From Oscillospiraceae bacterium (GTDB lineage: Bacteria > Bacillota > Clostridia > Oscillospirales > Acutalibacteraceae), in NCBI GenBank assembly GCA_022650485.1, contig JALCPP010000006.1, positions 1 to 64,000 of the forward strand: a stretch of DNA of 64,000 bases, read 5' to 3'. How positions within the stretch are numbered: position 1 is the stretch's first letter; each line of letters opens with the position of its first letter. This document shows, piece by piece, positions 1 to 64,000 of this stretch. Made by a program: the position numbers and the translations under genes. The notes below the pieces were generated by a model. That model saw only the letters and a program-made list of their open reading frames with translations. It was not told the origin of the DNA and ran no database searches.

Positions 1-125
1 GGCGAAATGAATATAACCACCTTCGCCCGCACAGTTCTCTAAATAATTTGACGCCATCAGAATATGCATTGAAAATCTCAGGTGATTACTAACTTTCTAT
101 CTGGACGACTTTTGGGGGCAGGTCA
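1..125 (+). mobile_element. Right end of an IS3-family insertion sequence (cut by window edge)
   Basis: The first 125 bases hold the 3' end of an IS3-type transposase gene followed by a terminal inverted-repeat-like sequence. Positions 101-125 read towards the right end as a run containing CTTTTGGGGGCAGGTCA. Its complement begins TGACCTGCCCCC, the usual look of IS3-family termini. The rest of the element lies left of the window, so completeness and the target duplication cannot be judged. It sits just downstream of the terminator of the two tRNA genes. Confidence 0.8.
3..92 (+). CDS. IS3-family transposase (OrfB, rve integrase domain), C-terminal 29 residues
   Basis: Only the last 29 codons are inside the window. 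The frame reads EYNHLRPHSSLNNLTPSEYA near its start, which is the hallmark C-terminal block of IS3/IS150 OrfB transposases (family form YNxxRPHSSLxxLTPxEY). The stop TAA is at 90-92, nine bases before the terminal repeat, as expected for IS3 elements. OrfB carries the DDE catalytic core, which would be to the left. Whether the element is active cannot be told. Confidence 0.85.
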   Translation, partial: RNEYNHLRPHSSLNNLTPSEYALKISGDY

Positions 126-173
126 GTTTGCTCTGCTTCGGGGTATTGTCTTTTCAGCCAGTGTTTCGGGTAC

Positions 174-210
174 CACAAAACCCGCATGGTCTTAGCAACC
201 ATGCGGGTTT
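174..210 (-). terminator. Rho-independent terminator of the tRNA-Thr/tRNA-Tyr unit
   Basis: Perfect 12-bp stem (178-189 with 199-210) around a 9-base loop. On the minus strand it is followed by a short T run. It lies just downstream of tRNA-Tyr. Confidence 0.8.
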
Positions 211-215
211 ATGTT

Positions 216-300
216 TGGTGGGAGAAGATGGATTCGAACCATCGAAGCCGAAGGCAACAGATTTACAGTCTGCCCCATTTGACCGCTCTGGAATTCTCCC
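216..300 (-). tRNA. tRNA-Tyr (anticodon GTA)
   Basis: Minus-strand cloverleaf with 7-bp acceptor stem GGGAGAA/TTCTCCC (294-300 with 220-226), anticodon loop CTGTAAA with GTA, a long class II variable arm as expected for bacterial tRNA-Tyr, T-loop GGTTCGAATCC, discriminator A and an encoded CCA (216-218). Confidence 0.96.
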
Positions 301-347
301 ATGGATGGAGCCTTGTTGGAAAGCAATGCTCCTTAATTTATATAAAC

Positions 348-423
348 TGGAGCTGGCAATAGGACTCGAACCTACGACCTGCTGATTACAAATCAGCTGC
401 TCTACCAACTGAGCTACGCCAGC
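348..423 (-). tRNA. tRNA-Thr (anticodon TGT)
   Basis: Minus-strand cloverleaf starting GCTGGCG (417-423), D-arm TAGCTCAGTTGGTAGAGCA, anticodon loop TTTGTAA giving TGT (Thr), T-arm AGGTTCGAGTCC, acceptor 3' strand, discriminator T and an encoded CCA (348-350). Acceptor pairing has one G-A type mismatch at the inner end. It is 47 bases upstream of tRNA-Tyr and co-transcribed with it. Confidence 0.95.
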
Positions 424-443
424 ATTTTTTACAGCGCTTGATT

Positions 444-472
444 ATTATAACACTCCGATTTATCCATGTCAA
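444..472 (-). promoter_or_regulatory. Sigma-A promoter for the tRNA-Thr/tRNA-Tyr unit
   Basis: Perfect consensus on the minus strand: TTGACA (467-472), 17-base spacer, TATAAT (444-449). The predicted start lies a few bases before the mature tRNA-Thr 5' end at 423. Confidence 0.92.
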
Positions 473-579
473 GACTTTTTAGAAAAAGGCGCAAAACGCG
501 GAAAATTGGGGTTGTGAGGGCGGCCATGCAGACCGCAGCCGCATCACCGCCATGACTCCCCCATCATCCATTCGCTGCC

Positions 580-626
580 AAAAAGCGCAGGGACCATGCG
601 GTCTTCCGCGGTTTCCGCGCTTTTTA
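580..626 (-). terminator. Terminator downstream of the DUF362 gene
   Basis: Outer stem AAAAAGCGC/GCGCTTTTT with further pairing of GGACC/GGTCC-type arms inside. On the minus strand the descending arm ends in a T run. The 100 bases between this and the tRNA promoter show nothing recognisable. Confidence 0.6.
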
Positions 627-666
627 ATTTCCATATTATTACTATAATGCAACTGCTGTGACAGCT

Positions 667-1779
667 TTAAATTTTAATCAGTTCATATTCCCGGCTGCCA
701 AGCCCCAGCTTCACCGCGTGGTCAATCTGAACCTTCCAGTCTGTTGTGGGGTGAACATCGGTAAAATGGTCGTGGTGCGTATCCCCATGCTTTTCCAGCA
801 AACTGCCGGAAACGGCGATTTGACTGTTGACTGCCTTCGCACAGGCCAAATCCAGCGCCACAGGATCAAACGAAGCAAACATACCCACATCGGGAACAAT
901 CGGAATATCGTTTTCCGCATGGCAGTCACAGTACGGAGAAACGTCAACCACCAGGCTGATGTGGAACTGTGGGCGGCCATGCAGCACCGCGCAGGAGTAC
1001 TCCGCTATCTTTTTATCCAAAATATCATTGGATTCATCGGAAGCCGGAAGCACCGCATCCATCGGGCAGGCACCAATACATCTTCCGCAGCCGACGCACC
1101 TGCTGTGGTCAATCGAAGCTTTTTTATTTTCAATTGTAATGGCGCCGTGGGCGCAGTTCTTTCTGCAGGAGCCGCAGCCGACACACACTTCTTGATTCAC
1201 ATGGGGCTTTCCGCTGCTGTGCATTTCCATTTTTCCCGCACGTGAGCCGCAGCCCATGCCGATATTTTTCAGTGCGCCGCCAATGCCGGTCGCCTCGTGC
1301 CCTTTAAAATGAGTCAGCGAAATAATGATATCTGCATCCATAATCGCATGCCCGATTTTCGCTTCCTTCACATACTCCCCGTTTGCAACGGGAACCAGCG
1401 CTTCATCGGTTCCTTTCAGCCCGTCGGCAATCAGAACATGACACCCGGTAGAGAACGGAGAAAATCCGTTGGCATATGCGGAGTCTAAATGATCCAGCGC
1501 ATTTTTTCTGCCGCCGACATACAGCGTGTTGCAGTCGGTCAGAAATGGCTTTCCCCCCTGTTCACGAACAAAGTCGGCAACCACCTTGGCATAATTCGGC
1601 CGAAGAAACGCCAAGTTCCCCGGTTCCCCAAAATGGATTTTGATGGCCGCATACTTTCTATTAAAATCAATTTTGTCCATACCCGCCGTTTTGAGCAGCC
1701 TCTTCAGTTTCTGAAGAAGATTTTCATTCAAAGTTGTGTGCATATCGGTATAATATACTTTTGATGTTCCCATTTTCAA
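667..1779 (-). CDS. DUF362 domain protein with two [4Fe-4S] clusters
   Basis: 370 residues. An N-terminal DUF362 domain (about 1-185, with the block TLYVGGRKNALDHL and the motif THFKGH) is followed by a bacterial ferredoxin module. Two CxxCxxCxxxC motifs are at residues 199-209 and 228-238, each followed by the expected acidic/hydrophobic pattern, so two [4Fe-4S] clusters are predicted. A second part of the DUF362 fold follows to the C-terminus. Such proteins are cytoplasmic and their biochemical role is not established; a redox or iron-sulfur handling function is inference. The ribosome site GGAGG sits 7 bases before the ATG. It is monocistronic, with its own promoter and terminator. Confidence 0.9.
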   Translation of the reverse strand: MKMGTSKVYYTDMHTTLNENLLQKLKRLLKTAGMDKIDFNRKYAAIKIHFGEPGNLAFLRPNYAKVVADFVREQGGKPFLTDCNTLYVGGRKNALDHLDSAYANGFSPFSTGCHVLIADGLKGTDEALVPVANGEYVKEAKIGHAIMDADIIISLTHFKGHEATGIGGALKNIGMGCGSRAGKMEMHSSGKPHVNQEVCVGCGSCRKNCAHGAITIENKKASIDHSRCVGCGRCIGACPMDAVLPASDESNDILDKKIAEYSCAVLHGRPQFHISLVVDVSPYCDCHAENDIPIVPDVGMFASFDPVALDLACAKAVNSQIAVSGSLLEKHGDTHHDHFTDVHPTTDWKVQIDHAVKLGLGSREYELIKI

Positions 1780-1854
1780 TCCTCCACATTGGTTTTTCTG
1801 CGCGAAATTCCAGTCAAATTCCGGCTTGGTTCACCGTTTTGTTTCCTTCCTGCT

Positions 1855-1883
1855 ATTATACCATTGGTTCGGCGGGATGCAAA
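1855..1883 (-). promoter_or_regulatory. Promoter for the DUF362 gene
   Basis: Minus strand: TTTGCA (1878-1883), 17-base spacer, TATAAT (1855-1860), about 75 bases upstream of the ATG. The -10 is perfect and the -35 matches 4 of 6. Confidence 0.65.
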
Positions 1884-2583
1884 GCTCTTTCTATTTATTA
1901 TAAAAACTTCTTTTTTGTATGGCAGCGATTCATCCAACAACTGGCTTAAAATTGATAAAATTAACTAAAATTCGATTAGTTGTAATCGTAAATAAAGCCA
2001 CTGCGACAAATATTGTGCTGCAACCTTTACAAATAAAATTTATGTTGCTATGATGAAACCGATTGAAAAGCTTCTCTATGACTGCTTTTTAAGTAAACAG
2101 TAAAAATAATGATGGCAGGCGAAGGTGTATCTGAATCGATTTTAACTCTTTGATTAAAGACTAACTCCATGCGCGCTTACAATCCCCATGGAATTCATTT
2201 TAAACGTGTATGCCACGGTTGAAGCATCTCAATACGGCACTGCGCAGACGAAACCTATTTTCGCCCTTCACAGCGGGCATTGCAAATGATTTCAACTACA
2301 ATTTTATCTTTTAAAGTCATCGGTTTTCTCTCCTTTTCAAGTCATTATTCTGCGGGAGAACCCGATGCTTTTTGTTTTTGTTTATATTTTCACAATTATT
2401 TCACGTTAGAGGGGATGCCTATGAATAGGATATCGATGAGAAGCAACAGGTGGATGTTTTACCCGGGTACTTGGAATCCACGAAGGCTTGTCCATGCCAA
2501 AGTCACATCCGCTGCTTTTATGAATGCCTTTTCAAAGCGCATGAATCATTTTCTACCATAAAAAAAGTAAAGGAATCTGATCT
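1884..2583. other. 700-base intergenic stretch without a convincing gene
   Basis: AT-rich spacer before the ArsB-type transporter. A 21-codon minus-strand frame at 2255-2320 has a good ribosome site (AGGAGAG, 7 bases before ATG) and ends in TAG. A plus-strand ATG at 2421 is preceded by GAGGGG but the frame is not protein-like. Neither is supported by anything else. No RNA family was recognised. Confidence 0.5.
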
Positions 2584-3852
2584 ATGGAATTGATTACCTC
2601 TTTGACTGTATTCGTCATTGTCATTGCACTGGTCATGAGCGAAAAGGTAAACCGCACGATTGCCGCGCTGGCCGGCGCAAGTCTGATCTTACTGCTAAGA
2701 ATCATGACCTTTAACGAAGCGTTGTCTTACATTGACTTTAACACCCTGGGCGTTTTGGTCGGCATGATGATCATCGTCGGCATTGTAAAAGACACCGGTG
2801 TTTTTGAATACCTTGCCATTTTTTCGGCTAAGAAAGTAAAGGGCGACCCCTGGAAAATCATCCTCAGCCTCAGCCTGATTACAGCCGTTGTGTCAGGAAT
2901 TCTCGACAACGTCACCACCGTTCTGCTGATTGTGCCGATGACTTTTGTCATTACGGACACACTGGAACTGGACCCGATTGCCTTCTTGATTCCGGAAATT
3001 ATCGCCTCTAACCTGGGCGGCACGGCGACCCTGATCGGCGACCCGCCGAACATTATGATCGGCAGTGAGTCCGGCCTGGGTTTTCTGGATTTTGTGATGA
3101 ATTTAGGGCCGATTGTCGTCGTTATTTTTGCCGCTACCTTTTTCATCTTCCGGATTCTGTTTCGAAAACAGCTGCAGGTCAGTGAAGAAAAGAAACGGGA
3201 AATTCAGGCGTTTGACGAAAAGAAATCCATTAAAAACCTTGCCCTGCTTAAAAAATGTATTTTGGTACTAATCCTGGTTATTGCCGGGTTCTGCCTGCAC
3301 GAGCAGCTCCATTACCCTTCCGCGCTGGTCGCCCTGAGCGGAGCGGCGCTGTTGCTGCTGCTCAGCGGGGAAAGCGTGGATGAAGTCTTCACCAATGTAG
3401 AATGGCCGACCCTGTTTTTCTTCGGCGGTCTGTTCGTTCTTGTGGGCGCGCTGGAAAAAGTCGGATTTATCAACGACCTGGCTACCGTGATGGTTCATTT
3501 GACAAAGAACAATCTTCTTCTGACCGGAATTATCATCATCTGGTTTTCCGCGATTGCCTCGTCGGTTCTGGATAACATCCCCTTTGTTGCAACCCTGATT
3601 CCCCTCATCAAAGCCATGGGGGCACAGGGCGGCATGAACATTGCGCCCCTTTGGTGGGCCATTTCCCTTGGCGCCTGCCTGGGCGGCAACGGAACATTGA
3701 TCGGCGCTTCCGCAAACGTGATCGTATCCGGTCTTGCAGCAAAGCGAGGGTGCAAACTAACCTTTATGCGGTACCTGAAATATGGTCTACCCATGATGCT
3801 CCTATCAATTATTTTGTCAACCCTCTATCTTATTTTGTTTTATTTGCTATAA
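2584..3852 (+). CDS. ArsB/NhaD-type (ion transporter superfamily) membrane transporter
   Basis: 422 residues with about 11-12 hydrophobic segments, two related halves and a hydrophilic linker near 200-225. The repeat signatures are typical of the ArsB/NhaD/CitM (IT) superfamily: GTLGVLVGMMIIVG-like first-half text, SGILDNVTTVLL with SNLGGTATLIGDPPN, and in the second half SSVLDNIPFVATLIPL with GGNGTLIGASANVI. These two paired Asp-Asn/TLIGxxxN hairpins line the transport path. Substrate (an anion, arsenite or Na+/H+ exchange) cannot be assigned. The start has AAAGGA about 10 bases upstream. The next gene begins 15 bases downstream, suggesting an operon. Confidence 0.88.
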   Translation: MELITSLTVFVIVIALVMSEKVNRTIAALAGASLILLLRIMTFNEALSYIDFNTLGVLVGMMIIVGIVKDTGVFEYLAIFSAKKVKGDPWKIILSLSLITAVVSGILDNVTTVLLIVPMTFVITDTLELDPIAFLIPEIIASNLGGTATLIGDPPNIMIGSESGLGFLDFVMNLGPIVVVIFAATFFIFRILFRKQLQVSEEKKREIQAFDEKKSIKNLALLKKCILVLILVIAGFCLHEQLHYPSALVALSGAALLLLLSGESVDEVFTNVEWPTLFFFGGLFVLVGALEKVGFINDLATVMVHLTKNNLLLTGIIIIWFSAIASSVLDNIPFVATLIPLIKAMGAQGGMNIAPLWWAISLGACLGGNGTLIGASANVIVSGLAAKRGCKLTFMRYLKYGLPMMLLSIILSTLYLILFYLL

Positions 3853-3867
3853 TAGGAGGTGTAGGGG

Positions 3868-4326
3868 GTGCAATCCATGAATGGTATGTCTGCCAGCCAG
3901 GCAGAGATCGATATGACGCTGACACAGATGGGAGCCAATGTGACCAGCCTACATGGAATTATCAGTTTTATTCGCTTTCGTTTTGAACAGACGGAATTAT
4001 TCTATGTGTACAACATCAATGCAAAAGATCAATATTTTCTTCAGATGGTAAAGCCTTACCCTGCGGCGGCAGGACTGTTTTCACACCCGCAGGATGTAAT
4101 TCAGTATATTAAAAGCGATATAAAGCAGTTTAAAAACGCAAGCAACAGCAATGTATTCGGTGAATTTGTCACCGTCAATCAAAATCTTTACGATGCCGCT
4201 GCTAAAATCAAAGACGTCTTTATGTCTTACAACGTTCCCAAAGCCGAAATGTTGAAGCTCAAAGAAAAAGCTGAGGAAATTTCGGACCTTCTCAATAAAA
4301 TCAAAGATACCAGTTCTCCGCTCTAA
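3868..4326 (+). CDS. Conserved-looking protein of unknown function, 152 aa
   Basis: Starts with GTG, 8 bases after a perfect AGGAGG (3854-3859). The nearest ATG (3877) would be too far from it. No family was recognised. The protein is soluble, predicted largely helical, with a basic Lys-rich C-terminal heptad-like stretch (about 110-148) that could form a coiled coil. It is 15 bases downstream of the ArsB-type transporter and shares its terminator, so a linked role such as an accessory subunit is possible but not shown. Confidence 0.75.
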   Translation: MQSMNGMSASQAEIDMTLTQMGANVTSLHGIISFIRFRFEQTELFYVYNINAKDQYFLQMVKPYPAAAGLFSHPQDVIQYIKSDIKQFKNASNSNVFGEFVTVNQNLYDAAAKIKDVFMSYNVPKAEMLKLKEKAEEISDLLNKIKDTSSPL

Positions 4327-4450
4327 CAGGCCGGTGGTATCTGCAAAAATATTCCGGTTTGCACGGTGACGCCCGGCTCAGGCAACGCCTCATTTGAAAC
4401 CGGAACAGCCCGCAGCACGGCATACATATCAAAGTGCCGCATTATAAGAA

Positions 4451-4487
4451 AAGTCCCCCAAATCCAAACGATTTGGGGGACTTTTAC
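4451..4487 (+). terminator. Terminator after the ArsB-type operon
   Basis: Perfect 13-bp stem AAGTCCCCCAAAT/ATTTGGGGGACTT with a 7-base loop and a following T run. Being symmetrical with flanking A and T runs it could work in both directions. Confidence 0.9.
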
Positions 4488-4492
4488 AAACC

Positions 4493-4524
4493 ATGCCCGC
4501 CCGGCAGCTTCACCGGGCGGGCAT
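4493..4524 (-). terminator. Second strong hairpin, probable end of the ECF operon
   Basis: Perfect 12-bp GC-rich stem (4493-4504 with 4513-4524), 8-base loop. The T tract on the minus side is weak, so termination may depend on this and the neighbouring hairpin together. Confidence 0.65.
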
Positions 4525-4555
4525 ATTTATGTTCTGAAAAAAGGGGAAACAGCCG

Positions 4556-5122
4556 TTAAACCTTCGGAATAATGGTTTGAATTTTTTGCAGTCTGGGTGC
4601 CAAAAGGACAACGACAAACGGAGTAAGCGCGATGGGAACGACGTCCGCAATCCCAATCCAGATCACGCAGTACCAATAGCTGAGCCCGGAGAAGAAGGCA
4701 AGGGAGAAACTGGTGGTAAGAATCATCAGGCATCCAAACAGGATGGACCAAAACATGGATTTGCCGATAAATTCCTTCTTGTGATCCATGTACTCGTCCA
4801 GGGTCTTCTGTTTGAGCATAATCAGCGCAGGAAGCGCCGCGCTTAAACCGACCGTGATTCCGTCCGCCAGCAGTGTGTGGGGCGCGATGAAATACCCGCC
4901 CAGCAGGGACCAGACCAGCGTGCCGATATAGCCCGCAAAGAACCCCGTGACCGGTCCGAACAGAAAAGCGATGGTTACGGTTACAAACGCGAATGTTCTG
5001 AAATGGACCGCACCCGGAATCAGCGGGATCGGGCTTCCGTAAGCCCACAAAACCCCTGTGAACACCCCGAAAATTGCAAAAAAGATAATGTTGACAAATG
5101 AGAACTTCTTTTTAGCTGCCAT
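4556..5122 (-). CDS. ECF transporter S component (substrate-binding membrane subunit)
   Basis: 188 residues with about six hydrophobic segments, a short cytoplasmic basic N-terminus (MAAKKKFSF) and the general S-component layout. In this family the S subunit binds the small molecule and topples in the membrane when engaged by EcfT. It is the last gene of the riboswitch-controlled operon, 11 bases after the amidohydrolase gene. The specific S family was not recognised. From the riboswitch and the phosphoribosyltransferase upstream a purine-like ligand is inferred. RBS AAGGAGAG. Confidence 0.8.
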   Translation of the reverse strand: MAAKKKFSFVNIIFFAIFGVFTGVLWAYGSPIPLIPGAVHFRTFAFVTVTIAFLFGPVTGFFAGYIGTLVWSLLGGYFIAPHTLLADGITVGLSAALPALIMLKQKTLDEYMDHKKEFIGKSMFWSILFGCLMILTTSFSLAFFSGLSYWYCVIWIGIADVVPIALTPFVVVLLAPRLQKIQTIIPKV

Positions 5123-5133
5123 GACTACTCTCC

Positions 5134-5913
5134 TTAATAATTTGTTTTTAGAAATGCCGCAAAAATATTGTGAAGCTCCTCAACCGCATAGTCGAGCAGC
5201 TTTCTGCCTTTTTCCGCCGTGGCGTAAGTGGGCGCGCCGATCACGCCGCTGTGTGTTACGTCTTTGGTTTTCCACCCGGCGGTATAGGGCCCGAGGATGG
5301 TGACATAGTCGTTGTCCCGCAGACACTCAACCGGATCCTCATCCACCGCAAGTTCCATGTGAACGGTTTCCGGACGGATGGCGAGCATCAGCGATGTTTC
5401 CAGTTCGCACGCATGAAACACACCGTATTTTCCAGACTGTTTCAAACCCTTCAGTCCCTTGTCCCAGAACGGTGTAAACCACCAGTCAAAAACAAAAACA
5501 TCCAGCCCAAGGTCAATTCTCAGGTCACGGCTGATCATGTTCAGCATGTCCGTATTTCCGCCGTGGCTGTTAAAAAGCACCAGTTTACGAAATCCGCTTT
5601 TCGCAATTGCAGAAGCGAGGTCGTGTAAAAGCGAGTAATAGGTTTGTGTCCCGAAGGTCATTGTGCCGGGAAAGCCCATGTGTTCATTGCTTTTTCCCAC
5701 AAAAAGCTGCGGGGCAAAGATCAGGTTTCCCTCGTCAAAATTCTGTTTTTTTACAATCAAATCAATCAGTGAGGAAAGAATGATGGAGTCTGTTCCCACA
5801 GGCAGATGGGCTCCGTGCTGCTCCGTCGCGCCCGTTGGAAGCAATACAATTGTCTTGGACTTGTCAAGCCCCGCAATTTCATCCCTGGTCAGATTTTCCC
5901 ATTTAGCGATCAT
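5134..5913 (-). CDS. Creatininase-family metal-dependent amidohydrolase
   Basis: 259 residues, the usual length. Family metal-site motifs are in order: GATEQHGAHLPVGTD (about 28-42), NSHGGN (115-120) and HACELETS (167-174), giving the Glu/His/Asp set that binds two divalent ions. Known members hydrolyse cyclic or linear amides (creatinine, formamidopyrimidines in archaea, mycofactocin precursor). Its position inside an ECF uptake operon under a purine riboswitch suggests it processes the imported compound; this is inference. RBS AGGAGAA before ATG; 18 bases after ecfT. Confidence 0.88.
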   Translation of the reverse strand: MIAKWENLTRDEIAGLDKSKTIVLLPTGATEQHGAHLPVGTDSIILSSLIDLIVKKQNFDEGNLIFAPQLFVGKSNEHMGFPGTMTFGTQTYYSLLHDLASAIAKSGFRKLVLFNSHGGNTDMLNMISRDLRIDLGLDVFVFDWWFTPFWDKGLKGLKQSGKYGVFHACELETSLMLAIRPETVHMELAVDEDPVECLRDNDYVTILGPYTAGWKTKDVTHSGVIGAPTYATAEKGRKLLDYAVEELHNIFAAFLKTNY

Positions 5914-5931
5914 CCCTGCATTCTCCTTTTT

Positions 5932-6750
5932 TTACGATAGTTTGATATAAAACATCATTTGCAAAACAATTGCCACAACGGTGGAAAACACCGTTACGGC
6001 GGTAAACGCCAGGTCCCTCCAGGTGGGTCGAATCACCTTGTAGGAAGAACGCTTCACTTTAAAATTAAGCTTGTAATAATGCATGGCAAGCGAAATACTG
6101 TGCCCTTTTCCCAGCACACGGAATAAAAGCGGAAGGGATACAATCACGTAGTTTTTCATTTTGGCAAACGCGCCGCATTTTTCCACTTCCAGCCCGCGGG
6201 AGCTCTGCGCTTCCATAATCGTGCTGAACTCCTTAATAATCATCGGGATAATCTGAAAGACAAGACCAACCCCGAACGCAACGGAATACGGCACCTTCCA
6301 GGAACGCAGGCCAGAGATAATCTGGCTGAAATTTGTCGACAAAATCACCGTGTAAAAAACGGAAATCATTAAAAACACCCGCATGTCAAACACGGCGCCT
6401 TTGTAAAGGTCGAACCATTCCAGGCTGAACAGATACGTTCCGCCGAACAGGGGAAACGTACTGCGGAAAATAACGGGGCCGTCATTTCGCGTGAACGCGC
6501 CCAGAACCAGCCACAAAAGAAAAATAAACAGCAAAAGCACTTTGACTTTTGCCGCAAGAACGGCAATGTATTTTCCAATGTGACTGCTGACCCAGATAAC
6601 CAGGAACACCAGAAACAGGAATAAAAGCGACACGCCGCTCATGACAAAAGACGTGAGAACAGAAATTACAATAAAAAAGAAAAATTTTGTTCTGGGGTCC
6701 AGCCGATGCAGAAACGAATCCAGTTCTACATACTGTAAAAAGTCATTCAT
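5932..6750 (-). CDS. ECF transporter transmembrane component EcfT (CbiQ family)
   Basis: 272 residues, CbiQ/EcfT family: four to five membrane segments and two cytoplasmic coupling helices. The first coupling motif is clear (SSRGLEVEK, about residues 182-190, family Ala-Arg-Gly). The second is weaker (SLAMHYYK), so one ATPase contact is diverged. EcfT links the S component to the ATPases. RBS GGAGGA precedes the start. It lies between the ATPase gene (22 bases) and the amidohydrolase gene (18 bases). Confidence 0.85.
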   Translation of the reverse strand: MNDFLQYVELDSFLHRLDPRTKFFFFIVISVLTSFVMSGVSLLFLFLVFLVIWVSSHIGKYIAVLAAKVKVLLLFIFLLWLVLGAFTRNDGPVIFRSTFPLFGGTYLFSLEWFDLYKGAVFDMRVFLMISVFYTVILSTNFSQIISGLRSWKVPYSVAFGVGLVFQIIPMIIKEFSTIMEAQSSRGLEVEKCGAFAKMKNYVIVSLPLLFRVLGKGHSISLAMHYYKLNFKVKRSSYKVIRPTWRDLAFTAVTVFSTVVAIVLQMMFYIKLS

Positions 6751-6772
6751 TCATGATCCTCCAATTACCGCA

Positions 6773-8437
6773 TCAGGACAATGTGCGGGAAATTCTGCCG
6801 GCAGCTTCCTGTACAAAGGAGTCGACATCGCAGCAAATTTCAGGGAAACCGAAGTACTTTGACAAAAGCACCACAGGCGGCAGCGATATGTTGATTTTTT
6901 TGAAAAGGTCGTCGCGCTCTGCCATGGACTTCGTGGAAGAATACGCCAGCTTCACGCCGTTATTCAAGACAAGAATGCGGTCTGAAACCCCGAAAACCAG
7001 CGGAATCTCATGGCTGATCAGGATAACTGTTTTGCCCTTTTTCGCCAGGTACCGGATAATCTGCTCCAGCTGGCTCTTAATATTTAAGTCCATGCCCAGT
7101 GTCGGCTCATCAAGGATGACAACCTCTGCGCTGGAAAAAAGGACGGAAAGGATGGTCAGCAAATGCTTTCTGCCCATGGAAAGATTGAGCGGAAGCTCTT
7201 CCTTCTCCTCGAGCAAGCCGTACCGTTTCAGGACATCGAGCGCTTTTTCCTCTGAAAATTTAACACCCTGAGCGCGTGCGCAGAAAGTCAGCTCTTTATA
7301 TACCGACTCTTCAAACAGCATATGCTCCGGATTCTGAAAAACAAGAATGATGTCACGGCTGATCTGTGCAACCGATTTTCCCGCGGTTTCAATCCCTTTG
7401 TAGCGCACCGTTCCCTCGGTGGGGCGGTAAAGTCCGTTCAGGTGCTTGACAAATGTGGTCTTTCCGGAACCGTTCTGGCCAATGATGGAAATGACTTTCC
7501 CGGGTTCAAATCCGGCGCTTACATCCATCAGGGCATGGAATCCGTCCTGAAAGGTTTTGCAGATTCCTTTCGCCTCCAGAACATCCCCGCTGTCATCCCG
7601 CGGCGTTTCCGGAACAGGGGACCTTGTTGCCGCCGGAAGGAAGCGCCCCAGAACACGTTTTGCGCCCTCTACGGTGTCGAACAGCGGAAGGTCCTCTATG
7701 TTTTCCGCAAGCCTGCGGTAAATTTCAACTTCCTGCGGGATGGTCACGCCCAGCGTTTTCTGGATTTCGAAGTTTTTGAAGAATTCCTCTTTCGTTCCGT
7801 TAAATACGACACGGCCGTCCGCAAGCCCGACGACATGGTCGACAATGCCGGAAAACCAGTCGAGGTTATTGTCCACAATCACGGTGGTCTGTCCGGTTTC
7901 CCTGAGCTGGTCCAGAATTGACTGAACCATTCTCTTTCCCTCGGGGTCCAGGGAACTGACGGGTTCGTCCATAATCAGGATATCGGGGTGCATCGCCAGC
8001 ACAGAGGCAATGCAGACCGCCTGACGCTGCCCGCCGGACAGCGTCGCGACCGAACGCCGCCGCAGATGCTGGATGTTGAGAAGGTCCAGCACATACTCCA
8101 CGCGCTCCGCGATTTTTCCGCTGTCCATGCCCATGTTTTCAATTCCGAATGAAATCGCGTCTTCCACGCCGTAGCCGAACAGCTGGTTTTCCGGGGACTG
8201 GCTGACAACGGAAACATTGACGTCCGTTCCCACGTCAATACTTCCCTTATAGACGCCCATCGGCATCAAATCCGGGATAACACCGCTGAGGATATTAATC
8301 AGCGTCGTTTTCCCGCATCCGCTCGGCCCGACAATGGCGGTTACCTGCGCCGGCTGAATTTCAAAGCTGACGTCTTTGAGAACCGCTTTCGCATTCTTAC
8401 TGTATTGATAGCTGATATTTTTAATTGAGAAGCTCAA
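6773..8437 (-). CDS. Fused ECF ATPase with two ABC nucleotide-binding domains
   Basis: 554 residues, two ABC ATPases in one chain, replacing separate EcfA and EcfA'. NBD1: Walker A GPSGCGKT (37-44), signature LSGGQ (133-137), Walker B ILIMDEP (153-159). NBD2: Walker A GQNGSGKT (320-327), Walker B VILDEPT (about 440-446), but its signature is LSMGRKH (419-425) instead of LSGGQ, so one composite ATP site may be impaired. The linker (about 265-290) is Pro-rich. It energises uptake through EcfT. Start is TTG at 8437, eight bases after AGGAGA. It follows the phosphoribosyltransferase gene by 35 bases. Confidence 0.9.
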   Translation of the reverse strand: MSFSIKNISYQYSKNAKAVLKDVSFEIQPAQVTAIVGPSGCGKTTLINILSGVIPDLMPMGVYKGSIDVGTDVNVSVVSQSPENQLFGYGVEDAISFGIENMGMDSGKIAERVEYVLDLLNIQHLRRRSVATLSGGQRQAVCIASVLAMHPDILIMDEPVSSLDPEGKRMVQSILDQLRETGQTTVIVDNNLDWFSGIVDHVVGLADGRVVFNGTKEEFFKNFEIQKTLGVTIPQEVEIYRRLAENIEDLPLFDTVEGAKRVLGRFLPAATRSPVPETPRDDSGDVLEAKGICKTFQDGFHALMDVSAGFEPGKVISIIGQNGSGKTTFVKHLNGLYRPTEGTVRYKGIETAGKSVAQISRDIILVFQNPEHMLFEESVYKELTFCARAQGVKFSEEKALDVLKRYGLLEEKEELPLNLSMGRKHLLTILSVLFSSAEVVILDEPTLGMDLNIKSQLEQIIRYLAKKGKTVILISHEIPLVFGVSDRILVLNNGVKLAYSSTKSMAERDDLFKKINISLPPVVLLSKYFGFPEICCDVDSFVQEAAGRISRTLS

Positions 8438-8472
8438 ATTCTTTATCTCCTATCGTAAATCACACGGACGCT

Positions 8473-9027
8473 TTACCGGGACGGCTTCATGGGGAAAACG
8501 GGCAGCTTTTCCAAATAAATAATGTCGCTGCGCTTTGCCGAATCGCCTTCCGCAAGAATTGCGGCTTTGCCCGCCACAATGCCGCCGGCTTTTTTCACCA
8601 GCGCCTCCATAGCTTTGATGGAATCGCCCGTGCTGATGACATCGTCCACAATTAAAATGCGTTTCCCGCGAATCAGCGCGCTTTCCTCTTTATCCAGGCA
8701 CAGAATCTGCTTTGCCTGCGTTGTGATGGAGTAAACTTCTGTCACAACAGGGTCCGCCATGTAAGGCTTGATGCTCTTTCTCGCCACAAAGTACCGGTTC
8801 ATGCCGAGAATCCTTGCAAGTTCCTGTACCAGCGGAATACCCTTTGCTTCCGCCGTGACCAGATAATCCACCTTCGGAACTTTTTTGCTCAGTTCCGCCG
8901 CCGCGTGAAGGACAAGCTCCGCATCCCCCAGAATGACAAAGCTCGCGATAGACAGAGAATCGGTAATCCGAATAATCGGCAGCGTTCTCGTCAGCCCCGC
9001 GACATGAAGTTCGTAAGTATCGTTCAT
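8473..9027 (-). CDS. Purine-type phosphoribosyltransferase
   Basis: 184 residues. The PRPP-binding loop ILIVDDVISTGDS is at 124-136 and a flexible-loop Lys region (RKSIKPYM) at about 83-90, as in adenine/xanthine phosphoribosyltransferases. The reaction would be base + PRPP giving the nucleotide and pyrophosphate, a salvage step that traps an imported base. It is the first gene after the riboswitch terminator, with GGGGG about 7 bases before the ATG. Base specificity (guanine, xanthine or adenine) cannot be read with certainty; guanine-class control favours guanine or xanthine. Confidence 0.88.
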   Translation of the reverse strand: MNDTYELHVAGLTRTLPIIRITDSLSIASFVILGDAELVLHAAAELSKKVPKVDYLVTAEAKGIPLVQELARILGMNRYFVARKSIKPYMADPVVTEVYSITTQAKQILCLDKEESALIRGKRILIVDDVISTGDSIKAMEALVKKAGGIVAGKAAILAEGDSAKRSDIIYLEKLPVFPMKPSR

Positions 9028-9054
9028 CTTCCAGCCCCCTGTAAAAAATAAAAA

Positions 9055-9081
9055 CAGACCGAGAACGGTGTTCCCAGTCTG
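9055..9081 (-). terminator. Riboswitch-controlled transcription terminator
   Basis: Minus-strand hairpin with CAGAC/GTCTG outer and GGGAAC/GTTCTC inner stems, followed by a T-rich run (9043-9054). The 5' arm contains GAACACC, complementary to GGTGTTC in the 3' strand of riboswitch P1 and just beyond, giving an antiterminator. Ligand binding would lock P1 and favour termination. Confidence 0.85.
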
Positions 9082-9148
9082 CCAACAAATGAAATGACAA
9101 AATCCGACAGAGCAGCCTCTTCGGCCACCCTATCAAACGACAAGTAAG

Positions 9149-9222
9149 AACACCATAGCGTAGGCAATTTTCGGTTGCCACATAGAAACGCCCGCACCGT
9201 ATCTGCGGGCTTATATGGAGTT
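9149..9222 (-). promoter_or_regulatory. Purine riboswitch aptamer, guanine class
   Basis: Minus-strand three-way junction. P1 pairs AAC-CCATA with TATGG-GTT (one T-T mismatch). P2 is AGCCCGC/GCGGGC with loop AGATACGGT. J2/3 is TTTCTAT. P3 is GTGGCAA/TTGCC-T-AC with loop CCGAAAA. J3/1 is GCT before ATGG. The loop-loop GG/CC contacts of the family are kept. The nucleotide equivalent to position 74 is C, the guanine-class identity, while the preceding base is G where A is usual. It precedes a phosphoribosyltransferase and ECF uptake genes, which fits repression by a purine. Confidence 0.85.
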
Positions 9223-9267
9223 ATCTGACACAATATTCAGTTATCTCTCTTTTTTTGCAACGTTACG

Positions 9268-9296
9268 ATTATATCATGCAAATTCCGCGTTTTCAA
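9268..9296 (-). promoter_or_regulatory. Promoter of the purine-riboswitch operon
   Basis: Minus strand TTGAAA (9291-9296), 17-base spacer, TATAAT (9268-9273), about 45 bases upstream of riboswitch P1. Confidence 0.85.
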
Positions 9297-9402
9297 TCGT
9301 TATTGCAATATTAATTTTTACTCTTTTATCTGCACAGAAAAATCAGCTGCTTTCCGTGTATTTTCGGTCAATTATTTCCACCACGATGCAGTGGGCGAAA
9401 GC

Positions 9403-10329
9403 TCAAACATCCTGCTTCCGCTTTACTGCAAGAGCAACCCATCCTTTTTCCTCTTTGCGCCCAACGACGGAAAAAGATTCCTTTAACCCTTCCAGAACAT
9501 CCTGTTCCCGCTCATCAATAATACCGCTTAAAATCAGTGCCGCGCCCGGCGCCATAAAACGCCCGATATCGCGGAGAAGTTCAAGAATCACATCGGCCAC
9601 AATATTTGCCGCAACAACCTGAAACGTTCCCTCCACCTGTTCGGTCAGGCTGCCGCAGATTCCTGTAAACCGGTCCTCCACATGGTTTCGCCCCGCGTTC
9701 TGCACGGCGGTTTTTACCGCAAGCGGGTCAATATCCACCCCGACGGCGCGTTTTGCGCCGAGCAGCAGCCCCGCGACGGAAAGGATTCCACTGCCGCAGC
9801 CGACATCGAGCATATCACATCCTGGGCAAACATACTCTTCCAGAAATTCCATGCACAAGCGCGTGGTTTCATGCGTGCCGGTACCGAACGCAATGCCCGG
9901 TTCCAAGTCCAGCACAACGCGCCCTTCCGGATTTTCGGTCTGCTCCCAGTCCGGGCGGATCAGCAGTTTTCTGCCGACCGGAATCGGGTGAAAATATTTT
10001 TTCCAATTGTTGATCCAGTCCTTCTGCACGCAGGATGCCGTTTCAATCTGAGATTGGATTCCTGCCGCCGCGTACCGCTCCCTTAAAAATGCGACCGCTT
10101 CCGCGGGACTGTCCTCCGGTGCGATATAAACATGCACGACCGCCTTTGAGCGGTCTTTTTTCAGCAGTTCCTCGTCAATCAGGTCGATATGCGCAATCTG
10201 TTCGACTTCTTCCTGCATGTTGGAATAATCTTCAATATAAATACCGTACGGCACCGTCATTTGAGCAATGTCGCCGGCCGCGTCCACCTGTGACGCATCC
10301 ACTGTAATTTTAACTTCCGTCCAGTCCAT
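9403..10329 (-). CDS. prmA: Ribosomal protein L11 methyltransferase PrmA
   Basis: 308 residues from the ATG at 10329, chosen because GGAGG lies 7 bases upstream; in-frame codons up to 10425 lack a ribosome site. It trimethylates ribosomal protein L11 using SAM. The N-terminal half carries the substrate-recognition region with WINNWKKYFHP. The methyltransferase core has LEPGIAFGTGTHETTRLC, motif I LDVGCGSGILS and AANIVADVI, all diagnostic of PrmA. No terminator is obvious between its end and the riboswitch promoter. Confidence 0.95.
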   Translation of the reverse strand: MDWTEVKITVDASQVDAAGDIAQMTVPYGIYIEDYSNMQEEVEQIAHIDLIDEELLKKDRSKAVVHVYIAPEDSPAEAVAFLRERYAAAGIQSQIETASCVQKDWINNWKKYFHPIPVGRKLLIRPDWEQTENPEGRVVLDLEPGIAFGTGTHETTRLCMEFLEEYVCPGCDMLDVGCGSGILSVAGLLLGAKRAVGVDIDPLAVKTAVQNAGRNHVEDRFTGICGSLTEQVEGTFQVVAANIVADVILELLRDIGRFMAPGAALILSGIIDEREQDVLEGLKESFSVVGRKEEKGWVALAVKRKQDV

Positions 10330-10454
10330 TCCAGTCCTCCGCTTTGTCATAATTTCTTTTCTATTATAACATAACGGAATGCCGAAGAAAAATACAGATT
10401 TATTTTGCCCGCCGCGCGAATACATTTGAATAAAAGGCTAAAAGGTGGGCTCAA

Positions 10455-11840
10455 ATGAACCGAAAACGCAGATTTATTCGAAACGCGGTCCTAATGACCG
10501 CGGGCTCCGCCGCGCTGCGGTTTTCCGGGCTGTGGTTCCGCACCTGCATCTGTTCCTGGATTGGTGCGAGCGGAGTTGGAATCTACCAGCTGATTTTCTC
10601 TATTTTTTCACTCGGCATTACGGCATGCACCTCCGGTATCGGGCTTGCGGTCACACGCATGGTTGCGGAAGGAAAAGGCTCCCGAAAATACCTGCGGGGA
10701 TGCCTTTGCTTTGCCCTGACCATGAGCTTTGCGGCAGGCACCGCGCTGTTCGCCGTTTCCGATTTTGCGGCTGTACGGCTGATTGGCACAGGCGGGGCAA
10801 CCGTGCCCCTGCGCCTGCTCGCGCCCGGGCTGCCGTTTATTGCGGTCTGCGCCTGCCTGAAGGGATATTTTTTTGCGAACCGGAATATCCTCGTCCCCAT
10901 GATTGGCGAATTGTGGGAACAGCTCGCAACCATTGGCATTTCGTACCTGCTGCTGACCCGCACCCCTCTGCCCGAACTGAACGCGCTGATGCTCGGTTCC
11001 ACCCTTGGCGAGGCGGCCGCCTGCGCCTATGTCGTCGCCGCGTTCCTCCTCGCCGTGCGCAGGCACGGTCTGGCAGAAAACAACAGTTCTAATCAGCATG
11101 TACTGCACAATATTCTGCACATTGCCGGCCCCATGCTGATCGGCTCTTTCCTGCGCAGTTCGCTGTTCAGCGCGGAAAATCTTCTTATTCCGGCCGGTCT
11201 GCGCAAATACGGCGCGGGCGGCATTGCCGCGCTGGCACAGTACGGCGTAATGCAGGGCATGGTCATGCCCGTTATCTTTTTTCCCATGTCGTTTGTCAGT
11301 TCGGTCGCCATGCTGCTGATTCCCGAAATTGCGGAGGCTGCCGCGCAGGGGCACCGCAAAACCGTGCGGAACTCCGCGGAACACGCGTTTCGCACCACAC
11401 TGATGTTCGGCTTTGTCATCAGTGCGATTCTGATTGTGTTTGCAGATGAAATCGGCAGACTCTTTTTTGGAAGTTCGCAGGCAGGCGACATTCTGCGCAT
11501 CATGGCGCCGATTATTCCGCTGATGTATCTGGACAACGTGGTGGACAACATGCTGAAAGGACTGGATCAGCAAATGTTTTCCCTTAAATACAATTTCAGC
11601 GATTCCGTGATGCGGGTCGCCCTCATTTCGGCTTTGGTCCCCGTTTTCGGCATCCGCGTCTACCTTGCCATTCTTTATATGAGCGAGATTTACAACGCTT
11701 CCCTAAGCATCAGCCGCCTGCTGAAAGTAACCCGGCTGAAAGTCGACCTTTTGGGCTGGATTGTCTTTCCGGCGGTGACGGGCGCCCTGCTTTATTACGT
11801 TTTGACCCTGATTAAAAAAACGGTCTTTTATTTAATTTGA
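10455..11840 (+). CDS. MOP-superfamily flippase, SpoVB/polysaccharide-exporter type
   Basis: 461 residues with about 13-14 hydrophobic segments. It opens RNAVLMTAGSAALRFSGL and continues with GASGVGIYQLIFSIF, the usual N-terminal pattern of SpoVB-like and PST lipid-linked glycan flippases. Likely role: moving lipid-linked precursors across the membrane, with cell-wall or spore cortex functions in relatives. AAAGGTGGG lies 6 bases before the ATG. It is divergent from prmA and stands alone. Confidence 0.85.
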   Translation: MNRKRRFIRNAVLMTAGSAALRFSGLWFRTCICSWIGASGVGIYQLIFSIFSLGITACTSGIGLAVTRMVAEGKGSRKYLRGCLCFALTMSFAAGTALFAVSDFAAVRLIGTGGATVPLRLLAPGLPFIAVCACLKGYFFANRNILVPMIGELWEQLATIGISYLLLTRTPLPELNALMLGSTLGEAAACAYVVAAFLLAVRRHGLAENNSSNQHVLHNILHIAGPMLIGSFLRSSLFSAENLLIPAGLRKYGAGGIAALAQYGVMQGMVMPVIFFPMSFVSSVAMLLIPEIAEAAAQGHRKTVRNSAEHAFRTTLMFGFVISAILIVFADEIGRLFFGSSQAGDILRIMAPIIPLMYLDNVVDNMLKGLDQQMFSLKYNFSDSVMRVALISALVPVFGIRVYLAILYMSEIYNASLSISRLLKVTRLKVDLLGWIVFPAVTGALLYYVLTLIKKTVFYLI

Positions 11841-12175
11841 CAAACCCCATTCAAATCGCTAAACTATAAATCGTATTTATCATGAGTTTTTCTTTTCCCG
11901 ACGTAAAAACAATACGCGTGTCTTTGCGGTAACCGAAGTGGTACCAGGATGAGACCGGAATCCACCCCCCATCATTGGCCCTTGTGCTCCGCTTGCGCAC
12001 GAAACGAATAACGGCAAAATTGTAAATGCTTATTTATGCTCTGCGTAGTCGGGCGGACCTGGTCCATGAAAAAAGGGACGGCCCGCCCTTTCCTCTTCTG
12101 GTTTACAGGTGCACCGGAAATGGATTTTGAAAATTTGACAGACGGAAATTAGAAATTTCAGGCAGGAGAAAATCT
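11841..12175. other. 335-base intergenic stretch, no gene recognised
   Basis: Holds a weak AAAGGG/CCCTTT hairpin at about 12071-12092 that may end the flippase transcript. GGTACC-containing hairpins near 11930-11970 superficially resemble T-box pieces but lack the core motifs. Confidence 0.4.
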
Positions 12176-12985
12176 ATGAACGAAATCCGGACTTTGTTCC
12201 TTCTTTTTGTATTATACAGCTTTCTGGGGTGGACGGCCGAAAGCATTTTTTGTTCTATCCCGGCACGAAAGCCGATCAACCGTGGATTTCTGGCCGGCCC
12301 GTTCTGCCCGATTTACGGCGCCGGGGCCATGCTGGTTGCCGCGGTGCTGACGCCGCTCAAGAATCATGTATTCCTCTTATTTCTGACCAGCGTCCTTCTG
12401 ACCAGCGCCGTGGAATATGCCACTGGATTTCTGCTGGAAACGCTGTTCCACACGAAATACTGGGATTATTCCGACCATCGTTTTCAGCTTCACGGCAGGG
12501 TCTGCCTGCAAAACTCTATCCTGTTCGGCCTGATGAGTGTCATTGCCGTTTATTTTCTGCATCCGTTCCTTTTGTCCTGGGTAGAACGCATTCCGGACCA
12601 AGGAAGCCGCTGGATTGCGGGGGGACTTTTTCTCTATTTTCTAACGGACACCACGCTTTCTGTTCTGGAGGTAACCCGCCTGAATGGAAAGCTGGACGAA
12701 TTGCAGCAGGTGCTGGATGAGATTAAGGATAAAGCCCATACCGCGCGCGTCGAAACGCTGGAAGTCCTTCAGGAAACCATCGCTTCACACCTGGATGACA
12801 GCACCAAAGCGCGCCTGCGCACGCTGTACGAACAAAAGGAACGTCTGGAATCCGATTTTCATCTGTTTCAGCGCCGCATCATCAGCGCGTTCCCGACCAT
12901 GCACAGTGTGAAAATAAGCAACGAGTCCCTGCTGCGCATCCGCGAACTGCTGCAAAATTACAGTAAGTTCATCCACCGGAAATAA
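12176..12985 (+). CDS. Putative ABC-transporter type IV membrane protein (PF06541 family)
   Basis: 269 residues. About five hydrophobic segments fill residues 1-165, opening with LFLLFVLYSFLGWTAESIFC, the recognisable PF06541 start, and containing GFLAGPFCPIYGAGAM. The C-terminal 100 residues are charged and predicted coiled-coil (LDELQQVLDEIKDKAHTARV). The family is common in Firmicutes and its transport role is unproven. RBS AGGAGA. A long-loop terminator follows. Confidence 0.85.
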   Translation: MNEIRTLFLLFVLYSFLGWTAESIFCSIPARKPINRGFLAGPFCPIYGAGAMLVAAVLTPLKNHVFLLFLTSVLLTSAVEYATGFLLETLFHTKYWDYSDHRFQLHGRVCLQNSILFGLMSVIAVYFLHPFLLSWVERIPDQGSRWIAGGLFLYFLTDTTLSVLEVTRLNGKLDELQQVLDEIKDKAHTARVETLEVLQETIASHLDDSTKARLRTLYEQKERLESDFHLFQRRIISAFPTMHSVKISNESLLRIRELLQNYSKFIHRK

Positions 12986-12998
12986 TCATAAAAAAATA

Positions 12999-13072
12999 AA
13001 AAGCCAAACCTGATCTGCCGCCGAAGCGAAAAGCTGTCCGTCCCGGTCAGCACTATCAGGTTTGGTCTTTTT
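12999..13072. terminator. Bidirectional terminator between PF06541 gene and ridA
   Basis: Stem AAGCCAAACCTGAT/ATCAGGTTTGGTCTT with A and T runs on either side and a 40-base structured loop. It separates convergent genes. Confidence 0.8.
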
Positions 13073-13246
13073 GCGCCTTTCAAGCCCCTGCTTTTGGCAG
13101 AATCACACCATGTGGCAAGCCCTTTCTGCACCATGGCACCTTGATAAGGCGACCGGTTTCCGCTTTTGCTGTGAAGTAAAATTCCTTTTCACTCCCGCAA
13201 AACGGCAGCAGATTTTTGACCAAAAGCATCTTTCATCTTTTGTTTT

Positions 13247-13624
13247 TCAAAGAAGCGACGCAATGGCCTCCACTTCAACAAGCGCACCCTTCGGCAGTTC
13301 GCGCACCGCCACACAGGACCGCGCCGGCTTGCCTGCAAAGTATTTTGCGTATACAGCGTTAAACGCGGCAAAATCTTTCATATCCTTTAAAAAGCATGTC
13401 GTTTTGACCACATCTTCAAAATCTGCGCCCGCCGCTTTTAAGACGGCTCCAATATTCTTGCAGGACTGCTCGGCCTGCACTGAAATATCACCCTCAACGA
13501 CAGCTCCGGTCGCCGGGTCAATCGGAATCTGTCCGCTTAAAAACACCAGATTCCCGGTTACCACCGCCTGGGAATACGGCCCCACCGCTTTCGGCGCCTG
13601 TTTCGTGTCGATTGTTTGGTTCAT
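13247..13624 (-). CDS. ridA: RidA-family reactive enamine/imine deaminase
   Basis: 125 residues, full length. Family motifs: PKAVGPYSQA (11-20), FLSGQIPIDPATG (28-40) and ARSCVAVRELPKGALVEVEAIA (101-122), holding the conserved Arg (102) and Glu. RidA hydrolyses 2-aminocrotonate/2-iminobutanoate and 2-aminoacrylate released by PLP enzymes. It sits 15 bases after ilvA, whose product it clears, under the same Ile T-box. RBS AAGGGAG. Confidence 0.95.
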   Translation of the reverse strand: MNQTIDTKQAPKAVGPYSQAVVTGNLVFLSGQIPIDPATGAVVEGDISVQAEQSCKNIGAVLKAAGADFEDVVKTTCFLKDMKDFAAFNAVYAKYFAGKPARSCVAVRELPKGALVEVEAIASLL

Positions 13625-13639
13625 AAAAGCATCTCCCTT

Positions 13640-14836
13640 TCAGGTTTCTAAAATATGATATCCCGCGCGCACGACGGCGTCGCGGATGCGATTCAGATGA
13701 TCGCGGTCGCGGGTTTCCACGCCGATCGATAAGGTGCAGGCGGTAATATCCGCCTCGTCACCGGACTGGTCGTGGCGCACGGAAACAACATTCCCGCCCA
13801 GCTCCGCAATGGCCGTGGAGACCTCCCGCAGTTCCCCGGGTTTGTCGACCAGCTCCAGCACCAGCTTTCCGCGGCGTCCTGCCCGGGTCAGCCCCCTGCT
13901 GATGACACGGGAAAGAATTGTCACGTCGATATTTCCGCCGGAAACCACGCAGACTGTCTTTTTCCCCCTTAGGTCAAGCCGGTGAAACATTGCGGCGGCG
14001 ACCGAAACCGCGCCGGCACCCTCCGCAATCAGCCGGTGCTGTTCCATCAGCGCCAGAATTGCCGCCGCCGTTTCATCGTCCGTCACGGTCACGACTTCAT
14101 CCACATACTGCTCACACAGATCATAAGTCAGCTTTCCCGGGCACTTGACGGCAATGCCGTCGGCAAAAGTGGAAACACTCCGAAGTGACGCTACTTTCTG
14201 CTCTTTGAGCGCCCGCGCCATAGAGGGGGCGCCGGTTACCTGCACCCCGTAAACCTTGCACTGCGGACGCAGGGACTTCACCGCGCAGGCAACACCTGAA
14301 ATCAGCCCGCCCCCGCCGACCGGTACAATGACCGCGTCCGCGTCGGGGAGCTGCTCCATGATTTCCATTCCCACGGTTCCCTGACCGGCGATGACATCCG
14401 GGTCATCGAACGGATGGATAAAAGTGGCTCCGCTTTCCCGCTGCAGACGGCGGGCTTCCTGATACGCATCGTCATAAACGCCCCGCACCAGCCGCACCTG
14501 CGCGCCGTATGACTTGGTCGCTTCCACCTTAGAAATCGGCGCTCCCTCCGGAATGCAGATCAGCGCTGGAATTCCGCATTTTGCCGCTGCCAGCGCCACC
14601 CCCTGCGCGTGATTTCCCGCCGAGCAGGCAATGACCCCTTTTGCCTTTTCCTCTTCAGACAACCGGCTGATTTTGTGATATGCCCCCCGCACCTTAAAGG
14701 AACCGGTCACCTGAAGATTTTCCGGCTTTAAATAAAGATCTCCCTCTTGGAAAAGGCGCGGGGCCTCCATCAGATCGGTCCTGCGGACAACTCCTTTTAA
14801 AACATCGGCCGCTTCCTGAATTTGTTTCAGCTTCAC
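13640..14836 (-). CDS. ilvA: Threonine ammonia-lyase (threonine dehydratase) with C-terminal ACT domain
   Basis: 398 residues from the GTG at 14836, which overlaps the ilvB stop by four bases (GTGA). A longer open frame upstream overlaps ilvB and has no start signal. PLP-binding Lys48 is in GSFKVRGAYHK, the phosphate-binding loop VPVGGGGLISG is at about 168-178, and an ACT-like regulatory domain (LVLELVDKPGELREV) is at about 322-398. The enzyme turns threonine into 2-oxobutanoate, the first isoleucine-specific step. Translational coupling with ilvB and Ile T-box control support a biosynthetic role. Confidence 0.94.
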   Translation of the reverse strand: MKLKQIQEAADVLKGVVRRTDLMEAPRLFQEGDLYLKPENLQVTGSFKVRGAYHKISRLSEEEKAKGVIACSAGNHAQGVALAAAKCGIPALICIPEGAPISKVEATKSYGAQVRLVRGVYDDAYQEARRLQRESGATFIHPFDDPDVIAGQGTVGMEIMEQLPDADAVIVPVGGGGLISGVACAVKSLRPQCKVYGVQVTGAPSMARALKEQKVASLRSVSTFADGIAVKCPGKLTYDLCEQYVDEVVTVTDDETAAAILALMEQHRLIAEGAGAVSVAAAMFHRLDLRGKKTVCVVSGGNIDVTILSRVISRGLTRAGRRGKLVLELVDKPGELREVSTAIAELGGNVVSVRHDQSGDEADITACTLSIGVETRDRDHLNRIRDAVVRAGYHILET

Positions 14837-16545
14837 AACACACACACCCTGTCCCTGCCGCAGCAGATTGATTCGTCCATTTCCAAAATTGGTTCTTCCA
14901 CCGACGCATTCGCGGGCACCATCGGCAGAACATTTAAGTCCTTGCAGACCGGGCAGTTGACCAGCACCGGCCCTCCATAAGCGAGTGCGCGTTCTAAAAC
15001 GGGTTCTATCTCCGACTTTTCTGAAATCGTCATGGCCGCCACGCCGAACGCTTCCGCCAGCTTTTCGCAGTCCACCGCGTCCTCCACATCCGACGCGGAA
15101 AAGCGGCCTCCGTAAAACAGCTTCTGCCACTGGCGCACCATACCCAGGGTGGAATTGGAAAACACCAGTTCAACCACCGGGATTTTCTCCCTTGCCAGCG
15201 TGGAAAGCTCCGCGCAGTTCATGCGAAAGCTGCCGTCCCCCGCAACATTGACCACCGTGCGGTTCGGCTTTGCCGTTTTCGCACCAATGGCCGCACCCAA
15301 ACCGAACCCCATGGTTCCCAGCCCGCCGGAAGTCAGAAATGTCCTCGGCTTTCGAAACGTGACAAACTGTGCCGCCCACATCTGATGCTGGCCGACCTCC
15401 GTCGTCAGCACCGCGTCCGGACCGGCGAGGCGGCAAAGCGTTTCCAGCACATCCTGGGGCAAAACCTCCTCCGGTTCCTGCTCCGTCTGGCACAGCGGAT
15501 ACTCGTGTTTCCACTCTGCCGCCAGCTCCCTCCATTCCGTGTGTTTCTGGGGCTTTAAAAGCGGAAGTAATTTTCTCAGCACCGCACCAATATCCCCCTG
15601 CAGCCGCAGATTTACGCCGATATTTTTTCCAAATTCCGCCGGGTCAATATCAATTTGAAGGATCCGGCAGTTCCGGGCAAAATGCTGCCCGTCGCACAGC
15701 ACCCGGTCGGAAAATCGGGTGCCGACCGCAATGAGCAAATCACAGGTTTTAATCGCCTGGGCGGAAGCCTTCGTGCCGTGCATGCCCAGCATGCCGAGAT
15801 ATCTCTCATCTTCCTGATCGAACCCGCCCTGGCACATCAAAGAACAGGAAACCGGCGCGTCCAGTGTTTCAGCCAGCAACGCAAATTCCTTTGACGCATT
15901 TGAGGCAATCACCCCGCCCCCTCCGTACAAAAACGGACGATCGCTCTCTTGCAGCATCGCCGCCGCCCGGCGAAAACTCTGCGGGGACGGAAGTCCCTGT
16001 GGTTCCGCTCTGCGGGCGGGAACCGGAACAAACTCCGTCTTCTGCGCGGAAACGTCCTTTGGGATATCGACCAGAACCGGCCCTTTCCGGCCGGAATTTG
16101 CCACAAAAAATGCGTCGCGCAGAACCTCCGCCAGCTCTGAAACATCCCGTACTAAAACGCTTTTCTTGGTCACGGGGCGGGTGATCGAAGTGATATCCAC
16201 CTCTTGAAAGCTATTCTTTCCCAAAAGCGGCCGCGCCACGTTTCCAGTCACCGCAACCACCGGTACGGAATCCGCGCAAGCTGTCGCAATTCCGGTCACC
16301 AGATTGGTCGCGCCGGGGCCGGAAGTTGCGATGCACACGCCCGTTTTTCCGCTCGCGCGGGCATACCCGTCCGCCGCGTGCGCGGCAGCCTGCTCGTGCG
16401 CCGTGCGAATGCGCCGGATCTGCGCGCGGTATTCATACAAAGCGTCATACAGGTTCAGAACCGCACCGCCCGGATAGCCGAAAACCGTATCGACCCCCTG
16501 TTCAAGCAGGCATTCCATCAGAATCTGAGCTCCAGTCAGCATCAT
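14833..16545 (-). CDS. ilvB: Acetolactate/acetohydroxyacid synthase large subunit
   Basis: 570 residues, typical length. Catalytic Glu51 is in RTAHEQAAAHAADGYARA. The FAD/central domain contains GGGGVI. The TPP/Mg motif starts at GDGSFRMNCAELSTL. It condenses pyruvate with 2-oxobutanoate or pyruvate. The C-terminus ends with a Cys-rich tail (CCGRDRVCVL). No small regulatory subunit (ilvN) or ilvC follows here; ilvA and ridA do. RBS AGGAGGAA; leader carries an Ile T-box. Confidence 0.93.
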   Translation of the reverse strand: MMLTGAQILMECLLEQGVDTVFGYPGGAVLNLYDALYEYRAQIRRIRTAHEQAAAHAADGYARASGKTGVCIATSGPGATNLVTGIATACADSVPVVAVTGNVARPLLGKNSFQEVDITSITRPVTKKSVLVRDVSELAEVLRDAFFVANSGRKGPVLVDIPKDVSAQKTEFVPVPARRAEPQGLPSPQSFRRAAAMLQESDRPFLYGGGGVIASNASKEFALLAETLDAPVSCSLMCQGGFDQEDERYLGMLGMHGTKASAQAIKTCDLLIAVGTRFSDRVLCDGQHFARNCRILQIDIDPAEFGKNIGVNLRLQGDIGAVLRKLLPLLKPQKHTEWRELAAEWKHEYPLCQTEQEPEEVLPQDVLETLCRLAGPDAVLTTEVGQHQMWAAQFVTFRKPRTFLTSGGLGTMGFGLGAAIGAKTAKPNRTVVNVAGDGSFRMNCAELSTLAREKIPVVELVFSNSTLGMVRQWQKLFYGGRFSASDVEDAVDCEKLAEAFGVAAMTISEKSEIEPVLERALAYGGPVLVNCPVCKDLNVLPMVPANASVEEPILEMDESICCGRDRVCVL

Positions 16546-16590
16546 AAGAAAATTCCTCCTTCATGACTCACTTCGCGCGGCGCGGGCAAC

Positions 16591-16850
16591 AAAAAAAGCT
16601 TTCGCCCCCTAAAGAGGCGAAAGCTTCAGCTTCGCGGTACCACTCTTCCTTACCGCCAAAACGGCGGTATCTCGCCGCGCATCCAACAATGCGCTCTCCG
16701 CTAACGGGGAGTTCCGGGACGGCTTACTCGAACCAGCTTTCAGCCTCCTGCTCAAGGGCGATTTCATGTGGGCTCCGCACCGCCTCGCACCATCCGGCGG
16801 CTCTCTGAATGCGGAGGGACCCGCAGTCCTTCCCTATCAACGCAATTAAA
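16591..16850 (-). promoter_or_regulatory. T-box leader, isoleucine specifier (ATC), for ilvB-ilvA-ridA
   Basis: Minus-strand leader with AG-bulge text CAGAGAG, GGTG, specifier loop TGAA-ATC-G followed by CCC and TTGAG, the T-box core AGAGTGGTACCGCG (about 16634-16648), and a terminator AGCTTTCGCC/GGCGAAAGCT with a T7 run (16591-16626). The specifier triplet ATC reads isoleucine. The antiterminator TGGT pairs with ACCA, fitting the A73 discriminator of tRNA-Ile. Uncharged tRNA-Ile would allow read-through. Confidence 0.9.
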
Positions 16851-16861
16851 ATATTTTTATC

Positions 16862-16891
16862 ATCATACTTTGTTTTCTATCAATTTGTCAA
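16862..16891 (-). promoter_or_regulatory. Promoter of the ilvB T-box operon
   Basis: Minus strand TTGACA (16886-16891), 18-base spacer, TATGAT (16862-16867). Confidence 0.85.
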
Positions 16892-16990
16892 TGATTTTTT
16901 CTTAATTTCAATAAAATCGTCAATATAAATAAAATATCATACAATAAATTGGATTATTATGCTTATTATTTCTGAAAAGTAAAAAAATAA

Positions 16991-17019
16991 TTGACAAGGC
17001 TTTCCACCCGTGCTAAGAT
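16991..17019 (+). promoter_or_regulatory. Promoter of the cstA T-box unit
   Basis: TTGACA (16991-16996), 17-base spacer, TAAGAT (17014-17019). It is divergent from the ilvB promoter 100 bases away. Confidence 0.85.
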
Positions 17020-17029
17020 GATGCACAAC

Positions 17030-17322
17030 AGAATATCAAAAAAATGCAGTGAGCGGGCAAAAGTTCGGTTTCAATCACTCCCAGAGAGCCGCCGGAGGTG
17101 CGAGGCGGCAGGATTTTCCGATACGACATCACCCGTGAGCATCCGGTTTGAAAGGCCAAGCGCCGACTAGAGCCGGGCGGTTCCGACCCGTTACAGCCGG
17201 ACGTATTTGGTGGGCCCGCCTGATACGGTTGAGGTGGCCGCAATGCTGCGGCAAACAGAGTGGTAACGCGGAGAATTGATTTCCCGTCTCTGATTTAAAA
17301 AATCAGAGACGGGGATTTTTTT
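17030..17322 (+). promoter_or_regulatory. T-box leader, isoleucine specifier (ATC), upstream of a CstA-family gene
   Basis: Stem I shows CAGAGAG with a GCCGCC/GGCGGC distal helix around GGAGGTG. The specifier region is CGAC-ATC-A followed by CCC and GTGAG, which aligns base for base with the ilvB leader, so the triplet is ATC (Ile). The T-box core is AGAGTGGTAACGCGG (17258-17272) and the terminator is a perfect 12-13 bp stem CCCGTCTCTGATT/AATCAGAGACGGG plus T7 (17283-17322). TGGT fits the A73 discriminator. Confidence 0.88.
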
Positions 17323-17391
17323 ATACTCTGACCTTTTTTTGATATTCTGAACGAATCTGTGCGACGATTGAGGAAGGAAGCAAAAAACATT

Positions 17392-19086
17392 ATGAATGGA
17401 TTAGCTATCATCATCGTTTCCATGGCCGTGCTGGGCGGCGGCTATCTCTTTTACGGCAAATGGCTTGTTAAAAAATGGGGCATCGATGTCCATGCAAAAA
17501 CCCCGGCTTATGTGCATGAAGACGGGCAGGATTACGTCCCGGCCCCACGGGGAATCGTATTTTCGCATCAATTTTCCACCATTGCCGGCGCGGGACCTGT
17601 TACAGGTCCGATTATTGCGGCCATGTTCGGCTGGCTCCCGGCCCTTCTTTGGATTCTGGTCGGCGGGGTTTTCTTTGGCGCAGTTCAGGATTTCGGCGCG
17701 CTGTACGCTTCTGTCAAAAACGAGGGCAAATCGATCGGCCTGATTATTGAACAATATATCGGCAAGACGGGCAAACGCCTGTTTCTTACCTTCTGCTGGA
17801 TTTTTTCGCTGCTGGTCATTGCGGCCTTCGGTGACATGGTTGCTTCCACTTTTAACGCCGTCACCGCCGCCGGGCAGGTCAACCAGCCCGGTGCTGCCGC
17901 GGGTTCCATCTCTCTGTTCTACATTCTCGGCGCGGTACTGTTTGGCCTTTTCATGAAATATGTAAAGCCGAACCAGGGTGTGCTGTTCGTCACCGGCATC
18001 GTTCTGTTCATCGCCATGATGGCCGCCGGCATGGCACTTCCGGTGTGCCTTGATAAAGCGCAGTGGCGCATGGTTGTGTTTGCCTACATCTTCTTTGCGG
18101 CGGTTGTTCCCATGTGGATTCTGATGCAGCCGCGCGACTACCTCAGTTCCTTTTTGCTGATCGCCATGATTCTTGGCGCGGTTGTCGGCATTTTTATGAC
18201 AAACCCCAGCATGAACCTGCCGGCGTTCACCTCTTTCAATGTGAACGGCAAAATGCTGTTCCCCATGCTGTTTGTCACCATTGCCTGCGGCGCCATTTCC
18301 GGATTTCACAGTCTGGTTTCTTCCGGGACTTCCTCCAAACAGGTAAAGAATGAAAAAGATATGCTCGGCATCGGCTACGGCGCCATGATCGTCGAATCGC
18401 TGCTCGCGGTCGCCGCGATCGTGGTTGCGGGCGCCGCGGCAAAGAACGGCCAGCTGCCAAACGGCACACCATTCCAGATCTTTTCCGCCGGCGTGGCCGG
18501 ATTCTTCCAGAAATTCGGCATGTCTGAATATGTTGCAAACTGCAGCATGACCATGTGCGTTTCCGCACTGTGCCTGACCACCCTTGATTCCGTCGCCCGC
18601 ATCGGCCGCATGTCAATGCAGGAACTGCTGTACGACGAAGACGGAAAAGCGCACACCCCGGTCAGTAAATTTTTAACCAACAAATATGTTTCCACTCTGA
18701 TTACGCTGTTCTTCGGCTTTATGCTTTCACTTGGCGGGTACACAAATATTTGGGCGCTGTTCGGTGCCACCAACCAATTGCTCGGCGCCATTGTGCTGAT
18801 CGCGCTGGCCGTGTTCCTGAAAACGACGGGACGCGAAGGCTGGATGCTGTACATTCCCATGACGATGATGCTGGTTGTCACCATGACCGCGCTCATTATG
18901 GCCGTTGTCAACATCTTTGTGAAAATCGGTGCCGGAGAATTCATGTTCCTGACCGACGGACTGCAGCTCGTTGTCGCAGTTCTGCTGATGGCGCTGGCTG
19001 TCATGGTGGCCTACCACTGCCTGCAAAAACTGTTCGGCAAAGAGAAAGACAAGACTATGTCTTCTGTCGCAAAAGATGCGACTTGA
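17392..19086 (+). CDS. cstA: CstA-family transporter (carbon starvation protein A family)
   Basis: 564 residues with about 15-16 membrane segments. Family motifs near the N-terminus include HQFSTIAGAGPVTGP and GGVFFGAVQDFGALYASV; later HSLVSSGTSSKQV. Characterised relatives import pyruvate or peptides. The ATG at 17392 is preceded by GAGGAAGGAAG. The upstream Ile T-box is unusual for this family and suggests that it responds to isoleucine shortage. An in-frame GTG at 17359 is possible but lacks a ribosome site. It ends in a strong terminator. Confidence 0.92.
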   Translation: MNGLAIIIVSMAVLGGGYLFYGKWLVKKWGIDVHAKTPAYVHEDGQDYVPAPRGIVFSHQFSTIAGAGPVTGPIIAAMFGWLPALLWILVGGVFFGAVQDFGALYASVKNEGKSIGLIIEQYIGKTGKRLFLTFCWIFSLLVIAAFGDMVASTFNAVTAAGQVNQPGAAAGSISLFYILGAVLFGLFMKYVKPNQGVLFVTGIVLFIAMMAAGMALPVCLDKAQWRMVVFAYIFFAAVVPMWILMQPRDYLSSFLLIAMILGAVVGIFMTNPSMNLPAFTSFNVNGKMLFPMLFVTIACGAISGFHSLVSSGTSSKQVKNEKDMLGIGYGAMIVESLLAVAAIVVAGAAAKNGQLPNGTPFQIFSAGVAGFFQKFGMSEYVANCSMTMCVSALCLTTLDSVARIGRMSMQELLYDEDGKAHTPVSKFLTNKYVSTLITLFFGFMLSLGGYTNIWALFGATNQLLGAIVLIALAVFLKTTGREGWMLYIPMTMMLVVTMTALIMAVVNIFVKIGAGEFMFLTDGLQLVVAVLLMALAVMVAYHCLQKLFGKEKDKTMSSVAKDAT

Positions 19087-19104
19087 ATTCATACCTTCCC
19101 ATAC

Positions 19105-19148
19105 AGAAAAGCCGGAGAAGCGGAATGTTTCCGTCCTCCGGCTTTTCT
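19105..19148. terminator. Bidirectional terminator between cstA and ybaK
   Basis: 13-bp stem AGAAAAGCCGGAG/CTCCGGCTTTTCT with an 18-base loop; suits both convergent genes. Confidence 0.88.
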
Positions 19149-19170
19149 CACTTTCCCCGCACAATGTTCC

Positions 19171-19653
19171 CTACCGAATCGCGATCGGAGCGGCCTTCGC
19201 CCCGGTCAGCCGCATCAGGTCACCGGGGGAAAGCTCTACCTGCGTGCCGATTTTGCCGCCGCTGACAATAACGGTTTCCAGCGTTTCACAGCTGTCGTCC
19301 AGTACGGTGACATACTGCTTTTTCATGCCCACCGGTGAACATCCGCCGCGGATATACCCGGTCACCTTGTTGATTTCCGACACATGAATCATCGCGACGG
19401 ATTTTTCCCCGACGCTTTTCGCCGCCGCCTTCAGATTCAATTCTTCCGCAACCGGCACGACAAACACAAAAAATCCGCCCGAAGCGCCCCGGGTCACCAG
19501 TGTTTTAAAAACCCGGTTCACGTCCTGCCCCAGTTTCAACGCCACGGAAACACCGTCTATCTTTCCATCCTTGTTTTCGTAATAATAAGGATGGTAAGAA
19601 ATCTTTTCCGATTCCAGAATTCTCATCACATTTGTTTTGTTTTCCTTCGCCAT
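19171..19653 (-). CDS. ybaK: Cys-tRNA(Pro) deacylase, YbaK/EbsC family
   Basis: 160 residues from the ATG at 19653, which has AAAGGAG 7 bases upstream. It clears Cys misattached to tRNA-Pro. Family features: KTNVMRILESEKISY at the N-terminus, VFKTLVTRG (the Lys is catalytic in the family), PVAEELNLKAAAK and GYIRGGCSPVGMKK. It stands alone between cstA and the Nramp-like gene. Confidence 0.93.
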   Translation of the reverse strand: MAKENKTNVMRILESEKISYHPYYYENKDGKIDGVSVALKLGQDVNRVFKTLVTRGASGGFFVFVVPVAEELNLKAAAKSVGEKSVAMIHVSEINKVTGYIRGGCSPVGMKKQYVTVLDDSCETLETVIVSGGKIGTQVELSPGDLMRLTGAKAAPIAIR

Positions 19654-19688
19654 AAGATATCTCCTTTGCATGGGTCCCCTTGTTTGTA

Positions 19689-20909
19689 TTATACCGCCGC
19701 ACGGAAAAATGTAAAGGCACAGACCGCCGTAAGAACCGCGACACAAATCCATGCACGGATTTTCTGCCCCTGCGAATTCGCATACTCCCCCATCACCTGC
19801 CGGCTGGAAGTTAAAAGTGTTAAAAAGATCAGTACCGGCGTCATCAGCACACCGCCCGCCACCTGAATCAGCACGGCGGCAAAATTCAGCGGAAGACCGG
19901 GAATCAGAACGCCGGCGGCCGCCGCCAGCACGCTGATGCCGTATACCATGTAAAATCCGGGCGCGTCCCGGAAACTGTCATTTAAGCTGTTCGACCAGCC
20001 GAACGCTTCCGCAATGCTGAACGAAGAGGACAGTGAAACCGTAATGGCGGCCAGAAATCCGGAGCTGAACAACCCGACGGCAAACAGGATTCCGGCCGCG
20101 GGACCAATCCGTACGGAAAGCGCCGAAACCAGCTCGGCAGGCCCCGCCGATTCCAGATTCGGCACCATACCGAACACTGAGGAACCGACAACGATTAATG
20201 CCGCCGCAACGGCAACCTGGCAGATACACCCCGCGAAAACGTCTTTTCTGCCATCCCGAATCTGCCGCGACCGCATTTTTCGGTCGGCATAGGCGGAATT
20301 CTGGTAAAAGATCATCCACGGGGCAACCGCGTTACCGATCAGCGCCGCCGCATACCACCGAAAATCTCCGCCCGAGGAAAGGCGCAGGCTTTCGCCGGCT
20401 CCCACCCCGGACTTTGCCGCGAAGGCCAGAAAAAGGAACACCAGCGTGTACATGCCGATCATCAAACCCAGGCGCTCCTTTTTCCGGTATCCGCTGAACA
20501 GAGCAACGGAAAGCGTCAGCATCGCGCTAAGCAGCACCGCCGGAACACGGGCTACCCCCAAAAGTCCCAGACCGGCGGACATTCCCACAAATTCGGTCAG
20601 CAGCGTCAGCAGGTTTTCAATCATCAGCGCCGCCATCTGGCAGACCATCCAACCATTCCCGTACCGCTCCCGCAGCAAGCGGGTGTACCCGGCTTTTGCC
20701 ACGACCCCGAGCCGCATGGCCATTTCCTGCACCGTATAGGTCACCGGCATCAGGCAAAAGGCCAGCGGCACAAACACAGCCGGGCCAAATTTTGCCCCGG
20801 TCAACGCATAGGAAAGAATTCCACCCGCGTCATTATCCGCCATCGCAGCCAACATGCCTGGCCCAAGAAACAGAAAGAGAAAAAAAGGACCGCGCTTTCT
20901 TCCGGACAT
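19689..20909 (-). CDS. Nramp-related divalent metal transporter with altered metal-site motifs
   Basis: 406 residues, about 11 membrane segments, Nramp fold. In TM1 the usual DPGN motif is replaced: the sequence reads GPGMLAAMADNDAGGI. In TM6 the usual Met-Pro-His is replaced by APW (GNAVAPWMIFYQNSA). Loss of the TM6 Met is typical of Nramp-related proteins that carry Mg2+ or other hard ions rather than Mn/Fe, so the substrate should not be assumed to be manganese. The ribosome site GGGGG lies in the 3' arm of a hairpin (20911-20950). Confidence 0.85.
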   Translation of the reverse strand: MSGRKRGPFFLFLFLGPGMLAAMADNDAGGILSYALTGAKFGPAVFVPLAFCLMPVTYTVQEMAMRLGVVAKAGYTRLLRERYGNGWMVCQMAALMIENLLTLLTEFVGMSAGLGLLGVARVPAVLLSAMLTLSVALFSGYRKKERLGLMIGMYTLVFLFLAFAAKSGVGAGESLRLSSGGDFRWYAAALIGNAVAPWMIFYQNSAYADRKMRSRQIRDGRKDVFAGCICQVAVAAALIVVGSSVFGMVPNLESAGPAELVSALSVRIGPAAGILFAVGLFSSGFLAAITVSLSSSFSIAEAFGWSNSLNDSFRDAPGFYMVYGISVLAAAAGVLIPGLPLNFAAVLIQVAGGVLMTPVLIFLTLLTSSRQVMGEYANSQGQKIRAWICVAVLTAVCAFTFFRAAV

Positions 20910-20910
20910 G

Positions 20911-20950
20911 AAAACACCCCCAAAGGCAGTTTATGCCCCCGGGGTGTTTT
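20911..20950 (-). terminator. cysS terminator that also covers the Nramp ribosome site
   Basis: Perfect 10-bp stem AAAACACCCC/GGGGTGTTTT with a 20-base loop. On the minus strand the descending arm reads GGGGTGTTTT and is followed directly by CATG, the Nramp start codon. The same hairpin can end cysS transcription and hide the Nramp Shine-Dalgarno sequence. Confidence 0.75.
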
Positions 20951-21025
20951 CTGTTTTCTTTTTCTGTTTTGGCATTTCAAATTGAAGGGCCGACTCCCGA
21001 TTCACACGGCGGGCGCCAATCGAGG

Positions 21026-22438
21026 TTATCCCTCGATCTTCCACTTCACACCCTGCGGGGTGTCTTCCAACACAACATGGCGCGCCTTGAGTTCGTCGCG
21101 GATCCTGTCCGCGGTCGCCCAGTCCTTTTCGGCGCGCGCTTTGGCCCGCTCGGCAATCAGCCGGTCGATTTCCTCATCGCCGCCGGTTTCCGTCTTTGTG
21201 TACAGCAGGCCAAGCACATCCGCAAGGCTCTGGTACAATTCGAGGGCGAACTGGCAAAGTCCTTTTGAGGGAGCTTTTTCCGCCGTCAGATTCGTGTTGA
21301 TGTCTTTTGCCAGATCAAACAGGGCGGAAAGCGCATCCGCCGTGTTCATGTCATCATCCATCACTTCGACAAAGCGGTCGCGGCGGGATTCAAACAACCG
21401 GCGCACCTCGCGCTCCTCCTCTTTTTCTTCGCCCGAAACATGCCGCAGTAAAAACTCAAGATTTTCGCGGCAGTGGTACAGACGCTCCAGCCCCGCTTTG
21501 CACTGCTCGATGATTTCCACACTGTAATTGATCGGCGAACGGTAATGAGAGGATATCATCAGGTACCGGATCGGCTCATATCCGTACTGTTCGGCCACAT
21601 CGCGGACCGTAAAGAAATTACCGAGTGATTTCGACATTTTTTTGTTGTCTATATTAATGTATCCGTTGTGCATCCAGTAATGCGCGAACGGCACACCGTT
21701 GCAGCACTCGCTCTGTGCAATTTCGTTTTCGTGGTGCGGGAAAATCAGGTCCTGCCCGCCGCAGTGAATGTCAATCGTTTTTCCAAGATAGCGGCGCGCC
21801 ATGGCGGAACATTCAATGTGCCAGCCGGGCCTTCCGTTTCCCCAGGGGGAAACCCAGCTCGGCTCGCCGGGTTTTGCGCCCTTCCAAAGTGCAAAATCGA
21901 GCGGATCCTCTTTATTTTCGCCGACCGCAATCCGCGCGCCGGACTGTAAATCATCCAGCGGCTGGTGCGACAGCTTTCCGTACTCTTTATCCTTCAAAGT
22001 ACGAAAATAAACATCTCCGTTTTCCGCAGGATACGCATAACCTTTTTCCACCAATCCGGATATGATGGAAATGATTTCATCAATATTTTCCGTGGCCAGC
22101 GGATGAATGGTGGCCGGGCGGACATTCAGCCCCTCCGCATCCGTGCGGTATTCCTTAATGTATTTTTTGGATACCGTCAGGTAATCGGACGATTCTTCGT
22201 TCGCTCTGCGGATAATCTTGTCGTCAATATCGGTGAAATTCTGCACGAAAGTCACTTTCATTCCGCGGTATTCCAGGTATCGGCGAAGCACGTCAAACAC
22301 ACAAATCGGCCGCGCATTCCCAATGTGGATGAAATTGTAAACCGTTGGGCCGCAAGCGTAAATTTTTGCCTCCCCCGGCACAATGGGGACAAACTCCTCC
22401 TTCTGCCTGGTCAGCGTATTGTAAATTTTCATTTTCAT
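21026..22438 (-). CDS. cysS: Cysteinyl-tRNA synthetase
   Basis: 470 residues, class I synthetase. It joins cysteine to tRNA-Cys with ATP. HIGN is at 38-41, the zinc-binding Cys at 29 (YACGPTVYN) with CGGQD and HHENEIAQSEC further on, and KMSKSLGN in the second half. The C-terminal DALR region is present. It follows cysE by 31 bases and is under the same Cys T-box. RBS AGGAGG. Confidence 0.97.
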   Translation of the reverse strand: MKMKIYNTLTRQKEEFVPIVPGEAKIYACGPTVYNFIHIGNARPICVFDVLRRYLEYRGMKVTFVQNFTDIDDKIIRRANEESSDYLTVSKKYIKEYRTDAEGLNVRPATIHPLATENIDEIISIISGLVEKGYAYPAENGDVYFRTLKDKEYGKLSHQPLDDLQSGARIAVGENKEDPLDFALWKGAKPGEPSWVSPWGNGRPGWHIECSAMARRYLGKTIDIHCGGQDLIFPHHENEIAQSECCNGVPFAHYWMHNGYINIDNKKMSKSLGNFFTVRDVAEQYGYEPIRYLMISSHYRSPINYSVEIIEQCKAGLERLYHCRENLEFLLRHVSGEEKEEEREVRRLFESRRDRFVEVMDDDMNTADALSALFDLAKDINTNLTAEKAPSKGLCQFALELYQSLADVLGLLYTKTETGGDEEIDRLIAERAKARAEKDWATADRIRDELKARHVVLEDTPQGVKWKIEG

Positions 22439-22469
22439 ATCCTCCTTCAGGAACTTTCTCCGCTCCTTG

Positions 22470-23120
22470 TTATTGATCCGTTAAAACCGTATTCTGCACG
22501 GCATCAAGCTGGGCATGAAGCCTCCGCAGTTCCACCCCCAGGTAGCAAAGCTGCTGTGCAACCGGGTCGCCAATATGAATTTGGTCCAGACTTTCCGGGC
22601 GCACTCCGTCCAGACGGACAATCCGCGCCGGAACCCCGACCGCCGTCGCATTTGCGGGTACTTCCTCCAGCACAACCGCACCTGCCGCAACCCGCGCATT
22701 GTCACCCACATGAAACGGGCCCAGAATTTTCGCACCGGCGCCGACCAGAACATTGCTGCCCAAAGTTGGGTGACGCTTGCCGTGATCTTTGCCCGTACCG
22801 CCAAGCGTCACCCCCTGGTACAGGGTGCAGTTGTCGCCAATTTCGGCGGTTTCACCGATGACCACACCCATGCCGTGGTCGATAAACAGTCCTTTTCCAA
22901 TCGTCGCGCCAGGGTGGATTTCGATCCCCGTTTTATGCCGTGACCGCTGAGAAACCCAACGCGCCAGAAATTTATGGTTATGCTGAAAAAGCCAGTGGGA
23001 AATCCGGTAAGAGCGAATTGCTTTGAAGCCGGAATAAAGGAAAAACACTTCCAAACGGGAACGGGCTGCCGGGTCGCGGTCCATAATGGAATCAAGATCC
23101 GATTTCAAATTGGAAAACAT
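22470..23120 (-). CDS. cysE: Serine O-acetyltransferase
   Basis: 216 residues from the ATG at 23120 (AGGAGG 6 bases upstream). It makes O-acetylserine from serine and acetyl-CoA, the first step of cysteine synthesis. N-terminal helical domain, then a left-handed beta-helix of hexapeptide repeats (GIEIHPGATIGKGLFIDHG to VGVPARIV) with the catalytic DHG and the GGTGKDHGKRHPTLG loop. Shorter than the E. coli enzyme, as is usual in Firmicutes. First gene after the Cys T-box. Confidence 0.95.
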   Translation of the reverse strand: MFSNLKSDLDSIMDRDPAARSRLEVFFLYSGFKAIRSYRISHWLFQHNHKFLARWVSQRSRHKTGIEIHPGATIGKGLFIDHGMGVVIGETAEIGDNCTLYQGVTLGGTGKDHGKRHPTLGSNVLVGAGAKILGPFHVGDNARVAAGAVVLEEVPANATAVGVPARIVRLDGVRPESLDQIHIGDPVAQQLCYLGVELRRLHAQLDAVQNTVLTDQ

Positions 23121-23145
23121 AAGAGAACCTCCTGTGGAAAACGAC

Positions 23146-23415
23146 AAAGCCGCCTCCGTCCCCAAATGGGGACGGAGGCGGCTTTCACCGCGGTTCCACT
23201 CCGCTTTATTGCTTAAAGTACCTGTAACGGGGCCGGCCGTGCGGGGATACTGCGTGCATTCCCCCCGCCTGCTCGCGGATGCATTTCACCCCCCCGTTTT
23301 GCCAAAAGCGCTTTCAGCCTGTCGACGCTTTCTCTCTGCTGCCGCCAAGGGAATTACTTCTTCCGGTCACTGCATTTCAATTTATTTCATAATAGCCGAA
23401 ACAGAGTTCCGATGT
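23146..23415 (-). promoter_or_regulatory. T-box leader, cysteine specifier (TGC), for cysE-cysS
   Basis: Specifier region TGAAA-TGC-ATCC then GCGAG gives TGC (Cys). The AG-bulge text CAGAGAG precedes it. The T-box core is GAGTGGAACCGCGG (about 23188-23202). The terminator is a perfect 18-bp stem AAAGCCGCCTCCGTCCCC with its complement (23146-23185). Antiterminator TGGA predicts a discriminator U, which matches tRNA-Cys and independently supports the call. Confidence 0.92.
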
Positions 23416-23420
23416 TACAC

Positions 23421-23449
23421 AGTATAATACAAAACTGCCGTTCTGTAAA
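23421..23449 (-). promoter_or_regulatory. Promoter of the cysE-cysS T-box operon
   Basis: Minus strand TTTACA (23444-23449), 17-base spacer, TATACT (23421-23426). Confidence 0.8.
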
Positions 23450-23456
23450 CACCCGG

Positions 23457-24059
23457 CTATTTTGTGGTATCAATCAGCTGAATATTCTGCATCAGATAAA
23501 CCATGCCTGAAATAACCGCAAACACAGCCGAAATCAAAACCAGAAAGCTGCCGATCCAGGTCAGCATAAACGCACCGTCCGCGCCGAACACGGTAAACGC
23601 GGGGATACTGCCCTGATGAACCAGCTCCAGAACAAACTGGAATGCCAGTACCGCCGTAATGGCAATAATCTGGCTGACGGTTTTCGCCTTCCCCCATTTG
23701 TTCGCCGCGAGCACCTGCCCGCGTTCCGCCGCAAGCAGCCGAATCCCTGTTACCATAAATTCCCTTGCAAGAATGACGACAACCACCCACGAATCCGCCA
23801 GTCTGAACTGAACGAAACACACCAGCGCGGAAAGGACCAGAATCTTGTCGGCAAGCGGATCCATAAACTTCCCAAAATTTGTAATCTGATTGTTTTTACG
23901 CGCAATCGCTCCATCCAAATGATCGGTATAGGATGCGGTGGCAAACAAGATCAGCGCCCAAAGGTAATGCAGTTCAATAAAGTCCTGCGAAAGCAGTACC
24001 ATCAAAAAAAACGGAACAATGCAAATGCGGGCAACGGTCAGACGATTGGGCAGATTCAT
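23457..24059 (-). CDS. pgsA: CDP-diacylglycerol-glycerol-3-phosphate 3-phosphatidyltransferase
   Basis: 200 residues, about four to five membrane segments. The CDP-alcohol phosphotransferase signature is complete: SYTDHLDGAIAR followed by GKFMDPLADK, holding the four metal-binding Asp. It makes phosphatidylglycerol phosphate for membrane lipid synthesis. Its ATG overlaps the rimO stop by four bases, implying translational coupling. Confidence 0.95.
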   Translation of the reverse strand: MNLPNRLTVARICIVPFFLMVLLSQDFIELHYLWALILFATASYTDHLDGAIARKNNQITNFGKFMDPLADKILVLSALVCFVQFRLADSWVVVVILAREFMVTGIRLLAAERGQVLAANKWGKAKTVSQIIAITAVLAFQFVLELVHQGSIPAFTVFGADGAFMLTWIGSFLVLISAVFAVISGMVYLMQNIQLIDTTK

Positions 24060-25405
24060 GGCAATTCCTCCCCTGATTCCTCCACAATGTATCCGGCTGG
24101 ATCTCCGTCGATGCAGTCCGTGATTTTTACAGAAACGAACCGGCCCGGTTCCGGATTCTGCCGCGCGGAAAACCAGACTCTTCCGTCGATATCCGGCGCG
24201 TCGGCCACACTGCGGCCATAGCAGAGGCCTTCATCCCGATCATAGCCTTCCGCCAGCACACGCAGTGTTTTCCCCGGAAGCGCTTCCGCCTGTTCCTGCA
24301 TAATTTCCATCTGGATTTCCATCACCAGCTCCGCACGGCGGCGCTTCTCCTCTTCCTCCAGCTGATTCGGCAACTCGGCGGCAGCCGTGCCTTCTTCCTG
24401 CGAATAGGCAAAACATCCTAGCCGTTCAAAGCGAATCTCACGAATAAACCCGCACAGCTCGTCAAAATCTTCTTCTGTTTCCCCCGGGAACCCAGCAATC
24501 AGCGTGGTACGCAGCGTAATGCCCGGCACGGCCTGCCTGACTTTTTTCAGCAATGCGGTCAAAGAATCGCGGTCCCCCGCCCGCCGCATGGCCTTCAGCA
24601 CCTTGCCGCTGCAGTGCTGGAGCGGCAGATCCAGATATTTGACGATTTTTTCTTCCGATGCCATTGTCTGAAGCAGTTCTTCTGTAATGGAATCCGGATA
24701 AGCGTACAGAAACCGAATCCATTCCAGACTGTCAATCCGGCAGAGGCGATGCAGCAGCTCCGGCAGCATCAGCTTTTTGTAACGGTCATATCCATAGCGC
24801 GACGTATCCTGCGCGATGAGGACCAGTTCTTTCACCCCGCCGCGTGCCAGCACACGTGCCTCCTGCTCAATCTCCTCCATAGAGCGGGAACGGTACGGCC
24901 CGCGAATCATGGGGATGGCACAGTACGCGCAGCGATTGTTACACCCTTCCGCAATTTTCAGGTAAGCCGTGTAACCCGGCGTCAGCAAACGGCGCTCGCC
25001 GCACATCGGCAGAGCCGTTTTTTCCGGGAACAACTCCGTTTTTTCACCGGCCAGCACCTGCTCCACAATATGTGCAATGCCGCCGTTTGCGCCAATTCCC
25101 GCGACGGCGTCCACTTCCGGCAGTTCACGGTGGATCTGCTCCCGGTAGCGCTCCGCCAAACAGCCGGTGACAATAATCGCACGAATCCCGCCCTCTGCTT
25201 TTCTTCGTGCAAGTTCAAGAATTTCACCGATGGATTCCTGTTTTGCCGCATCGATAAAGCCGCAGGTATTCACAATTGCAACGTCCGCCTCGCCCGCGTC
25301 GGATTTCAGCTCATATCCCGCTTTTTGTAAGGTCGCGAGCATCAGCTCTGCATCGACCTGATTTTTTGGGCAGCCAAGGTTCACAAGTCCCACCGAATAT
25401 GCCAT
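24056..25405 (-). CDS. rimO: Ribosomal protein S12 methylthiotransferase RimO
   Basis: 449 residues, radical-SAM methylthiotransferase acting on Asp of ribosomal protein S12. The N-terminal UPF0004 domain holds cluster Cys12, Cys48 and Cys82. The radical-SAM motif CNNRCAYC is at 155-162 followed by AIPMIRGPYRSR, which is typical of RimO rather than MiaB. A TRAM domain lies at the C-terminus. Part of the recA-recX-rimO-pgsA run. Confidence 0.95.
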   Translation of the reverse strand: MAYSVGLVNLGCPKNQVDAELMLATLQKAGYELKSDAGEADVAIVNTCGFIDAAKQESIGEILELARRKAEGGIRAIIVTGCLAERYREQIHRELPEVDAVAGIGANGGIAHIVEQVLAGEKTELFPEKTALPMCGERRLLTPGYTAYLKIAEGCNNRCAYCAIPMIRGPYRSRSMEEIEQEARVLARGGVKELVLIAQDTSRYGYDRYKKLMLPELLHRLCRIDSLEWIRFLYAYPDSITEELLQTMASEEKIVKYLDLPLQHCSGKVLKAMRRAGDRDSLTALLKKVRQAVPGITLRTTLIAGFPGETEEDFDELCGFIREIRFERLGCFAYSQEEGTAAAELPNQLEEEEKRRRAELVMEIQMEIMQEQAEALPGKTLRVLAEGYDRDEGLCYGRSVADAPDIDGRVWFSARQNPEPGRFVSVKITDCIDGDPAGYIVEESGEELP

Positions 25406-25408
25406 TGA

Positions 25409-26023
25409 TTAAAAATCATCCTCATTCATAAATTCCCGAAGCGCACTTCTGATCTCATCCCAATGATATCCCAGTCTTTGCAGTGCCGCTACGGTTCTGC
25501 GGCGTCCCTTTTCGTCGCCGAGGGAACGCGCATATTTTCTTTCCAGTAAACAACGAATCGACTGCGCCGGGTCAGGCGCGTTCTCTTCCACAATACGCTC
25601 TGCCAAAGCACGGTCAATTCCTTTTTTCTCCAGCTCCCACCGAACGCGGGAAGCGGCACAGCCTTTGCGCCGAAACATCTGGGCCGCAAGATTTTGAGCA
25701 TATTCCTCATCGTTGACCATGCCAAGCTCTTCCAGGTGCCGGGCGGCCTGTTCGGCCGCTTCGCGCGGAACCACCCGTGCGACCTTGTCCGCCAGCTCTT
25801 TTCTGGAATGAGCGCGATACTCCAGCAAATAAAGCGCCTTTTCCTGCGCGCGCCGCGCGTCGCTTTTTAAAATCAGCTCATGAAGCTGTTCGTCGGTCAG
25901 TTCCGCACCCAGTTTCAGGCCGGAAAGCACAAAGGTTTCCGTGTCTACGCTGACTGCGAACTCCCCGTCAAGAAAAAGGGCCGTCAGGCCCTTTCGCCGC
26001 GGCTCCGCTGCGGAAAGCATCAT
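25409..26023 (-). CDS. recX: Regulatory protein RecX
   Basis: 204 residues, all helical, built of three-helix repeats (for example [17 protein letters not shown] and [38 protein letters not shown], here quoted only in part as family text). RecX caps RecA filaments and limits recombinase activity. Its start ATG overlaps the recA stop by four bases, the common recA-recX arrangement. Confidence 0.92.
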
Positions 26024-27168
26024 TCGTCGTCCGCCTCAATATCAATCCCGGTATCCTTGTTTTCTCTTTCTTCGGCAGGCTCCGTTTCCGCGGTTTCCTC
26101 CACCGGCTGCGGGCGGGAACCCGCGGCGGCCGGCTTATTAAACAGTTCTGTCATATGCTGGCGAATCAGGTCTTCCAGTTCCTGTGCTGTTTCGGGGTGT
26201 TCAAGGAAAAAGCTCTTGGCATTTTCTCGCCCCTGCCCAAGCCGGGTTTCATTATAAGAAAACCATGCACCGCTTTTCTGCACCAGGTCAAGCTGAACAC
26301 CAAGGTCCAGCAGTTCGCCCTCGTGCGAAATGCCGTGCCCGTACATAATATCGAACTCCGCAGTGCGGAACGGCGGCGCAATCTTATTTTTGACCACTTT
26401 CGCCCTGGTATGGGACCCGATCATTTCCGTTCCTTTTTTCAGCGTTTCCACCTTACGAATATCAATGCGCACGGAGGAGTAAAATTTTAATGCCCTGCCG
26501 CCGGGAGTTACTTCCGGGCTGCCGTACATGACGCCTACTTTTTCACGAAGCTGATTGATAAAAATGGCAACGCAGTTGGATTTGGAGATCGCGCCAGCCA
26601 GCTTGCGCAGCGCCTGAGACATCAGCCGTGCCTGAAGGCCCACGTGGCTGTCGCCCATCTCGCCTTCAATTTCCATGCGGGGAACCAGGGCCGCAACCGA
26701 GTCGACCACGATCGCATCGATCGCACCGGACCGAACCAGCGCCTCTGTAATTTCCAGCGCCTGCTCCCCGGTGTCCGGCTGAGAAACCAGCAGGGAATCG
26801 ACATCCACGCCCAGCGCACGCGCATAAATCGGGTCAAGGGCATGCTCTACATCGATAAACGCAGCATTGCCGCCGTTTTTCTGCCCCTGTGCAATGCAGT
26901 GCAGTGCAAGGGTTGTTTTACCGGAACTTTCCGGCCCGTACACTTCAATAATTCTTCCGCGCGGCAATCCGCCGATGCCGAGCGCAAGGTCCAGCCCAAG
27001 CGACCCGGTCGGAATCGCTTCAACATGCATCGCTTCATTCTGGCCGAGGCGCATCACCGCGCCTTTGCCGTACTGTTTTTCAATCTGCGCCAGCGCTGTT
27101 TCCAGCGCTTTCTTCTTGTCGGTTGGTTTCCCGACCGATTTGACCGGCATCTTTTTTCCGCTCGCCAT
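26020..27168 (-). CDS. recA: Recombinase RecA
   Basis: 382 residues. Walker A GPESSGKT at 78-85, Walker B-like [12 protein letters not shown], and the L2 loop region [13 protein letters not shown]. The C-terminal tail is acidic ([13 protein letters not shown]). It promotes strand exchange and LexA cleavage. RBS GGGAGG. A LexA-type operator and a sigma-A promoter lie upstream. Confidence 0.98.
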
Positions 27169-27213
27169 CTTGTCTTCCTCCCGTCAGGTCATCTTCTCAT
27201 TTCTTCTTGGTTC

Positions 27214-27242
27214 ATTATAAGCGATCACTGTTGGAAAAGCAA
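27214..27242 (-). promoter_or_regulatory. recA promoter
   Basis: Minus strand TTGCTT (27237-27242), 17-base spacer, TATAAT (27214-27219). Confidence 0.75.
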
Positions 27243-27250
27243 GAACCCGG

Positions 27251-27264
27251 CGAACAAATGTTTA
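27251..27264 (-). promoter_or_regulatory. LexA (SOS) box of recA
   Basis: CGAACAAATGTTTA matches 13 of 14 positions of the Bacillus/Clostridium SOS operator CGAACRNRYGTTYC. It lies 9 bases upstream of the recA -35 and overlaps the prmC stop codon. Confidence 0.85.
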
Positions 27265-28122
27265 TGTTTCGCTTGCCAGGCATGCGGAAACGACCCGGTT
27301 AATGCCGTTGAAGTCCGTGTGAAAGCGAATTTTTGAAAGTCCTGCGCCACGAAACAGCTCAGCGACCGATTCCGCCTGATCTTCCCCAACTTCTACGCAG
27401 AGCGCGCCGCCCGCCCGCAGGGCAGGCACCCAAAGCGACGCGATGGCGCGGTAAAAATCGAGGCCGTCCGCCCCTCCGTCAAGGGCTTCACGCGGCTCAC
27501 GGCAAACTTCCCTCTGCAAACCGTGGATCTCGTCCGTGCGCACATAGGGCGGGTTCGAAACAATACCATCCAGCCCGTGAAACAGCCGCGGCGACTCCGG
27601 ATTCAGAACGTCAAGCCGCACGGCACGCACACGGGAACATCCGCTTCTATCGATATTCTGTTTCAGATATCCAAGCGCGGGCTTCATCCATTCGGCGGCA
27701 CAGACCTTCGCGCCGGGAAAGCGATCCGCCAGCGCCAGAGCCACCGCTCCCGTACCGGAACACAGGTCTAAAACAGATGGCGCCGCCGCGCCGTCCAGCC
27801 GTACGGCAGCCGCGGCAACCAGCAGTTCGGTTTCCTCTCGCGGAATCAACACGCCTTCGCCCACCAACAGGTTTCTGCCGCAGAACGGCCACTCCCCCAG
27901 AAGGTACTGAAGCGGTCTGCCGCCGCACCGCTGACGAACAAGGTCACGAAAGCGCTCGAAATCTCCTTGGGTTACGCTCTGCTGCGTGTGAAGAATCCGC
28001 TCCTGGCGGGAAACATGAAACACCTTTTGAATCAGGCAGTCCGACTCAAATCCGGGGCCTTCCACCCCCGCGCCGGAAAGGGTTCGCCGTCCCTCCCGGT
28101 ACACTTCTCCAAGAGTCGCCAT
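27262..28122 (-). CDS. prmC: Peptide chain release factor N5-glutamine methyltransferase PrmC
   Basis: 286 residues. N-terminal helical domain, SAM motif DLCSGTGAVALAL (119-131) and catalytic NPPY (190-193) flanked by VSN and VRTDEI. It methylates the GGQ glutamine of RF1/RF2. Its ATG shares one base with the stop of the DUF1385 gene, an arrangement common in Clostridia. Confidence 0.95.
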   Translation of the reverse strand: MATLGEVYREGRRTLSGAGVEGPGFESDCLIQKVFHVSRQERILHTQQSVTQGDFERFRDLVRQRCGGRPLQYLLGEWPFCGRNLLVGEGVLIPREETELLVAAAAVRLDGAAAPSVLDLCSGTGAVALALADRFPGAKVCAAEWMKPALGYLKQNIDRSGCSRVRAVRLDVLNPESPRLFHGLDGIVSNPPYVRTDEIHGLQREVCREPREALDGGADGLDFYRAIASLWVPALRAGGALCVEVGEDQAESVAELFRGAGLSKIRFHTDFNGINRVVSACLASET

Positions 28123-29087
28123 CAGCCGGCCTTCAATTCGATCTTGTCTTCCCCGTTTTCAGGGATGACTTCTTTCATAGCGGCGATTGCAGTTTCAATC
28201 ATCGAGTCATCGGGCTCCTTCGTCGTGATTCGCTGAAACCACAGCCCCGGGGCCGCAATCACCTTAGTCAGCGTGTTTTCGTTTCGGCCGCAATACCGAA
28301 TCAGTTCGAATCCGATTCCCATCACCAGCGGAATACACAAGAGTTTGACCGCAGTGCGCAAAAACGGGTTGGAAAAAGGAATAAAAAATCCGATAACAAT
28401 TCCGATGAGGAGCATCAGCACAAGGAAGCTGGTACCGCAGCGCGGGTGAAACCGCCGGTGGCGGCGCACATTTTCAACCGTCAGTTCCTCGCCGCTTTCA
28501 TAGCAGAAAATCGTTTTGTGTTCCGCACCATGATATTGAAATAAGCGGTGAATATCCTTCATCTGTGAAATCAGAACAATATAAGCCAGAAAAATCAGGA
28601 TGCGCATCACTCCCTCCAGCGGAGAACGCGCCGCAGCGACCGACGGGCCGGCCGCCTGTAAAATCAGGTTAAACAGCCAGGTCGGCAGGATAAAGAACAA
28701 CGCGATGGCCAGCAATACACCGAAAACGGAACCCAATGTCATCACGACATTCATGATTTTATCGCCGAAATGATCGTTGAGCCATTTGTCGAACTTACTT
28801 TCCTCGCCTTCCTCCACTTCTTCCAATCCGGAAATTTCAGCGGAGCGCGACATCGCGCGGTAGCCGACCGCGATGGAATCCACAAAAGCCGCCACACCGC
28901 GCAGGATGGGAAGCTTGAGAATCGGGTGACGGTCGCGCGGATTTTTTGCCGCAATTTCTTCCAGCTTAATATCCCCTTCCGGCTGACGGACTGCCAGAAC
29001 GGTCTTTTTCGGGCCTCTCATCATGATTCCTTCAATCAGAGCCTGCCCGCCGATCGAGGTAATGCACTTTGTTTTTTCTGTGGGCAT
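28122..29087 (-). CDS. DUF1385 membrane protein
   Basis: 321 residues with the signature opening SIGGQALIEGIMMRGPK, central HGAEHKTIFCYE and RRHRRFHPRCGTSFL, and about five hydrophobic segments. The family is widely conserved beside prmC in Firmicutes and has no established function. The His/Cys-rich conserved segment suggests metal binding (inference). Coupled to prmC and 24 bases after the histidine kinase gene. Confidence 0.92.
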   Translation of the reverse strand: MPTEKTKCITSIGGQALIEGIMMRGPKKTVLAVRQPEGDIKLEEIAAKNPRDRHPILKLPILRGVAAFVDSIAVGYRAMSRSAEISGLEEVEEGEESKFDKWLNDHFGDKIMNVVMTLGSVFGVLLAIALFFILPTWLFNLILQAAGPSVAAARSPLEGVMRILIFLAYIVLISQMKDIHRLFQYHGAEHKTIFCYESGEELTVENVRRHRRFHPRCGTSFLVLMLLIGIVIGFFIPFSNPFLRTAVKLLCIPLVMGIGFELIRYCGRNENTLTKVIAAPGLWFQRITTKEPDDSMIETAIAAMKEVIPENGEDKIELKAG

Positions 29088-29111
29088 AAATTCCGGATTT
29101 CCTTTCTGTCA

Positions 29112-30545
29112 TTATGTTTCTTGCAGTTCACTTTCCAGTCTGTCATAGGTAGGAATCCGAATGTTGACGGCGGTTCCGATGTTTTCATGACTTTCAATTT
29201 CCAGACTTCCGGAATGAAGGCTCATGATTTCGTCCGCCAGCGCAAGACCGATTCCGGAACCGCGCACGGTTTGATTTGCTTTGTAAAATTTCTTTTTGAT
29301 ATTCGGGAGATGCTCGGCGGGAATCCCACAGCCGTTGTCGCTGATTACGACATGGATAAACCCGTCTTCTTCCTCGGCGGTCACGCTGATGGTGCCGCCT
29401 TCCTTGGTATATTTCAGGGCATTGTCCAGAATATTGACGAAAACCTGGCGCAGGCGGTTGATGTCGCCCAGAACCGGCGACAGCATCTCCGGCTCCTCAT
29501 ACAGCAAAAACTTATGCTCCGCCGCCGCGCGGTCGCTGAACATATAGACCGCTTCCCCCAGCTCCGCCAGGATATCGATCCGGTCCATGGTCAGCGTCAT
29601 GCGGCCGCTCTGCATCCGGGAAAAATCGAGCAGTTCTTCCACAATGCCGGAAAGCCGTTCCGACTCCCTTACAATAATATTCATCCCGCGGCTGAACGTC
29701 TGCCGGTCCGTATCGCCTGCCTGAATCGTTTCCGCCCAGCCCTTAATGGCGGTCAGCGGTGTGCGAAGCTCATGAGAAACCGAGGAAATGAAGTCGTTTT
29801 TCATTTTCTCGGTCTGACCCAGTTCGTCCGCCATATCATTAATGGTATCACAGAGCTGGCCGACCTCATCGTCATTTGTTTTCCGAATTCTGGCCTTAAA
29901 ATCACCCTGCGCAATCAGCCTTGCGGTTGCGCCGATACGCTTGATCGGCACAATAATCGAACGCATAAAATAATAACTGGAAAGAATGACAAAGAGAATA
30001 ATCAGGAATCCCGCAATCACAAGGGCGCCCACAATCACGATAATCTGACGGTCCGCTTCCTCCAGCGAAACGACATACCGAATGGCGCCGACCGTACTGC
30101 CGTAATTACTGCGCATCACGCGGGTCACCGCCATAACCTTTTCGCCGCTTGTGAGCCTTCCCGTCCAGGTGCCGTAACCGTTCGCGCTTTCCAGCGCAAC
30201 TTTATAATCCGGAATCTTCTGGTCCTCATCCGGTTCAAACCCGATGGAGGTAATCAGAATTCTTCCGTAAGAGTTAATGACCATTAACTCTGTGCTTTCC
30301 TTATTCGGGAAATTTTCAACATAACTGCGCGCCGCGGTGGAAAACTCGGATGGAGATTCCCTGCCATAGCTGGAAAACATGTTGGTCAGCTCATCGCTGC
30401 GCCCGTTTAAGGCAGAGCGGATTCCATTATACACATAGCCCTGAATCACGGCGGAAAGGGTCGCAATCAGCGTAACCACAATCAGCAGAATCACCCCGAG
30501 GCTGTTTAACAGCCATCGCCTTGTAATACTGCTCTTCTGCATCAT
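29112..30545 (-). CDS. Two-component sensor histidine kinase
   Basis: 477 residues. TM1 at about 13-33, an extracytoplasmic sensing region to about 165, TM2 at about 168-190, then HAMP (RLIAQGDFKARIRKTN). HisKA contains SSVSHELRTPLTAIKGWAE with the phospho-accepting His. The HATPase_c N, G1 and G2 boxes (NILDNALKYT, DNGCGIP, GSGIGLALA) are complete. Partner of the response regulator 44 bases upstream; the FG-GAP lipoprotein gene is in the same run. Confidence 0.95.
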   Translation of the reverse strand: MMQKSSITRRWLLNSLGVILLIVVTLIATLSAVIQGYVYNGIRSALNGRSDELTNMFSSYGRESPSEFSTAARSYVENFPNKESTELMVINSYGRILITSIGFEPDEDQKIPDYKVALESANGYGTWTGRLTSGEKVMAVTRVMRSNYGSTVGAIRYVVSLEEADRQIIVIVGALVIAGFLIILFVILSSYYFMRSIIVPIKRIGATARLIAQGDFKARIRKTNDDEVGQLCDTINDMADELGQTEKMKNDFISSVSHELRTPLTAIKGWAETIQAGDTDRQTFSRGMNIIVRESERLSGIVEELLDFSRMQSGRMTLTMDRIDILAELGEAVYMFSDRAAAEHKFLLYEEPEMLSPVLGDINRLRQVFVNILDNALKYTKEGGTISVTAEEEDGFIHVVISDNGCGIPAEHLPNIKKKFYKANQTVRGSGIGLALADEIMSLHSGSLEIESHENIGTAVNIRIPTYDRLESELQET

Positions 30546-30589
30546 TCCGGCACCCCCTTTTCCCCCGTTTGCACGCTTTCAGCACTCGG

Positions 30590-31294
30590 TCACGCTTCCC
30601 ACTTATACCCCAGGCCCCAAACAGTCATGATGTGTTTCGGGTTGGAGGGTTCATCCTCCACCTTCATCCGCAGCCTGCGGATATTGACATCCACAATCTT
30701 TTCTTCGCCGTAATACGCTTCGCCCCAAACATGCTTGAGGATATCCGTGCGGTCCAGTGCGGTGCCCGGATTGGAAAAGAAATACTCCATAATCTGAAAT
30801 TCCACCTGTGTCAGTTCCACCGGCGTTCCGCGCCGGAAAAGAGTCCGGTTGCGCAGGCTGAGCACAAATTCCCCGGACCGGATTTCGTCCCGCAGACTGC
30901 CGTGGTTTTTCGACTGCTCCAACGCGACGCGGCGGTAAACGGCATCGACGCGCGCGACCAGTTCACTGGGGGAAAACGGCTTGGTCACATAATCGTCCGC
31001 CCCCATCATCAGCCCGCTGACCTTGTCCATCTCCTGCGTTTTGGCCGTCAGAAGGATAATCCCGATAGAGCCGCTTCTGCGGCGGAGTTCTTTGCAAACC
31101 GCAAGACCGTCAAACTGCCCGGGCATCATAATGTCCAGAACCGCAACATCGATTCCGTCCCCTTCCCTGTTATAGATCTGAAGGGCTTCTTCCCCATTGG
31201 ACGCCTCGCGCGTTTCGTATCCCGCACGCTTTAAGTTTATGACAACAAATTCACGGATGGCCTGTTCATCTTCCGCTACCAATATCGTTTTCAT
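30590..31294 (-). CDS. OmpR/PhoB-family response regulator
   Basis: 234 residues. Receiver domain with phospho-acceptor Asp54 (VAVLDIMMPGQ), acidic pair ED/E at 8-10 and LLTAK. The C-terminal winged helix has IMEYFFSNPGTALDR and HVWGEAYYGEEKIVDVNIRRLRMK. It responds to the adjacent kinase and binds DNA. It begins 22 bases after the lipoprotein stop. RBS GAGGAAG. Confidence 0.95.
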   Translation of the reverse strand: MKTILVAEDEQAIREFVVINLKRAGYETREASNGEEALQIYNREGDGIDVAVLDIMMPGQFDGLAVCKELRRRSGSIGIILLTAKTQEMDKVSGLMMGADDYVTKPFSPSELVARVDAVYRRVALEQSKNHGSLRDEIRSGEFVLSLRNRTLFRRGTPVELTQVEFQIMEYFFSNPGTALDRTDILKHVWGEAYYGEEKIVDVNIRRLRMKVEDEPSNPKHIMTVWGLGYKWEA

Positions 31295-31315
31295 CGGTCT
31301 TCCTCCCCAAACCTG

Positions 31316-32665
31316 TTATTCTTGTGAAATTACCTGAAACGCTTCCTGAACCTCGCTTTGCGTCATCGCAAGCGCATGGTCCGGCGCAGGCAAACGAGCC
31401 GCAAAAACCGAATTGTCCCTTTCCGCCAATTTAAAATAACCTTTCGATTCTTCCCCGCCGTTCCATTCCTTGGCGGTAAAAGTCTGGATGGTAAGCAGCG
31501 GCGCGCCGACATACCCCGCCTTGTTTTGCTGCGAAGTCAGCCATTCATAAACCGTCACCGTGCGGGAGCTGGGGTCAAGTTTTGTCGTAACCTTTCCCTT
31601 CCACATATCCGGTATGGAAAACCAATAGCCATCTGAATAATTGATAAACATGCTCATTACGCGAAACAGCGTTTCCGTTTTGGTTTCATAGCGGAACCAA
31701 CTGGTCAGATAGGCGGATTCATCGGAGGTTTTCCCGCTGTAACCCGGCATCAGCGTCACCATCGGCAGCTCGATAATACTGTCGCCGTTGATATCCCGGC
31801 TGACAACGGACGTGTTACGCTCCGTACTTTTGGCACTTTTCGTTTTTGATTCAAAAAACGGAGCGCGAAGGTTTTTTGTCTTGTTATCCCAGTAAAGCAG
31901 CTCCGTCACCATGGTATCGGCAGACTTGACCCCATCCAGCACAATTCCAACCTGTTTGGCGTTAATCAAGCCCGTCAAAACGGAAGCGTATTTGGTTACG
32001 CCGATATCCAGAGGAGCCGAACCCATCAGCTCAATCGCGCCGCCTTGCACCCGCAGCAGCTGTGCCGAAGCGGGCTCGTCTCCAACCGTAACACTGGCGG
32101 TAAAAATTTCGTCCCGTCCGTCCGCATCCAAATCCAGCACCGACATTTCGGTATAGCTCTGGCTCAGCTGCAGTTCCTTCATCCGGGTATTTTTCTGATA
32201 ATAAACGCAGAGATCACCGGTATTGTTCAGACTGCTGCCCCAGCCGACAACAACCTCATCCGTTCCGTCGCCGTCGAGGTCGCCGAAACAGACCCTGTCC
32301 ACTTTGGACGCGGGGTTGTTAAAAGAACCCATGCTCACCCATTTCCCGTTGCTGCGGCACATAAACATGACGTTGATGCCAGACGTTTCGTCACCCTTCT
32401 GGTAAAAGGCAATCGCCTCGTCGCTTTCGTCCCCGTAAAGGTCGTGTTTCACAATGGCGGAACGATATTCCCCGTCAGAGGGATATTTCAGCGTCATTTT
32501 GCCGCCCGCCGTACTTTCCAAAAGATTCTGAATATCCGCTTCGTTTTCCCCGGTCGGTTTCGGCGCGTGCATCAGCGACTGGGCGTCCAGACCGACAAAA
32601 GAACAACCGGACAGGGAAACCAGCATCAGGCACAAAACTGAGATTACCGTCGTTTTCCACTTCAT
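31316..32665 (-). CDS. FG-GAP/VCBS-like surface lipoprotein
   Basis: 449 residues. A lipoprotein signal peptide ends in lipobox VSLSGC with Cys21 as the lipidated residue. The body holds several FG-GAP-like calcium-loop repeats: FGDLDGDGTDEVVVG, LDLDADGRDEIFT and RDINGDSIIELP. The predicted fold is a beta-propeller on the outer face of the membrane. It heads the run that continues with a response regulator and histidine kinase, so a sensing or signalling partner role is possible. RBS AGGAG. Confidence 0.85.
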   Translation of the reverse strand: MKWKTTVISVLCLMLVSLSGCSFVGLDAQSLMHAPKPTGENEADIQNLLESTAGGKMTLKYPSDGEYRSAIVKHDLYGDESDEAIAFYQKGDETSGINVMFMCRSNGKWVSMGSFNNPASKVDRVCFGDLDGDGTDEVVVGWGSSLNNTGDLCVYYQKNTRMKELQLSQSYTEMSVLDLDADGRDEIFTASVTVGDEPASAQLLRVQGGAIELMGSAPLDIGVTKYASVLTGLINAKQVGIVLDGVKSADTMVTELLYWDNKTKNLRAPFFESKTKSAKSTERNTSVVSRDINGDSIIELPMVTLMPGYSGKTSDESAYLTSWFRYETKTETLFRVMSMFINYSDGYWFSIPDMWKGKVTTKLDPSSRTVTVYEWLTSQQNKAGYVGAPLLTIQTFTAKEWNGGEESKGYFKLAERDNSVFAARLPAPDHALAMTQSEVQEAFQVISQE

Positions 32666-32803
32666 GCATCGGTCGCTCCTTTCCGGATTTTATTCACTTT
32701 ATTATACCATACTCCCTATAAAAAAACAGTATCAAATCTGTAAACATGCGGTCAGACTGCGGCGGTTCCCCATCCCTGGAAAACGGGCTTTCACTCTGGA
32801 ATA

Positions 32804-32832
32804 CAAAAAGGGCGCCCCAAACGGAGCGCCCT
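32804..32832 (-). terminator. Terminator of the M14 peptidase gene
   Basis: Stem AGGGCGC/GCGCCCT with inner pairing, T5 run on the minus side. Confidence 0.88.
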
Positions 32833-32847
32833 GCTGGAAAGCGGGAA

Positions 32848-34119
32848 TCAGACAGAAGAAGTGTAAAGCAGCATTGGAAGATTTTCCGAATAAATCGTGT
32901 CGAACTGGGAAATCGGCAGCGGGTTGGTCCCATACCCCACTTCGACGGTATACCCCGGCCTGCGGTACTCCTGAATGAACCAGTCCTTGTACCCGGAGTA
33001 AGAAGTAACCCCCGTCGCTTCATCCAGCGCATAGCCGCTGATCTGAGCCATCCGGCCGCCGATGACCCGCGCCTGCTCCGGCGCCATATTCATGAAGTTC
33101 CAGTAAATAACACGCCCCTGCGAGTGATAGGCAATCACCAAACGGAAATTGTGCGCCTGCGTGAACCGCACCACCGCGCGGGACTCCGGTTCGGAAAGCG
33201 GGGAAGGGCCTGGGTACCGGGTTGGGCCGGGGCCGGTAATGCCCATTGCCTGTGACGCCTCTTTCCCCACTTCCCATGCGGCGTCATAGTTATGATTTAA
33301 GTCGACCCCGCGGATGTTTGCCTCCCAGTCCGTGGAAAAGTCCGCGCTGCCGTCATTCCACATGATGAGGTCTTCCGCATAGGGATTTCCCCTTTGCAGT
33401 CCGTTAAGTACCAGGTTCACGCCATCCGGATTGACCATCGGCATCAAATAGATACTGCTCTGCTGCCACAGAGCATTCACATCATAGCCCGCAAGATCGC
33501 CGCCGAACGCATATGTGCGCAGGACATCCTCCGCAAACTTCATCAGCACGGGTACCGTAATCCATTCCAGCGCATGATGCGCCGCGTTGTAAAACACCTG
33601 ATTCGGCCCCCTGCCAAGCCGCAGTGTGTAAAGCGTGTGCCCAAGCACACTGCTTCCCGAATTGGTCACCTGTAAAAACGGATACCGCGCTTTCAAACCC
33701 TGAATGCTGCGGGCCAGCACTTCATAGGTAAACGCCGTATCGGTCGGCACCACGGGGAAAGAGTACGGAACCACAATACGGCGCCCCGGTGCCAGCCGTT
33801 CCGGGTGCAGCTCCGGATTCGCTACCGACAGTGCTTCCGCAGAAGTTGCATATTTTTGCGCAATTTTGTACAGAGTATCGCCGGAACGTATCGTATACAA
33901 GTCATACCCCAGCAGGAACCGTTCCAGAATACGCCAGGTTTCGGAACCGATGACGCCGTCCGGCACAAGGCCGAACTGCTGTTGAAACCGCACCACCGCG
34001 TCGTGCGTCTGCGGGCCGAAGACCCCGTCCACCGTTCCGCCGAAAAAGCCGGACCGTTTCAGCACCGACTGGACCTCCATCACATCGTTCCCGGACATCC
34101 CCTCCCGAAGTGTCCTCAT
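32848..34119 (-). CDS. Peptidoglycan-binding/LysM M14 carboxypeptidase
   Basis: 423 residues from the ATG at 34119 (GGGGTGG 5 bases upstream); an in-frame ATG at 34155 has no ribosome site. Domains: PG_binding_1 at about 3-65 (GMSGNDVMEVQSVLKRSGFF), LysM at about 72-117 (YTIRSGDTLYKIAQKYAT), M14 zinc carboxypeptidase at about 130-420. Zinc ligands are in HHALEW and YHSQG; catalytic Glu in YTVEVGYG. Likely a gamma-D-glutamyl-diaminopimelate endopeptidase acting on peptidoglycan. No signal peptide, as in sporulation-type homologues. Its ribosome site lies in a hairpin. Confidence 0.9.
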   Translation of the reverse strand: MRTLREGMSGNDVMEVQSVLKRSGFFGGTVDGVFGPQTHDAVVRFQQQFGLVPDGVIGSETWRILERFLLGYDLYTIRSGDTLYKIAQKYATSAEALSVANPELHPERLAPGRRIVVPYSFPVVPTDTAFTYEVLARSIQGLKARYPFLQVTNSGSSVLGHTLYTLRLGRGPNQVFYNAAHHALEWITVPVLMKFAEDVLRTYAFGGDLAGYDVNALWQQSSIYLMPMVNPDGVNLVLNGLQRGNPYAEDLIMWNDGSADFSTDWEANIRGVDLNHNYDAAWEVGKEASQAMGITGPGPTRYPGPSPLSEPESRAVVRFTQAHNFRLVIAYHSQGRVIYWNFMNMAPEQARVIGGRMAQISGYALDEATGVTSYSGYKDWFIQEYRRPGYTVEVGYGTNPLPISQFDTIYSENLPMLLYTSSV

Positions 34120-34124
34120 AAAAC

Positions 34125-34168
34125 CACCCCAATACACAATGATTCTTTCTACCATTTGTATTGGGGTG
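34125..34168 (-). promoter_or_regulatory. Hairpin that includes the M14 peptidase ribosome site
   Basis: Perfect 12-bp inverted repeat CACCCCAATACA/TGTATTGGGGTG with a 20-base loop, ending 5 bases before the ATG; the descending arm holds the Shine-Dalgarno sequence and is followed by TTTTATG. Confidence 0.7.
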
Positions 34169-34288
34169 AGAATGCGATTATTCCAACGCCGGTCACAGCA
34201 ATTTCCGGCAAGTGCGGCAAAATGAGGCGATTTTAATTTTTGGTTCTGTCAAACGCTTTTTTACCGCTTCCGTTACGGCAAAACAATT

Positions 34289-35389
34289 CTAATTTTCAAA
34301 ATTTGACGTATCGAGCGTCAGCTGGCAGATTTCAGGGACTTTCAGCGCCTCAAAATACCGCTCTTCCGCCGGAATCCAGTATTCCAAAAAATCATGCAGC
34401 CTGTTTTTGTCACCGCGCAGAAAAATTCTTCTCTGCTGTACATTGGGCAGGCAGGTCAAAAACACACGGTAGTCGTAGCAGCTGCGAAAGTCGGGGTGCA
34501 GGCAATAGCTGCCTTCCACAACCGCAAACCGGCCGGGGTGAACTTCCTCTTCCGGCAGCATCCTGCCCTCTCTGCAGGAATACGGCCGGTAGCGGACGGG
34601 GTCCCCGTTCCGCAGGGGCATCAGAACTTCATTCAAGAAGCGCGTGCGGTCAATATTCCCCGCAGGCTGTAACAGCCAGTCTTTGTCGCGGCTCTGCGGA
34701 GGAAGAAAAAAGTCATCCATATGAAACACCCTGCATCCGAACACTTCTGAAATTAAGCCTGCCAAAAACGACTTTCCGCTGCCGCATCTGCCGTCTACGG
34801 CGAAAAGTTCCGGCTCCGGGCCGGAATAGGTCTGCCTTTGTTCCATCACCGCCTGTAAAACCGGCAGATAATCATAATATGCCGTCCGGATAACCCGGTA
34901 ATGCGGAACATAGCGGCTTTTATAGTCGGTGCTGTGTGAAACAGGGCCGCCGGCAGAGGCAGCATATTCTTTCAAATACGAATCCATCTCTTCCCGCCCG
35001 ACACACAGCTGACCCTTTTGCGCCATCCGGCTGAGAAGTTCCAGCTTCCGCTGAAGCCTCGCCCGGTTTCCCAGATGCGTGCTCGCCGTCGCCAGACTCA
35101 TCAGATGAATCAGGGGAAGCAGTTTTTCCGTCTGCCGGCCCGGCGCCAAAAAGATTCTGCACAGACCGTTTCCAATCAGCTCCATGCGCGGCATGGAATC
35201 CGACGCTGAATCCGAAATCGGCAGAGAAGCAAACTCTTCCCGCAGCTGCTCCAAGCTCTGTTCCGGGGACGCCATCATGTGCGCACACCCAAATTCATCC
35301 TGATAAAGGAGCTTGACATAATCCGCGGGTTTCATATGAGGATAAGTTCTGCTGTGCCACAGAATCACCTCAAAAAGCTTCTCATCCAT
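34289..35389 (-). CDS. Uridine kinase-like P-loop protein with unknown N-terminal domain
   Basis: 366 residues. The C-terminal half (about 190-366) is a uridine kinase/phosphoribulokinase-like domain: P-loop GRCGSGKS (200-207), HMDDFFLPP, VVEGSYCLHP and an LID-type region RIFLRGD. The N-terminal 175 residues (DEKLFEVILWHSRTYPHM start) match no family I recognise and are longer than the usual N-terminal extension. Substrate unknown. RBS GGAGGAA. Own promoter; a short T-poor gap follows. Confidence 0.8.
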   Translation of the reverse strand: MDEKLFEVILWHSRTYPHMKPADYVKLLYQDEFGCAHMMASPEQSLEQLREEFASLPISDSASDSMPRMELIGNGLCRIFLAPGRQTEKLLPLIHLMSLATASTHLGNRARLQRKLELLSRMAQKGQLCVGREEMDSYLKEYAASAGGPVSHSTDYKSRYVPHYRVIRTAYYDYLPVLQAVMEQRQTYSGPEPELFAVDGRCGSGKSFLAGLISEVFGCRVFHMDDFFLPPQSRDKDWLLQPAGNIDRTRFLNEVLMPLRNGDPVRYRPYSCREGRMLPEEEVHPGRFAVVEGSYCLHPDFRSCYDYRVFLTCLPNVQQRRIFLRGDKNRLHDFLEYWIPAEERYFEALKVPEICQLTLDTSNFEN

Positions 35390-35424
35390 AATATTCCTCC
35401 AGATTGTTCCGTTATTTCTGCAAT

Positions 35425-35453
35425 ATTATAGCATAAAGCCCGGTTTCTGTCGA
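35425..35453 (-). promoter_or_regulatory. Promoter of the kinase-like gene
   Basis: Minus strand TCGACA (35448-35453), 17-base spacer, TATAAT (35425-35430), about 30 bases before the ATG. Confidence 0.82.
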
Positions 35454-35467
35454 CTGATTCGGCGGCT

Positions 35468-35516
35468 AAAACCGCCGCTCCGGTACGCTTTGAGGCAACA
35501 ACCAGAGCGGCGGTTT
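35468..35516 (-). terminator. Terminator of the GH25 muramidase gene
   Basis: 12-bp stem AAACCGCCGCTC/GAGCGGCGGTTT with a 24-base loop and T4 on the minus side. Confidence 0.85.
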
Positions 35517-35533
35517 ATTGGTTTTTTACAGCT

Positions 35534-36712
35534 TTACTTAACCTCGACAACACACCGGCGAACCGATTTTCCCCCGGTCACGGTAGAATACAGCGCCGTG
35601 CTTCCGCCACCGGCTGCCATAACCTTTACATAATAGCACCCGCCCGCCGTTTTCTGGGAAACGGTGCGCAGTACTGCGGAATTTCCGCTTGTAAAAGAAG
35701 GAATGCCAGAAATGCCGTTCGGCGTAAACTTAAAAGTATAACTCTGCCCCTGCTTCAAGGCCATGCAAACAGGGCTGTCAGAAAGCAAAGAGATATCAGC
35801 TTGCTTCGGTACGGGATTTAAGCCATCACGGTAGGAATAGTTTAGATCCACCTGAGTGGAAATCCCCGCCACGGTACCTGTATGCGAATACTGCCACATC
35901 GCATAATTTCCGCTGTAGCGCGGCTGACTCACATCAATATGAGCGACCCACTTGTCGTAAGGAGCGAGTTCGGATCCGGTCAGTTTTTTCTCAAGCATAT
36001 CGGCATAACTGTAAACACCGGCCCGGTATCCCGCGGCTTCGACCGTTTTGCAGAACGCCGCGGCGATGGCGGAAACATAGTCGTTCTGCAGCGCATACTG
36101 GGCATCCTCTTCAATGTCTAGGAAAAGCGGATAATCGAGTCCTTTCCCGTTCAGAATGCTCAGACATACATTGGCTTCCGTCACCGCATCCGCTTCATCT
36201 ACAGCATAACTGCGGTAATAAATACCAACTTTAAGCCCGGCGGCTTTTGCCCCTTCATAATTTGCTGCAAAACGGGAATCCGCCTGCGACAGCTCGTTGC
36301 CATACCCGGCACGCAGCAAAGCAAATTCGACGCCGCTGTTTTTTACCGCATTCCAATCGACTGCGCCCTGCCTTGCGGAAACATCGATTCCTTTTACGCC
36401 GACCCGGATTTTACAGCTTACACTGCGTCCATCCCCCGTTGTCGCGGTAATCAGGGCAGCACCGGGGCCGACCGCCGTCACCGTTCCGTGTGCAACCACA
36501 GCCACCGCTGGGCAATTTGTGTTCCAAAGCATCCCATACGTTACATCTTTCCCCCCGAGCGACACGGTCAGCTGGGTGCTGCCGCCTTTGACAAGATTCA
36601 TGCTCACGCTGCTGATCATTGGGGACTCCTGTTTCTCCGCTGCGAAAACCGGCAGTGTACCGACAGCAGCCAGCACAATCAGCAGCAGCAGGGAAGTCAA
36701 TTTTTTCATCAT
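35534..36712 (-). CDS. Secreted GH25 muramidase with Ig-like domain
   Basis: 392 residues. Signal peptide 1-24 (basic start, hydrophobic LLLLIVLAAV, cleavage after FAA). A bacterial Ig-like (Big_2) domain at about 32-105 ends VSCKIRVGV. GH25 at about 107-300 has GIDVSARQGAVDW and the catalytic LFLDIEED. A C-terminal beta domain of about 75 residues ends GGKSVRRCVVEVK. It cleaves peptidoglycan glycan chains outside the cell. The C-terminal domain resembles that of the second GH25 protein at 44.5 kb. Confidence 0.93.
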   Translation of the reverse strand: MMKKLTSLLLLIVLAAVGTLPVFAAEKQESPMISSVSMNLVKGGSTQLTVSLGGKDVTYGMLWNTNCPAVAVVAHGTVTAVGPGAALITATTGDGRSVSCKIRVGVKGIDVSARQGAVDWNAVKNSGVEFALLRAGYGNELSQADSRFAANYEGAKAAGLKVGIYYRSYAVDEADAVTEANVCLSILNGKGLDYPLFLDIEEDAQYALQNDYVSAIAAAFCKTVEAAGYRAGVYSYADMLEKKLTGSELAPYDKWVAHIDVSQPRYSGNYAMWQYSHTGTVAGISTQVDLNYSYRDGLNPVPKQADISLLSDSPVCMALKQGQSYTFKFTPNGISGIPSFTSGNSAVLRTVSQKTAGGCYYVKVMAAGGGSTALYSTVTGGKSVRRCVVEVK

Positions 36713-36752
36713 GGCTTTTTCACTCCCATTCTAATTTATTTTTCAATAAAGC

Positions 36753-36781
36753 ATTATACAAGTACCGGCGGCATTTGTAGA
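36753..36781 (-). promoter_or_regulatory. Promoter of the GH25 muramidase gene
   Basis: Minus strand TCTACA (36776-36781), 17-base spacer, TATAAT (36753-36758). Confidence 0.65.
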
Positions 36782-36861
36782 TTATTCCCACTTTCTAAGT
36801 CTTTCATTATCTTTCCACAATCCGTGTCTGCCGGAAAGGTCCTCATCCAAACGGAAACGGA

Positions 36862-37302
36862 TTAAAAATCCTGAATCATCTGACCATACGGCAGATTCTG
36901 AAACCCCAGCCGGCGGTAAAGGGCAATCGCCCTTTGATTGGAGTCTTCCACTTCCAGACGGAACCGCTTGACCCGGCCCGCCAAACGCTCTTTAAGAAAT
37001 GCGTAAAACTCATGGCACAGTCCGTGGCTGCGATATTCCGGTTTTATGTAAAGTTCCTCGATCCAGACGACCACACCGCCCGCTTCCTGAGAAAAGCTCT
37101 TGGCAAGAAGCGCGTAGCCCGCAACGTTCCCCTCATACTCCAGAAAAAACGCCTGCGCGTACTCTTCCGACCGCATCAGTTCCCGGAATGTATTTTCAAA
37201 ATGGGAACGGGGAAGCATGTGGTCGACGGCATCCGAGGAATAGAAATCCTGTGCCATTTGAAAATAAGCCGCCTGATCTTCTTTTCTTAGTTTTCTAATC
37301 AT
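36862..37302 (-). CDS. GNAT-family N-acetyltransferase
   Basis: 146 residues, single GNAT domain. Motif A region is IEELYIKPEYRSHGLCHEFYAFLKERLAG with the acetyl-CoA loop RSHGLC, and the C-terminal block VEDSNQRAIALYRRLGFQNLPYGQM, where DSNQRAIALYRRLGF is diagnostic. The acceptor is unknown. A TATAAT at 37336-37341 may serve it. Confidence 0.9.
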   Translation of the reverse strand: MIRKLRKEDQAAYFQMAQDFYSSDAVDHMLPRSHFENTFRELMRSEEYAQAFFLEYEGNVAGYALLAKSFSQEAGGVVVWIEELYIKPEYRSHGLCHEFYAFLKERLAGRVKRFRLEVEDSNQRAIALYRRLGFQNLPYGQMIQDF

Positions 37303-37344
37303 GATTTCGCTGTTTTCCTCCCATTGTTTTTCTCTATTATAACA

Positions 37345-37375
37345 TAAAAAAGGACTCGGCTGAAAAGCCGGGCCC
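37345..37375 (-). terminator. Terminator of the MoxR/VWA operon
   Basis: Stem of 10 positions with one mismatch (GGACTCGGCT against AGCCGGGCCC), tetraloop GAAA, T6 on the minus side. Confidence 0.75.
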
Positions 37376-37397
37376 CCAGCCGTATTTTCCGCCGGTT

Positions 37398-38912
37398 TCA
37401 GCGGGTAAGGCTGTCAATTTCTTTCAGAATTTCGCCGCGCCGGTCACCGAGCAGCAGACTGCGGTTGTACGTTTCATATTGCTCCGAACCGTTTTCCATA
37501 ATAAATTTAGAGCTGTAATACCCGACCGTCAGCTCTGTGACAAAGACCACCATTTCCTGACTTTCGCCAAACGTGACGGACAGAAAATCGAAGGCATTCC
37601 CCAGCATACGGGAGGCCGCTTCCACTTTGTCTTCCCGCCGTCCGGTCTGGCGGGCAAAGGATTCTTTCACCGACGCGAACGCCGCACCGGCGCCGGGACG
37701 TCCGGATTGATGCAGCTCATCCGCATACTGTTTCAGAAGAAGGACACAGCGGTATTCCGCCGCTTCTCCATCCCGGTCAAGCCGCCCGTTTTCCCTGCGC
37801 CGGGCAAGTGAATCCTCCGCTTCCCGCGTCAGCCGCCGCAGATTTTCCTCCGGGGTTTCTGTTTCGCTCTTAAGCAGTTCTTTCCATTCCCTGAGCCGCT
37901 CAAAAACCGCCTCGGTCACCCGGTCGGCCAATTCGGCTTCGTGGAATGCGCCGTTCAGCCGGCTCAGCAGCAGCCCAATCACGCTGAGTCGTTCGTCAAA
38001 CCGGGCATGCTGCAGCATGGCGACCGCGCGCTCTGAAACCGAGCCGTCTAAAATATCATTCACACGGTAATCGTCGCGGTACTTCCGGTACAGTTCGTAA
38101 TAGTTGGCAAAATCCTTTGCAACGGCGGGAATTTGAATGTACTGGAGGATCAGCTCCTGATTGACCTCCAGCCCCATTTCTTCACGGACCTGCATCATCT
38201 CTGAAAGGTCTTCCCACCCGCGTGCCGTCGCAAATGCGGCGCCGTCGGGTGTGGTTTCCACACGGTAAAAATTCTTTCCGCGCAGTTCCAGGTACGACAG
38301 AACGGCGCCGTGAATCGACTGCCGGTAGGCATATTCCTTCCAGACGGAAAAATCAGGCCGCACGTCGATTTTTCGAACGCGGTCCAGCGTGACGATATCG
38401 AATTCACGCGCCGAGCGGTTATATTCCGGCGGGTTGCCCGCCGCGACAATCACCCAACCCTGCGGAACCTTCTGGTTGCCGAACGTCTTGCCCTGCAAAA
38501 ACTGGAGCATGGTGGGCGCCAGCGTTTCAGAAACGCAGTTGATTTCATCAATAAAGAGGATTCCCTCTTTCAGACCCGTCTGCTCCATTCTGTCGTAGAC
38601 GGAGGCGATAATCTCGCTCATCGTGTATTCCGTTACTGAAAATTCTTTGCCGCCGTAAGTCTTTTTCAGGATAAACGGCAGCCCGACGGCGCTCTGGCGT
38701 GTGTGGTGCGTGATGGTGTATGCCACCAGCGCAACCCCGCAGTCGCGCGCGGCCTGCTCAATAATCTGGGTCTTTCCCACACCGGGCGGCCCCATCAGCA
38801 GCACCGGCCGCTGGCGCACAGGCGCAATGCGGTAATTTCCGGTTTCGTCCCGCTGTAAATATGCCTTTACGGTGTTTTCAATTTCTTCCTTTGCCTGTTT
38901 AATATTCATCAT
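37398..38912 (-). CDS. MoxR-type AAA+ ATPase
   Basis: 504 residues. The AAA+ module fills about 1-300: Walker A GPPGVGKT (41-48), Walker B ILFIDEIN (118-125), sensor-1 VIVAAGNPPEYN. The C-terminal 200 residues are helical and charged without a recognised domain. MoxR ATPases work as chaperones with VWA partners. The start overlaps the VWA gene by 14 bases, so the two proteins are probably made together and form a complex. Confidence 0.92.
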   Translation of the reverse strand: MMNIKQAKEEIENTVKAYLQRDETGNYRIAPVRQRPVLLMGPPGVGKTQIIEQAARDCGVALVAYTITHHTRQSAVGLPFILKKTYGGKEFSVTEYTMSEIIASVYDRMEQTGLKEGILFIDEINCVSETLAPTMLQFLQGKTFGNQKVPQGWVIVAAGNPPEYNRSAREFDIVTLDRVRKIDVRPDFSVWKEYAYRQSIHGAVLSYLELRGKNFYRVETTPDGAAFATARGWEDLSEMMQVREEMGLEVNQELILQYIQIPAVAKDFANYYELYRKYRDDYRVNDILDGSVSERAVAMLQHARFDERLSVIGLLLSRLNGAFHEAELADRVTEAVFERLREWKELLKSETETPEENLRRLTREAEDSLARRRENGRLDRDGEAAEYRCVLLLKQYADELHQSGRPGAGAAFASVKESFARQTGRREDKVEAASRMLGNAFDFLSVTFGESQEMVVFVTELTVGYYSSKFIMENGSEQYETYNRSLLLGDRRGEILKEIDSLTR

Positions 38913-40260
38913 GAGGCAGGTCCCCCCAGTTTTTCTTTTGATCTTCCGCCGTCTTTGGTTTCTTGTTCAGGTCGTCCGGCTCCAGAATCAGCTTCATCGC
39001 CCAAGGCGGTACGTCGGCATCGACAAAGTCTTCCCGCAGAAAGACAAAGGCGGTGTCGTAGGGCGGGCGGTGCTCCGGATAAACGCCCCGGCCATCTGTA
39101 AAATAGAGTAACCCCTTCAGCCTGTGGAACTCCTTTTGGTGAAGCAGCTCGTCCACATAGCGGAACACCGGGCGAAAATCGGTGCCGCCGCTGCCAATCA
39201 GCTCAAAATGGTCCATATACTCCCGCAGTTCTTCTCCATTTATAATCTTGCGGTCGGAACGAACCGTTTCGTCACACTGAATAACATGAATATTGACCCT
39301 GCGGAAAAAACTTTCCGTGTTTTTTAAAATGGAATAAGTCTGTTCCAAAAATGAACGCACCAGCTGACCGGAACAGGACATGGATGTGTCAACGGCAATG
39401 ACGAAATCCTCAATTCTGCGTTCCTCCCGCGTTTCCTGCGGCTCAATCAGCGGCAGGTTTCCATAAAGCCGCATGCCGTAGGAATAAAAAACCGGATCGA
39501 AGGAATCCGGGTCCAGCCGGGGTTCCTCCCGCAGAACGGCAAATTTACGCAGGAAACGGCGGTAATCGTATTTTTGGCGGTTTTCAACCTGCACCTGTGA
39601 AAGCAGTGCCTTTGCATGCCGGGCGGGGTCTTTCGAAAGCGTTTCCATCCCGGTCTGCATTTTTCGGCTGATGTCTTCCCATTTCTGCTGCAGCGGCATG
39701 CCGACAGACGGCTTTTTCCCCGCTTTCGGCCAGAAGGAGTGGTCATCCGCCCGAAATTCCCGCTCCAGTTCCCCCAGTGCGTTGGCGCTCAGGTTTCTTT
39801 CCCGCAGCATTTTATAAACTTTTTCCGCCGTCGGAACCTTCAGCATTTCGCTCATCGTACCGTAAAAATTCCGCCGAAGCCACGACCTGGGCTGGCGGAC
39901 CGCACGCTGGGCGATACCGTCCAGCACGGACTCCATCGCAATGTCACAGGCAAGGTCCCAGAGCCGTCGGTCTTCCCCCGGGCGCTTCCACAGGTGGCGG
40001 AACACACAGTGCAGAACACAGTGAAGATATCCCCGGTTCACCAAAGTCCGGTTTTGCCGATACCGGGGAAAGAGGTCGTCCGGGTCATAAAACAGATGAA
40101 CTCCATCCGTGCCAAGGAAGTTGATACCCGGCCTCATTTCATAGGAAAGGGCACTGAGCGCAAGGTCCAAAAAGCGCATGGAAAGGTACAAATCCGTGCG
40201 GGATTCCTGCAAAACGCGGTTCCCGATTTTACGCACGCGCTCTTCGATTTCGTCCCCCAT
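38899..40260 (-). CDS. VWA-like domain protein (DUF2201 type), MoxR partner
   Basis: 453 residues. The N-terminal part (about 15-280) is a metallopeptidase-like region with HCVLHCVFRHLW (80-91), which gives closely spaced His. The C-terminal VWA-like domain starts DFVIAVDTSMSCSG with MIDAS Asp291 and continues with GSGGTDFRPVF, which supplies the conserved Thr/Asp. Typical of two-gene MoxR-DUF2201 systems whose targets are not known. Located 30 bases after the LRR-like gene. Confidence 0.9.
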   Translation of the reverse strand: MGDEIEERVRKIGNRVLQESRTDLYLSMRFLDLALSALSYEMRPGINFLGTDGVHLFYDPDDLFPRYRQNRTLVNRGYLHCVLHCVFRHLWKRPGEDRRLWDLACDIAMESVLDGIAQRAVRQPRSWLRRNFYGTMSEMLKVPTAEKVYKMLRERNLSANALGELEREFRADDHSFWPKAGKKPSVGMPLQQKWEDISRKMQTGMETLSKDPARHAKALLSQVQVENRQKYDYRRFLRKFAVLREEPRLDPDSFDPVFYSYGMRLYGNLPLIEPQETREERRIEDFVIAVDTSMSCSGQLVRSFLEQTYSILKNTESFFRRVNIHVIQCDETVRSDRKIINGEELREYMDHFELIGSGGTDFRPVFRYVDELLHQKEFHRLKGLLYFTDGRGVYPEHRPPYDTAFVFLREDFVDADVPPWAMKLILEPDDLNKKPKTAEDQKKNWGDLPHDEY

Positions 40261-40290
40261 GGCACTTTCCCCCTTTCCTCCGGTGCTTCT

Positions 40291-41265
40291 TTACAGGTCA
40301 AACGTCTTTTTCTTCGGGGCAAAAAGCCGCTGCCGCTCATGGAGCAAAACCCCAAGACATTCCGCGCGCTCCAGCCGGGAGGCTTCCTGTGCCGCCGCTT
40401 CCAGGCTGCGCGGTGTCAAAATTCCGTTTGCCGCTAAAAACGACAGGCCGCCCGGGTCGTCCTCCCGAACCAGCAGACACGCGGCATCATCCGCGTGTTC
40501 TTTTAAATGGGAACGGTACCGCTCTGCCGCTTCCTGCGAAAGGCGGGTGCGGCGGCGCAGGCGCTCCAGAGCGATGCGCAGCAGTGTTTCCCCTGCCGCC
40601 GCGCTCCGTGCAAACGAAAACTGCGCGTCGTAGCTTTCAGCATCCAGCCGATCCCCCTGAAAACACTGGCGGTAACGGTAACCCGCCCCGTGAATGAAAT
40701 GTTCGAAGATGCGGGCGGGGCAGTTTTCCACGGATTCTTCGTAATACTCCGGAAAAATCCAGGTGTTCTCTTCCTTTTCAGAACGGAACACCACGCGCAC
40801 TTCCCGCTGTAATTCCGCCAAAAGCCCCGGCAGGCAGGTTCTCGCATCCACAGGGGCCGCGACGACGATTTGCCCAAGGCTGGGGCAGTTCATAAATACC
40901 CCGTTGCCGACCTGCACGGAGCCTTCCCCAATCAAAACCGCCGACAAACGGGTGCAGTTGTAAAACGCGTAAGCTCCCAGTGACCGAAGACCGGCGGGCA
41001 GACGGATTTCCCGCAGAAACTCCCCGCCAAGAAAGCGCTCTCCGCTTCCTTCGGCAGAGTCTTCCGTGCGCACTTCATGAATTTTCGTACCCGCGGGAAG
41101 ATGCGCCGCTGCGGATTCCTGCGAAGAAAACGCATAAGGGCAGATCCCCCTTACCCAAAGCCCGTCCACCCGGTCCGGAAGCTGAACCGAAGCGCCCGAA
41201 CCCCGGCAGGAAAGGACCGACGCCCCGCCCGGCACCGTGATATATTGCAGTTTCACCCCGCACAC
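40291..41265 (-). CDS. Leucine-rich-repeat-like (BspA type) protein of unknown function
   Basis: 324 residues. Residues about 15-150 carry LRR_5/BspA-type repeats (PDRVDGLWVRGICPYAFSS, LPAGLRSLGAYAFYNCTRL, GNGVFMNCPSLGQI). The C-terminal half is helical, Arg/Glu-rich, with ankyrin-like text (LVREDDPGGLSFLAANGIL). There is no signal peptide, so the protein is likely cytoplasmic. It is the first gene of the LRR-VWA-MoxR run. The start (GTG at 41265 or the GTG 9 bases later) is uncertain because the ribosome site is weak. Confidence 0.75.
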   Translation of the reverse strand: MCGVKLQYITVPGGASVLSCRGSGASVQLPDRVDGLWVRGICPYAFSSQESAAAHLPAGTKIHEVRTEDSAEGSGERFLGGEFLREIRLPAGLRSLGAYAFYNCTRLSAVLIGEGSVQVGNGVFMNCPSLGQIVVAAPVDARTCLPGLLAELQREVRVVFRSEKEENTWIFPEYYEESVENCPARIFEHFIHGAGYRYRQCFQGDRLDAESYDAQFSFARSAAAGETLLRIALERLRRRTRLSQEAAERYRSHLKEHADDAACLLVREDDPGGLSFLAANGILTPRSLEAAAQEASRLERAECLGVLLHERQRLFAPKKKTFDL

Positions 41266-41287
41266 CCGTTTCTTTCAAGATTCCGGC

Positions 41288-42313
41288 TTAGTTCTGGCCG
41301 ATATACCGTTCCAGCAGTTTCAGGGTGTTGTTCGCACCGTCGGTATGGGACCTCTCATACCCGTGGGATGCGTAAACCCCCGCCCCGATCAGTCCGTGTT
41401 TCAGGTCGTAGCCCGCGGCGAGCGCCGCATCCGCGTCAGAACCGTAAAAGGGATAAATATCCACGGCAAAGGCGAGGTTTTCTTTCTCCGCACAGCGGAT
41501 CAGTTCCGTAGTAACCCCGTAGTCATACGGCCCGTGGGAATCCTGCGGGCAGATGCTCACCATACGTTCCGTGCAGGAAAGGCCTTCCCCCACACAGCCC
41601 ATATCCACACTGAGGATTTCCTTCGCGTCGGCAGGCAGCGCACCGCACGCCCCGTGGCCAACCTCCTCATAAACAGTAATAAAGACATACACTTTCCGTT
41701 TCAGTTTCAGTTTCTTTTCGGCAATTCGCTTTGCAAGCCCCAGCAAAATCGCAACAGACAGCTTGTCGTCCAGAAACCGGCTCTTGATATATCCGCTTTT
41801 CGTCACCGTGGTACGGGGATCAAAACAGACAAAGTCGCCTGTGCGGATACCCAGCTTTTCGGTGTCCTTTTTGTCTTTTACCTCTTCGTCCACCACAATT
41901 TCCATGCCGTCGAATGTTCTGCTCTGCTCGGAATACTTTCCGTTCACATGCACGGACGGGTCGTTCATCTGAAGCGTCCCTTCAAAAACTTGTCCGGAAC
42001 GTGTGCGAATGCGGCAGTTTTCCGTTTCACAGTTGTTCGCGTTCAGCCCGCCGATTTTCGCGATGCGCAGTCTGCCGTTTTTCTTTACCTCGGCCACCAT
42101 GCCGCCGAGCGTGTCGATATGGGCCGAAAGAATCAGCGGGTCCCCCTCGCCGCCCAGGCCGCAGACCACACACCCTTTGTTGGTCAGGCGCGGCTCAAAC
42201 CCGAGCTTTTCCAATTCTTTCATCGTGTACCGCGTCACGTCTGCGGTAAACCCGGTGGGGCTGTCGATGGAAGTCAGTTTTTTGAGTTGATCCAGAATAA
42301 ATTTCATTTTCAT
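41288..42313 (-). CDS. M42-family metallo-aminopeptidase
   Basis: 341 residues, full length. Metal and catalytic motifs: LSAHIDTLGGMV, KSRFLDDKLSVAILL, TVYEEVGHGACG, VDMGCVG and a C-terminal SHGYERSHTDGANNT. M42 enzymes are cytosolic dodecameric aminopeptidases. Located 22 bases upstream of the LRR-like gene and possibly co-transcribed with it. A TTTACA-N17-TATGCA sequence around 42394-42421 on the minus strand is a weak promoter candidate. Confidence 0.93.
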   Translation of the reverse strand: MKMKFILDQLKKLTSIDSPTGFTADVTRYTMKELEKLGFEPRLTNKGCVVCGLGGEGDPLILSAHIDTLGGMVAEVKKNGRLRIAKIGGLNANNCETENCRIRTRSGQVFEGTLQMNDPSVHVNGKYSEQSRTFDGMEIVVDEEVKDKKDTEKLGIRTGDFVCFDPRTTVTKSGYIKSRFLDDKLSVAILLGLAKRIAEKKLKLKRKVYVFITVYEEVGHGACGALPADAKEILSVDMGCVGEGLSCTERMVSICPQDSHGPYDYGVTTELIRCAEKENLAFAVDIYPFYGSDADAALAAGYDLKHGLIGAGVYASHGYERSHTDGANNTLKLLERYIGQN

Positions 42314-42744
42314 CTTCCTTTATCAGTGTCCTCGTTACCCGAAATCAATCCGATTTTTTTCTTTCTTTTCCTCATGATACACCCATGGTTCGTGCATAGA
42401 AGATTATTTTCCAATTGTAAAGCATTTTAACTTTACATCTGTTATTTTGCTGTTTTCGCCCTTGCTCTGCATATTTCGTCAAAATTCCGCACCGGTTTTT
42501 CCAGCCGTATCACAGCGCGAAACCGCTGTCTTCTGCTGCTGCAAATGCCGTGCGCCGGCTTTTGGTCAAAGCTATTATATTCCCAAATGCTTCCGATTAC
42601 AACCGGACCGGCGGTGCGGAACAGACCGAAGCGAAAAAGGAATCCTCTCCTTCCAAAGCGGTGGTCAAGCAGGGCCGAGCGTGTTATACTAATAAAAAAG
42701 AAAATGGAAATGCCTTCTTATTTTTTGAAAAGGAGTGTTTCGGT
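42314..42744. other. Divergent intergenic region
   Basis: 431 bases between the M42 and patatin genes. It holds a weak minus-strand promoter candidate (42394-42421) and a TATACT at 42684-42689 suited to the patatin gene. The upstream in-frame extension of the patatin gene (42550-42744) is not protein-like and is not called. Confidence 0.45.
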
Positions 42745-43602
42745 ATGATGGGAGTCGTCGACGTGGGCGGAGGCCTGCGGGGAATTTACGGTGCCGGGGT
42801 GTTCGATTATTGCCTGGACCATGGAATCGAATTCGACTATTGCATCGGAGTCTCCGCAGGCAGTGCGAACATCGCCTCTTACCTTGCAGGGCAGAAGGGC
42901 AGGAATTACCGGTTTTATATGGAATACACGTTCCGCAGAAAATATATGAGCCTTCACAATCTAATTCATACCGGTTCTTATATTGACATGGATTATGTGT
43001 ATGGCGTTCTTTCCAATCTGAACGGTGAAAACCCGCTGGATTACCAATCCATTCAAAATTCGCACAGCCGGATGAAGGTCGTCGCGCTGAATGCAAGAAG
43101 CGGCGCAACCACCTATTTTGACAAAAGTGATATGGCACAGGACGACTACCATATTCTGAAAGCTTCATCCAGTATTCCCGTCATCTGTAAACCTTATTTT
43201 GTGGACGGAATTCCGTATTATGACGGAGGAATCGCCGACCCTGTGCCGATTCAGAAAGCTTTTGACGACGGATGCGGCAAAGTTGCCGTCATTCTGACCA
43301 AGCCGCGGTATGCCGTGCGGGTGCAGAAAAAGGACGTGCCGCTCGCCAGAATCCTGCGGCACCAATACCCAAAGGCCGCCGAAAATCTGCTGCTGCGCTA
43401 CCAAAAATACAACAGCGGCGTGGCGCTCGCTAAAAAATACGAAAAGCGCGGCCAGGCACTCATCATTGCACCGGATGATTACTGCGGGATGAATACCCTG
43501 ACTAAGAAAAAAAACCGCATTCACCAAATGTACCGCAAAGGGTATGCCGATGCACGCGCCCTTCCGGCATTTCTGCACCGGGCGGATACCATTTCGGCAT
43601 AA
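42745..43602 (+). CDS. Patatin-like phospholipase
   Basis: 285 residues from the ATG at 42745, chosen because AAAGGAG is 9 bases upstream. Oxyanion hole GGGLRGIYGAGVF (8-20), nucleophile elbow GVSAG with Ser37, and catalytic Asp in YYDGGIADPVP. Predicted serine acyl hydrolase of lipids, of the YjjU/RssA-like bacterial group. No signal peptide. It precedes a Nudix gene by about 100 bases on the same strand. Confidence 0.93.
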   Translation: MMGVVDVGGGLRGIYGAGVFDYCLDHGIEFDYCIGVSAGSANIASYLAGQKGRNYRFYMEYTFRRKYMSLHNLIHTGSYIDMDYVYGVLSNLNGENPLDYQSIQNSHSRMKVVALNARSGATTYFDKSDMAQDDYHILKASSSIPVICKPYFVDGIPYYDGGIADPVPIQKAFDDGCGKVAVILTKPRYAVRVQKKDVPLARILRHQYPKAAENLLLRYQKYNSGVALAKKYEKRGQALIIAPDDYCGMNTLTKKKNRIHQMYRKGYADARALPAFLHRADTISA

Positions 43603-43701
43603 TCATTTCCCAAACACCCGCAAAAAGAAACGGGAGCGAAAAAGTCGGGAACATCGTCCGGAATCAACTCAACAGACTAATTACAGAAAGCGAATGATAC
43701 C

Positions 43702-44121
43702 ATGAATCAAGAAAAATCCTGCGGCGCAGTTGTCTATTCAAATAACGGCGGAGAACTGAAATTCCTGCTGATCCGGCATGTGAACGGCGGGCACTGGTCG
43801 TTTCCCAAAGGGCATGTGGAAGCCGGAGAAACCGAAGTTCAGACCGCTCTGCGCGAAATCAGTGAAGAAGTTGGGCTGGAAGTCGAGCTTGACACCGGAT
43901 TCCGCCGGGTCACCTCCTACAGCCCGGCAAAGGGCATTTGGAAAGATGTCGTTTATTTTGCCGCGCGGGCCAAGGGCCTTGCGCTGAAAACGCAGAAAGA
44001 AGAAATTCTGCAGGCGGGGTGGTTCCCTTTCGCCGAAGCAAAGGAAAAGATCACGTACCCAAACGACGTAAAACTGTTCCAAGAGGCTGTTGCTTATGTA
44101 AAAAGACACAGCAGGGCATAA
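43702..44121 (+). CDS. Nudix hydrolase (Ap4A hydrolase-like)
   Basis: 139 residues. The Nudix box is complete: G-HVEAG-E, then REISEEVGL. The N-terminal text SCGAVVYSNN and WSFPKGHVEAGE match the bis(5'-nucleosyl)-tetraphosphatase (asymmetrical) subgroup. Probable role is removal of dinucleoside polyphosphates. A terminator follows. Confidence 0.92.
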   Translation: MNQEKSCGAVVYSNNGGELKFLLIRHVNGGHWSFPKGHVEAGETEVQTALREISEEVGLEVELDTGFRRVTSYSPAKGIWKDVVYFAARAKGLALKTQKEEILQAGWFPFAEAKEKITYPNDVKLFQEAVAYVKRHSRA

Positions 44122-44136
44122 AAGAGAAAAATCAAA

Positions 44137-44178
44137 CGGGGTCCGGGCGAGTTACATCGTTCCGGGCCCTGTTTTTTA
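44137..44178 (+). terminator. Terminator after the Nudix gene
   Basis: Stem CGGGGTCCGG/CCGGGCCCTG with a 15-base loop followed by T6. Confidence 0.85.
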
Positions 44179-44325
44179 TCGTTTTTAGCCTTTCAAGGAC
44201 AATCCGGTGAAATCTTGCGCGGTATATTGAAAAGGCGGCCCGACTGATTCGTCAAAACCCGCGGCACCTGCACCGGTTCCGCAACATAGTTTGAAATGGG
44301 CCTGCATAGAAAGGGGACTTGTATT

Positions 44326-44502
44326 ATGACCAATTTGAACAGGGAGGAACGGACAAAGAAGCAGCCCCTGGCACGGCACCAAAGCAGGCGGCCGGGGCAG
44401 GAGGCGCCGGTGTGCCTGAACCAAAACAAACCCGATACCCATGTGAAGAGGCACAGAAACGCAAAAATCCATGTGGAAAGCGGGGGAATCTGTGTTGAGT
44501 GA
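44326..44502 (+). CDS. Small basic protein, unknown, first gene of lysis-like cassette
   Basis: 58 residues, strongly basic (many Arg, Lys, His, Gln), no hydrophobic segment. ATG at 44326 has AAAGGGG 9 bases upstream. Its stop overlaps the start of the GH25 gene, which suggests translational coupling. No family recognised. It could be a leader used only to drive translation of the lysozyme gene. Confidence 0.45.
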   Translation: MTNLNREERTKKQPLARHQSRRPGQEAPVCLNQNKPDTHVKRHRNAKIHVESGGICVE

Positions 44503-45364
44503 AAAATGGATTGACGTTTCCGCCCATAACGGTGTGATCGACTGGGTAAAGGCAGCAAAATCCGGAATTCAAGGCGCAATTTTGCGCGCCGGTTACGGAA
44601 ACAGCCTTTCACAGACGGATGCACAGTTTAACAATAATATCAGCGGCGCATCCGCGGCAGGCCTGAAAACAGCCGTGTACTGGTTTGGATACGCGGATTC
44701 TGACGCCGACGCTCTTTTGGAATGGTCGGTCTGCAAGCAGGTGATCGAACCCTACCGAAACAAGATCCTATTTGTCGCTTACGACTACGAATACGCTTCT
44801 GCAGACTATTATGCAAAAATCCATGGAACAGCACCGTCCAACCAGCTGATTAACCGTGTGGTTCAAACATTTTTAAAAGCAGCTGATGCAGACGGCTGGA
44901 ACTGCGTGCTGTACCTGAACAACGATTACCGAAAGAACATTTATTCAAAAGAAACGCTCGGCCTGTGGGACCTGTGGCTTGCAGACTACAACGGAGAAGC
45001 AGACGCTTCCTGCTCGATTCGGCAGACAACCAACTCCGGCATCCTTCCTGGAATTTCCGGCACAGTGGACCTGAACCTTGTATTCCGTGATTTTTCAAAA
45101 TCAGGCACCGCCGTAAAAATTGACACGACCATGGACCTTTCCCGCCCCCACGGCGCTTACTATACGGTAAAGACCATCTGCCCGCAGAAAGTGACTCTGA
45201 CGGCGGGGACCGGCGGAGTCGCCGCCATTGTGCCGTTTCCCCCAAGCGGAAGCGAACAGCTTTTTGCCCTTGTTGCCATCGGCCGGTCAGGAACAGAAAC
45301 AGGAATTTACACCGCTGCGCCGGGTGAAAAGCCCCTGAAACGGTTTGTCTTCCGCGTCACGTAA
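44492..45364 (+). CDS. Phage-type GH25 endolysin (lysozyme)
   Basis: 290 residues from GTG at 44492 (GGGGG five bases upstream); an ATG at 44471 and a TTG at 44495 are alternatives. GH25 at about 1-200: WIDVSAHNGVIDW, LRAGYGNSLSQTD, catalytic acidic pair in FVAYDYEY. The C-terminal beta domain ends GEKPLKRFVFRVT and resembles that of the secreted muramidase at 35.5 kb. No signal peptide, so export would depend on the holin two genes downstream. Confidence 0.88.
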   Translation: MLSEKWIDVSAHNGVIDWVKAAKSGIQGAILRAGYGNSLSQTDAQFNNNISGASAAGLKTAVYWFGYADSDADALLEWSVCKQVIEPYRNKILFVAYDYEYASADYYAKIHGTAPSNQLINRVVQTFLKAADADGWNCVLYLNNDYRKNIYSKETLGLWDLWLADYNGEADASCSIRQTTNSGILPGISGTVDLNLVFRDFSKSGTAVKIDTTMDLSRPHGAYYTVKTICPQKVTLTAGTGGVAAIVPFPPSGSEQLFALVAIGRSGTETGIYTAAPGEKPLKRFVFRVT

Positions 45365-45376
45365 GGTGGGATCACT

Positions 45377-45655
45377 TTGTCGGTGCAAAACTGGATTGCC
45401 CTGATCAGCGCTTCGGTAGCGTTCCTCGCACTGCTGGTAACAGTGCTGCGCGGGATTCGGTCCGAAGCGCGGGAAGACGGAAAAACGGCGGAAGTACTGC
45501 GCCAGGTAAATGCCAAGCTGGAAAATATCAGCAAACAGGAAGCAGCCAACAGTGCAAGAATTGAAGCGATTGTCGAGCGGGTTGTCATCGTGGAACAATC
45601 TGCCAAACAGGCTCATTTCCGCATTGACGAACTGCGCGATGAACTGCACAAATAA
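45377..45655 (+). CDS. Membrane-anchored coiled-coil protein, phage lysis-accessory type
   Basis: 92 residues from TTG (AGGTGGG upstream). One N-terminal membrane segment (about 6-26, LISASVAFLALLVTVL) followed by a helical coiled coil (VLRQVNAKLENISKQEAANS onwards). Size, layout and place between endolysin and holin resemble XhlA-type accessory proteins of phage lysis cassettes, although XhlA has its membrane segment at the other end. The family assignment is inference. Confidence 0.65.
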   Translation: MSVQNWIALISASVAFLALLVTVLRGIRSEAREDGKTAEVLRQVNAKLENISKQEAANSARIEAIVERVVIVEQSAKQAHFRIDELRDELHK

Positions 45656-45690
45656 CCCGCCGGAACTTCCGGCAGAAAGAGGGGCCTTAT

Positions 45691-45906
45691 ATGAATTGGA
45701 AAGAAAAGCTGTCTTCACGTAAATTCTGGGTTGCCGTTTCCGGGCTGGTGGTCGGCGCCATCGCACTGTTCAGCCCCGGCACGGACACCTCCCAGATTAC
45801 CGGCGTCATCATGGCGCTCGGCTCTGTCGTCGCTTACATTGTGGGCGAGGGAATGGTGGATGCCGCCGCGGCCGGTTCAGCGCAAAATCAGGATAAAAAG
45901 AACTGA
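45691..45906 (+). CDS. Phage-type holin
   Basis: 71 residues. N-terminal SSRKFWVAVSGLVVGAIALF and a second hydrophobic segment (ITGVIMALGSVVAYIVGEG) with a charged C-terminal tail (NQDKKN), the pattern of small phage holins annotated in Firmicutes. It would make membrane holes that release the endolysin. GAGGGG lies 7 bases before the ATG; a terminator closes the cassette. Confidence 0.75.
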   Translation: MNWKEKLSSRKFWVAVSGLVVGAIALFSPGTDTSQITGVIMALGSVVAYIVGEGMVDAAAAGSAQNQDKKN

Positions 45907-45925
45907 CCGCTTGAAACGGTCTGAA

Positions 45926-45953
45926 AAAGCCGGCGCCGTTTGGCGCTGGCTTT
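45926..45953 (+). terminator. Terminator of the lysis-like cassette
   Basis: 12-bp stem AAAGCCGGCGCC/GGCGCTGGCTTT (one G-T pair), tetraloop, then a T-rich run. Confidence 0.88.
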
Positions 45954-46074
45954 CCTTTTGCACTCGTGTTATAGTATGGAGGCAAAGAAAGATGCTTGGA
46001 ACACGGGCCCGGCCTGCCGGCGCGAAAGCCGGTCGGCGAAATGCGAAACTCATGGAATGGCAGGGATATAAAAA

Positions 46075-46662
46075 ATGGATGATCCGTTAAAAGAAACGAA
46101 AAAAGGCGTGCTGAAAAAACTGTTTTTTTCCACGCTGTATCTAAGCGCCTTTACGTTCGGCGGGGGGTACGTCATCGTCACCCTGCTGAAAAATAAATTT
46201 GTCGATGAACTGCACTGGATTGACGAAGATGAAATGCTGGACCTTGTGGCCATTGCACAGTCGTCGCCCGGCGCGATTGCCGTGAACGGAGCCATCGTCG
46301 TCGGATACAAGCTCGCCGGCTTACCAGGCATCCTGTTCGCCTCTCTGGGCGCCGTCCTGCCGCCGCTGGTAATTCTGACCCTGGTATCCTATTTCTACGC
46401 CGCGTTTCGGTCCAATTTCATCATACAGGGTATGCTGAGCGGGATGCGCGCCGGGGTGGGGGCCGTCATCATTTCTGTTGTGTACGACATGGGGAGCAGC
46501 GTGGCAAAGTCAAAAGATGCCCTGCTCTTGGCCATTATGGCGGTCTCGTTCGCGGCAAATTACTTTTTTAACGTCAGCGTTGTTTACATTGTGCTTCTGG
46601 TCGCCGCGATCGGCGCGGTCAGGACCATCGTTCGGGAACGTAGAAAGGACAAAACAACATGA
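46075..46662 (+). CDS. chrA: Chromate transporter family protein, first short subunit
   Basis: 195 residues, one CHR domain. Hallmarks: LSAFTFGGGYVIVTLL and AIAQSSPGAIAVNGAIVVGYKLAG. It is one half of a short-chain CHR pair rather than a fused full-length ChrA. It overlaps the next gene by four bases. In characterised members the pair exports chromate; other anions are possible. RBS AGGGAT is modest. Confidence 0.9.
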   Translation: MDDPLKETKKGVLKKLFFSTLYLSAFTFGGGYVIVTLLKNKFVDELHWIDEDEMLDLVAIAQSSPGAIAVNGAIVVGYKLAGLPGILFASLGAVLPPLVILTLVSYFYAAFRSNFIIQGMLSGMRAGVGAVIISVVYDMGSSVAKSKDALLLAIMAVSFAANYFFNVSVVYIVLLVAAIGAVRTIVRERRKDKTT

Positions 46663-47231
46663 TCTATATAAAGCTGTTTTTGGCCTTTCTGCAGATCGGC
46701 GCTTTCAGCTTTGGCGGGGGCTATGCGGCACTGCCGTTAATTCAGGCGCAGGTTATCGACCGTTACCACTGGCTGACCCTTGCCGATTTTACCGATTTGA
46801 TCACCATTTCTCAAATGACACCCGGGCCCATCGCCATCAACGCCGCAACCTTTGTGGGAAATCAGATCGCCGGGGTTCCGGGTTCCCTGGCCGCAACCCT
46901 GGGCTGTGTTCTTCCCTCGTGCATTTTTGTTACGGTTCTGGCATGGCTCTACACAAAATACCGCAACCTGAGCCTGATGCAGGGCATTCTGGAATCCCTG
47001 CGGCCCGCGGTGGTCGCGATGATTGCCACCGCAGGAGCCGCCATTCTTCTGCCGACTTTCTTTTTAGACGGCACCCCTTCTTTTCAGGCGGGAAATTTTC
47101 AAGCCCGCCCCGTCTTTTACTTTGTCGGCGCCATGTTCCTGCTGAGAAAAAAGAAAATGGACCCCGTCAAAGTCATGGTTTTGTGCGGCGCCGCGGAAGT
47201 CGCGTGGCAAAGCGCGGTAAAATTTTTGTAA
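46659..47231 (+). CDS. Chromate transporter family protein, second short subunit
   Basis: 190 residues, one CHR domain: LQIGAFSFGGGYAALPLI and ISQMTPGPIAINAATFVGNQIAG. Likely forms a heterodimer of opposite membrane orientation with the preceding gene product, as shown for other short CHR pairs. Its start overlaps the previous stop (ATGA). Confidence 0.9.
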   Translation: MIYIKLFLAFLQIGAFSFGGGYAALPLIQAQVIDRYHWLTLADFTDLITISQMTPGPIAINAATFVGNQIAGVPGSLAATLGCVLPSCIFVTVLAWLYTKYRNLSLMQGILESLRPAVVAMIATAGAAILLPTFFLDGTPSFQAGNFQARPVFYFVGAMFLLRKKKMDPVKVMVLCGAAEVAWQSAVKFL

Positions 47232-47255
47232 TGAATTTTTAATTGAAAGATGCAA

Positions 47256-47286
47256 AAAAAGACAGAGCTAAACGCTCTGTCTTTTT
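47256..47286. terminator. Bidirectional terminator between chromate pair and OFA transporter
   Basis: Perfect 13-bp stem AAAAAGACAGAGC/GCTCTGTCTTTTT with a 5-base loop; ends both the chromate pair and the long minus-strand had cluster. Confidence 0.93.
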
Positions 47287-47336
47287 CTATCTTCCATCAA
47301 TCATCCTGAAAAGGTATTGGGGATTCCTCCCGCCGC

Positions 47337-48572
47337 TCACGGCCGTTTAATACTGACGCACAACAGCATCGCGGCCATGGAAAAGACAAGAAGAATCACA
47401 CACGGCATGGTATAGGAACCGGTTGAGGTCACCAGAGAACCCGCCAGCGTTGCGGTAAAGGAGGAGGGAATGAGCATTAAATTGGCAACGCCGTAATTAA
47501 CCGCAAAATGCTTGGTCCCGTAAAACGTACCAATCAAAGCGGGAGTAATGGTTGGGGAACATCCGTAGGAAATACCGGTCAGGCAGATCCCGGCAATTCC
47601 AAGGGCAAGCGAGCCGGTCAGAACCGAACCCAGCAGCGCGGCCGCCGCCAGGATGGTAATGGCGCTTGCAGCCAGCATGGTGCGGCGCCGGCCCAGCGAG
47701 TCAAACAGAAACCCGGCTAAAATTCTTCCCAGTCCATTACACACCGACAGCACTCCGACCAAAGCGGTAGCTAAAGCCGCAGCAGCTCCAAAGGATATGG
47801 CCAGATCCCTTGCAAAGCTGATGACGGTGCTACCCACCGCGCTGGACATAATGCAAAAGCAAAAGAACTTCCAGAAGGTAAGACGCCGCGCCATCTCCCC
47901 TGTGGTGTAATCTTTTCGCTCAAAGTCTTCTTCCTGTTCCGCCTTTTGACCGGTCTTCGGCTGCGGAAACCGGATCTCCGCCGAAGGAAGGCGAACCGCC
48001 AGCCCCGCCAGCAAAAGCACCGTGCCGATTGCGGCACCGAGAATCAAATACGTGTTCCTCCATCCAACGGACTCCATGCCGATCATTTTACCCGCCAGAT
48101 TTCCCAGCACCAGGGCACTGACCCCGAACCCCATCATCAAAGAGCCGGAACACAGTCCCCTTTTGTCTGGAAACCACGCATTCGTTGTGGAAATAACCGC
48201 ATTATAGGCCATACCGATTCCTAGCCCGCTCATTCCGCCGTAGGAAAAATAAAGCGTAGAAATACTGGCGCCCGACATGCGGGATACAATCATAAATCCG
48301 GAAAAGAACAGAACCGCCCCGGCGATCACCGGAACTTTCGGGGACATCCGTTTGGTCAAAAAGCCGGAAAGCACGCCGCCAACGCAGAAGAAGCACATGG
48401 TCAGCGTAAAATTCAGCCCCATTTCCGACGGACTCCATCCGAAGGAGGCAGCCAGCGGAACCTTTAAAATCGACCAGGCGTAGATAATCCCGGCAAACAG
48501 CATGCTGACCGTCCCGACCAGAAGGTAAAACCACCTGACCGTGTAAGAGGGGTGAGCCTTGGGTGTATTCAT
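47337..48572 (-). CDS. MFS transporter, OFA (oxalate/formate antiporter-like) family
   Basis: 411 residues, 12 membrane segments. N-terminal FYLLVGTVSMLFAGIIYAWSIL is typical of the OFA family. The loop 2-3 signature is GFLTKRMSPKV, with a central charged loop after segment 6. Family members exchange carboxylates (oxalate/formate, lactate, pyruvate). As the last gene of the had/etf cluster it may export the reduced acid or exchange it for the substrate; this is inference. RBS GAGGAG. Confidence 0.88.
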   Translation of the reverse strand: MNTPKAHPSYTVRWFYLLVGTVSMLFAGIIYAWSILKVPLAASFGWSPSEMGLNFTLTMCFFCVGGVLSGFLTKRMSPKVPVIAGAVLFFSGFMIVSRMSGASISTLYFSYGGMSGLGIGMAYNAVISTTNAWFPDKRGLCSGSLMMGFGVSALVLGNLAGKMIGMESVGWRNTYLILGAAIGTVLLLAGLAVRLPSAEIRFPQPKTGQKAEQEEDFERKDYTTGEMARRLTFWKFFCFCIMSSAVGSTVISFARDLAISFGAAAALATALVGVLSVCNGLGRILAGFLFDSLGRRRTMLAASAITILAAAALLGSVLTGSLALGIAGICLTGISYGCSPTITPALIGTFYGTKHFAVNYGVANLMLIPSSFTATLAGSLVTSTGSYTMPCVILLVFSMAAMLLCVSIKRP

Positions 48573-48677
48573 ATTTGCTCCTCGTTTTCGTCGTTTTGTG
48601 CCGTTTTCAGCACAGCGTATCTAACGCGGGGGGCTTTTCTGCAGGCGGGCCCGACCCCGCCCGCGGAAAAAAGGTTC

Positions 48678-49820
48678 TTATTTCAGAAGCTTACCCGCAA
48701 TTACCATCTGCTGTACCTGAGAGCTGCCTTCGTAAATGCTGTTAACACGAACATCACGATAGAGGCGCTCAATTTCATACTCTTTGGAATAGCCGTAACC
48801 ACCGTGCAGCTGCAGGGATTTGTTTACAATTTCAAATGCGGCTTCCGCTGCGTAATACTTCGCCATGGAAGCGGCCTTGGTAGCATCCTGCTTGTTATCC
48901 ATCATCCAGGCTGCATTATAGGTGAGCATACGCGCAGCATTCAGTTTTGTCTCCATATCGGACATCATAAAGCGGAGCGCCTGGTTCTTCGCCAGCGGCT
49001 TGCCAAACTGAACGCGGGCTTTGGTGTACTCTACCGCCAGGTCAAGAGCTTCCTGCGCAATGCCCAAAGACATGGCAGCCACGCCCACACGGCCCACGGA
49101 CAGGGTCTTCATGGCGTTGATAAAGCCGAGGTCCACTTCGCCGAGAATGCAGTCCTTGGAAACACGCACATCGTCCAGAATCACGTCGCTGACCGGCACA
49201 CCGCGCTGGCCCATCTTTTCTTCCGGCTTACCGCAGCTGACACCCGGCGCCTTCATGTCTACCATGAAAGCCGTAATGCCCTTAGCGCCCTTTTCCGGGC
49301 TGGTCTTGGCATAAATAGTGGTGTAACGGGCAATCGGAGCAAATGTGATAAAGCACTTGCGGCCGTTCAGGATATAGTCGTCGCCGTCCTTAACCGCCTT
49401 TGTGGTCAAAGAAGCAGCGTCGGAACCCGCGTTCGGCTCCGTCAGGCCGAAAGAGATCATGCCTTCGCCGGAAGCAACACCCGGCAGGTACTTCTTTCTC
49501 TGTTCTTCCGTGCCGGCCATGATGATCGGCGCGGTAGACAGGGAGTTTGCGGAAGAAATGTACAGCGTAGCGGTCACGCACTTCTTCGCAATCTCTTCCA
49601 TCACGCAGACATAGCTGCGCATATCCATGCCGGATCCGCCGTACTCTTCCGGAATTTTCAGGCCCAAAAAGCCCATTTCCGCCATGGTGTCGACCAGTTC
49701 CTGCGGGAATTTGTCATTTTTGTCGATATCCGCCGCAACGGGTGCCAAAGCTTTTTCCGCAAAGTCACGCGCCATATCGCGGATGTCTTCATGGTCCTCA
49801 GTAAAAAAAGGGCTGTTCAT
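48678..49820 (-). CDS. Acyl-CoA dehydrogenase (enoyl-CoA reductase partner of Etf), copy 1
   Basis: 380 residues from ATG 49820 (AGGAGG nine bases upstream; codons up to 49886 are not used). Three-domain ACAD fold: FAD/substrate text FGLTEPNAGSDA, LHGGYGYSKEYEIERLYRD and the catalytic Glu in IYEGSSQVQ. In this context it would reduce a 2-enoyl-CoA with electrons from EtfAB. It is paralogous to the copy at 52.0 kb but clearly different in sequence (for example GQRGVPVSD against GVIGCATSD near the active-site loop). Confidence 0.93.
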   Translation of the reverse strand: MNSPFFTEDHEDIRDMARDFAEKALAPVAADIDKNDKFPQELVDTMAEMGFLGLKIPEEYGGSGMDMRSYVCVMEEIAKKCVTATLYISSANSLSTAPIIMAGTEEQRKKYLPGVASGEGMISFGLTEPNAGSDAASLTTKAVKDGDDYILNGRKCFITFAPIARYTTIYAKTSPEKGAKGITAFMVDMKAPGVSCGKPEEKMGQRGVPVSDVILDDVRVSKDCILGEVDLGFINAMKTLSVGRVGVAAMSLGIAQEALDLAVEYTKARVQFGKPLAKNQALRFMMSDMETKLNAARMLTYNAAWMMDNKQDATKAASMAKYYAAEAAFEIVNKSLQLHGGYGYSKEYEIERLYRDVRVNSIYEGSSQVQQMVIAGKLLK

Positions 49821-49980
49821 AAATGATTTTCCTCCTGACATGTTTAAAATGTTGTATCGGCATAAATCCGCCCCGGGCCGGGACACTGCCGTCTGTTTTC
49901 CAGTCTTCCCATTTACAGAACATTTTGCTCATTTCTGCAAGGAAAACAATGCTGCGCCCCGGCCGGGAATCGGAGAATTT

Positions 49981-51174
49981 TTATTTTGCAGGGCGTTTTG
50001 CAAGCTCTTCCATAATGGCGGGAATCACTTTGTAAACATCCCCGACAATTCCGACGTCGGCGATGTCGAAAATCGGAGCGTTTTCGTTGGTGTTGATCGC
50101 AACGATCAAACCGGATTTCTGCATTCCGGCAACATGCTGAATGGCGCCGGAAATACCGCAGGCAAAATAGATCTTCGGCTTTACAGTCGTGCCGGTCTGG
50201 CCAACCTGATACGCATGGTCAATCCAGCCCGCGTCAACCGCAGCTCTGGAAGAAGCAAGGGTGCCGCCCATCTGGTCGGCGAGTTTTTTCAGAAGGTCAA
50301 ATCCTTCCGCTTTGCCCAGGCCCATTCCGCCTGCCACAATGATGTCGGCATCGGTCAGGGATACGACTTCCTTCGCGGTCTTGACTACTTCCAGCACCTT
50401 GGTGCGGATATCGCCGTCTGCGAAATGCACGTCGAGCTTGATCATCTCGCCTTTTCTGCCGGCAACTCTGGCCGCTTTTTCCATTACGCCGGGGCGTACG
50501 GTAGACATCTGCGGCATATGGTTCGGGCAGATGATGGTAGCCATCAGATTGCCGCCGAATGCCGGGCGGGTCTGCATGATTTTCTTGGTATCCGGATTGA
50601 TTTCCAGCTTGGTGCAGTCTGCGGTAAGACCTGTCTGGCAGCGAACCGCAAGGCACGGGCCAAGGTCGCGGCCGATATGAGTCGCGCCGAGAAGCACGAT
50701 TTCAGGCTTATACTTTGCAATGGCATCACGGATGACTTTGGTGTAAGCATCGGTGGTGTACTGCTTCAGTTCCGGCGCGTCGGCATAGTAAACCATGTCT
50801 GCGCCATATTCGAACAGTTCGTTCACAAGCGGGTCCACACCGGAGCCGCAAAGCACGGCGCACAGCTTGCATCCCACAGCATCGGCAAGTTTTTTGCCTT
50901 CGCCCAGCAGCTCAACAGCCACCTGCATCAGCTTGCCTTCGCGCTGTTCCGCGAAAACCCACACGTTGTGATACGCGCTTAAATCCACATTTGCCTTGCC
51001 CTCGTCCTTTTTTTCGATTGCATGGAACGGGCAGACTTCAACACACTGACCGCAGCCCGTACAATTAGGCCCGATCGATGCGACTTTGTTTTCCATCGTG
51101 ATGGCTTCGAAGGGACAGGACTTTACGCATTTTGTGCATCCCTTGCATTTATCCTTTAATACTACAACTGCCAT
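49981..51174 (-). CDS. etfA: Electron transfer flavoprotein alpha with N-terminal ferredoxin domain
   Basis: 397 residues. Residues 1-60 form a 2x[4Fe-4S] ferredoxin: [11 protein letters not shown] (10-20) and [11 protein letters not shown] (38-48). EtfA follows, with the FAD-binding C-terminal block [28 protein letters not shown] and [13 protein letters not shown]. The same fusion is known in CarE of the Acetobacterium caffeyl-CoA reductase, an electron-bifurcating complex. It is likely to pair with EtfB and one or both acyl-CoA dehydrogenases. It starts 20 bases after etfB. Confidence 0.95.
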
Positions 51175-51194
51175 GTCAATTTCATCCTCCTAAA

Positions 51195-51980
51195 TTAGAT
51201 CAGATGCTTTGCGTCCAATGTGTCAACCAGAGATTTTGACATCTCGCTGACAGAACCCGTCAGCATCTCGCCCTTGCCCTTCTGCGGCGGTGTAAAGGAA
51301 CGAAACACCTGTGTCGGGGAAGCATTCAAACCGCAGTCCTTGGGGTCCAGGTCTACCGCAGCATGATCCCATACCGTGATTTCCTTTTTATAAGCGTCCA
51401 CAATGGCGCCAACCGACATATATCTCGGCTCGTTCAATTCCTTGACGCAGGTTAGGAGGCATGGCGTTTGAACTTCAAGGCGTTCATAGCCGTCTTCCAT
51501 TTGTCTTTGTACCGTGACTTTGCCGTCGCCCATCTGGATGTCCTGAACATATGTAACAACCGGAAGACCCAGACGCTGTGCGACCTGCGGTCCCACCTGA
51601 GCGGTATCGCCGTCGATGGCCTGACGGCCGGCGAAGATTACGTCAACATCCGGAACTTTTTTGATTCCGGCCGCAATTGTTGTGGAAGTGGCGCAGGTGT
51701 CTGCACCGCCGAATGCACGGTCGCTCAGCAGATAGGCATCGTCCGCGCCCATTGCCAGGCATTCACGCAGCATGTAAGTCGCCTGCGGCGGCCCCATGGT
51801 CAGAGCCACAACCTGAGTGCTGGGGTCCTGATCTTTAATGCGAAGCGCCGCTTCCAGTGCGTTTGCATCGTCCGGATTCAAAATGCTGGGGACACCCTCA
51901 CGGATCAGAGTGCCTTTTACGGGGTCAATTTTTACTTCGTTCGTGTCCGGAACCTGTTTGACACATACTAATATTTTCAT
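51195..51980 (-). CDS. etfB: Electron transfer flavoprotein beta
   Basis: 261 residues, full length. MKILVCVKQVPDTNEVKIDP start, GRQAIDGDTAQVGPQVAQRL (FAD/AMP-site region) and LLTCVKELNEPRYMS recognition loop area. In bifurcating Etf this subunit carries the second FAD that receives electrons from NADH. RBS AGGAGG; 18 bases after the upstream acyl-CoA dehydrogenase. Confidence 0.96.
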   Translation of the reverse strand: MKILVCVKQVPDTNEVKIDPVKGTLIREGVPSILNPDDANALEAALRIKDQDPSTQVVALTMGPPQATYMLRECLAMGADDAYLLSDRAFGGADTCATSTTIAAGIKKVPDVDVIFAGRQAIDGDTAQVGPQVAQRLGLPVVTYVQDIQMGDGKVTVQRQMEDGYERLEVQTPCLLTCVKELNEPRYMSVGAIVDAYKKEITVWDHAAVDLDPKDCGLNASPTQVFRSFTPPQKGKGEMLTGSVSEMSKSLVDTLDAKHLI

Positions 51981-51998
51981 GTTCGCTTATCCTCCTTT

Positions 51999-53147
51999 TT
52001 ACTTCTTTAGCAATTTCCTGCTGATAACGATCTCCTGAACCTGGCTGCTCCCTTCATAGATCGTAAACACACGGCAGTCGCGGAACATCCGCTCAATCTT
52101 GTAATCCTTGATAAAGCCGTATCCGCCGTGAATCTGAACTGCTTTCGCAGCAATTTCGTTGCAGACTTCTGAAGAGTAGTACTTTGCCATGGATGCGTTC
52201 AATGTGGCATCCTGACGGGTATCCATAAGATACGCCGCTTTATAAGTCAGCTGTTTGGCAGCTTCCAGCTTGGTTGCCATTTCAGCAATCATGAAGCCGA
52301 TCGACTGGAAATCGCCGATGCGTTTGCCGAACTGCTTTCTTTCTCTGGCATAGGAAACCGCTTCATCCAGGCATCCCTGTGCAACACCGATGGACTGAGC
52401 GGCAACGCCCAAACGCCCGGTATTCAGCGTCTTCATGGCGATCTTAAAGCCTTCGCCCTCTTCGCCGAGACGGTCGGATTCCGGTACGATGACATTTTCA
52501 AGGATAATGTCTGAAGTGGCGCATCCAATCACGCCCATCTTATCTTCCGGCTTGCCGCAGCTGACGCCCGGAGCCTTCATATCCACTACAAATGCGGAAA
52601 TACCCTTATTTCCCTTTTTCATATCAGTTTTCGCAAAGATAACCGCGTAATCGGCAAGCGGTGCCATTGTGATAAAGCATTTGCGCCCGTTAAGTACGTA
52701 ATGGTCTCCTTCCTTAACAGCGCAGGTCACCATTCCGCTCGCGTCGGAACCCGCACCCGGCTCTGTCAAAGCGAATGCCAGTTTCTTTTTTCCGGTTACG
52801 ACCGGGGTCAGGTACTTTGCTTTCTGCTCGTCGTTGCCTGCCAAAAGCAGCGGGCCGCCGGACAGAGAGTTCGGGGTTGACACATAGATGCTGGCAACGC
52901 CGGATACTCTTGCCATTTCTTCCATGACCAGAACATAAGCGCGCGCGTCTGCGCCCTGTCCGCCCAGTTCCTTCGGAATCTTAATTCCAAAGAATCCGGC
53001 CGCCGCCATTTTGTCAAGCAGCTCTTCCGGGAATGTTCCGGTTTCTTCCACCTTGTCAAGTATTTCTTTCGTAAATTCTTTTTCTGCGAATTCACGGGCT
53101 AACTTTCTGATTAACTCATGTTGCTCTGTAAAATACGCATCTGCCAT
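51999..53147 (-). CDS. Acyl-CoA dehydrogenase, copy 2
   Basis: 382 residues. [33 protein letters not shown] and the catalytic Glu in IYEGSSQVQ, all as in short-chain acyl-CoA dehydrogenases of butyryl-CoA or CarC type. Directly upstream of etfB-etfA (18 bases), so this copy is the more likely core partner of the Etf. Shares the segment [14 protein letters not shown] with copy 1, showing common descent. RBS GGAGG. Confidence 0.94.
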
Positions 53148-53228
53148 ATTTCTTTCCTCCTGCTGTAAATAAAGTTAACTCATATGCTGCTTGAACCTAA
53201 ATTTCAGTCCCGTCCGGCTTATGTATCT

Positions 53229-54827
53229 TCAAGCACATTGGTTGTTCTTGACCATCGCCGCCGCTTTTGATTTCAGATCCTTCAGTTTTATTTTGCCACT
53301 CGCATTCATCGGAAAGGCATCAAACCGCAAAACATAAGTGGGAAGTTTATAATGCGCCAGCCTCGGTTTTAAGAAATCATGCAGTTCACCCGCATTAATT
53401 TCGCAGCCCCGCTTTGGTACGATACATGCCGCGATTTCTTCCTGCAGCACGGCGGCGGGAACCCCCACAACTTTGACCTGCTCAACCCACGTCAGCTTTT
53501 TGATGGCTCTCTCTATTTCCTGCGGGGAGATGTTCTCTCCGCCCCTTATAATCATTTCTTTCAGTCTTCCGGTAACGTGCAGTTCTCCCAGTTGGTCAAA
53601 GTGACCGATATCTCCTGTTTTCAGCCAGCCGTCGGAAGTAAAAGTTCCGGCAGTTACATCCGGAAGATTATAGTAGCCAATCATAACATTGTAGCCTTTT
53701 ACCTGAATCTCTCCGTCATGACCCTGCGCAAGCACGTTTCCGGTATTGCAGTCTGCAATGCGCGTGCTGACATGGTCAATCGGTCTGCCGGCGGACCTTC
53801 CCTTTTGTTCTATGGGATCGTCCCATCCCGCAATGGTCACACAAGGCGAAGTTTCCGTCTGTCCATAAGAGGGCTGCAGGTGCATCTGTGGAAACCGTTC
53901 GCAGATTTCCGCATACTCTTCCGGCGTGACAGGCGACCCCGCGATAATGCCGGATTTCAGGCTGTCTGCACACCGGCCCCGATGTTCCGGTTTTCGAATC
54001 AGTGCAAGGAACATGCTCGGCACACCGTTAAGAATGGTATCGTGCTTTTGTTCTAGCCCATCCCATACATCGGATGTTCTGAAGCAGGGCAGCAGATCCA
54101 TTTCCGCGCCGCTGATCAGACAAGCCAGGATTCCAGCCGTCACCCCAAAGCAGTGAAACAGCGGAACCGTGAGACACATCTTATCATTTTCATTCCACTG
54201 CATGGCCTTAACCATCGCAAGGGAATTGTTCACCATGCTGTAATGGCTGAGTATCACACCCTTGGAAAAGGATGTGGTGCCGGAAGTGAAAATCATGCAG
54301 GCCGGATCTGCCGGTTTCACCTGATTCTTTTTCTGTGCCAGTTCTTCTAACCCCTGCGGTGAGCAGGCAGCTTTGGAAAGCCCGCTTTCCCAGGTTCCGG
54401 CTATGTTTTCATGGATGGAAATAAAGCGCCTGATATTCGGCGATTTACTCCTGATTGTTTCAATAAGGTCGTCACAAATCGTGGTTTTACCGCCCGCACC
54501 GTAGTACAGGACCTCCACATCTGCATAACTGAGGATTCGTGTGACCTCCGCATCTCGAAGGCAGGTGTTAACCAGAACAGGTACAGCGCCTATTTTTGTA
54601 AGCGCCAGAAAAACAGATACCCACTCGGGGCTGTTCGTGCTCCAAATCCCTACATGGGTTCCTTTTTCAATCCTGTCTTTTCCCATTTGAACCGCTAAAA
54701 AATCTGAAAACCGGTCCAACTGTTCAAATGTGCAGCGAAAGCCGCCCGTTTCAATCGCTGTGCGCTCGCCGCTGAGGCGGACGCGCTCTTTCAAGCATTC
54801 ACCGATTGTTTTATTGATAAGCTTCAT
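53229..54827 (-). CDS. AMP-forming acyl-CoA synthetase
   Basis: 532 residues, ANL superfamily. P-loop MIFTSGTTSFSKGVILSH, motif YGQTETSP, GEIQVKGYNVMIGYY, GWLKTGDIG and the hinge/A8 IIRGGENISPQEIE; the C-terminal catalytic Lys lies in MNASGKIKLKDL. It activates a carboxylic acid with ATP and CoA. Beside a CaiB-type CoA-transferase it may prime the CoA pool, as proposed for CarB with CarA. Acid specificity is not readable. Confidence 0.92.
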   Translation of the reverse strand: MKLINKTIGECLKERVRLSGERTAIETGGFRCTFEQLDRFSDFLAVQMGKDRIEKGTHVGIWSTNSPEWVSVFLALTKIGAVPVLVNTCLRDAEVTRILSYADVEVLYYGAGGKTTICDDLIETIRSKSPNIRRFISIHENIAGTWESGLSKAACSPQGLEELAQKKNQVKPADPACMIFTSGTTSFSKGVILSHYSMVNNSLAMVKAMQWNENDKMCLTVPLFHCFGVTAGILACLISGAEMDLLPCFRTSDVWDGLEQKHDTILNGVPSMFLALIRKPEHRGRCADSLKSGIIAGSPVTPEEYAEICERFPQMHLQPSYGQTETSPCVTIAGWDDPIEQKGRSAGRPIDHVSTRIADCNTGNVLAQGHDGEIQVKGYNVMIGYYNLPDVTAGTFTSDGWLKTGDIGHFDQLGELHVTGRLKEMIIRGGENISPQEIERAIKKLTWVEQVKVVGVPAAVLQEEIAACIVPKRGCEINAGELHDFLKPRLAHYKLPTYVLRFDAFPMNASGKIKLKDLKSKAAAMVKNNQCA

Positions 54828-54865
54828 CGTTTCACCTGCGGAATCATATATTCATGTATTCATGC

Positions 54866-54915
54866 GAAACGGACTGCTCTCGAAGGGTCTGGCTCCATCG
54901 ACTACAGTCCGTTTT
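54866..54915 (-). terminator. Hairpin between CoA-transferase and acyl-CoA ligase genes
   Basis: 10-bp stem AAACGGACTG/CAGTCCGTTT with inner TCGA pairing. The T run on the minus side is short, so partial termination or mRNA processing is more likely than a full stop. Confidence 0.45.
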
Positions 54916-54940
54916 GCCTCTTCTCAACTAACCGTTAAAC

Positions 54941-56182
54941 TTATTTCTTCTGGTCGTCTTTCCAAACAAACAAAGCGCCGTTTTCCATCATTTCCTTGAC
55001 CTGTGCGTCGCTGTAACCAAGGTCTTTCAGAACTTCTGGTCCCTGCTCGCCGATCATCGGGCCCGGCTTGTAATCCGGAACACCCATTTCCTGGAACTTA
55101 ACAGGCAGTCTGACCAGTCTTCTGGTATTGCCGGTCGAGTACTTCATGTCGTAGAAGCAGTTGTTTGCCTCAGCCTGCTTGTCGTTTCTGATTTCCATCC
55201 AGTTCTGGGCAACTGCGAACGGAACATCGGCCTCTACCAGAATCTTCTTCCATTCATCAACCGTCTTTTTGCTGAATGCTTCCATGACGATATCATAAAC
55301 TTCCGGAGTCAGGCCCTTCTTCTGGCAAGTCAAAATCGGGAAGTAGTTCTCGTTATCCACGAGGTCTTCTCTGCCGATTGCCTTGATGAAGATCTTGTAG
55401 TACGTGTTGTAATCAGGCATGCAGGTCTGAATGAAGCGGTCGTCCTTGGTCCTCCAAGCAGCGTTGAACGGGTTGGCGGACTTTCTGACGTCGATCGGGT
55501 AATTCTGTGCAATACCTTCGTAGTTGGAAGCCTGAACCATCATGCCCATGTTGTAGATGGCGCTTTCAAACAGGGAAGTTTCAACCTTTTCGCCAACACC
55601 CTTGATCTTGGCCTGATACAAAGCTGCCAGAATACCGGCAACCAGGTTCATACCAACGTTGTGGTCGCCAAGGCCCGGAACAACGTTCATCGGGACTGTG
55701 CCCTTCTGGCGCAGGGAATCCAGATATCCGCCCCTTGAGAAGAATGCGGTAAAGTCAAAACCCGGCAGGTTCTTGTCCGGTCCGTATTCGCCGTAACCGG
55801 TGCAGATAGCGTAAACCAGCTTCGGGTACTTCCCCTTCAGGCTGTCATAATCCAGACCCATCTTCTGCAGAGCCTGAACTCTCCAGTTTGTAATCAGAAC
55901 ATCAGCCGTATCCAGCAGTTTAAAGAATGCTTCTTTACCGGCCGGGTTCTTCAGGTTGATAGAAGCGCAGCGCTTATTGCCGTTTTCAAGGTCCCATGTG
56001 GTGTTTTCGTGCATGTTAAGCGGTCTGCCCTCGGACGGAGCCGTATATCTGAGCGGATCCCCTTTCGGCGCTTCGATCTTAATAACATCGGCGCCCAAGT
56101 CGGCCATAAACCTGCCGGCAGCAGCCGCCGCAATGAAGTTTGCGAGTTCGACAACCCGGACTCCTTCAAGTGGTTTGCTCAT
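54941..56182 (-). CDS. CaiB/BaiF-family (type III) CoA-transferase
   Basis: 413 residues, full length. MSKPLEGVRVVELANFIAAA start, ADLGADVIKIEAPKGDPLR, and the active-site Asp173 in PGLGDHNVGMN. The family includes HadA, FldA and CaiB, which swap CoA between the product acyl-CoA and the incoming hydroxy acid. Here it would move CoA from the reduced acyl-CoA to the 2-hydroxy acid. RBS AAGGAG; 40 bases after the YkvI-type gene. Confidence 0.93.
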   Translation of the reverse strand: MSKPLEGVRVVELANFIAAAAAGRFMADLGADVIKIEAPKGDPLRYTAPSEGRPLNMHENTTWDLENGNKRCASINLKNPAGKEAFFKLLDTADVLITNWRVQALQKMGLDYDSLKGKYPKLVYAICTGYGEYGPDKNLPGFDFTAFFSRGGYLDSLRQKGTVPMNVVPGLGDHNVGMNLVAGILAALYQAKIKGVGEKVETSLFESAIYNMGMMVQASNYEGIAQNYPIDVRKSANPFNAAWRTKDDRFIQTCMPDYNTYYKIFIKAIGREDLVDNENYFPILTCQKKGLTPEVYDIVMEAFSKKTVDEWKKILVEADVPFAVAQNWMEIRNDKQAEANNCFYDMKYSTGNTRRLVRLPVKFQEMGVPDYKPGPMIGEQGPEVLKDLGYSDAQVKEMMENGALFVWKDDQKK

Positions 56183-56222
56183 ATTTATCTATCTCCTTGT
56201 ATCATAATAAAGTAGCTGTTCT

Positions 56223-57389
56223 TCAGTTTTTCTTGAATTCTTTGTCGATCTTCCCGGATTTCGTCATAATCATGTGGATAACGAACGGAATTACAACAAC
56301 GACGATCGTCAGATATCCAAGATATCCATACCCGGTGCTAACCAGCGGAATCAGGCCGAACTGGGCAATCGCAAACGTCAGCAGGGTGAAAAGCACTGCA
56401 ATGATCACGGTGCGCTTCTTCAGTTTCTGCTTAGACTCTTCCGCCGAAGCATCTTTCTTGCTCATCGAGTTGACAAAGCGCGCGATCACGCCGGCAATCA
56501 TATTGACGGCAGTCGACACAGAGCCAAGAACAATCAGGATGGAAATAATGGGAGTCAGAACCGATGCGCCGACACCCGTTGTAACCATCAGCAAAGTCGG
56601 AACCTGCGCGGTTTTCAGTTCCGGATTGTGAATGACGGCAATCAACCCGATTGTGCACATGAACACGATAACTGCATTGACGATAAAGCCATAAATCATG
56701 GATTTTTTTGCTTCACCCTCGTCTTTGAACGGCTCGGCATGTTGCATAAGAAGGCCGATGGAAGCGATTTGGAATGCAGCGTACAGGAAGCATTTCCAAA
56801 GTGCCGGGCCAGCCGGAGCCGGTGTTGCGGCAATTTCACCGATATTCGCCGTAATCGTACCCCACTGTGCAATGATATTTGGAATATATACCAGAAGCAG
56901 CCCCGCAATGATAATCACCGATACGGTGGAAGCAGCAGCTCTGACGAGATTCGTCCCGAAAATAGTAAGCACGAAAATAATCAAACCGATGATGACGGTG
57001 CAAAGCAGGTACGGAATGCCGGTAAGGGCATGCAGGGTAGCGCCGCCGGTTGCAAATGCCACAGACGGAGCCAGGCAGATGGTGAACAAATAAACCAGCT
57101 CATACAGATTTGAAAAAATCGGTCGAGCTTTTTCACCAAAGTCGCCATAAAAGCGGTCGGTAAACGAGCGATAATCGTACGTATCGTGCCGTTTCGCATA
57201 GCGAAGGCCGTACCATTGAAAGAACGCGCCGAATGCTTGTGCAAGGATCGGCGTAAGCAGCGTCCAAATTCCAAATTTTACAAAATAGACATACAGCTGG
57301 GCACCAGAAGCAAATCCCCCACCGAATTGTGTGGTAAACCACACAAATGCCACACCAATTGCAATCGGCATCTTGTTTTTGTTAATCAC
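56223..57389 (-). CDS. YkvI-family membrane transporter
   Basis: 388 residues with about 10-11 hydrophobic segments. AFVWFTTQFGGGFASGAQLYVYF at the N-terminus gives an unwound Gly-rich first helix as in LeuT-fold carriers. Matches the general pattern of YkvI-like proteins, whose substrates are unknown. Start is GTG at 57389 with AGAAGGGG some 11 bases upstream. Its place inside the had cluster suggests uptake of the fermented acid or an amino acid. Confidence 0.75.
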   Translation of the reverse strand: MINKNKMPIAIGVAFVWFTTQFGGGFASGAQLYVYFVKFGIWTLLTPILAQAFGAFFQWYGLRYAKRHDTYDYRSFTDRFYGDFGEKARPIFSNLYELVYLFTICLAPSVAFATGGATLHALTGIPYLLCTVIIGLIIFVLTIFGTNLVRAAASTVSVIIIAGLLLVYIPNIIAQWGTITANIGEIAATPAPAGPALWKCFLYAAFQIASIGLLMQHAEPFKDEGEAKKSMIYGFIVNAVIVFMCTIGLIAVIHNPELKTAQVPTLLMVTTGVGASVLTPIISILIVLGSVSTAVNMIAGVIARFVNSMSKKDASAEESKQKLKKRTVIIAVLFTLLTFAIAQFGLIPLVSTGYGYLGYLTIVVVVIPFVIHMIMTKSGKIDKEFKKN

Positions 57390-57488
57390 GGTAGTTCTAC
57401 ACCCCTTCTAAAGTCACTCACGCAACTCTGCTCAACATTGTCAACATCGGTCTTAAAGTCTGATCCTGTCTCGAAATGCCAGAGTTGC

Positions 57489-58778
57489 TTAGTCCATCAT
57501 TCCGTCTTTGTTGAACTGCATCGGAACCGGCCCGCTGATAAAGGAAATCCCGGGCATATCCTTAATGCTTTCATACAAAGGTTCGGAAACTTCAATTTCT
57601 TCCAGGCAAAGCGTGTTTTTGATATGAACGACTCTTGCTTTGTCCGGCGTCGTGTTGTGCAGCGTTCTGATGCACATTTTCACGGCTTCCTTATCGGTAT
57701 TAACATACAGCGGAATCATGCAGGCATCCATAATTCCCGTGGTCAGAACATTGGTCCAGGTTACTTCCCAGTCGACGTCGTTCAGGCATCTTCTGGTTGT
57801 AACATCGCAGGAACCCAGTCCGCAGCCGTTGTGGTGTGCTTCCGGAGTCAGCCCGCGCACAAATAGCTTGCGCAGATTCAATGTAGATTTACCAAATGTG
57901 TGGGTAATGTTTCTGCCCGTAACATTCGGGTCATGCCCGTTGCCGCTGATATTCTTGCCGATTTCATCAATCACGAGGACATCGATGTCGTCAAACAGGA
58001 ACTTTGCAATTTTTTCCTTGGAAATTTTCAGAAGCTTTGCGTCTGTTTCCATGAAGTTGTCTTTGTTGCAGACTTCAATGTTGCAGATATCGTCATAAGC
58101 GTTTTGCACAACACCCACGCCAAACGCAAACGGGCATTTTTCCAGGAATTTTTCAGCAACCGGCGGAATCAGTTCACCAAACCGCTCAAATCCGAACGAA
58201 TGGAACATGGCGGCGCCCTTGTGCTTTGCGATGCCGATGGCGATCATCTTTGCCAATCCGCTTTCATGGTCGGCACGGAAATCCGTGTGCGGCTTGACTT
58301 TGTTGAAAATGACAATGCCGTCAGACTCAAACGCATGCTTGTCGCAGTAAAGCGGAATACCGTCCAGCTCGTCGTATTGAACCACATCCATGGATGCGAT
58401 CACCGGAACGCCCATGCTCTTTTCGGTTACATTGTAGCCTTCCAGCATTTCCAGCTGACCGGCAGCGGTTCCGCCGCCATGGCTGCCCATGGAAGGAATG
58501 ATGAACGGATCTGCGCCCCATTCTTTCAGGGTGTCGCACATGGTTCTCAGCATTACGTCAAGGCCCGGAATGCCGCGGCTTCCCGCGGTGATGCAGATTC
58601 TCTTACCCTTGAATCTGCCTTTATCCTGAACCTTGGTGTTCAGCTCGTTGAGCAGGTGCGCTTTGATATCGTCGATTTTCTGAGGATCATACGCCTGATG
58701 GATTTTCACCATTTTCGGGATCGGTACTGCATCCATACCCTGGATGCTCTGATGAACCTCCGGGAAATTAATGTACAT
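57489..58778 (-). CDS. LarA-like protein (nickel-pincer racemase/epimerase family, DUF2088)
   Basis: 429 residues, the length of LarA. The N-terminal DUF2088 domain has IPSMGSHGGGTAAGQ (His100) and FNKVKPHTDFRADHESGLAKM with His164 and Lys177, then GIAKHKGA (His186). These are candidates for the catalytic His pair, the cofactor-linked Lys and the nickel His of LarA. Spacing differs from Lactobacillus LarA, so it belongs to a divergent branch. LarB/C/E cofactor genes are not in the window. A 2-hydroxy-acid racemase or epimerase is the best guess. Confidence 0.82.
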   Translation of the reverse strand: MYINFPEVHQSIQGMDAVPIPKMVKIHQAYDPQKIDDIKAHLLNELNTKVQDKGRFKGKRICITAGSRGIPGLDVMLRTMCDTLKEWGADPFIIPSMGSHGGGTAAGQLEMLEGYNVTEKSMGVPVIASMDVVQYDELDGIPLYCDKHAFESDGIVIFNKVKPHTDFRADHESGLAKMIAIGIAKHKGAAMFHSFGFERFGELIPPVAEKFLEKCPFAFGVGVVQNAYDDICNIEVCNKDNFMETDAKLLKISKEKIAKFLFDDIDVLVIDEIGKNISGNGHDPNVTGRNITHTFGKSTLNLRKLFVRGLTPEAHHNGCGLGSCDVTTRRCLNDVDWEVTWTNVLTTGIMDACMIPLYVNTDKEAVKMCIRTLHNTTPDKARVVHIKNTLCLEEIEVSEPLYESIKDMPGISFISGPVPMQFNKDGMMD

Positions 58779-58834
58779 TAATGAATCACCTTCGTCAAAT
58801 TTTAACTGTCCAGTTCTTTAAGCCGTTTCGATCT

Positions 58835-60124
58835 TTAAGCCATTCCGAACGCGTAGAAAATAGCAATCATTACAACCAGCGTAATAATCGGGATTAATAC
58901 CGTCAGAACAAAGATTGGGAAGTAGGAATGTCTGTGGTCGTTTTCTGTAACATTCAGGACCGAAACAACCAGGCCGTTATGCGGCAGGGAGTCAAGGCAC
59001 AAAGAGGAAATGTCGCAGACTCTGTGCAGTGCTTCCAGATTAACAGCAGAGCCGAATGTGTTTTTAACAATTGGCATGACAATGCCGAGTCCGCCGGAAC
59101 CGGAACCGCAAACACCTGCCAGTGTGGTAACTGCAAGGGCAGAAGCAATCAGCGGGCTTCCTCCCAGGTGGGTCATGGCATCGATAATAACTTTAAACGC
59201 CGGTGTCGCCTGAACCAGGGAACCGAATCCAACCACTGCCGCCGTATTGAACAGCGCACCAACACCGTCAAACGTTCCGCCGCCAAGATGGCCCCAAATT
59301 TCTTTCCACGGAATCTGCTTCGAATAGAAAATCAAACCAGCGATGCATCCGACAAACAGAGAAATTTCTGCAGACCATTGGATTACGTCAAGAGCAACCA
59401 GCAGTATGACCATCGGCGCAAGCGCTAAGAAGAAGTTCGGAAGTGCTTTTCCTTCCTTCAGCTTCAGCATTGCGGCATCTTTTTCCGTCATCACAAAGTG
59501 CTGGCCTTTTTTCTGGGAACGCTTTACATACCAAATGGAAAATGCAAACACGCACACCGCTTCAAATGCCGCGGCGAGCAGGCCGGGGACCAAAGCCGCC
59601 GTGGGGGCCGTGCCAAGGTACTGGCCGGGAATCAGGTTCTGGATTTGAGGAGAACCCGGCATCATTCCGGTGAACGTGCCCGCGCCCGCAAAGTAGATGG
59701 CCGGAATCAGCGTTCTGGAGATATCTCCCTTTTTAAACAGGGAAACCATCAACGGATACAGTGTAAACATGCATACGAAAACGGAAACGCCGCCGTATGT
59801 AAGCATTGCACCCGCAAGGACAATGGACGGGACAATTGCCTTTTCGCCGAACTTTTTCACAATTGCATTTGCAATTGCGTCGGCGGCTCCGGAAATATCG
59901 GTAATCTTTCCGAACAATGCGCCAAGAATGAATATAAAGAAGAACTTACCGAAATATCCTACAAAGCCTTCCACATAAGTGGTGGTGATGAGCTCGGCCG
60001 GATTCAATCCCGCCGTAAGAAGCAAAAAGATACCTGAAATTAAAGCTGAGAAAAAGATGGGAACGCCTTTAAAACATAGAAAAATCAGTACAGCTAAGCT
60101 GAGTAATACCAGAAAGATCTGCAT
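58835..60124 (-). CDS. GntP-family permease
   Basis: 429 residues, about 12-13 membrane segments. GntP features: YVEGFVGYFGKFFFIFILGALFGKI near the start, GGVSVFVCMFTLYPL and, near the end, AGVCGSGSGGLGIVMPIV with DSLPHNGLVVSVL. The family imports gluconate and related hydroxy acids with protons. Located between hadC and the LarA-like gene, it is a strong candidate for uptake of the 2-hydroxy acid used here. RBS AGAGGAG. Confidence 0.92.
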   Translation of the reverse strand: MQIFLVLLSLAVLIFLCFKGVPIFFSALISGIFLLLTAGLNPAELITTTYVEGFVGYFGKFFFIFILGALFGKITDISGAADAIANAIVKKFGEKAIVPSIVLAGAMLTYGGVSVFVCMFTLYPLMVSLFKKGDISRTLIPAIYFAGAGTFTGMMPGSPQIQNLIPGQYLGTAPTAALVPGLLAAAFEAVCVFAFSIWYVKRSQKKGQHFVMTEKDAAMLKLKEGKALPNFFLALAPMVILLVALDVIQWSAEISLFVGCIAGLIFYSKQIPWKEIWGHLGGGTFDGVGALFNTAAVVGFGSLVQATPAFKVIIDAMTHLGGSPLIASALAVTTLAGVCGSGSGGLGIVMPIVKNTFGSAVNLEALHRVCDISSLCLDSLPHNGLVVSVLNVTENDHRHSYFPIFVLTVLIPIITLVVMIAIFYAFGMA

Positions 60125-60224
60125 GTGAAAACTCCTCTGCCCTCATTTATTTTATTTTTCCGTCTTTTTGTACTTCAGAATGCCAATTTTGTTATAAGAT
60201 TTTTAGTTGTGAGTGCCGCAGTCT

Positions 60225-61337
60225 TCAGGCCATTTCCTTAAATGCCTGAATCATGGTTCCAGCCTGTTCATAGTTGACCATCTGGCAGTCGACTTCAATG
60301 TTCAAATGACGAAGGCCGGCAGCTTCGCAGGCTCTCTTAATCGGAACATAGTCAAACTCTTCCGGATCGCAGAACTTTGTCATCAGAACAATCACGCCCA
60401 CCGCATTGTGCTTTTTGGCCTGATCCACGATATAACCGACACGCTTTTTATCACGGTCATAAAGCAGAGTGCAATTGTCCATATCTGCAAACTTCTGTGC
60501 AAGAGCATCCAGCGAATTTTCCATATCCGGAACATCGGTGCGATACTGTCTTGACTCCTGTGCAACGTCGTCCGCAACAATTTTGAGTCCGTTTTTGTCA
60601 AAGATTTGAAGCAGATTCGGCGAATCGGCAAGAATCCCGCTGACTACAACGCGAACTTTGCTCTCATCCTTCGGGGTTTTTTTCATTTCTTCGATCAGCT
60701 GTTTGACCAAAGCGGTGTGCTCTTCCTTCAGCATAAACCACGCGCTCTTGAAAACATCGTTTCTCTGGGCCGCGGTAATTGCATGATCCGCCGCAACTTC
60801 AGCAAACTCGCGCATCACTGCGTTGTGTTCGTTGTAAACGCGGTTGGAGTTTGCAAGCGCAACGCCGGAGAACTGAGCGCCCGTTGCTGTCTGCAGGTCG
60901 CTGATAACTCTTTCGTACATCGCTTTCGTGTACTTAACGCCGTAAGCCGGTTTTCTGTTCTGCGGATAGGTCATGGGGATAAACGGGATATCCGGAACCG
61001 CATATTTCCAGTTCTGGCCAAGGCTCTTCAGCGAGTCGCAAAGCGACGGAATGACAATGGCGGAAACGCCCTTGTACTGCCCTGTGACACCCAGTTCAAG
61101 AACGACCTGCATAATGGAGCAAATGAACGCCGGATAATACTTTTTGGCCTCATTGACCTCCATCTCCGCGCCCCACACGCCCATAGGAACCAAGCCCATG
61201 GAGTGAATAATCTCTTCCGGAGTATAAACCGGCGCGCACGCAACTACTTTTTTGCCCTGTGCAAGATATTTGTCGAGCTGCTTTCTCGGAGACGTAGCAA
61301 TTTCATGAAACTGAGCTAATAATTCATCGATTGCCAT
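60225..61337 (-). CDS. hadC: 2-hydroxyacyl-CoA dehydratase, beta-type subunit
   Basis: 370 residues, HGD-D family. VVACAPVYTPEEIIHSMGLVPMGVWG (with Cys34), YYPAFICSIMQVVLELG (Cys73) and IPSLCDSLKSLGQ (Cys100) supply Cys candidates for the [4Fe-4S] cluster. Together with hadB it removes water from a (R)-2-hydroxyacyl-CoA by a ketyl-radical mechanism. Starts 1 base after hadB. RBS AAGGAGGG. The subunit's exact acyl specificity is not readable. Confidence 0.94.
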   Translation of the reverse strand: MAIDELLAQFHEIATSPRKQLDKYLAQGKKVVACAPVYTPEEIIHSMGLVPMGVWGAEMEVNEAKKYYPAFICSIMQVVLELGVTGQYKGVSAIVIPSLCDSLKSLGQNWKYAVPDIPFIPMTYPQNRKPAYGVKYTKAMYERVISDLQTATGAQFSGVALANSNRVYNEHNAVMREFAEVAADHAITAAQRNDVFKSAWFMLKEEHTALVKQLIEEMKKTPKDESKVRVVVSGILADSPNLLQIFDKNGLKIVADDVAQESRQYRTDVPDMENSLDALAQKFADMDNCTLLYDRDKKRVGYIVDQAKKHNAVGVIVLMTKFCDPEEFDYVPIKRACEAAGLRHLNIEVDCQMVNYEQAGTMIQAFKEMA

Positions 61338-61338
61338 C

Positions 61339-62574
61339 TCAATGACCCTCCTTGTTTGCTTCCATAATTTCCATCAAGCCCTGAACACGCGTATCATACT
61401 GTGCCTCGGAGAAATTCCTCGGGTCAGCCTGGTCGCCGTCAAAACTTACCACCGGGATTCCGCATGCCTGACCGATCTGCTTGCTCATCTCGGCCATAAA
61501 GCCGGACCACAGTTTGCAGGAACGGTTGGTATGTACCAAAAGACCTTCCACGTGGTTGTCTTTGCAGAGCTTAATACGCTTATCTCTGGAAAGTTCCAGA
61601 TTCATCGCATTCGGTACTCTTGCATAAGCGCGGCACATGCCCTTAAAGTCATCATAAATAAAGCCGAATGCATCCGCATAAATGGTGGTAACCATGTTGA
61701 TGCCCCTGCTCTTCAGGCCGGTGGAAGTCGCTCTTAACCACGGCCAGCATGCGATGCCCTCAAACATAATGCGGTACTTTTCATCGGTACGGAACGTCGA
61801 TTTTCCCGTCTTATGGTTTTCTTCATATTCTTTGAGCAGAGTTTCCATCGCTTCCGCAGCTTCTGCTTTACCGCGCGCAGTTACCATAACCGCCATGTGG
61901 TTCAAAAGGTCAAACCCGTTGAACGGCGAAGGAACATACTTGGCGCAGGCAGTCGCTTTCAGCCATGCACGGCTGGAACGGCCGGAAATTTCCTTGACTT
62001 CCTTGAAGCGCTCGTCGCTCCACTTCTTTCCGGTGATGTCTTCCAGCTGATGGATTGCATCCCAGAACTGAGCTTCAATGTACTCGACCTCTGCATCGGA
62101 CACCTCGTAATCGGGGTTGAAGGGAATGTCGATCATGATCATCGGAATATCCAGTTCCTTCGCGATATTTTCATACCACTTGATCATGCAGTTGCAGATA
62201 TTGTTGCAGCACAGTACAAAATCCGGCTGCGGCATATCCTGCTCCGGCGCCTTCTTCAGTTTCATGTAAGCAAGGGAGATTCTGGCATATGCACAGATAT
62301 CATTGGAATACCCGTCTCCTTCACTTTCACTGCACATCCGCTCTCCGCCGCCTCTGGCTGCGATTGCGGCCGCCTGGTTTTCCGGATAACATACATGAAG
62401 CCCCAGTGTTTCAGGAATCTCCACCGGGAAGTTACTTGCACACCAGCCGATTTTCTCGCCCCGTGCTTTCGCCTCTACACAATCACTGTAGGCCTTTGCC
62501 GCGATCTGCCCCAGCTTATATTTTGCCGAGTTCGGATCCGGTGCGCGTCTTTTCTTCTTGACTTCTTCACCCAT
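61339..62574 (-). CDS. hadB: 2-hydroxyacyl-CoA dehydratase, alpha-type subunit
   Basis: 411 residues from ATG 62574 (an in-frame TTG just before it is possible; AGGAGG lies 9 bases upstream). GWCASNFPVEIPETLGLHVCYPEN, NDICAYARISLAYM (Cys94) and FVLCCNNICNCM (Cys122/123/127), plus HTNRSCKLWSG near 345, give the cluster ligands and fold of HadB/FldB/LcdA-type subunits. Oxygen-sensitive cytosolic enzyme. Eleven bases after the activator gene. Confidence 0.95.
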   Translation of the reverse strand: MGEEVKKKRRAPDPNSAKYKLGQIAAKAYSDCVEAKARGEKIGWCASNFPVEIPETLGLHVCYPENQAAAIAARGGGERMCSESEGDGYSNDICAYARISLAYMKLKKAPEQDMPQPDFVLCCNNICNCMIKWYENIAKELDIPMIMIDIPFNPDYEVSDAEVEYIEAQFWDAIHQLEDITGKKWSDERFKEVKEISGRSSRAWLKATACAKYVPSPFNGFDLLNHMAVMVTARGKAEAAEAMETLLKEYEENHKTGKSTFRTDEKYRIMFEGIACWPWLRATSTGLKSRGINMVTTIYADAFGFIYDDFKGMCRAYARVPNAMNLELSRDKRIKLCKDNHVEGLLVHTNRSCKLWSGFMAEMSKQIGQACGIPVVSFDGDQADPRNFSEAQYDTRVQGLMEIMEANKEGH

Positions 62575-62588
62575 CAATGAAAACCTCC

Positions 62589-63374
62589 TTACGAATTTAC
62601 GGTATTTGCTTTATCAAAGGCATACAGCGCAGCGCCGAACGCGCCCATAAGCTGAGCATTTTCACTGTATGCAATTCTGACCCCAAGTTCCTTTTCCATC
62701 GCAGTGCGCACGCCGGCGTTTCTGGCAACCCCGCCGCTCATGCAAACTGTCTCTTTCACTCCGACTCGTTTGGCCAAAGCAGCTACCCGAGAGGCAACCG
62801 ATTGGCAGATACCGGCCACAAGGTCCGGAATTTTTGTGCCCGCCGCAAGCTGAGAAATTACTTCCGACTCCGCAAACACCGTACAGGTACTGGAAATGTC
62901 TGCGGGGTGAGTCGCCTTTGCGGCTTCAACCTCCAGCTGAGATATATCAAGATGAAGGATATTGGCCATGACATCCAGAAATCTTCCCGTGCCGGCCGCG
63001 CACTTGTCATTCATTACAAAATTGACCATGCGCCCCTGCTCGTTCAGTGACAGAACTTTTGCATCCTGTCCCCCAATATCAATAACCGTCCTTACATTGT
63101 TGAACTCATGATGTACGCCAATGGCGTGGCAGGTCAGCTCGCTCACCTGCAAATCGGCTCCCTCAAAGGTTTTTCTTCCATACCCCGTAGCAACCGTAAA
63201 CTGAATATCTTCCTTTTTCAGCCCGCTGTCGCGGAATACATTTTCTATGGCCTGAGAGACCCCGTCTGTGCCGACCGTCGCGATCACAATGGAGGAAGCT
63301 ACTGTTTCCTTCCCGTCTTTTAAGATAGCTGCTTTCGCAGTGGTCGAACCGATATCAATTCCTAATGTAAACAT
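62589..63374 (-). CDS. hadI: 2-hydroxyacyl-CoA dehydratase activator (ATPase)
   Basis: 261 residues, ASKHA fold, BadF/BadG/HgdC family. Phosphate-1 loop GIDIGSTTAKAAI (5-17), second loop DIGGQDAKV, and the two Cys that hold a bridging [4Fe-4S] cluster in the homodimer: Cys125 (NDKCAAGTGRF) and Cys164 (SSTCTVFAESEV). It fires one electron into the dehydratase at the cost of ATP. First gene of the cluster; RBS AAGGAG before ATG. Confidence 0.96.
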   Translation of the reverse strand: MFTLGIDIGSTTAKAAILKDGKETVASSIVIATVGTDGVSQAIENVFRDSGLKKEDIQFTVATGYGRKTFEGADLQVSELTCHAIGVHHEFNNVRTVIDIGGQDAKVLSLNEQGRMVNFVMNDKCAAGTGRFLDVMANILHLDISQLEVEAAKATHPADISSTCTVFAESEVISQLAAGTKIPDLVAGICQSVASRVAALAKRVGVKETVCMSGGVARNAGVRTAMEKELGVRIAYSENAQLMGAFGAALYAFDKANTVNS

Positions 63375-63452
63375 AAAATCTCCTTATCCTCCACATTTTG
63401 ATCCCCGACATTGTTATTTTTTTGACATTTCAGGGTATACGGAGTTATACAT

Positions 63453-63474
63453 GTCGATAAGTATACTTGTCTAC
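63453..63474. promoter_or_regulatory. Palindromic operator candidate for the divergent GntR regulator
   Basis: 22-bp imperfect palindrome centred on AAGTATACTT (GTCGATAAGTATACTTGTCTAC), nine of eleven positions symmetrical. It covers the -10 of the had promoter. A second GTATAC is at 63435-63440. Palindromes with a central GTATAC/GTNNAC core are usual targets of FCD-type GntR proteins. Confidence 0.55.
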
Positions 63475-63488
63475 AAGCTGTGTTACAA
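63460..63488 (-). promoter_or_regulatory. Promoter of the had cluster
   Basis: Minus strand TTGTAA (63483-63488), 17-base spacer, TATACT (63460-63465), 86 bases upstream of hadI. An alternative -10 TATAAC lies about 17 bases closer to the gene. Confidence 0.65.
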
Positions 63489-63785
63489 GTTTATTGTAGC
63501 AACTGTCACTCGGATTGTAAATAGCCATTATGGATAGAATCCCTTTTTAATAATTATATACTTTGTACGAATTCGTTTATACTTCCCATGCGCAAAAAGG
63601 CATTATGACCGATAATATGCCGAATTTCGCCTTTTTCATCCGCTTTTTAAGGTGTGATTGGAAATAGATATTTTTTCTATCACGGTGTAAAAAAAATTCA
63701 CATATTTGTCGCTTTATTTCCTTATAGTAAACTAGAAAAAGAAAAAAAGCAATAATATGTTAAAACAAGAAAGTAGGGTATTGAG
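63489..63785. other. AT-rich divergent intergenic region
   Basis: No gene seen. It must hold the regulator's promoter; TATAGT at 63723-63728 is a candidate -10 without a clear -35. Confidence 0.4.
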
Positions 63786-64000
63786 ATGAATGGAAACGCA
63801 AATCCGGGTAACACTCAGCCTTATACCGCAGATGAAATCTACAAAAGAATTCTGAAAAGCATCATTAAACTACAGCTTGAGCCAGGGCAGCTGATCAGCG
63901 AAAACCAGATGGCCCAGAAATACAATGTATCCCGTTCCGTCATACGAACGGCTTTTACGCGGCTGCAGCAATTGCGGTTTATTGAAGTTTATCCCCAGCG
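63786..64000 (+). CDS. GntR-family transcriptional regulator (N-terminal part, cut by window end)
   Basis: 71 codons are inside the window. The GntR winged helix is clear: EIYKRILKSIIKLQLEPGQL, then SENQMAQKYNVSRSVIRTAFTRLQ, and the wing FIEVYPQR (here quoted in pieces). The 'LEPGQLISENQMA...SRSVIRTAF' form points to the FadR/FCD subfamily. The effector domain is outside the window. Divergent from hadI, so probably the cluster's regulator, with a substrate or product as effector. RBS AAGTAGGG is weak. Confidence 0.9.
   Translation, partial: MNGNANPGNTQPYTADEIYKRILKSIIKLQLEPGQLISENQMAQKYNVSRSVIRTAFTRLQQLRFIEVYPQ

Follow-up and report, generated by a model that had tools for sequence, protein, structure and literature searches.

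A guanine-class riboswitch operon in an Oscillospiraceae bacterium that may encode an ECF uptake-and-salvage system for a purine-type compound

The operon and its leader

The window analysed here, a stretch of 64,000 nucleotides of contig JALCPP010000006.1 (assembly GCA_022650485.1, Oscillospiraceae bacterium), carries on its minus strand a guanine-class riboswitch with its terminator, followed by the genes for a phosphoribosyltransferase (PRT), a fused EcfA-EcfA' ATPase (EcfAA), EcfT, a creatininase-family hydrolase (CRT) and an ECF S component (S). In the direction of transcription, the features are:

9268..9296, minus strand: promoter-like site, TTGAAA-17-TATAAT with extended TG, 11 of 12 matches (the scan overall is not above chance)
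9136..9238, minus strand: guanine-class purine riboswitch aptamer, RF00167, 66.1 bits (gathering score 37)
9102..9138, minus strand: extra hairpin between aptamer and terminator
9053..9083, minus strand: riboswitch terminator hairpin, with the P1 3' strand as an alternative partner for its 5' arm (antiterminator)
8473..9027, minus strand: PRT, adenine-type phosphoribosyltransferase (PRK07322), 245.6 bits (cut-off 143)
6773..8437, minus strand: EcfAA, fused ECF ATPase EcfA-EcfA', TTG start, two ABC stretches, TIGR04521 and TIGR04520 above cut-off
5932..6750, minus strand: EcfT (CbiQ family), PF02361, 93.4 bits (cut-off 25)
5134..5913, minus strand: CRT, creatininase-family hydrolase, PF02633, 231.4 bits (cut-off 31.3), creatininase fold with Z 23.9
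4556..5122, minus strand: S, ECF S component (recognised by fold), best match of the model 4hzu_S, Z 17.0
4443..4526, minus strand: two strong hairpins 3' of S, probable transcript end, energy z -6.7

This layout, with a promoter, a guanine-class aptamer and a terminator ahead of five closely packed genes, had been given in a preliminary description of the same DNA and is confirmed, the intergenic gaps in the ORF table being 35, 22, 18 and 11 nt. The promoter scan of the whole region returned 7 sites against 4.8 in shuffles (sd 2.2), which is not above chance; the site at 9268-9296 is favoured because of its position and because the other riboswitch-bearing copies of the operon inspected by eye have a TATAAT-like box ahead of the aptamer (the one in locus L006 begins at the aptamer). 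The promoter of the copies devoid of riboswitch was likewise seen by eye. Terminator-like sites in the region number 12, against 7.8 in shuffles (sd 2.7).

The aptamer is the sole RF00167 match reported genome-wide, 150 of the 191 first-look candidates having been scored. The ligand contacts U22, U51 and C74, at positions taken from PMC9295807, are present in all 15 leaders aligned in our own register, and the helices P1, P2 and P3 are conserved with covariation across them. When aptamer and terminator were considered jointly, 13 pairs had changed on both sides, a number reached in none of 500 shuffles. An alternative helix of 11 bp can join the P1 3' strand, extended by the bases behind it, to the 5' arm of the terminator at 9083-9053; this antiterminator helix fits the leaders, and in the covariation test it is too invariant to covary. 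The element is predicted to be a guanine OFF switch, its anatomy being visible in sequence and covariation and its alternative pairings in the leader. An overlooked vitamin riboswitch was considered and rejected: apart from the purine riboswitch, no Rfam element, TPP and FMN included, reaches its gathering score ahead of PRT, in the window's leader or in the 31 loci scanned.

The transporter, the hydrolase and the phosphoribosyltransferase

All parts of an ECF importer, whose transport activity is predicted, are encoded in the operon: two EcfA ATPase domains, for which EcfAA scores 357.3 bits with TIGR04521 (cut-off 330) and 334.4 with TIGR04520 (cut-off 315), EcfT, and S, the last recognised by fold. 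The sequence of S gives 22.3 bits with PF07155, below the cut-off of 26.7, with no match in NCBIfam and none in the PDB up to E = 1, and its Foldseek search reaches a best E of only 0.013. The predicted structure is most similar to 4hzu_S (Z 17.0, rmsd 2.8, 160 aligned residues, 14% identity), which we take to be the hydroxymethylpyrimidine S component HmpT, and then to TmRibU and ThiT. At this identity the ligand cannot be read from the fold. The importer resembles those of RibU, ThiT, BioY and HmpT in its EcfA domains, its EcfT and the fold of S, and differs from them in having a fused EcfA-EcfA' in a dedicated operon; among the solved ECF S components in the VIA rows listed, identity to S is at most 18%, except for CbiM (21%).

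That CRT belongs to the creatininase superfamily, as proposed in the preliminary description, is borne out by PF02633 and by the fold, which matches creatininase at 24% identity with the E, H, D and H positions of the metal site kept in the alignment. It does not extend to creatininase proper (TIGR04448), a candidate rejected for CRT: the score is 111 against a cut-off of 235, and CRT has HGG where creatininase has HYE, with a glycine aligned at E122. This last residue is presumably a metal ligand, and a mutant, E122Q, exists among the matched structures. CRT falls below every NCBIfam equivalog cut-off.

By score, PRT belongs to the adenine phosphoribosyltransferase subfamily PRK07322, and its nearest PDB chains are 5zgo, 6fsp, 7f06 and 1vch. 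Judging by its name, 7f06 acts with a different sugar phosphate, and the substrate of PRT may differ from adenine. A listing of the phosphoribosyltransferase genes of the genome itself gives 8 matches to PF00156. An adenine-type enzyme is not an obvious partner for a guanine-type switch.

Recurrence of the gene set

The same five-gene set, for which the preliminary description had suggested a search under purine riboswitches in other genomes, recurs in other loci. The order is complete in 26 of the 30 loci found with CRT, two of the others being cut by contig ends and two lacking ECF genes, and chance neighbourhood is rejected on these counts. PRT is kept in all 27 ECF-bearing loci whose contig extends to its position. 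Of the 29 copies with a leader, 15 have the riboswitch and 14 do not. Taking into account that the 15 riboswitch copies form one clade in the tree of the rows tested, the riboswitch counts as one piece of evidence and not as fifteen. Homologues of S were found in 3 of 295 genomes of the order at E 0.001, the match being strong only in the genome of origin.

Divergent copies and xanthine-breakdown clusters

In two genomes of one genus (G505 and G694), a divergent S-EcfAA-EcfT-CRT module (S 45% and CRT 51% identical), with neither riboswitch nor PRT, lies within a cluster of adenine-deaminase-like, cyclase, FtcD, cyclodeaminase, isochorismatase-like and UbiD genes, directly preceding the last two. 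In G505, the isochorismatase-family gene next to CRT has weak matches to carbamoyl amidohydrolases. The enzyme kinds predicted in this cluster fit anaerobic xanthine breakdown, which makes it a second purine link, independent of the riboswitch.

More distant relatives of CRT appear in varied company. One (L032) adjoins a PnrA-type importer and a nucleoside hydrolase, and 8-oxoguanine deaminases adjoin others in three genomes (G481, G392 and G341), while the relative in G426 has a PTS/aldolase context with no purine link; in G392, G426 and G647 CRT relatives occur without the breakdown cluster. In L060 and L063, CRT has as its neighbour a 415-aa amidohydrolase that is above no curated cut-off.

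Of the 13 cluster-bearing genomes, 5 lack a dihydropyrimidinase-like gene, G505 and G694 being without one at E 1e-100, and 4 of these 5 have CRT, which occurs in none of the 8 that have the gene (Fisher p 0.007 by genome and 0.012 by genus, in a post hoc comparison with cut-offs of our choosing, made on draft genomes of which G505 and G694 share a genus). The CRT proteins of G341 and G481 are only 38-40% identical and lie at a separate locus, and G506 has neither gene. The idea that all xanthine-breakdown clusters use CRT as a constant step is rejected: 11 further cluster regions, several of them cut by contig ends, have no CRT match. Domain and family searches found no enzyme of the anaerobic xanthinase pathway in the window's operon, and in its genome there is no match to the adenine-deaminase-like protein of the cluster at 1e-120, the best dihydropyrimidinase-like match being 33%.

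Proposed function and alternatives

Taken together, the operon probably encodes a guanine-repressed ECF system for the uptake and salvage of a purine-type base or of a purine altered, for instance, by ring opening. At low guanine, the 5' arm of the terminator would be taken up in pairing with the P1 3' strand and its following bases, and transcription of the operon would go on; bound guanine would hold P1, allowing the terminator to form. The dedicated importer, built from S, EcfT and EcfA-EcfA', would then bring in the compound, CRT may cut, or in reverse close, a cyclic amide bond in it, and PRT may convert the resulting base to a nucleotide.

The purine reading is favoured by the canonical guanine contacts and covarying helices of the leader, the recurrent gene order, the fold of S, the G505/G694 cluster, the purine neighbours of CRT relatives (L032 and the deaminases) and the purine (adenine) family of PRT. 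It is weakened by the 14 copies without riboswitch, the adenine-type PRT under a guanine switch, the absence of PRT from the G505 version, the context in G426, the occurrence of CRT without the cluster in G392, G426 and G647, and the closeness of S to 4hzu_S. In the preliminary description, ECF uptake of a purine or a purine-breakdown compound, to be opened by the hydrolase and salvaged by PRT, had been proposed, and related operons without any purine link named as evidence against it. The recurrence and the divergent version support the proposal: all ECF-bearing loci that extend to the position of PRT keep it, and the divergent version sits in the breakdown cluster.

A sharper form of this reading, rather than its opposite, is that CRT opens the pyrimidine ring of ECF-imported xanthine or a close relative, as an alternative kind of xanthine amidohydrolase with no relationship to the dihydropyrimidinase-like enzyme. 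It would replace the latter in clusters, and in the riboswitch operon the base would be shared between PRT and ring opening. The position of the G505/G694 module, the lack of a dihydropyrimidinase-like gene in both genomes, the exclusion among cluster genomes and the neighbouring 8-oxoguanine deaminases point this way. However, the limits of that comparison, the low identity and separate locus in G341 and G481, the case of G506, and the lack of an adenine-deaminase-like match in the genome of origin all weigh against it, and opening xanthine would be wasteful in a salvage operon; we hold it to be unlikely. It is distinctly improbable that CRT is a purine-ring enzyme of the creatininase superfamily, a second, unrelated kind of xanthinase, that works here in the ring-closing direction: the ECF system would collect the ring-opened purine waste of purine-fermenting neighbours (e.g., 4-ureido-5-imidazolecarboxylate), CRT would close it to a base and PRT would make the nucleotide, all of it off when guanine is plentiful.

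The order of fold matches of S, headed by the presumed HmpT, would suit an importer of a pyrimidine or vitamin-like compound such as hydroxymethylpyrimidine, with guanine sensed only because the pathway uses purine precursors. Against this stand the uninformative 14% identity, the absence of vitamin elements from the leaders scanned and of vitamin genes from the operon, and the purine/imidazole-breakdown company in G505, so that we regard it as quite unlikely. Scavenging of a non-purine nitrogen heterocycle (such as creatinine, a hydantoin or allantoin), to which the creatininase fold of CRT and the isochorismatase-family neighbour in G505 might point, is very improbable: CRT scores below the creatininase cut-off and has HGG for HYE, and PRT and the guanine switch would be left without a role.

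Comparison with known systems and significance

The substrates known for ECF importers are mainly vitamins and metals, and literature searches on this point yielded no description of an ECF system for purines. The CRT protein shares fold and metal positions with creatininases and departs from them at the HYE motif. Two other systems, described in PMC11477304, bear comparison. In queK-qrtT-queL of Clostridioides difficile, a preQ1 switch precedes an S component that works on a shared ECF core, a queuosine hydrolase and a lyase. The likeness lies in a riboswitch for a purine-like base over an S component and a hydrolase for salvage of the import, whereas the window has a guanine switch, its own EcfAA and EcfT, a creatininase-family hydrolase and PRT. 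According to the same paper, xpt and purine permease genes also lie behind a guanine OFF switch, which there precedes a purine phosphoribosyltransferase or importer, but the importers named there are AgzA-family permeases and the transferase is of xanthine type, instead of ECF and PRK07322. As regards anaerobic xanthinase clusters (PMC12507026, PMC3519856), the genes around the G505/G694 copy are of kinds that fit the pathway. The window's operon has none of these enzymes, and the 11 other cluster regions have no CRT.

The operon suggests that a transporter of the ECF type here serves the uptake of a purine-type compound. If so, purine-type compounds would be added to the range of ECF importers, and a role would be given to a clade of creatininase-like proteins named so far by resemblance only. 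A testable question is also raised: whether, in anaerobic xanthine breakdown, a creatininase-family enzyme can take the place of the one that opens the ring. For gut and soil Bacillota, the system would represent a route to collect purines or purine waste.

Organisation of the operon and its leader

The operon lies on the minus strand of the window and comprises the following features:

9296 (promoter-like site) to near 4443 (end of two hairpins), minus strand: operon
9136-9238, minus strand: purine riboswitch aptamer (Rfam; 66.1 bits, cut-off 37)

ORFs and family scans place, 3' of the aptamer, a phosphoribosyltransferase (PRT), a fused EcfA-EcfA', EcfT, a creatininase-family hydrolase (CRT) and an ECF S component, separated by gaps of 35, 22, 18 and 11 nt, with the two hairpins, both strong, 3' of the S component. 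Across the 2.55-Mb genome no other purine riboswitch match was reported, with 150 of the 191 candidates scored. An extra 16-pair hairpin lies between aptamer and terminator (9102-9138, minus strand), and the window also contains three T-box leaders at gathering score, at 16610-16849 (minus), 17040-17294 (plus) and 23171-23379 (minus).

In the alignment of the 15 riboswitch-bearing leaders, the aptamer and terminator helices covary, with 13 pairs changed on both sides, a count that none of 500 shuffles reached. Of their cells, 89.4% are paired, versus at most 50.8% with the partners slid. An alternative pairing is possible, in which the P1 3' strand together with the nucleotides that follow forms an 11-bp helix with the terminator's 5' arm. 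This helix was matched by 1 of 200 shuffles in each of three leaders tested, and across the 15 leaders 89.7% of its cells are paired, the highest value with slid partners being 57.6%. It gave no covariation signal (its covariation score was reached by 45 of 500 shuffles and its paired percentage by 142 of 500), because the sequence there varies too little; one leader (L022) has an altered stretch within this region. U22, U51 and C74, named as ligand contacts in the part of PMC9295807 available to us, are present in all 15 leaders in our own register of the junctions. The leader anatomy is that of a guanine OFF switch, as predicted from sequence and covariation.

Recurrence and spread of the operon

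A CRT scan of a genome collection with one genome per species (84,980 species) returned 30 loci, distributed over clostridial lineages and Sporolactobacillus. The preliminary description had suggested looking for the five genes under purine riboswitches elsewhere. The gene set recurs, being complete, in the same order and on the same strand, in 26 of the 30 loci. The riboswitch is less constant: among 29 leader-bearing copies (the window, the 26 complete loci, L029, and L048 from the window's genus), RF00167 reaches the gathering score in 15 and does not in 14. Contig ends cut the operon in L016 and L029, and in L032 and L034 the CRT has no such ECF genes beside it.

A tree was built from 28 rows, namely the window, 18 of the 28 operon loci, L032, L034 and seven additional relatives. 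In it, the eight riboswitch-bearing rows and L010 form one clade with support of 100/100, L010 being without a riboswitch despite its place there. Thus, a single gain or a single retention probably accounts for the riboswitch, whose copies are not countable as independent evidence. In L010, an ORF at 1662-2705 that by eye resembles a transposase stops 200 nt short of the PRT gene. Seven riboswitch-less copies (L018, L019, L020, L021, L024, L026 and L033) have in common a promoter-like stretch upstream of PRT, by eye of the GTGACA-17-CATAAT type.

Both Sporolactobacillus rows are placed among clostridial rows. The genus is represented by four genomes, one of them 56% complete, and two of the four have the S component; within the order, the only strong match among 295 genomes was the organism's own, with two weak partial matches besides, and within the phylum S was found, among 398 genomes, in the organism's own and in G505, plus one weak match containing stops. 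Lateral spread is the likely explanation for this patchy distribution. The CRT of Sporanaerobium hydrogeniformans (L028, 6001-6776) is matched in one frame over residues 1-227 and in another over 228-259, and looks frameshifted near its end. Two Sporolactobacillus genomes carry a group II intron element (RF02005) roughly 100 nt downstream of the S gene (L015 and L023, 7456-7690, plus strand).

Protein folds and families

For the predicted S model (pLDDT 82), Foldseek ranked ECF S components first, none with E <0.001, and VIA-align gave 4hzu_S, which we take to be HmpT, as the best match (Z 17.0 over 160 residues, 14% identity), followed by TmRibU and ThiT. The CRT model (pLDDT 85) has the creatininase fold (Z 23.9, 236 residues, 24% identity). 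Creatininase proper was rejected, the protein scoring under the creatininase cut-off and carrying HGG at the place of the creatininase HYE. PRT belongs to family PRK07322, and three of its best four solved relatives are adenine-named, including an adenine phosphopsicosyltransferase, the other being 1vch, of unnamed substrate.

A divergent module in putative purine-breakdown clusters

A profile search recovered a divergent S component (1e-53) in G505, where S, EcfA-EcfA', EcfT and CRT lie together (region L047) at 45, 37, 35 and 51% identity, PRT being absent. Among the S positions, 88 are invariant in 28 copies and 56 of these are identical in G505 too, including P31, H40, R42, W71, H82, D87, W125, W155 and D160. 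The module sits in a cluster with an NCS1 permease and two adenine-deaminase-like genes, of which the one scanned scored 453 bits, under the adenine deaminase cut-off of 472.5; the pair (254-2071 and 5081-6904) is 81% identical and about 3 kb apart. The cluster also contains an arylformamidase-type cyclase, FtcD (341 bits, cut-off 221), a cyclodeaminase (PF04961, 182 bits, under the FchA cut-off) and, 3' of CRT, genes for an isochorismatase-like amidase and for a UbiD decarboxylase. The same genes recur in G694, from the genus of G505, except that there is one adenine-deaminase-like gene and the NCS1 permease had no match in the 20 kb read.

Anaerobic xanthine breakdown has aminoimidazole and imidazolone among its intermediate steps, and Tong et al. 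2023 reportedly described a prenyl-FMN decarboxylase alongside four hydrolases, each from a different family. In the parts available to us, PMC3519856 gives the route as running via 4-ureido-5-imidazolecarboxylate and formiminoglycine to glycine, and PMC12507026 credits Tong et al. 2023 with identifying the xanthinase pathway genes. The enzyme kinds in G505 and G694 fit this pathway, any step-by-step assignment of individual genes being putative, and the module constitutes a purine link separate from the riboswitch.

The G505 adenine-deaminase-like protein matched 29 of the 398 genomes at 1e-120; 12 of them, at >=57% identity, together with G694 made up a set of 13 breakdown-cluster genomes, and 17 at 39-42% were left out as another group. 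A dihydropyrimidinase-like gene occurs in eight of the 13, none of which has CRT, and CRT occurs in four of the five without it (G505, G694, G341 and G481), G506 having neither. This exclusion (Fisher p 0.007 by genome, 0.012 by genus) fits CRT being a stand-in for a ring-opening enzyme, although the comparison was framed post hoc, on draft genomes and with cut-offs of our choosing (1e-100 for the dihydropyrimidinase-like gene, 1e-25 for CRT). Moreover, G505 and G694 represent one genus, the CRTs of G341 and G481 are just 38-40% identical and at another locus, and G392, G426 and G647 have CRT without the cluster. CRT and cluster occur together in 3 of 398 genomes (the cluster being in 3/7 with CRT and 9/391 without, p 0.0007), and 11 additional cluster regions, several of which are truncated at contig ends, gave no CRT match.

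The dihydropyrimidinase-like gene itself (L087, 648-2063, with homologues in G380, G415, G464, G457, G512, G490 and G418) scores over the allantoinase AllB cut-off (382 versus 358); its gene neighbours point to a purine or an imidazole as the substrate, and it may be misnamed in annotation.

Other relatives of the hydrolase

Using the G505 CRT as query at 1e-45, matches were found in seven of 398 genomes, its own and the window's included. In G481, G392 and G341, CRT lies after a gene for 8-oxoguanine deaminase (591, 579 and 588 bits, respectively; cut-off 532) and a second amidohydrolase gene, of no curated family, with an ABC importer alongside. These loci (L060, 3438-6935; L062, 5905-9368; L063, 3632-7154) are possibly devoted to oxidised-purine breakdown. 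In L032 (CRT 55% identical), CRT is preceded by a DeoR-type regulator and BtpA and followed by a PnrA-type importer and a nucleoside hydrolase; the L032 permeases and those of the three ABC loci belong to the same broad Pfam family, which also includes sugar and amino-acid importers. In G647, a 5'-deoxyadenosine deaminase (729 against a cut-off of 522) adjoins CRT on the opposite strand, and the neighbourhood of the G426 CRT, with PTS-like genes (by eye) and an aldolase-like gene, had no purine link.

A proposed route for purine uptake and salvage

Full-text searches linking purines with ECF transporters or creatininase-family genes returned, in the parts available to us, no report of a purine ECF system or of the five-gene operon. 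PMC3766115, in the part available, defines a class of purine and precursor transporters in riboswitch regulons and names no ECF system for it; C. difficile has the nearest known arrangement, its queuosine salvage operon, as far as the accessible text of PMC11477304 describes it.

The gene set, its recurrence, the riboswitch anatomy, the folds and the genomic company are directly supported; the importer ligand, the CRT reaction and the PRT substrate are inferred. The weak point is the fit between CRT and PRT, because salvage would face competition from an enzyme that only opens xanthine. The reactions of creatininase and dihydroorotase can run in both directions, and CRT might act as a ring closer. 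Alternatively, its hydrolysis might free a base, for example 5-aminoimidazole-4-carboxamide, that adenine PRTs are able to use. Most probably, the operon would be switched on by guanine shortage, the ECF importer would bring in a modified purine or a base of the purine type, CRT would act on a cyclic amide, or close one, and PRT would capture the base as a nucleotide.
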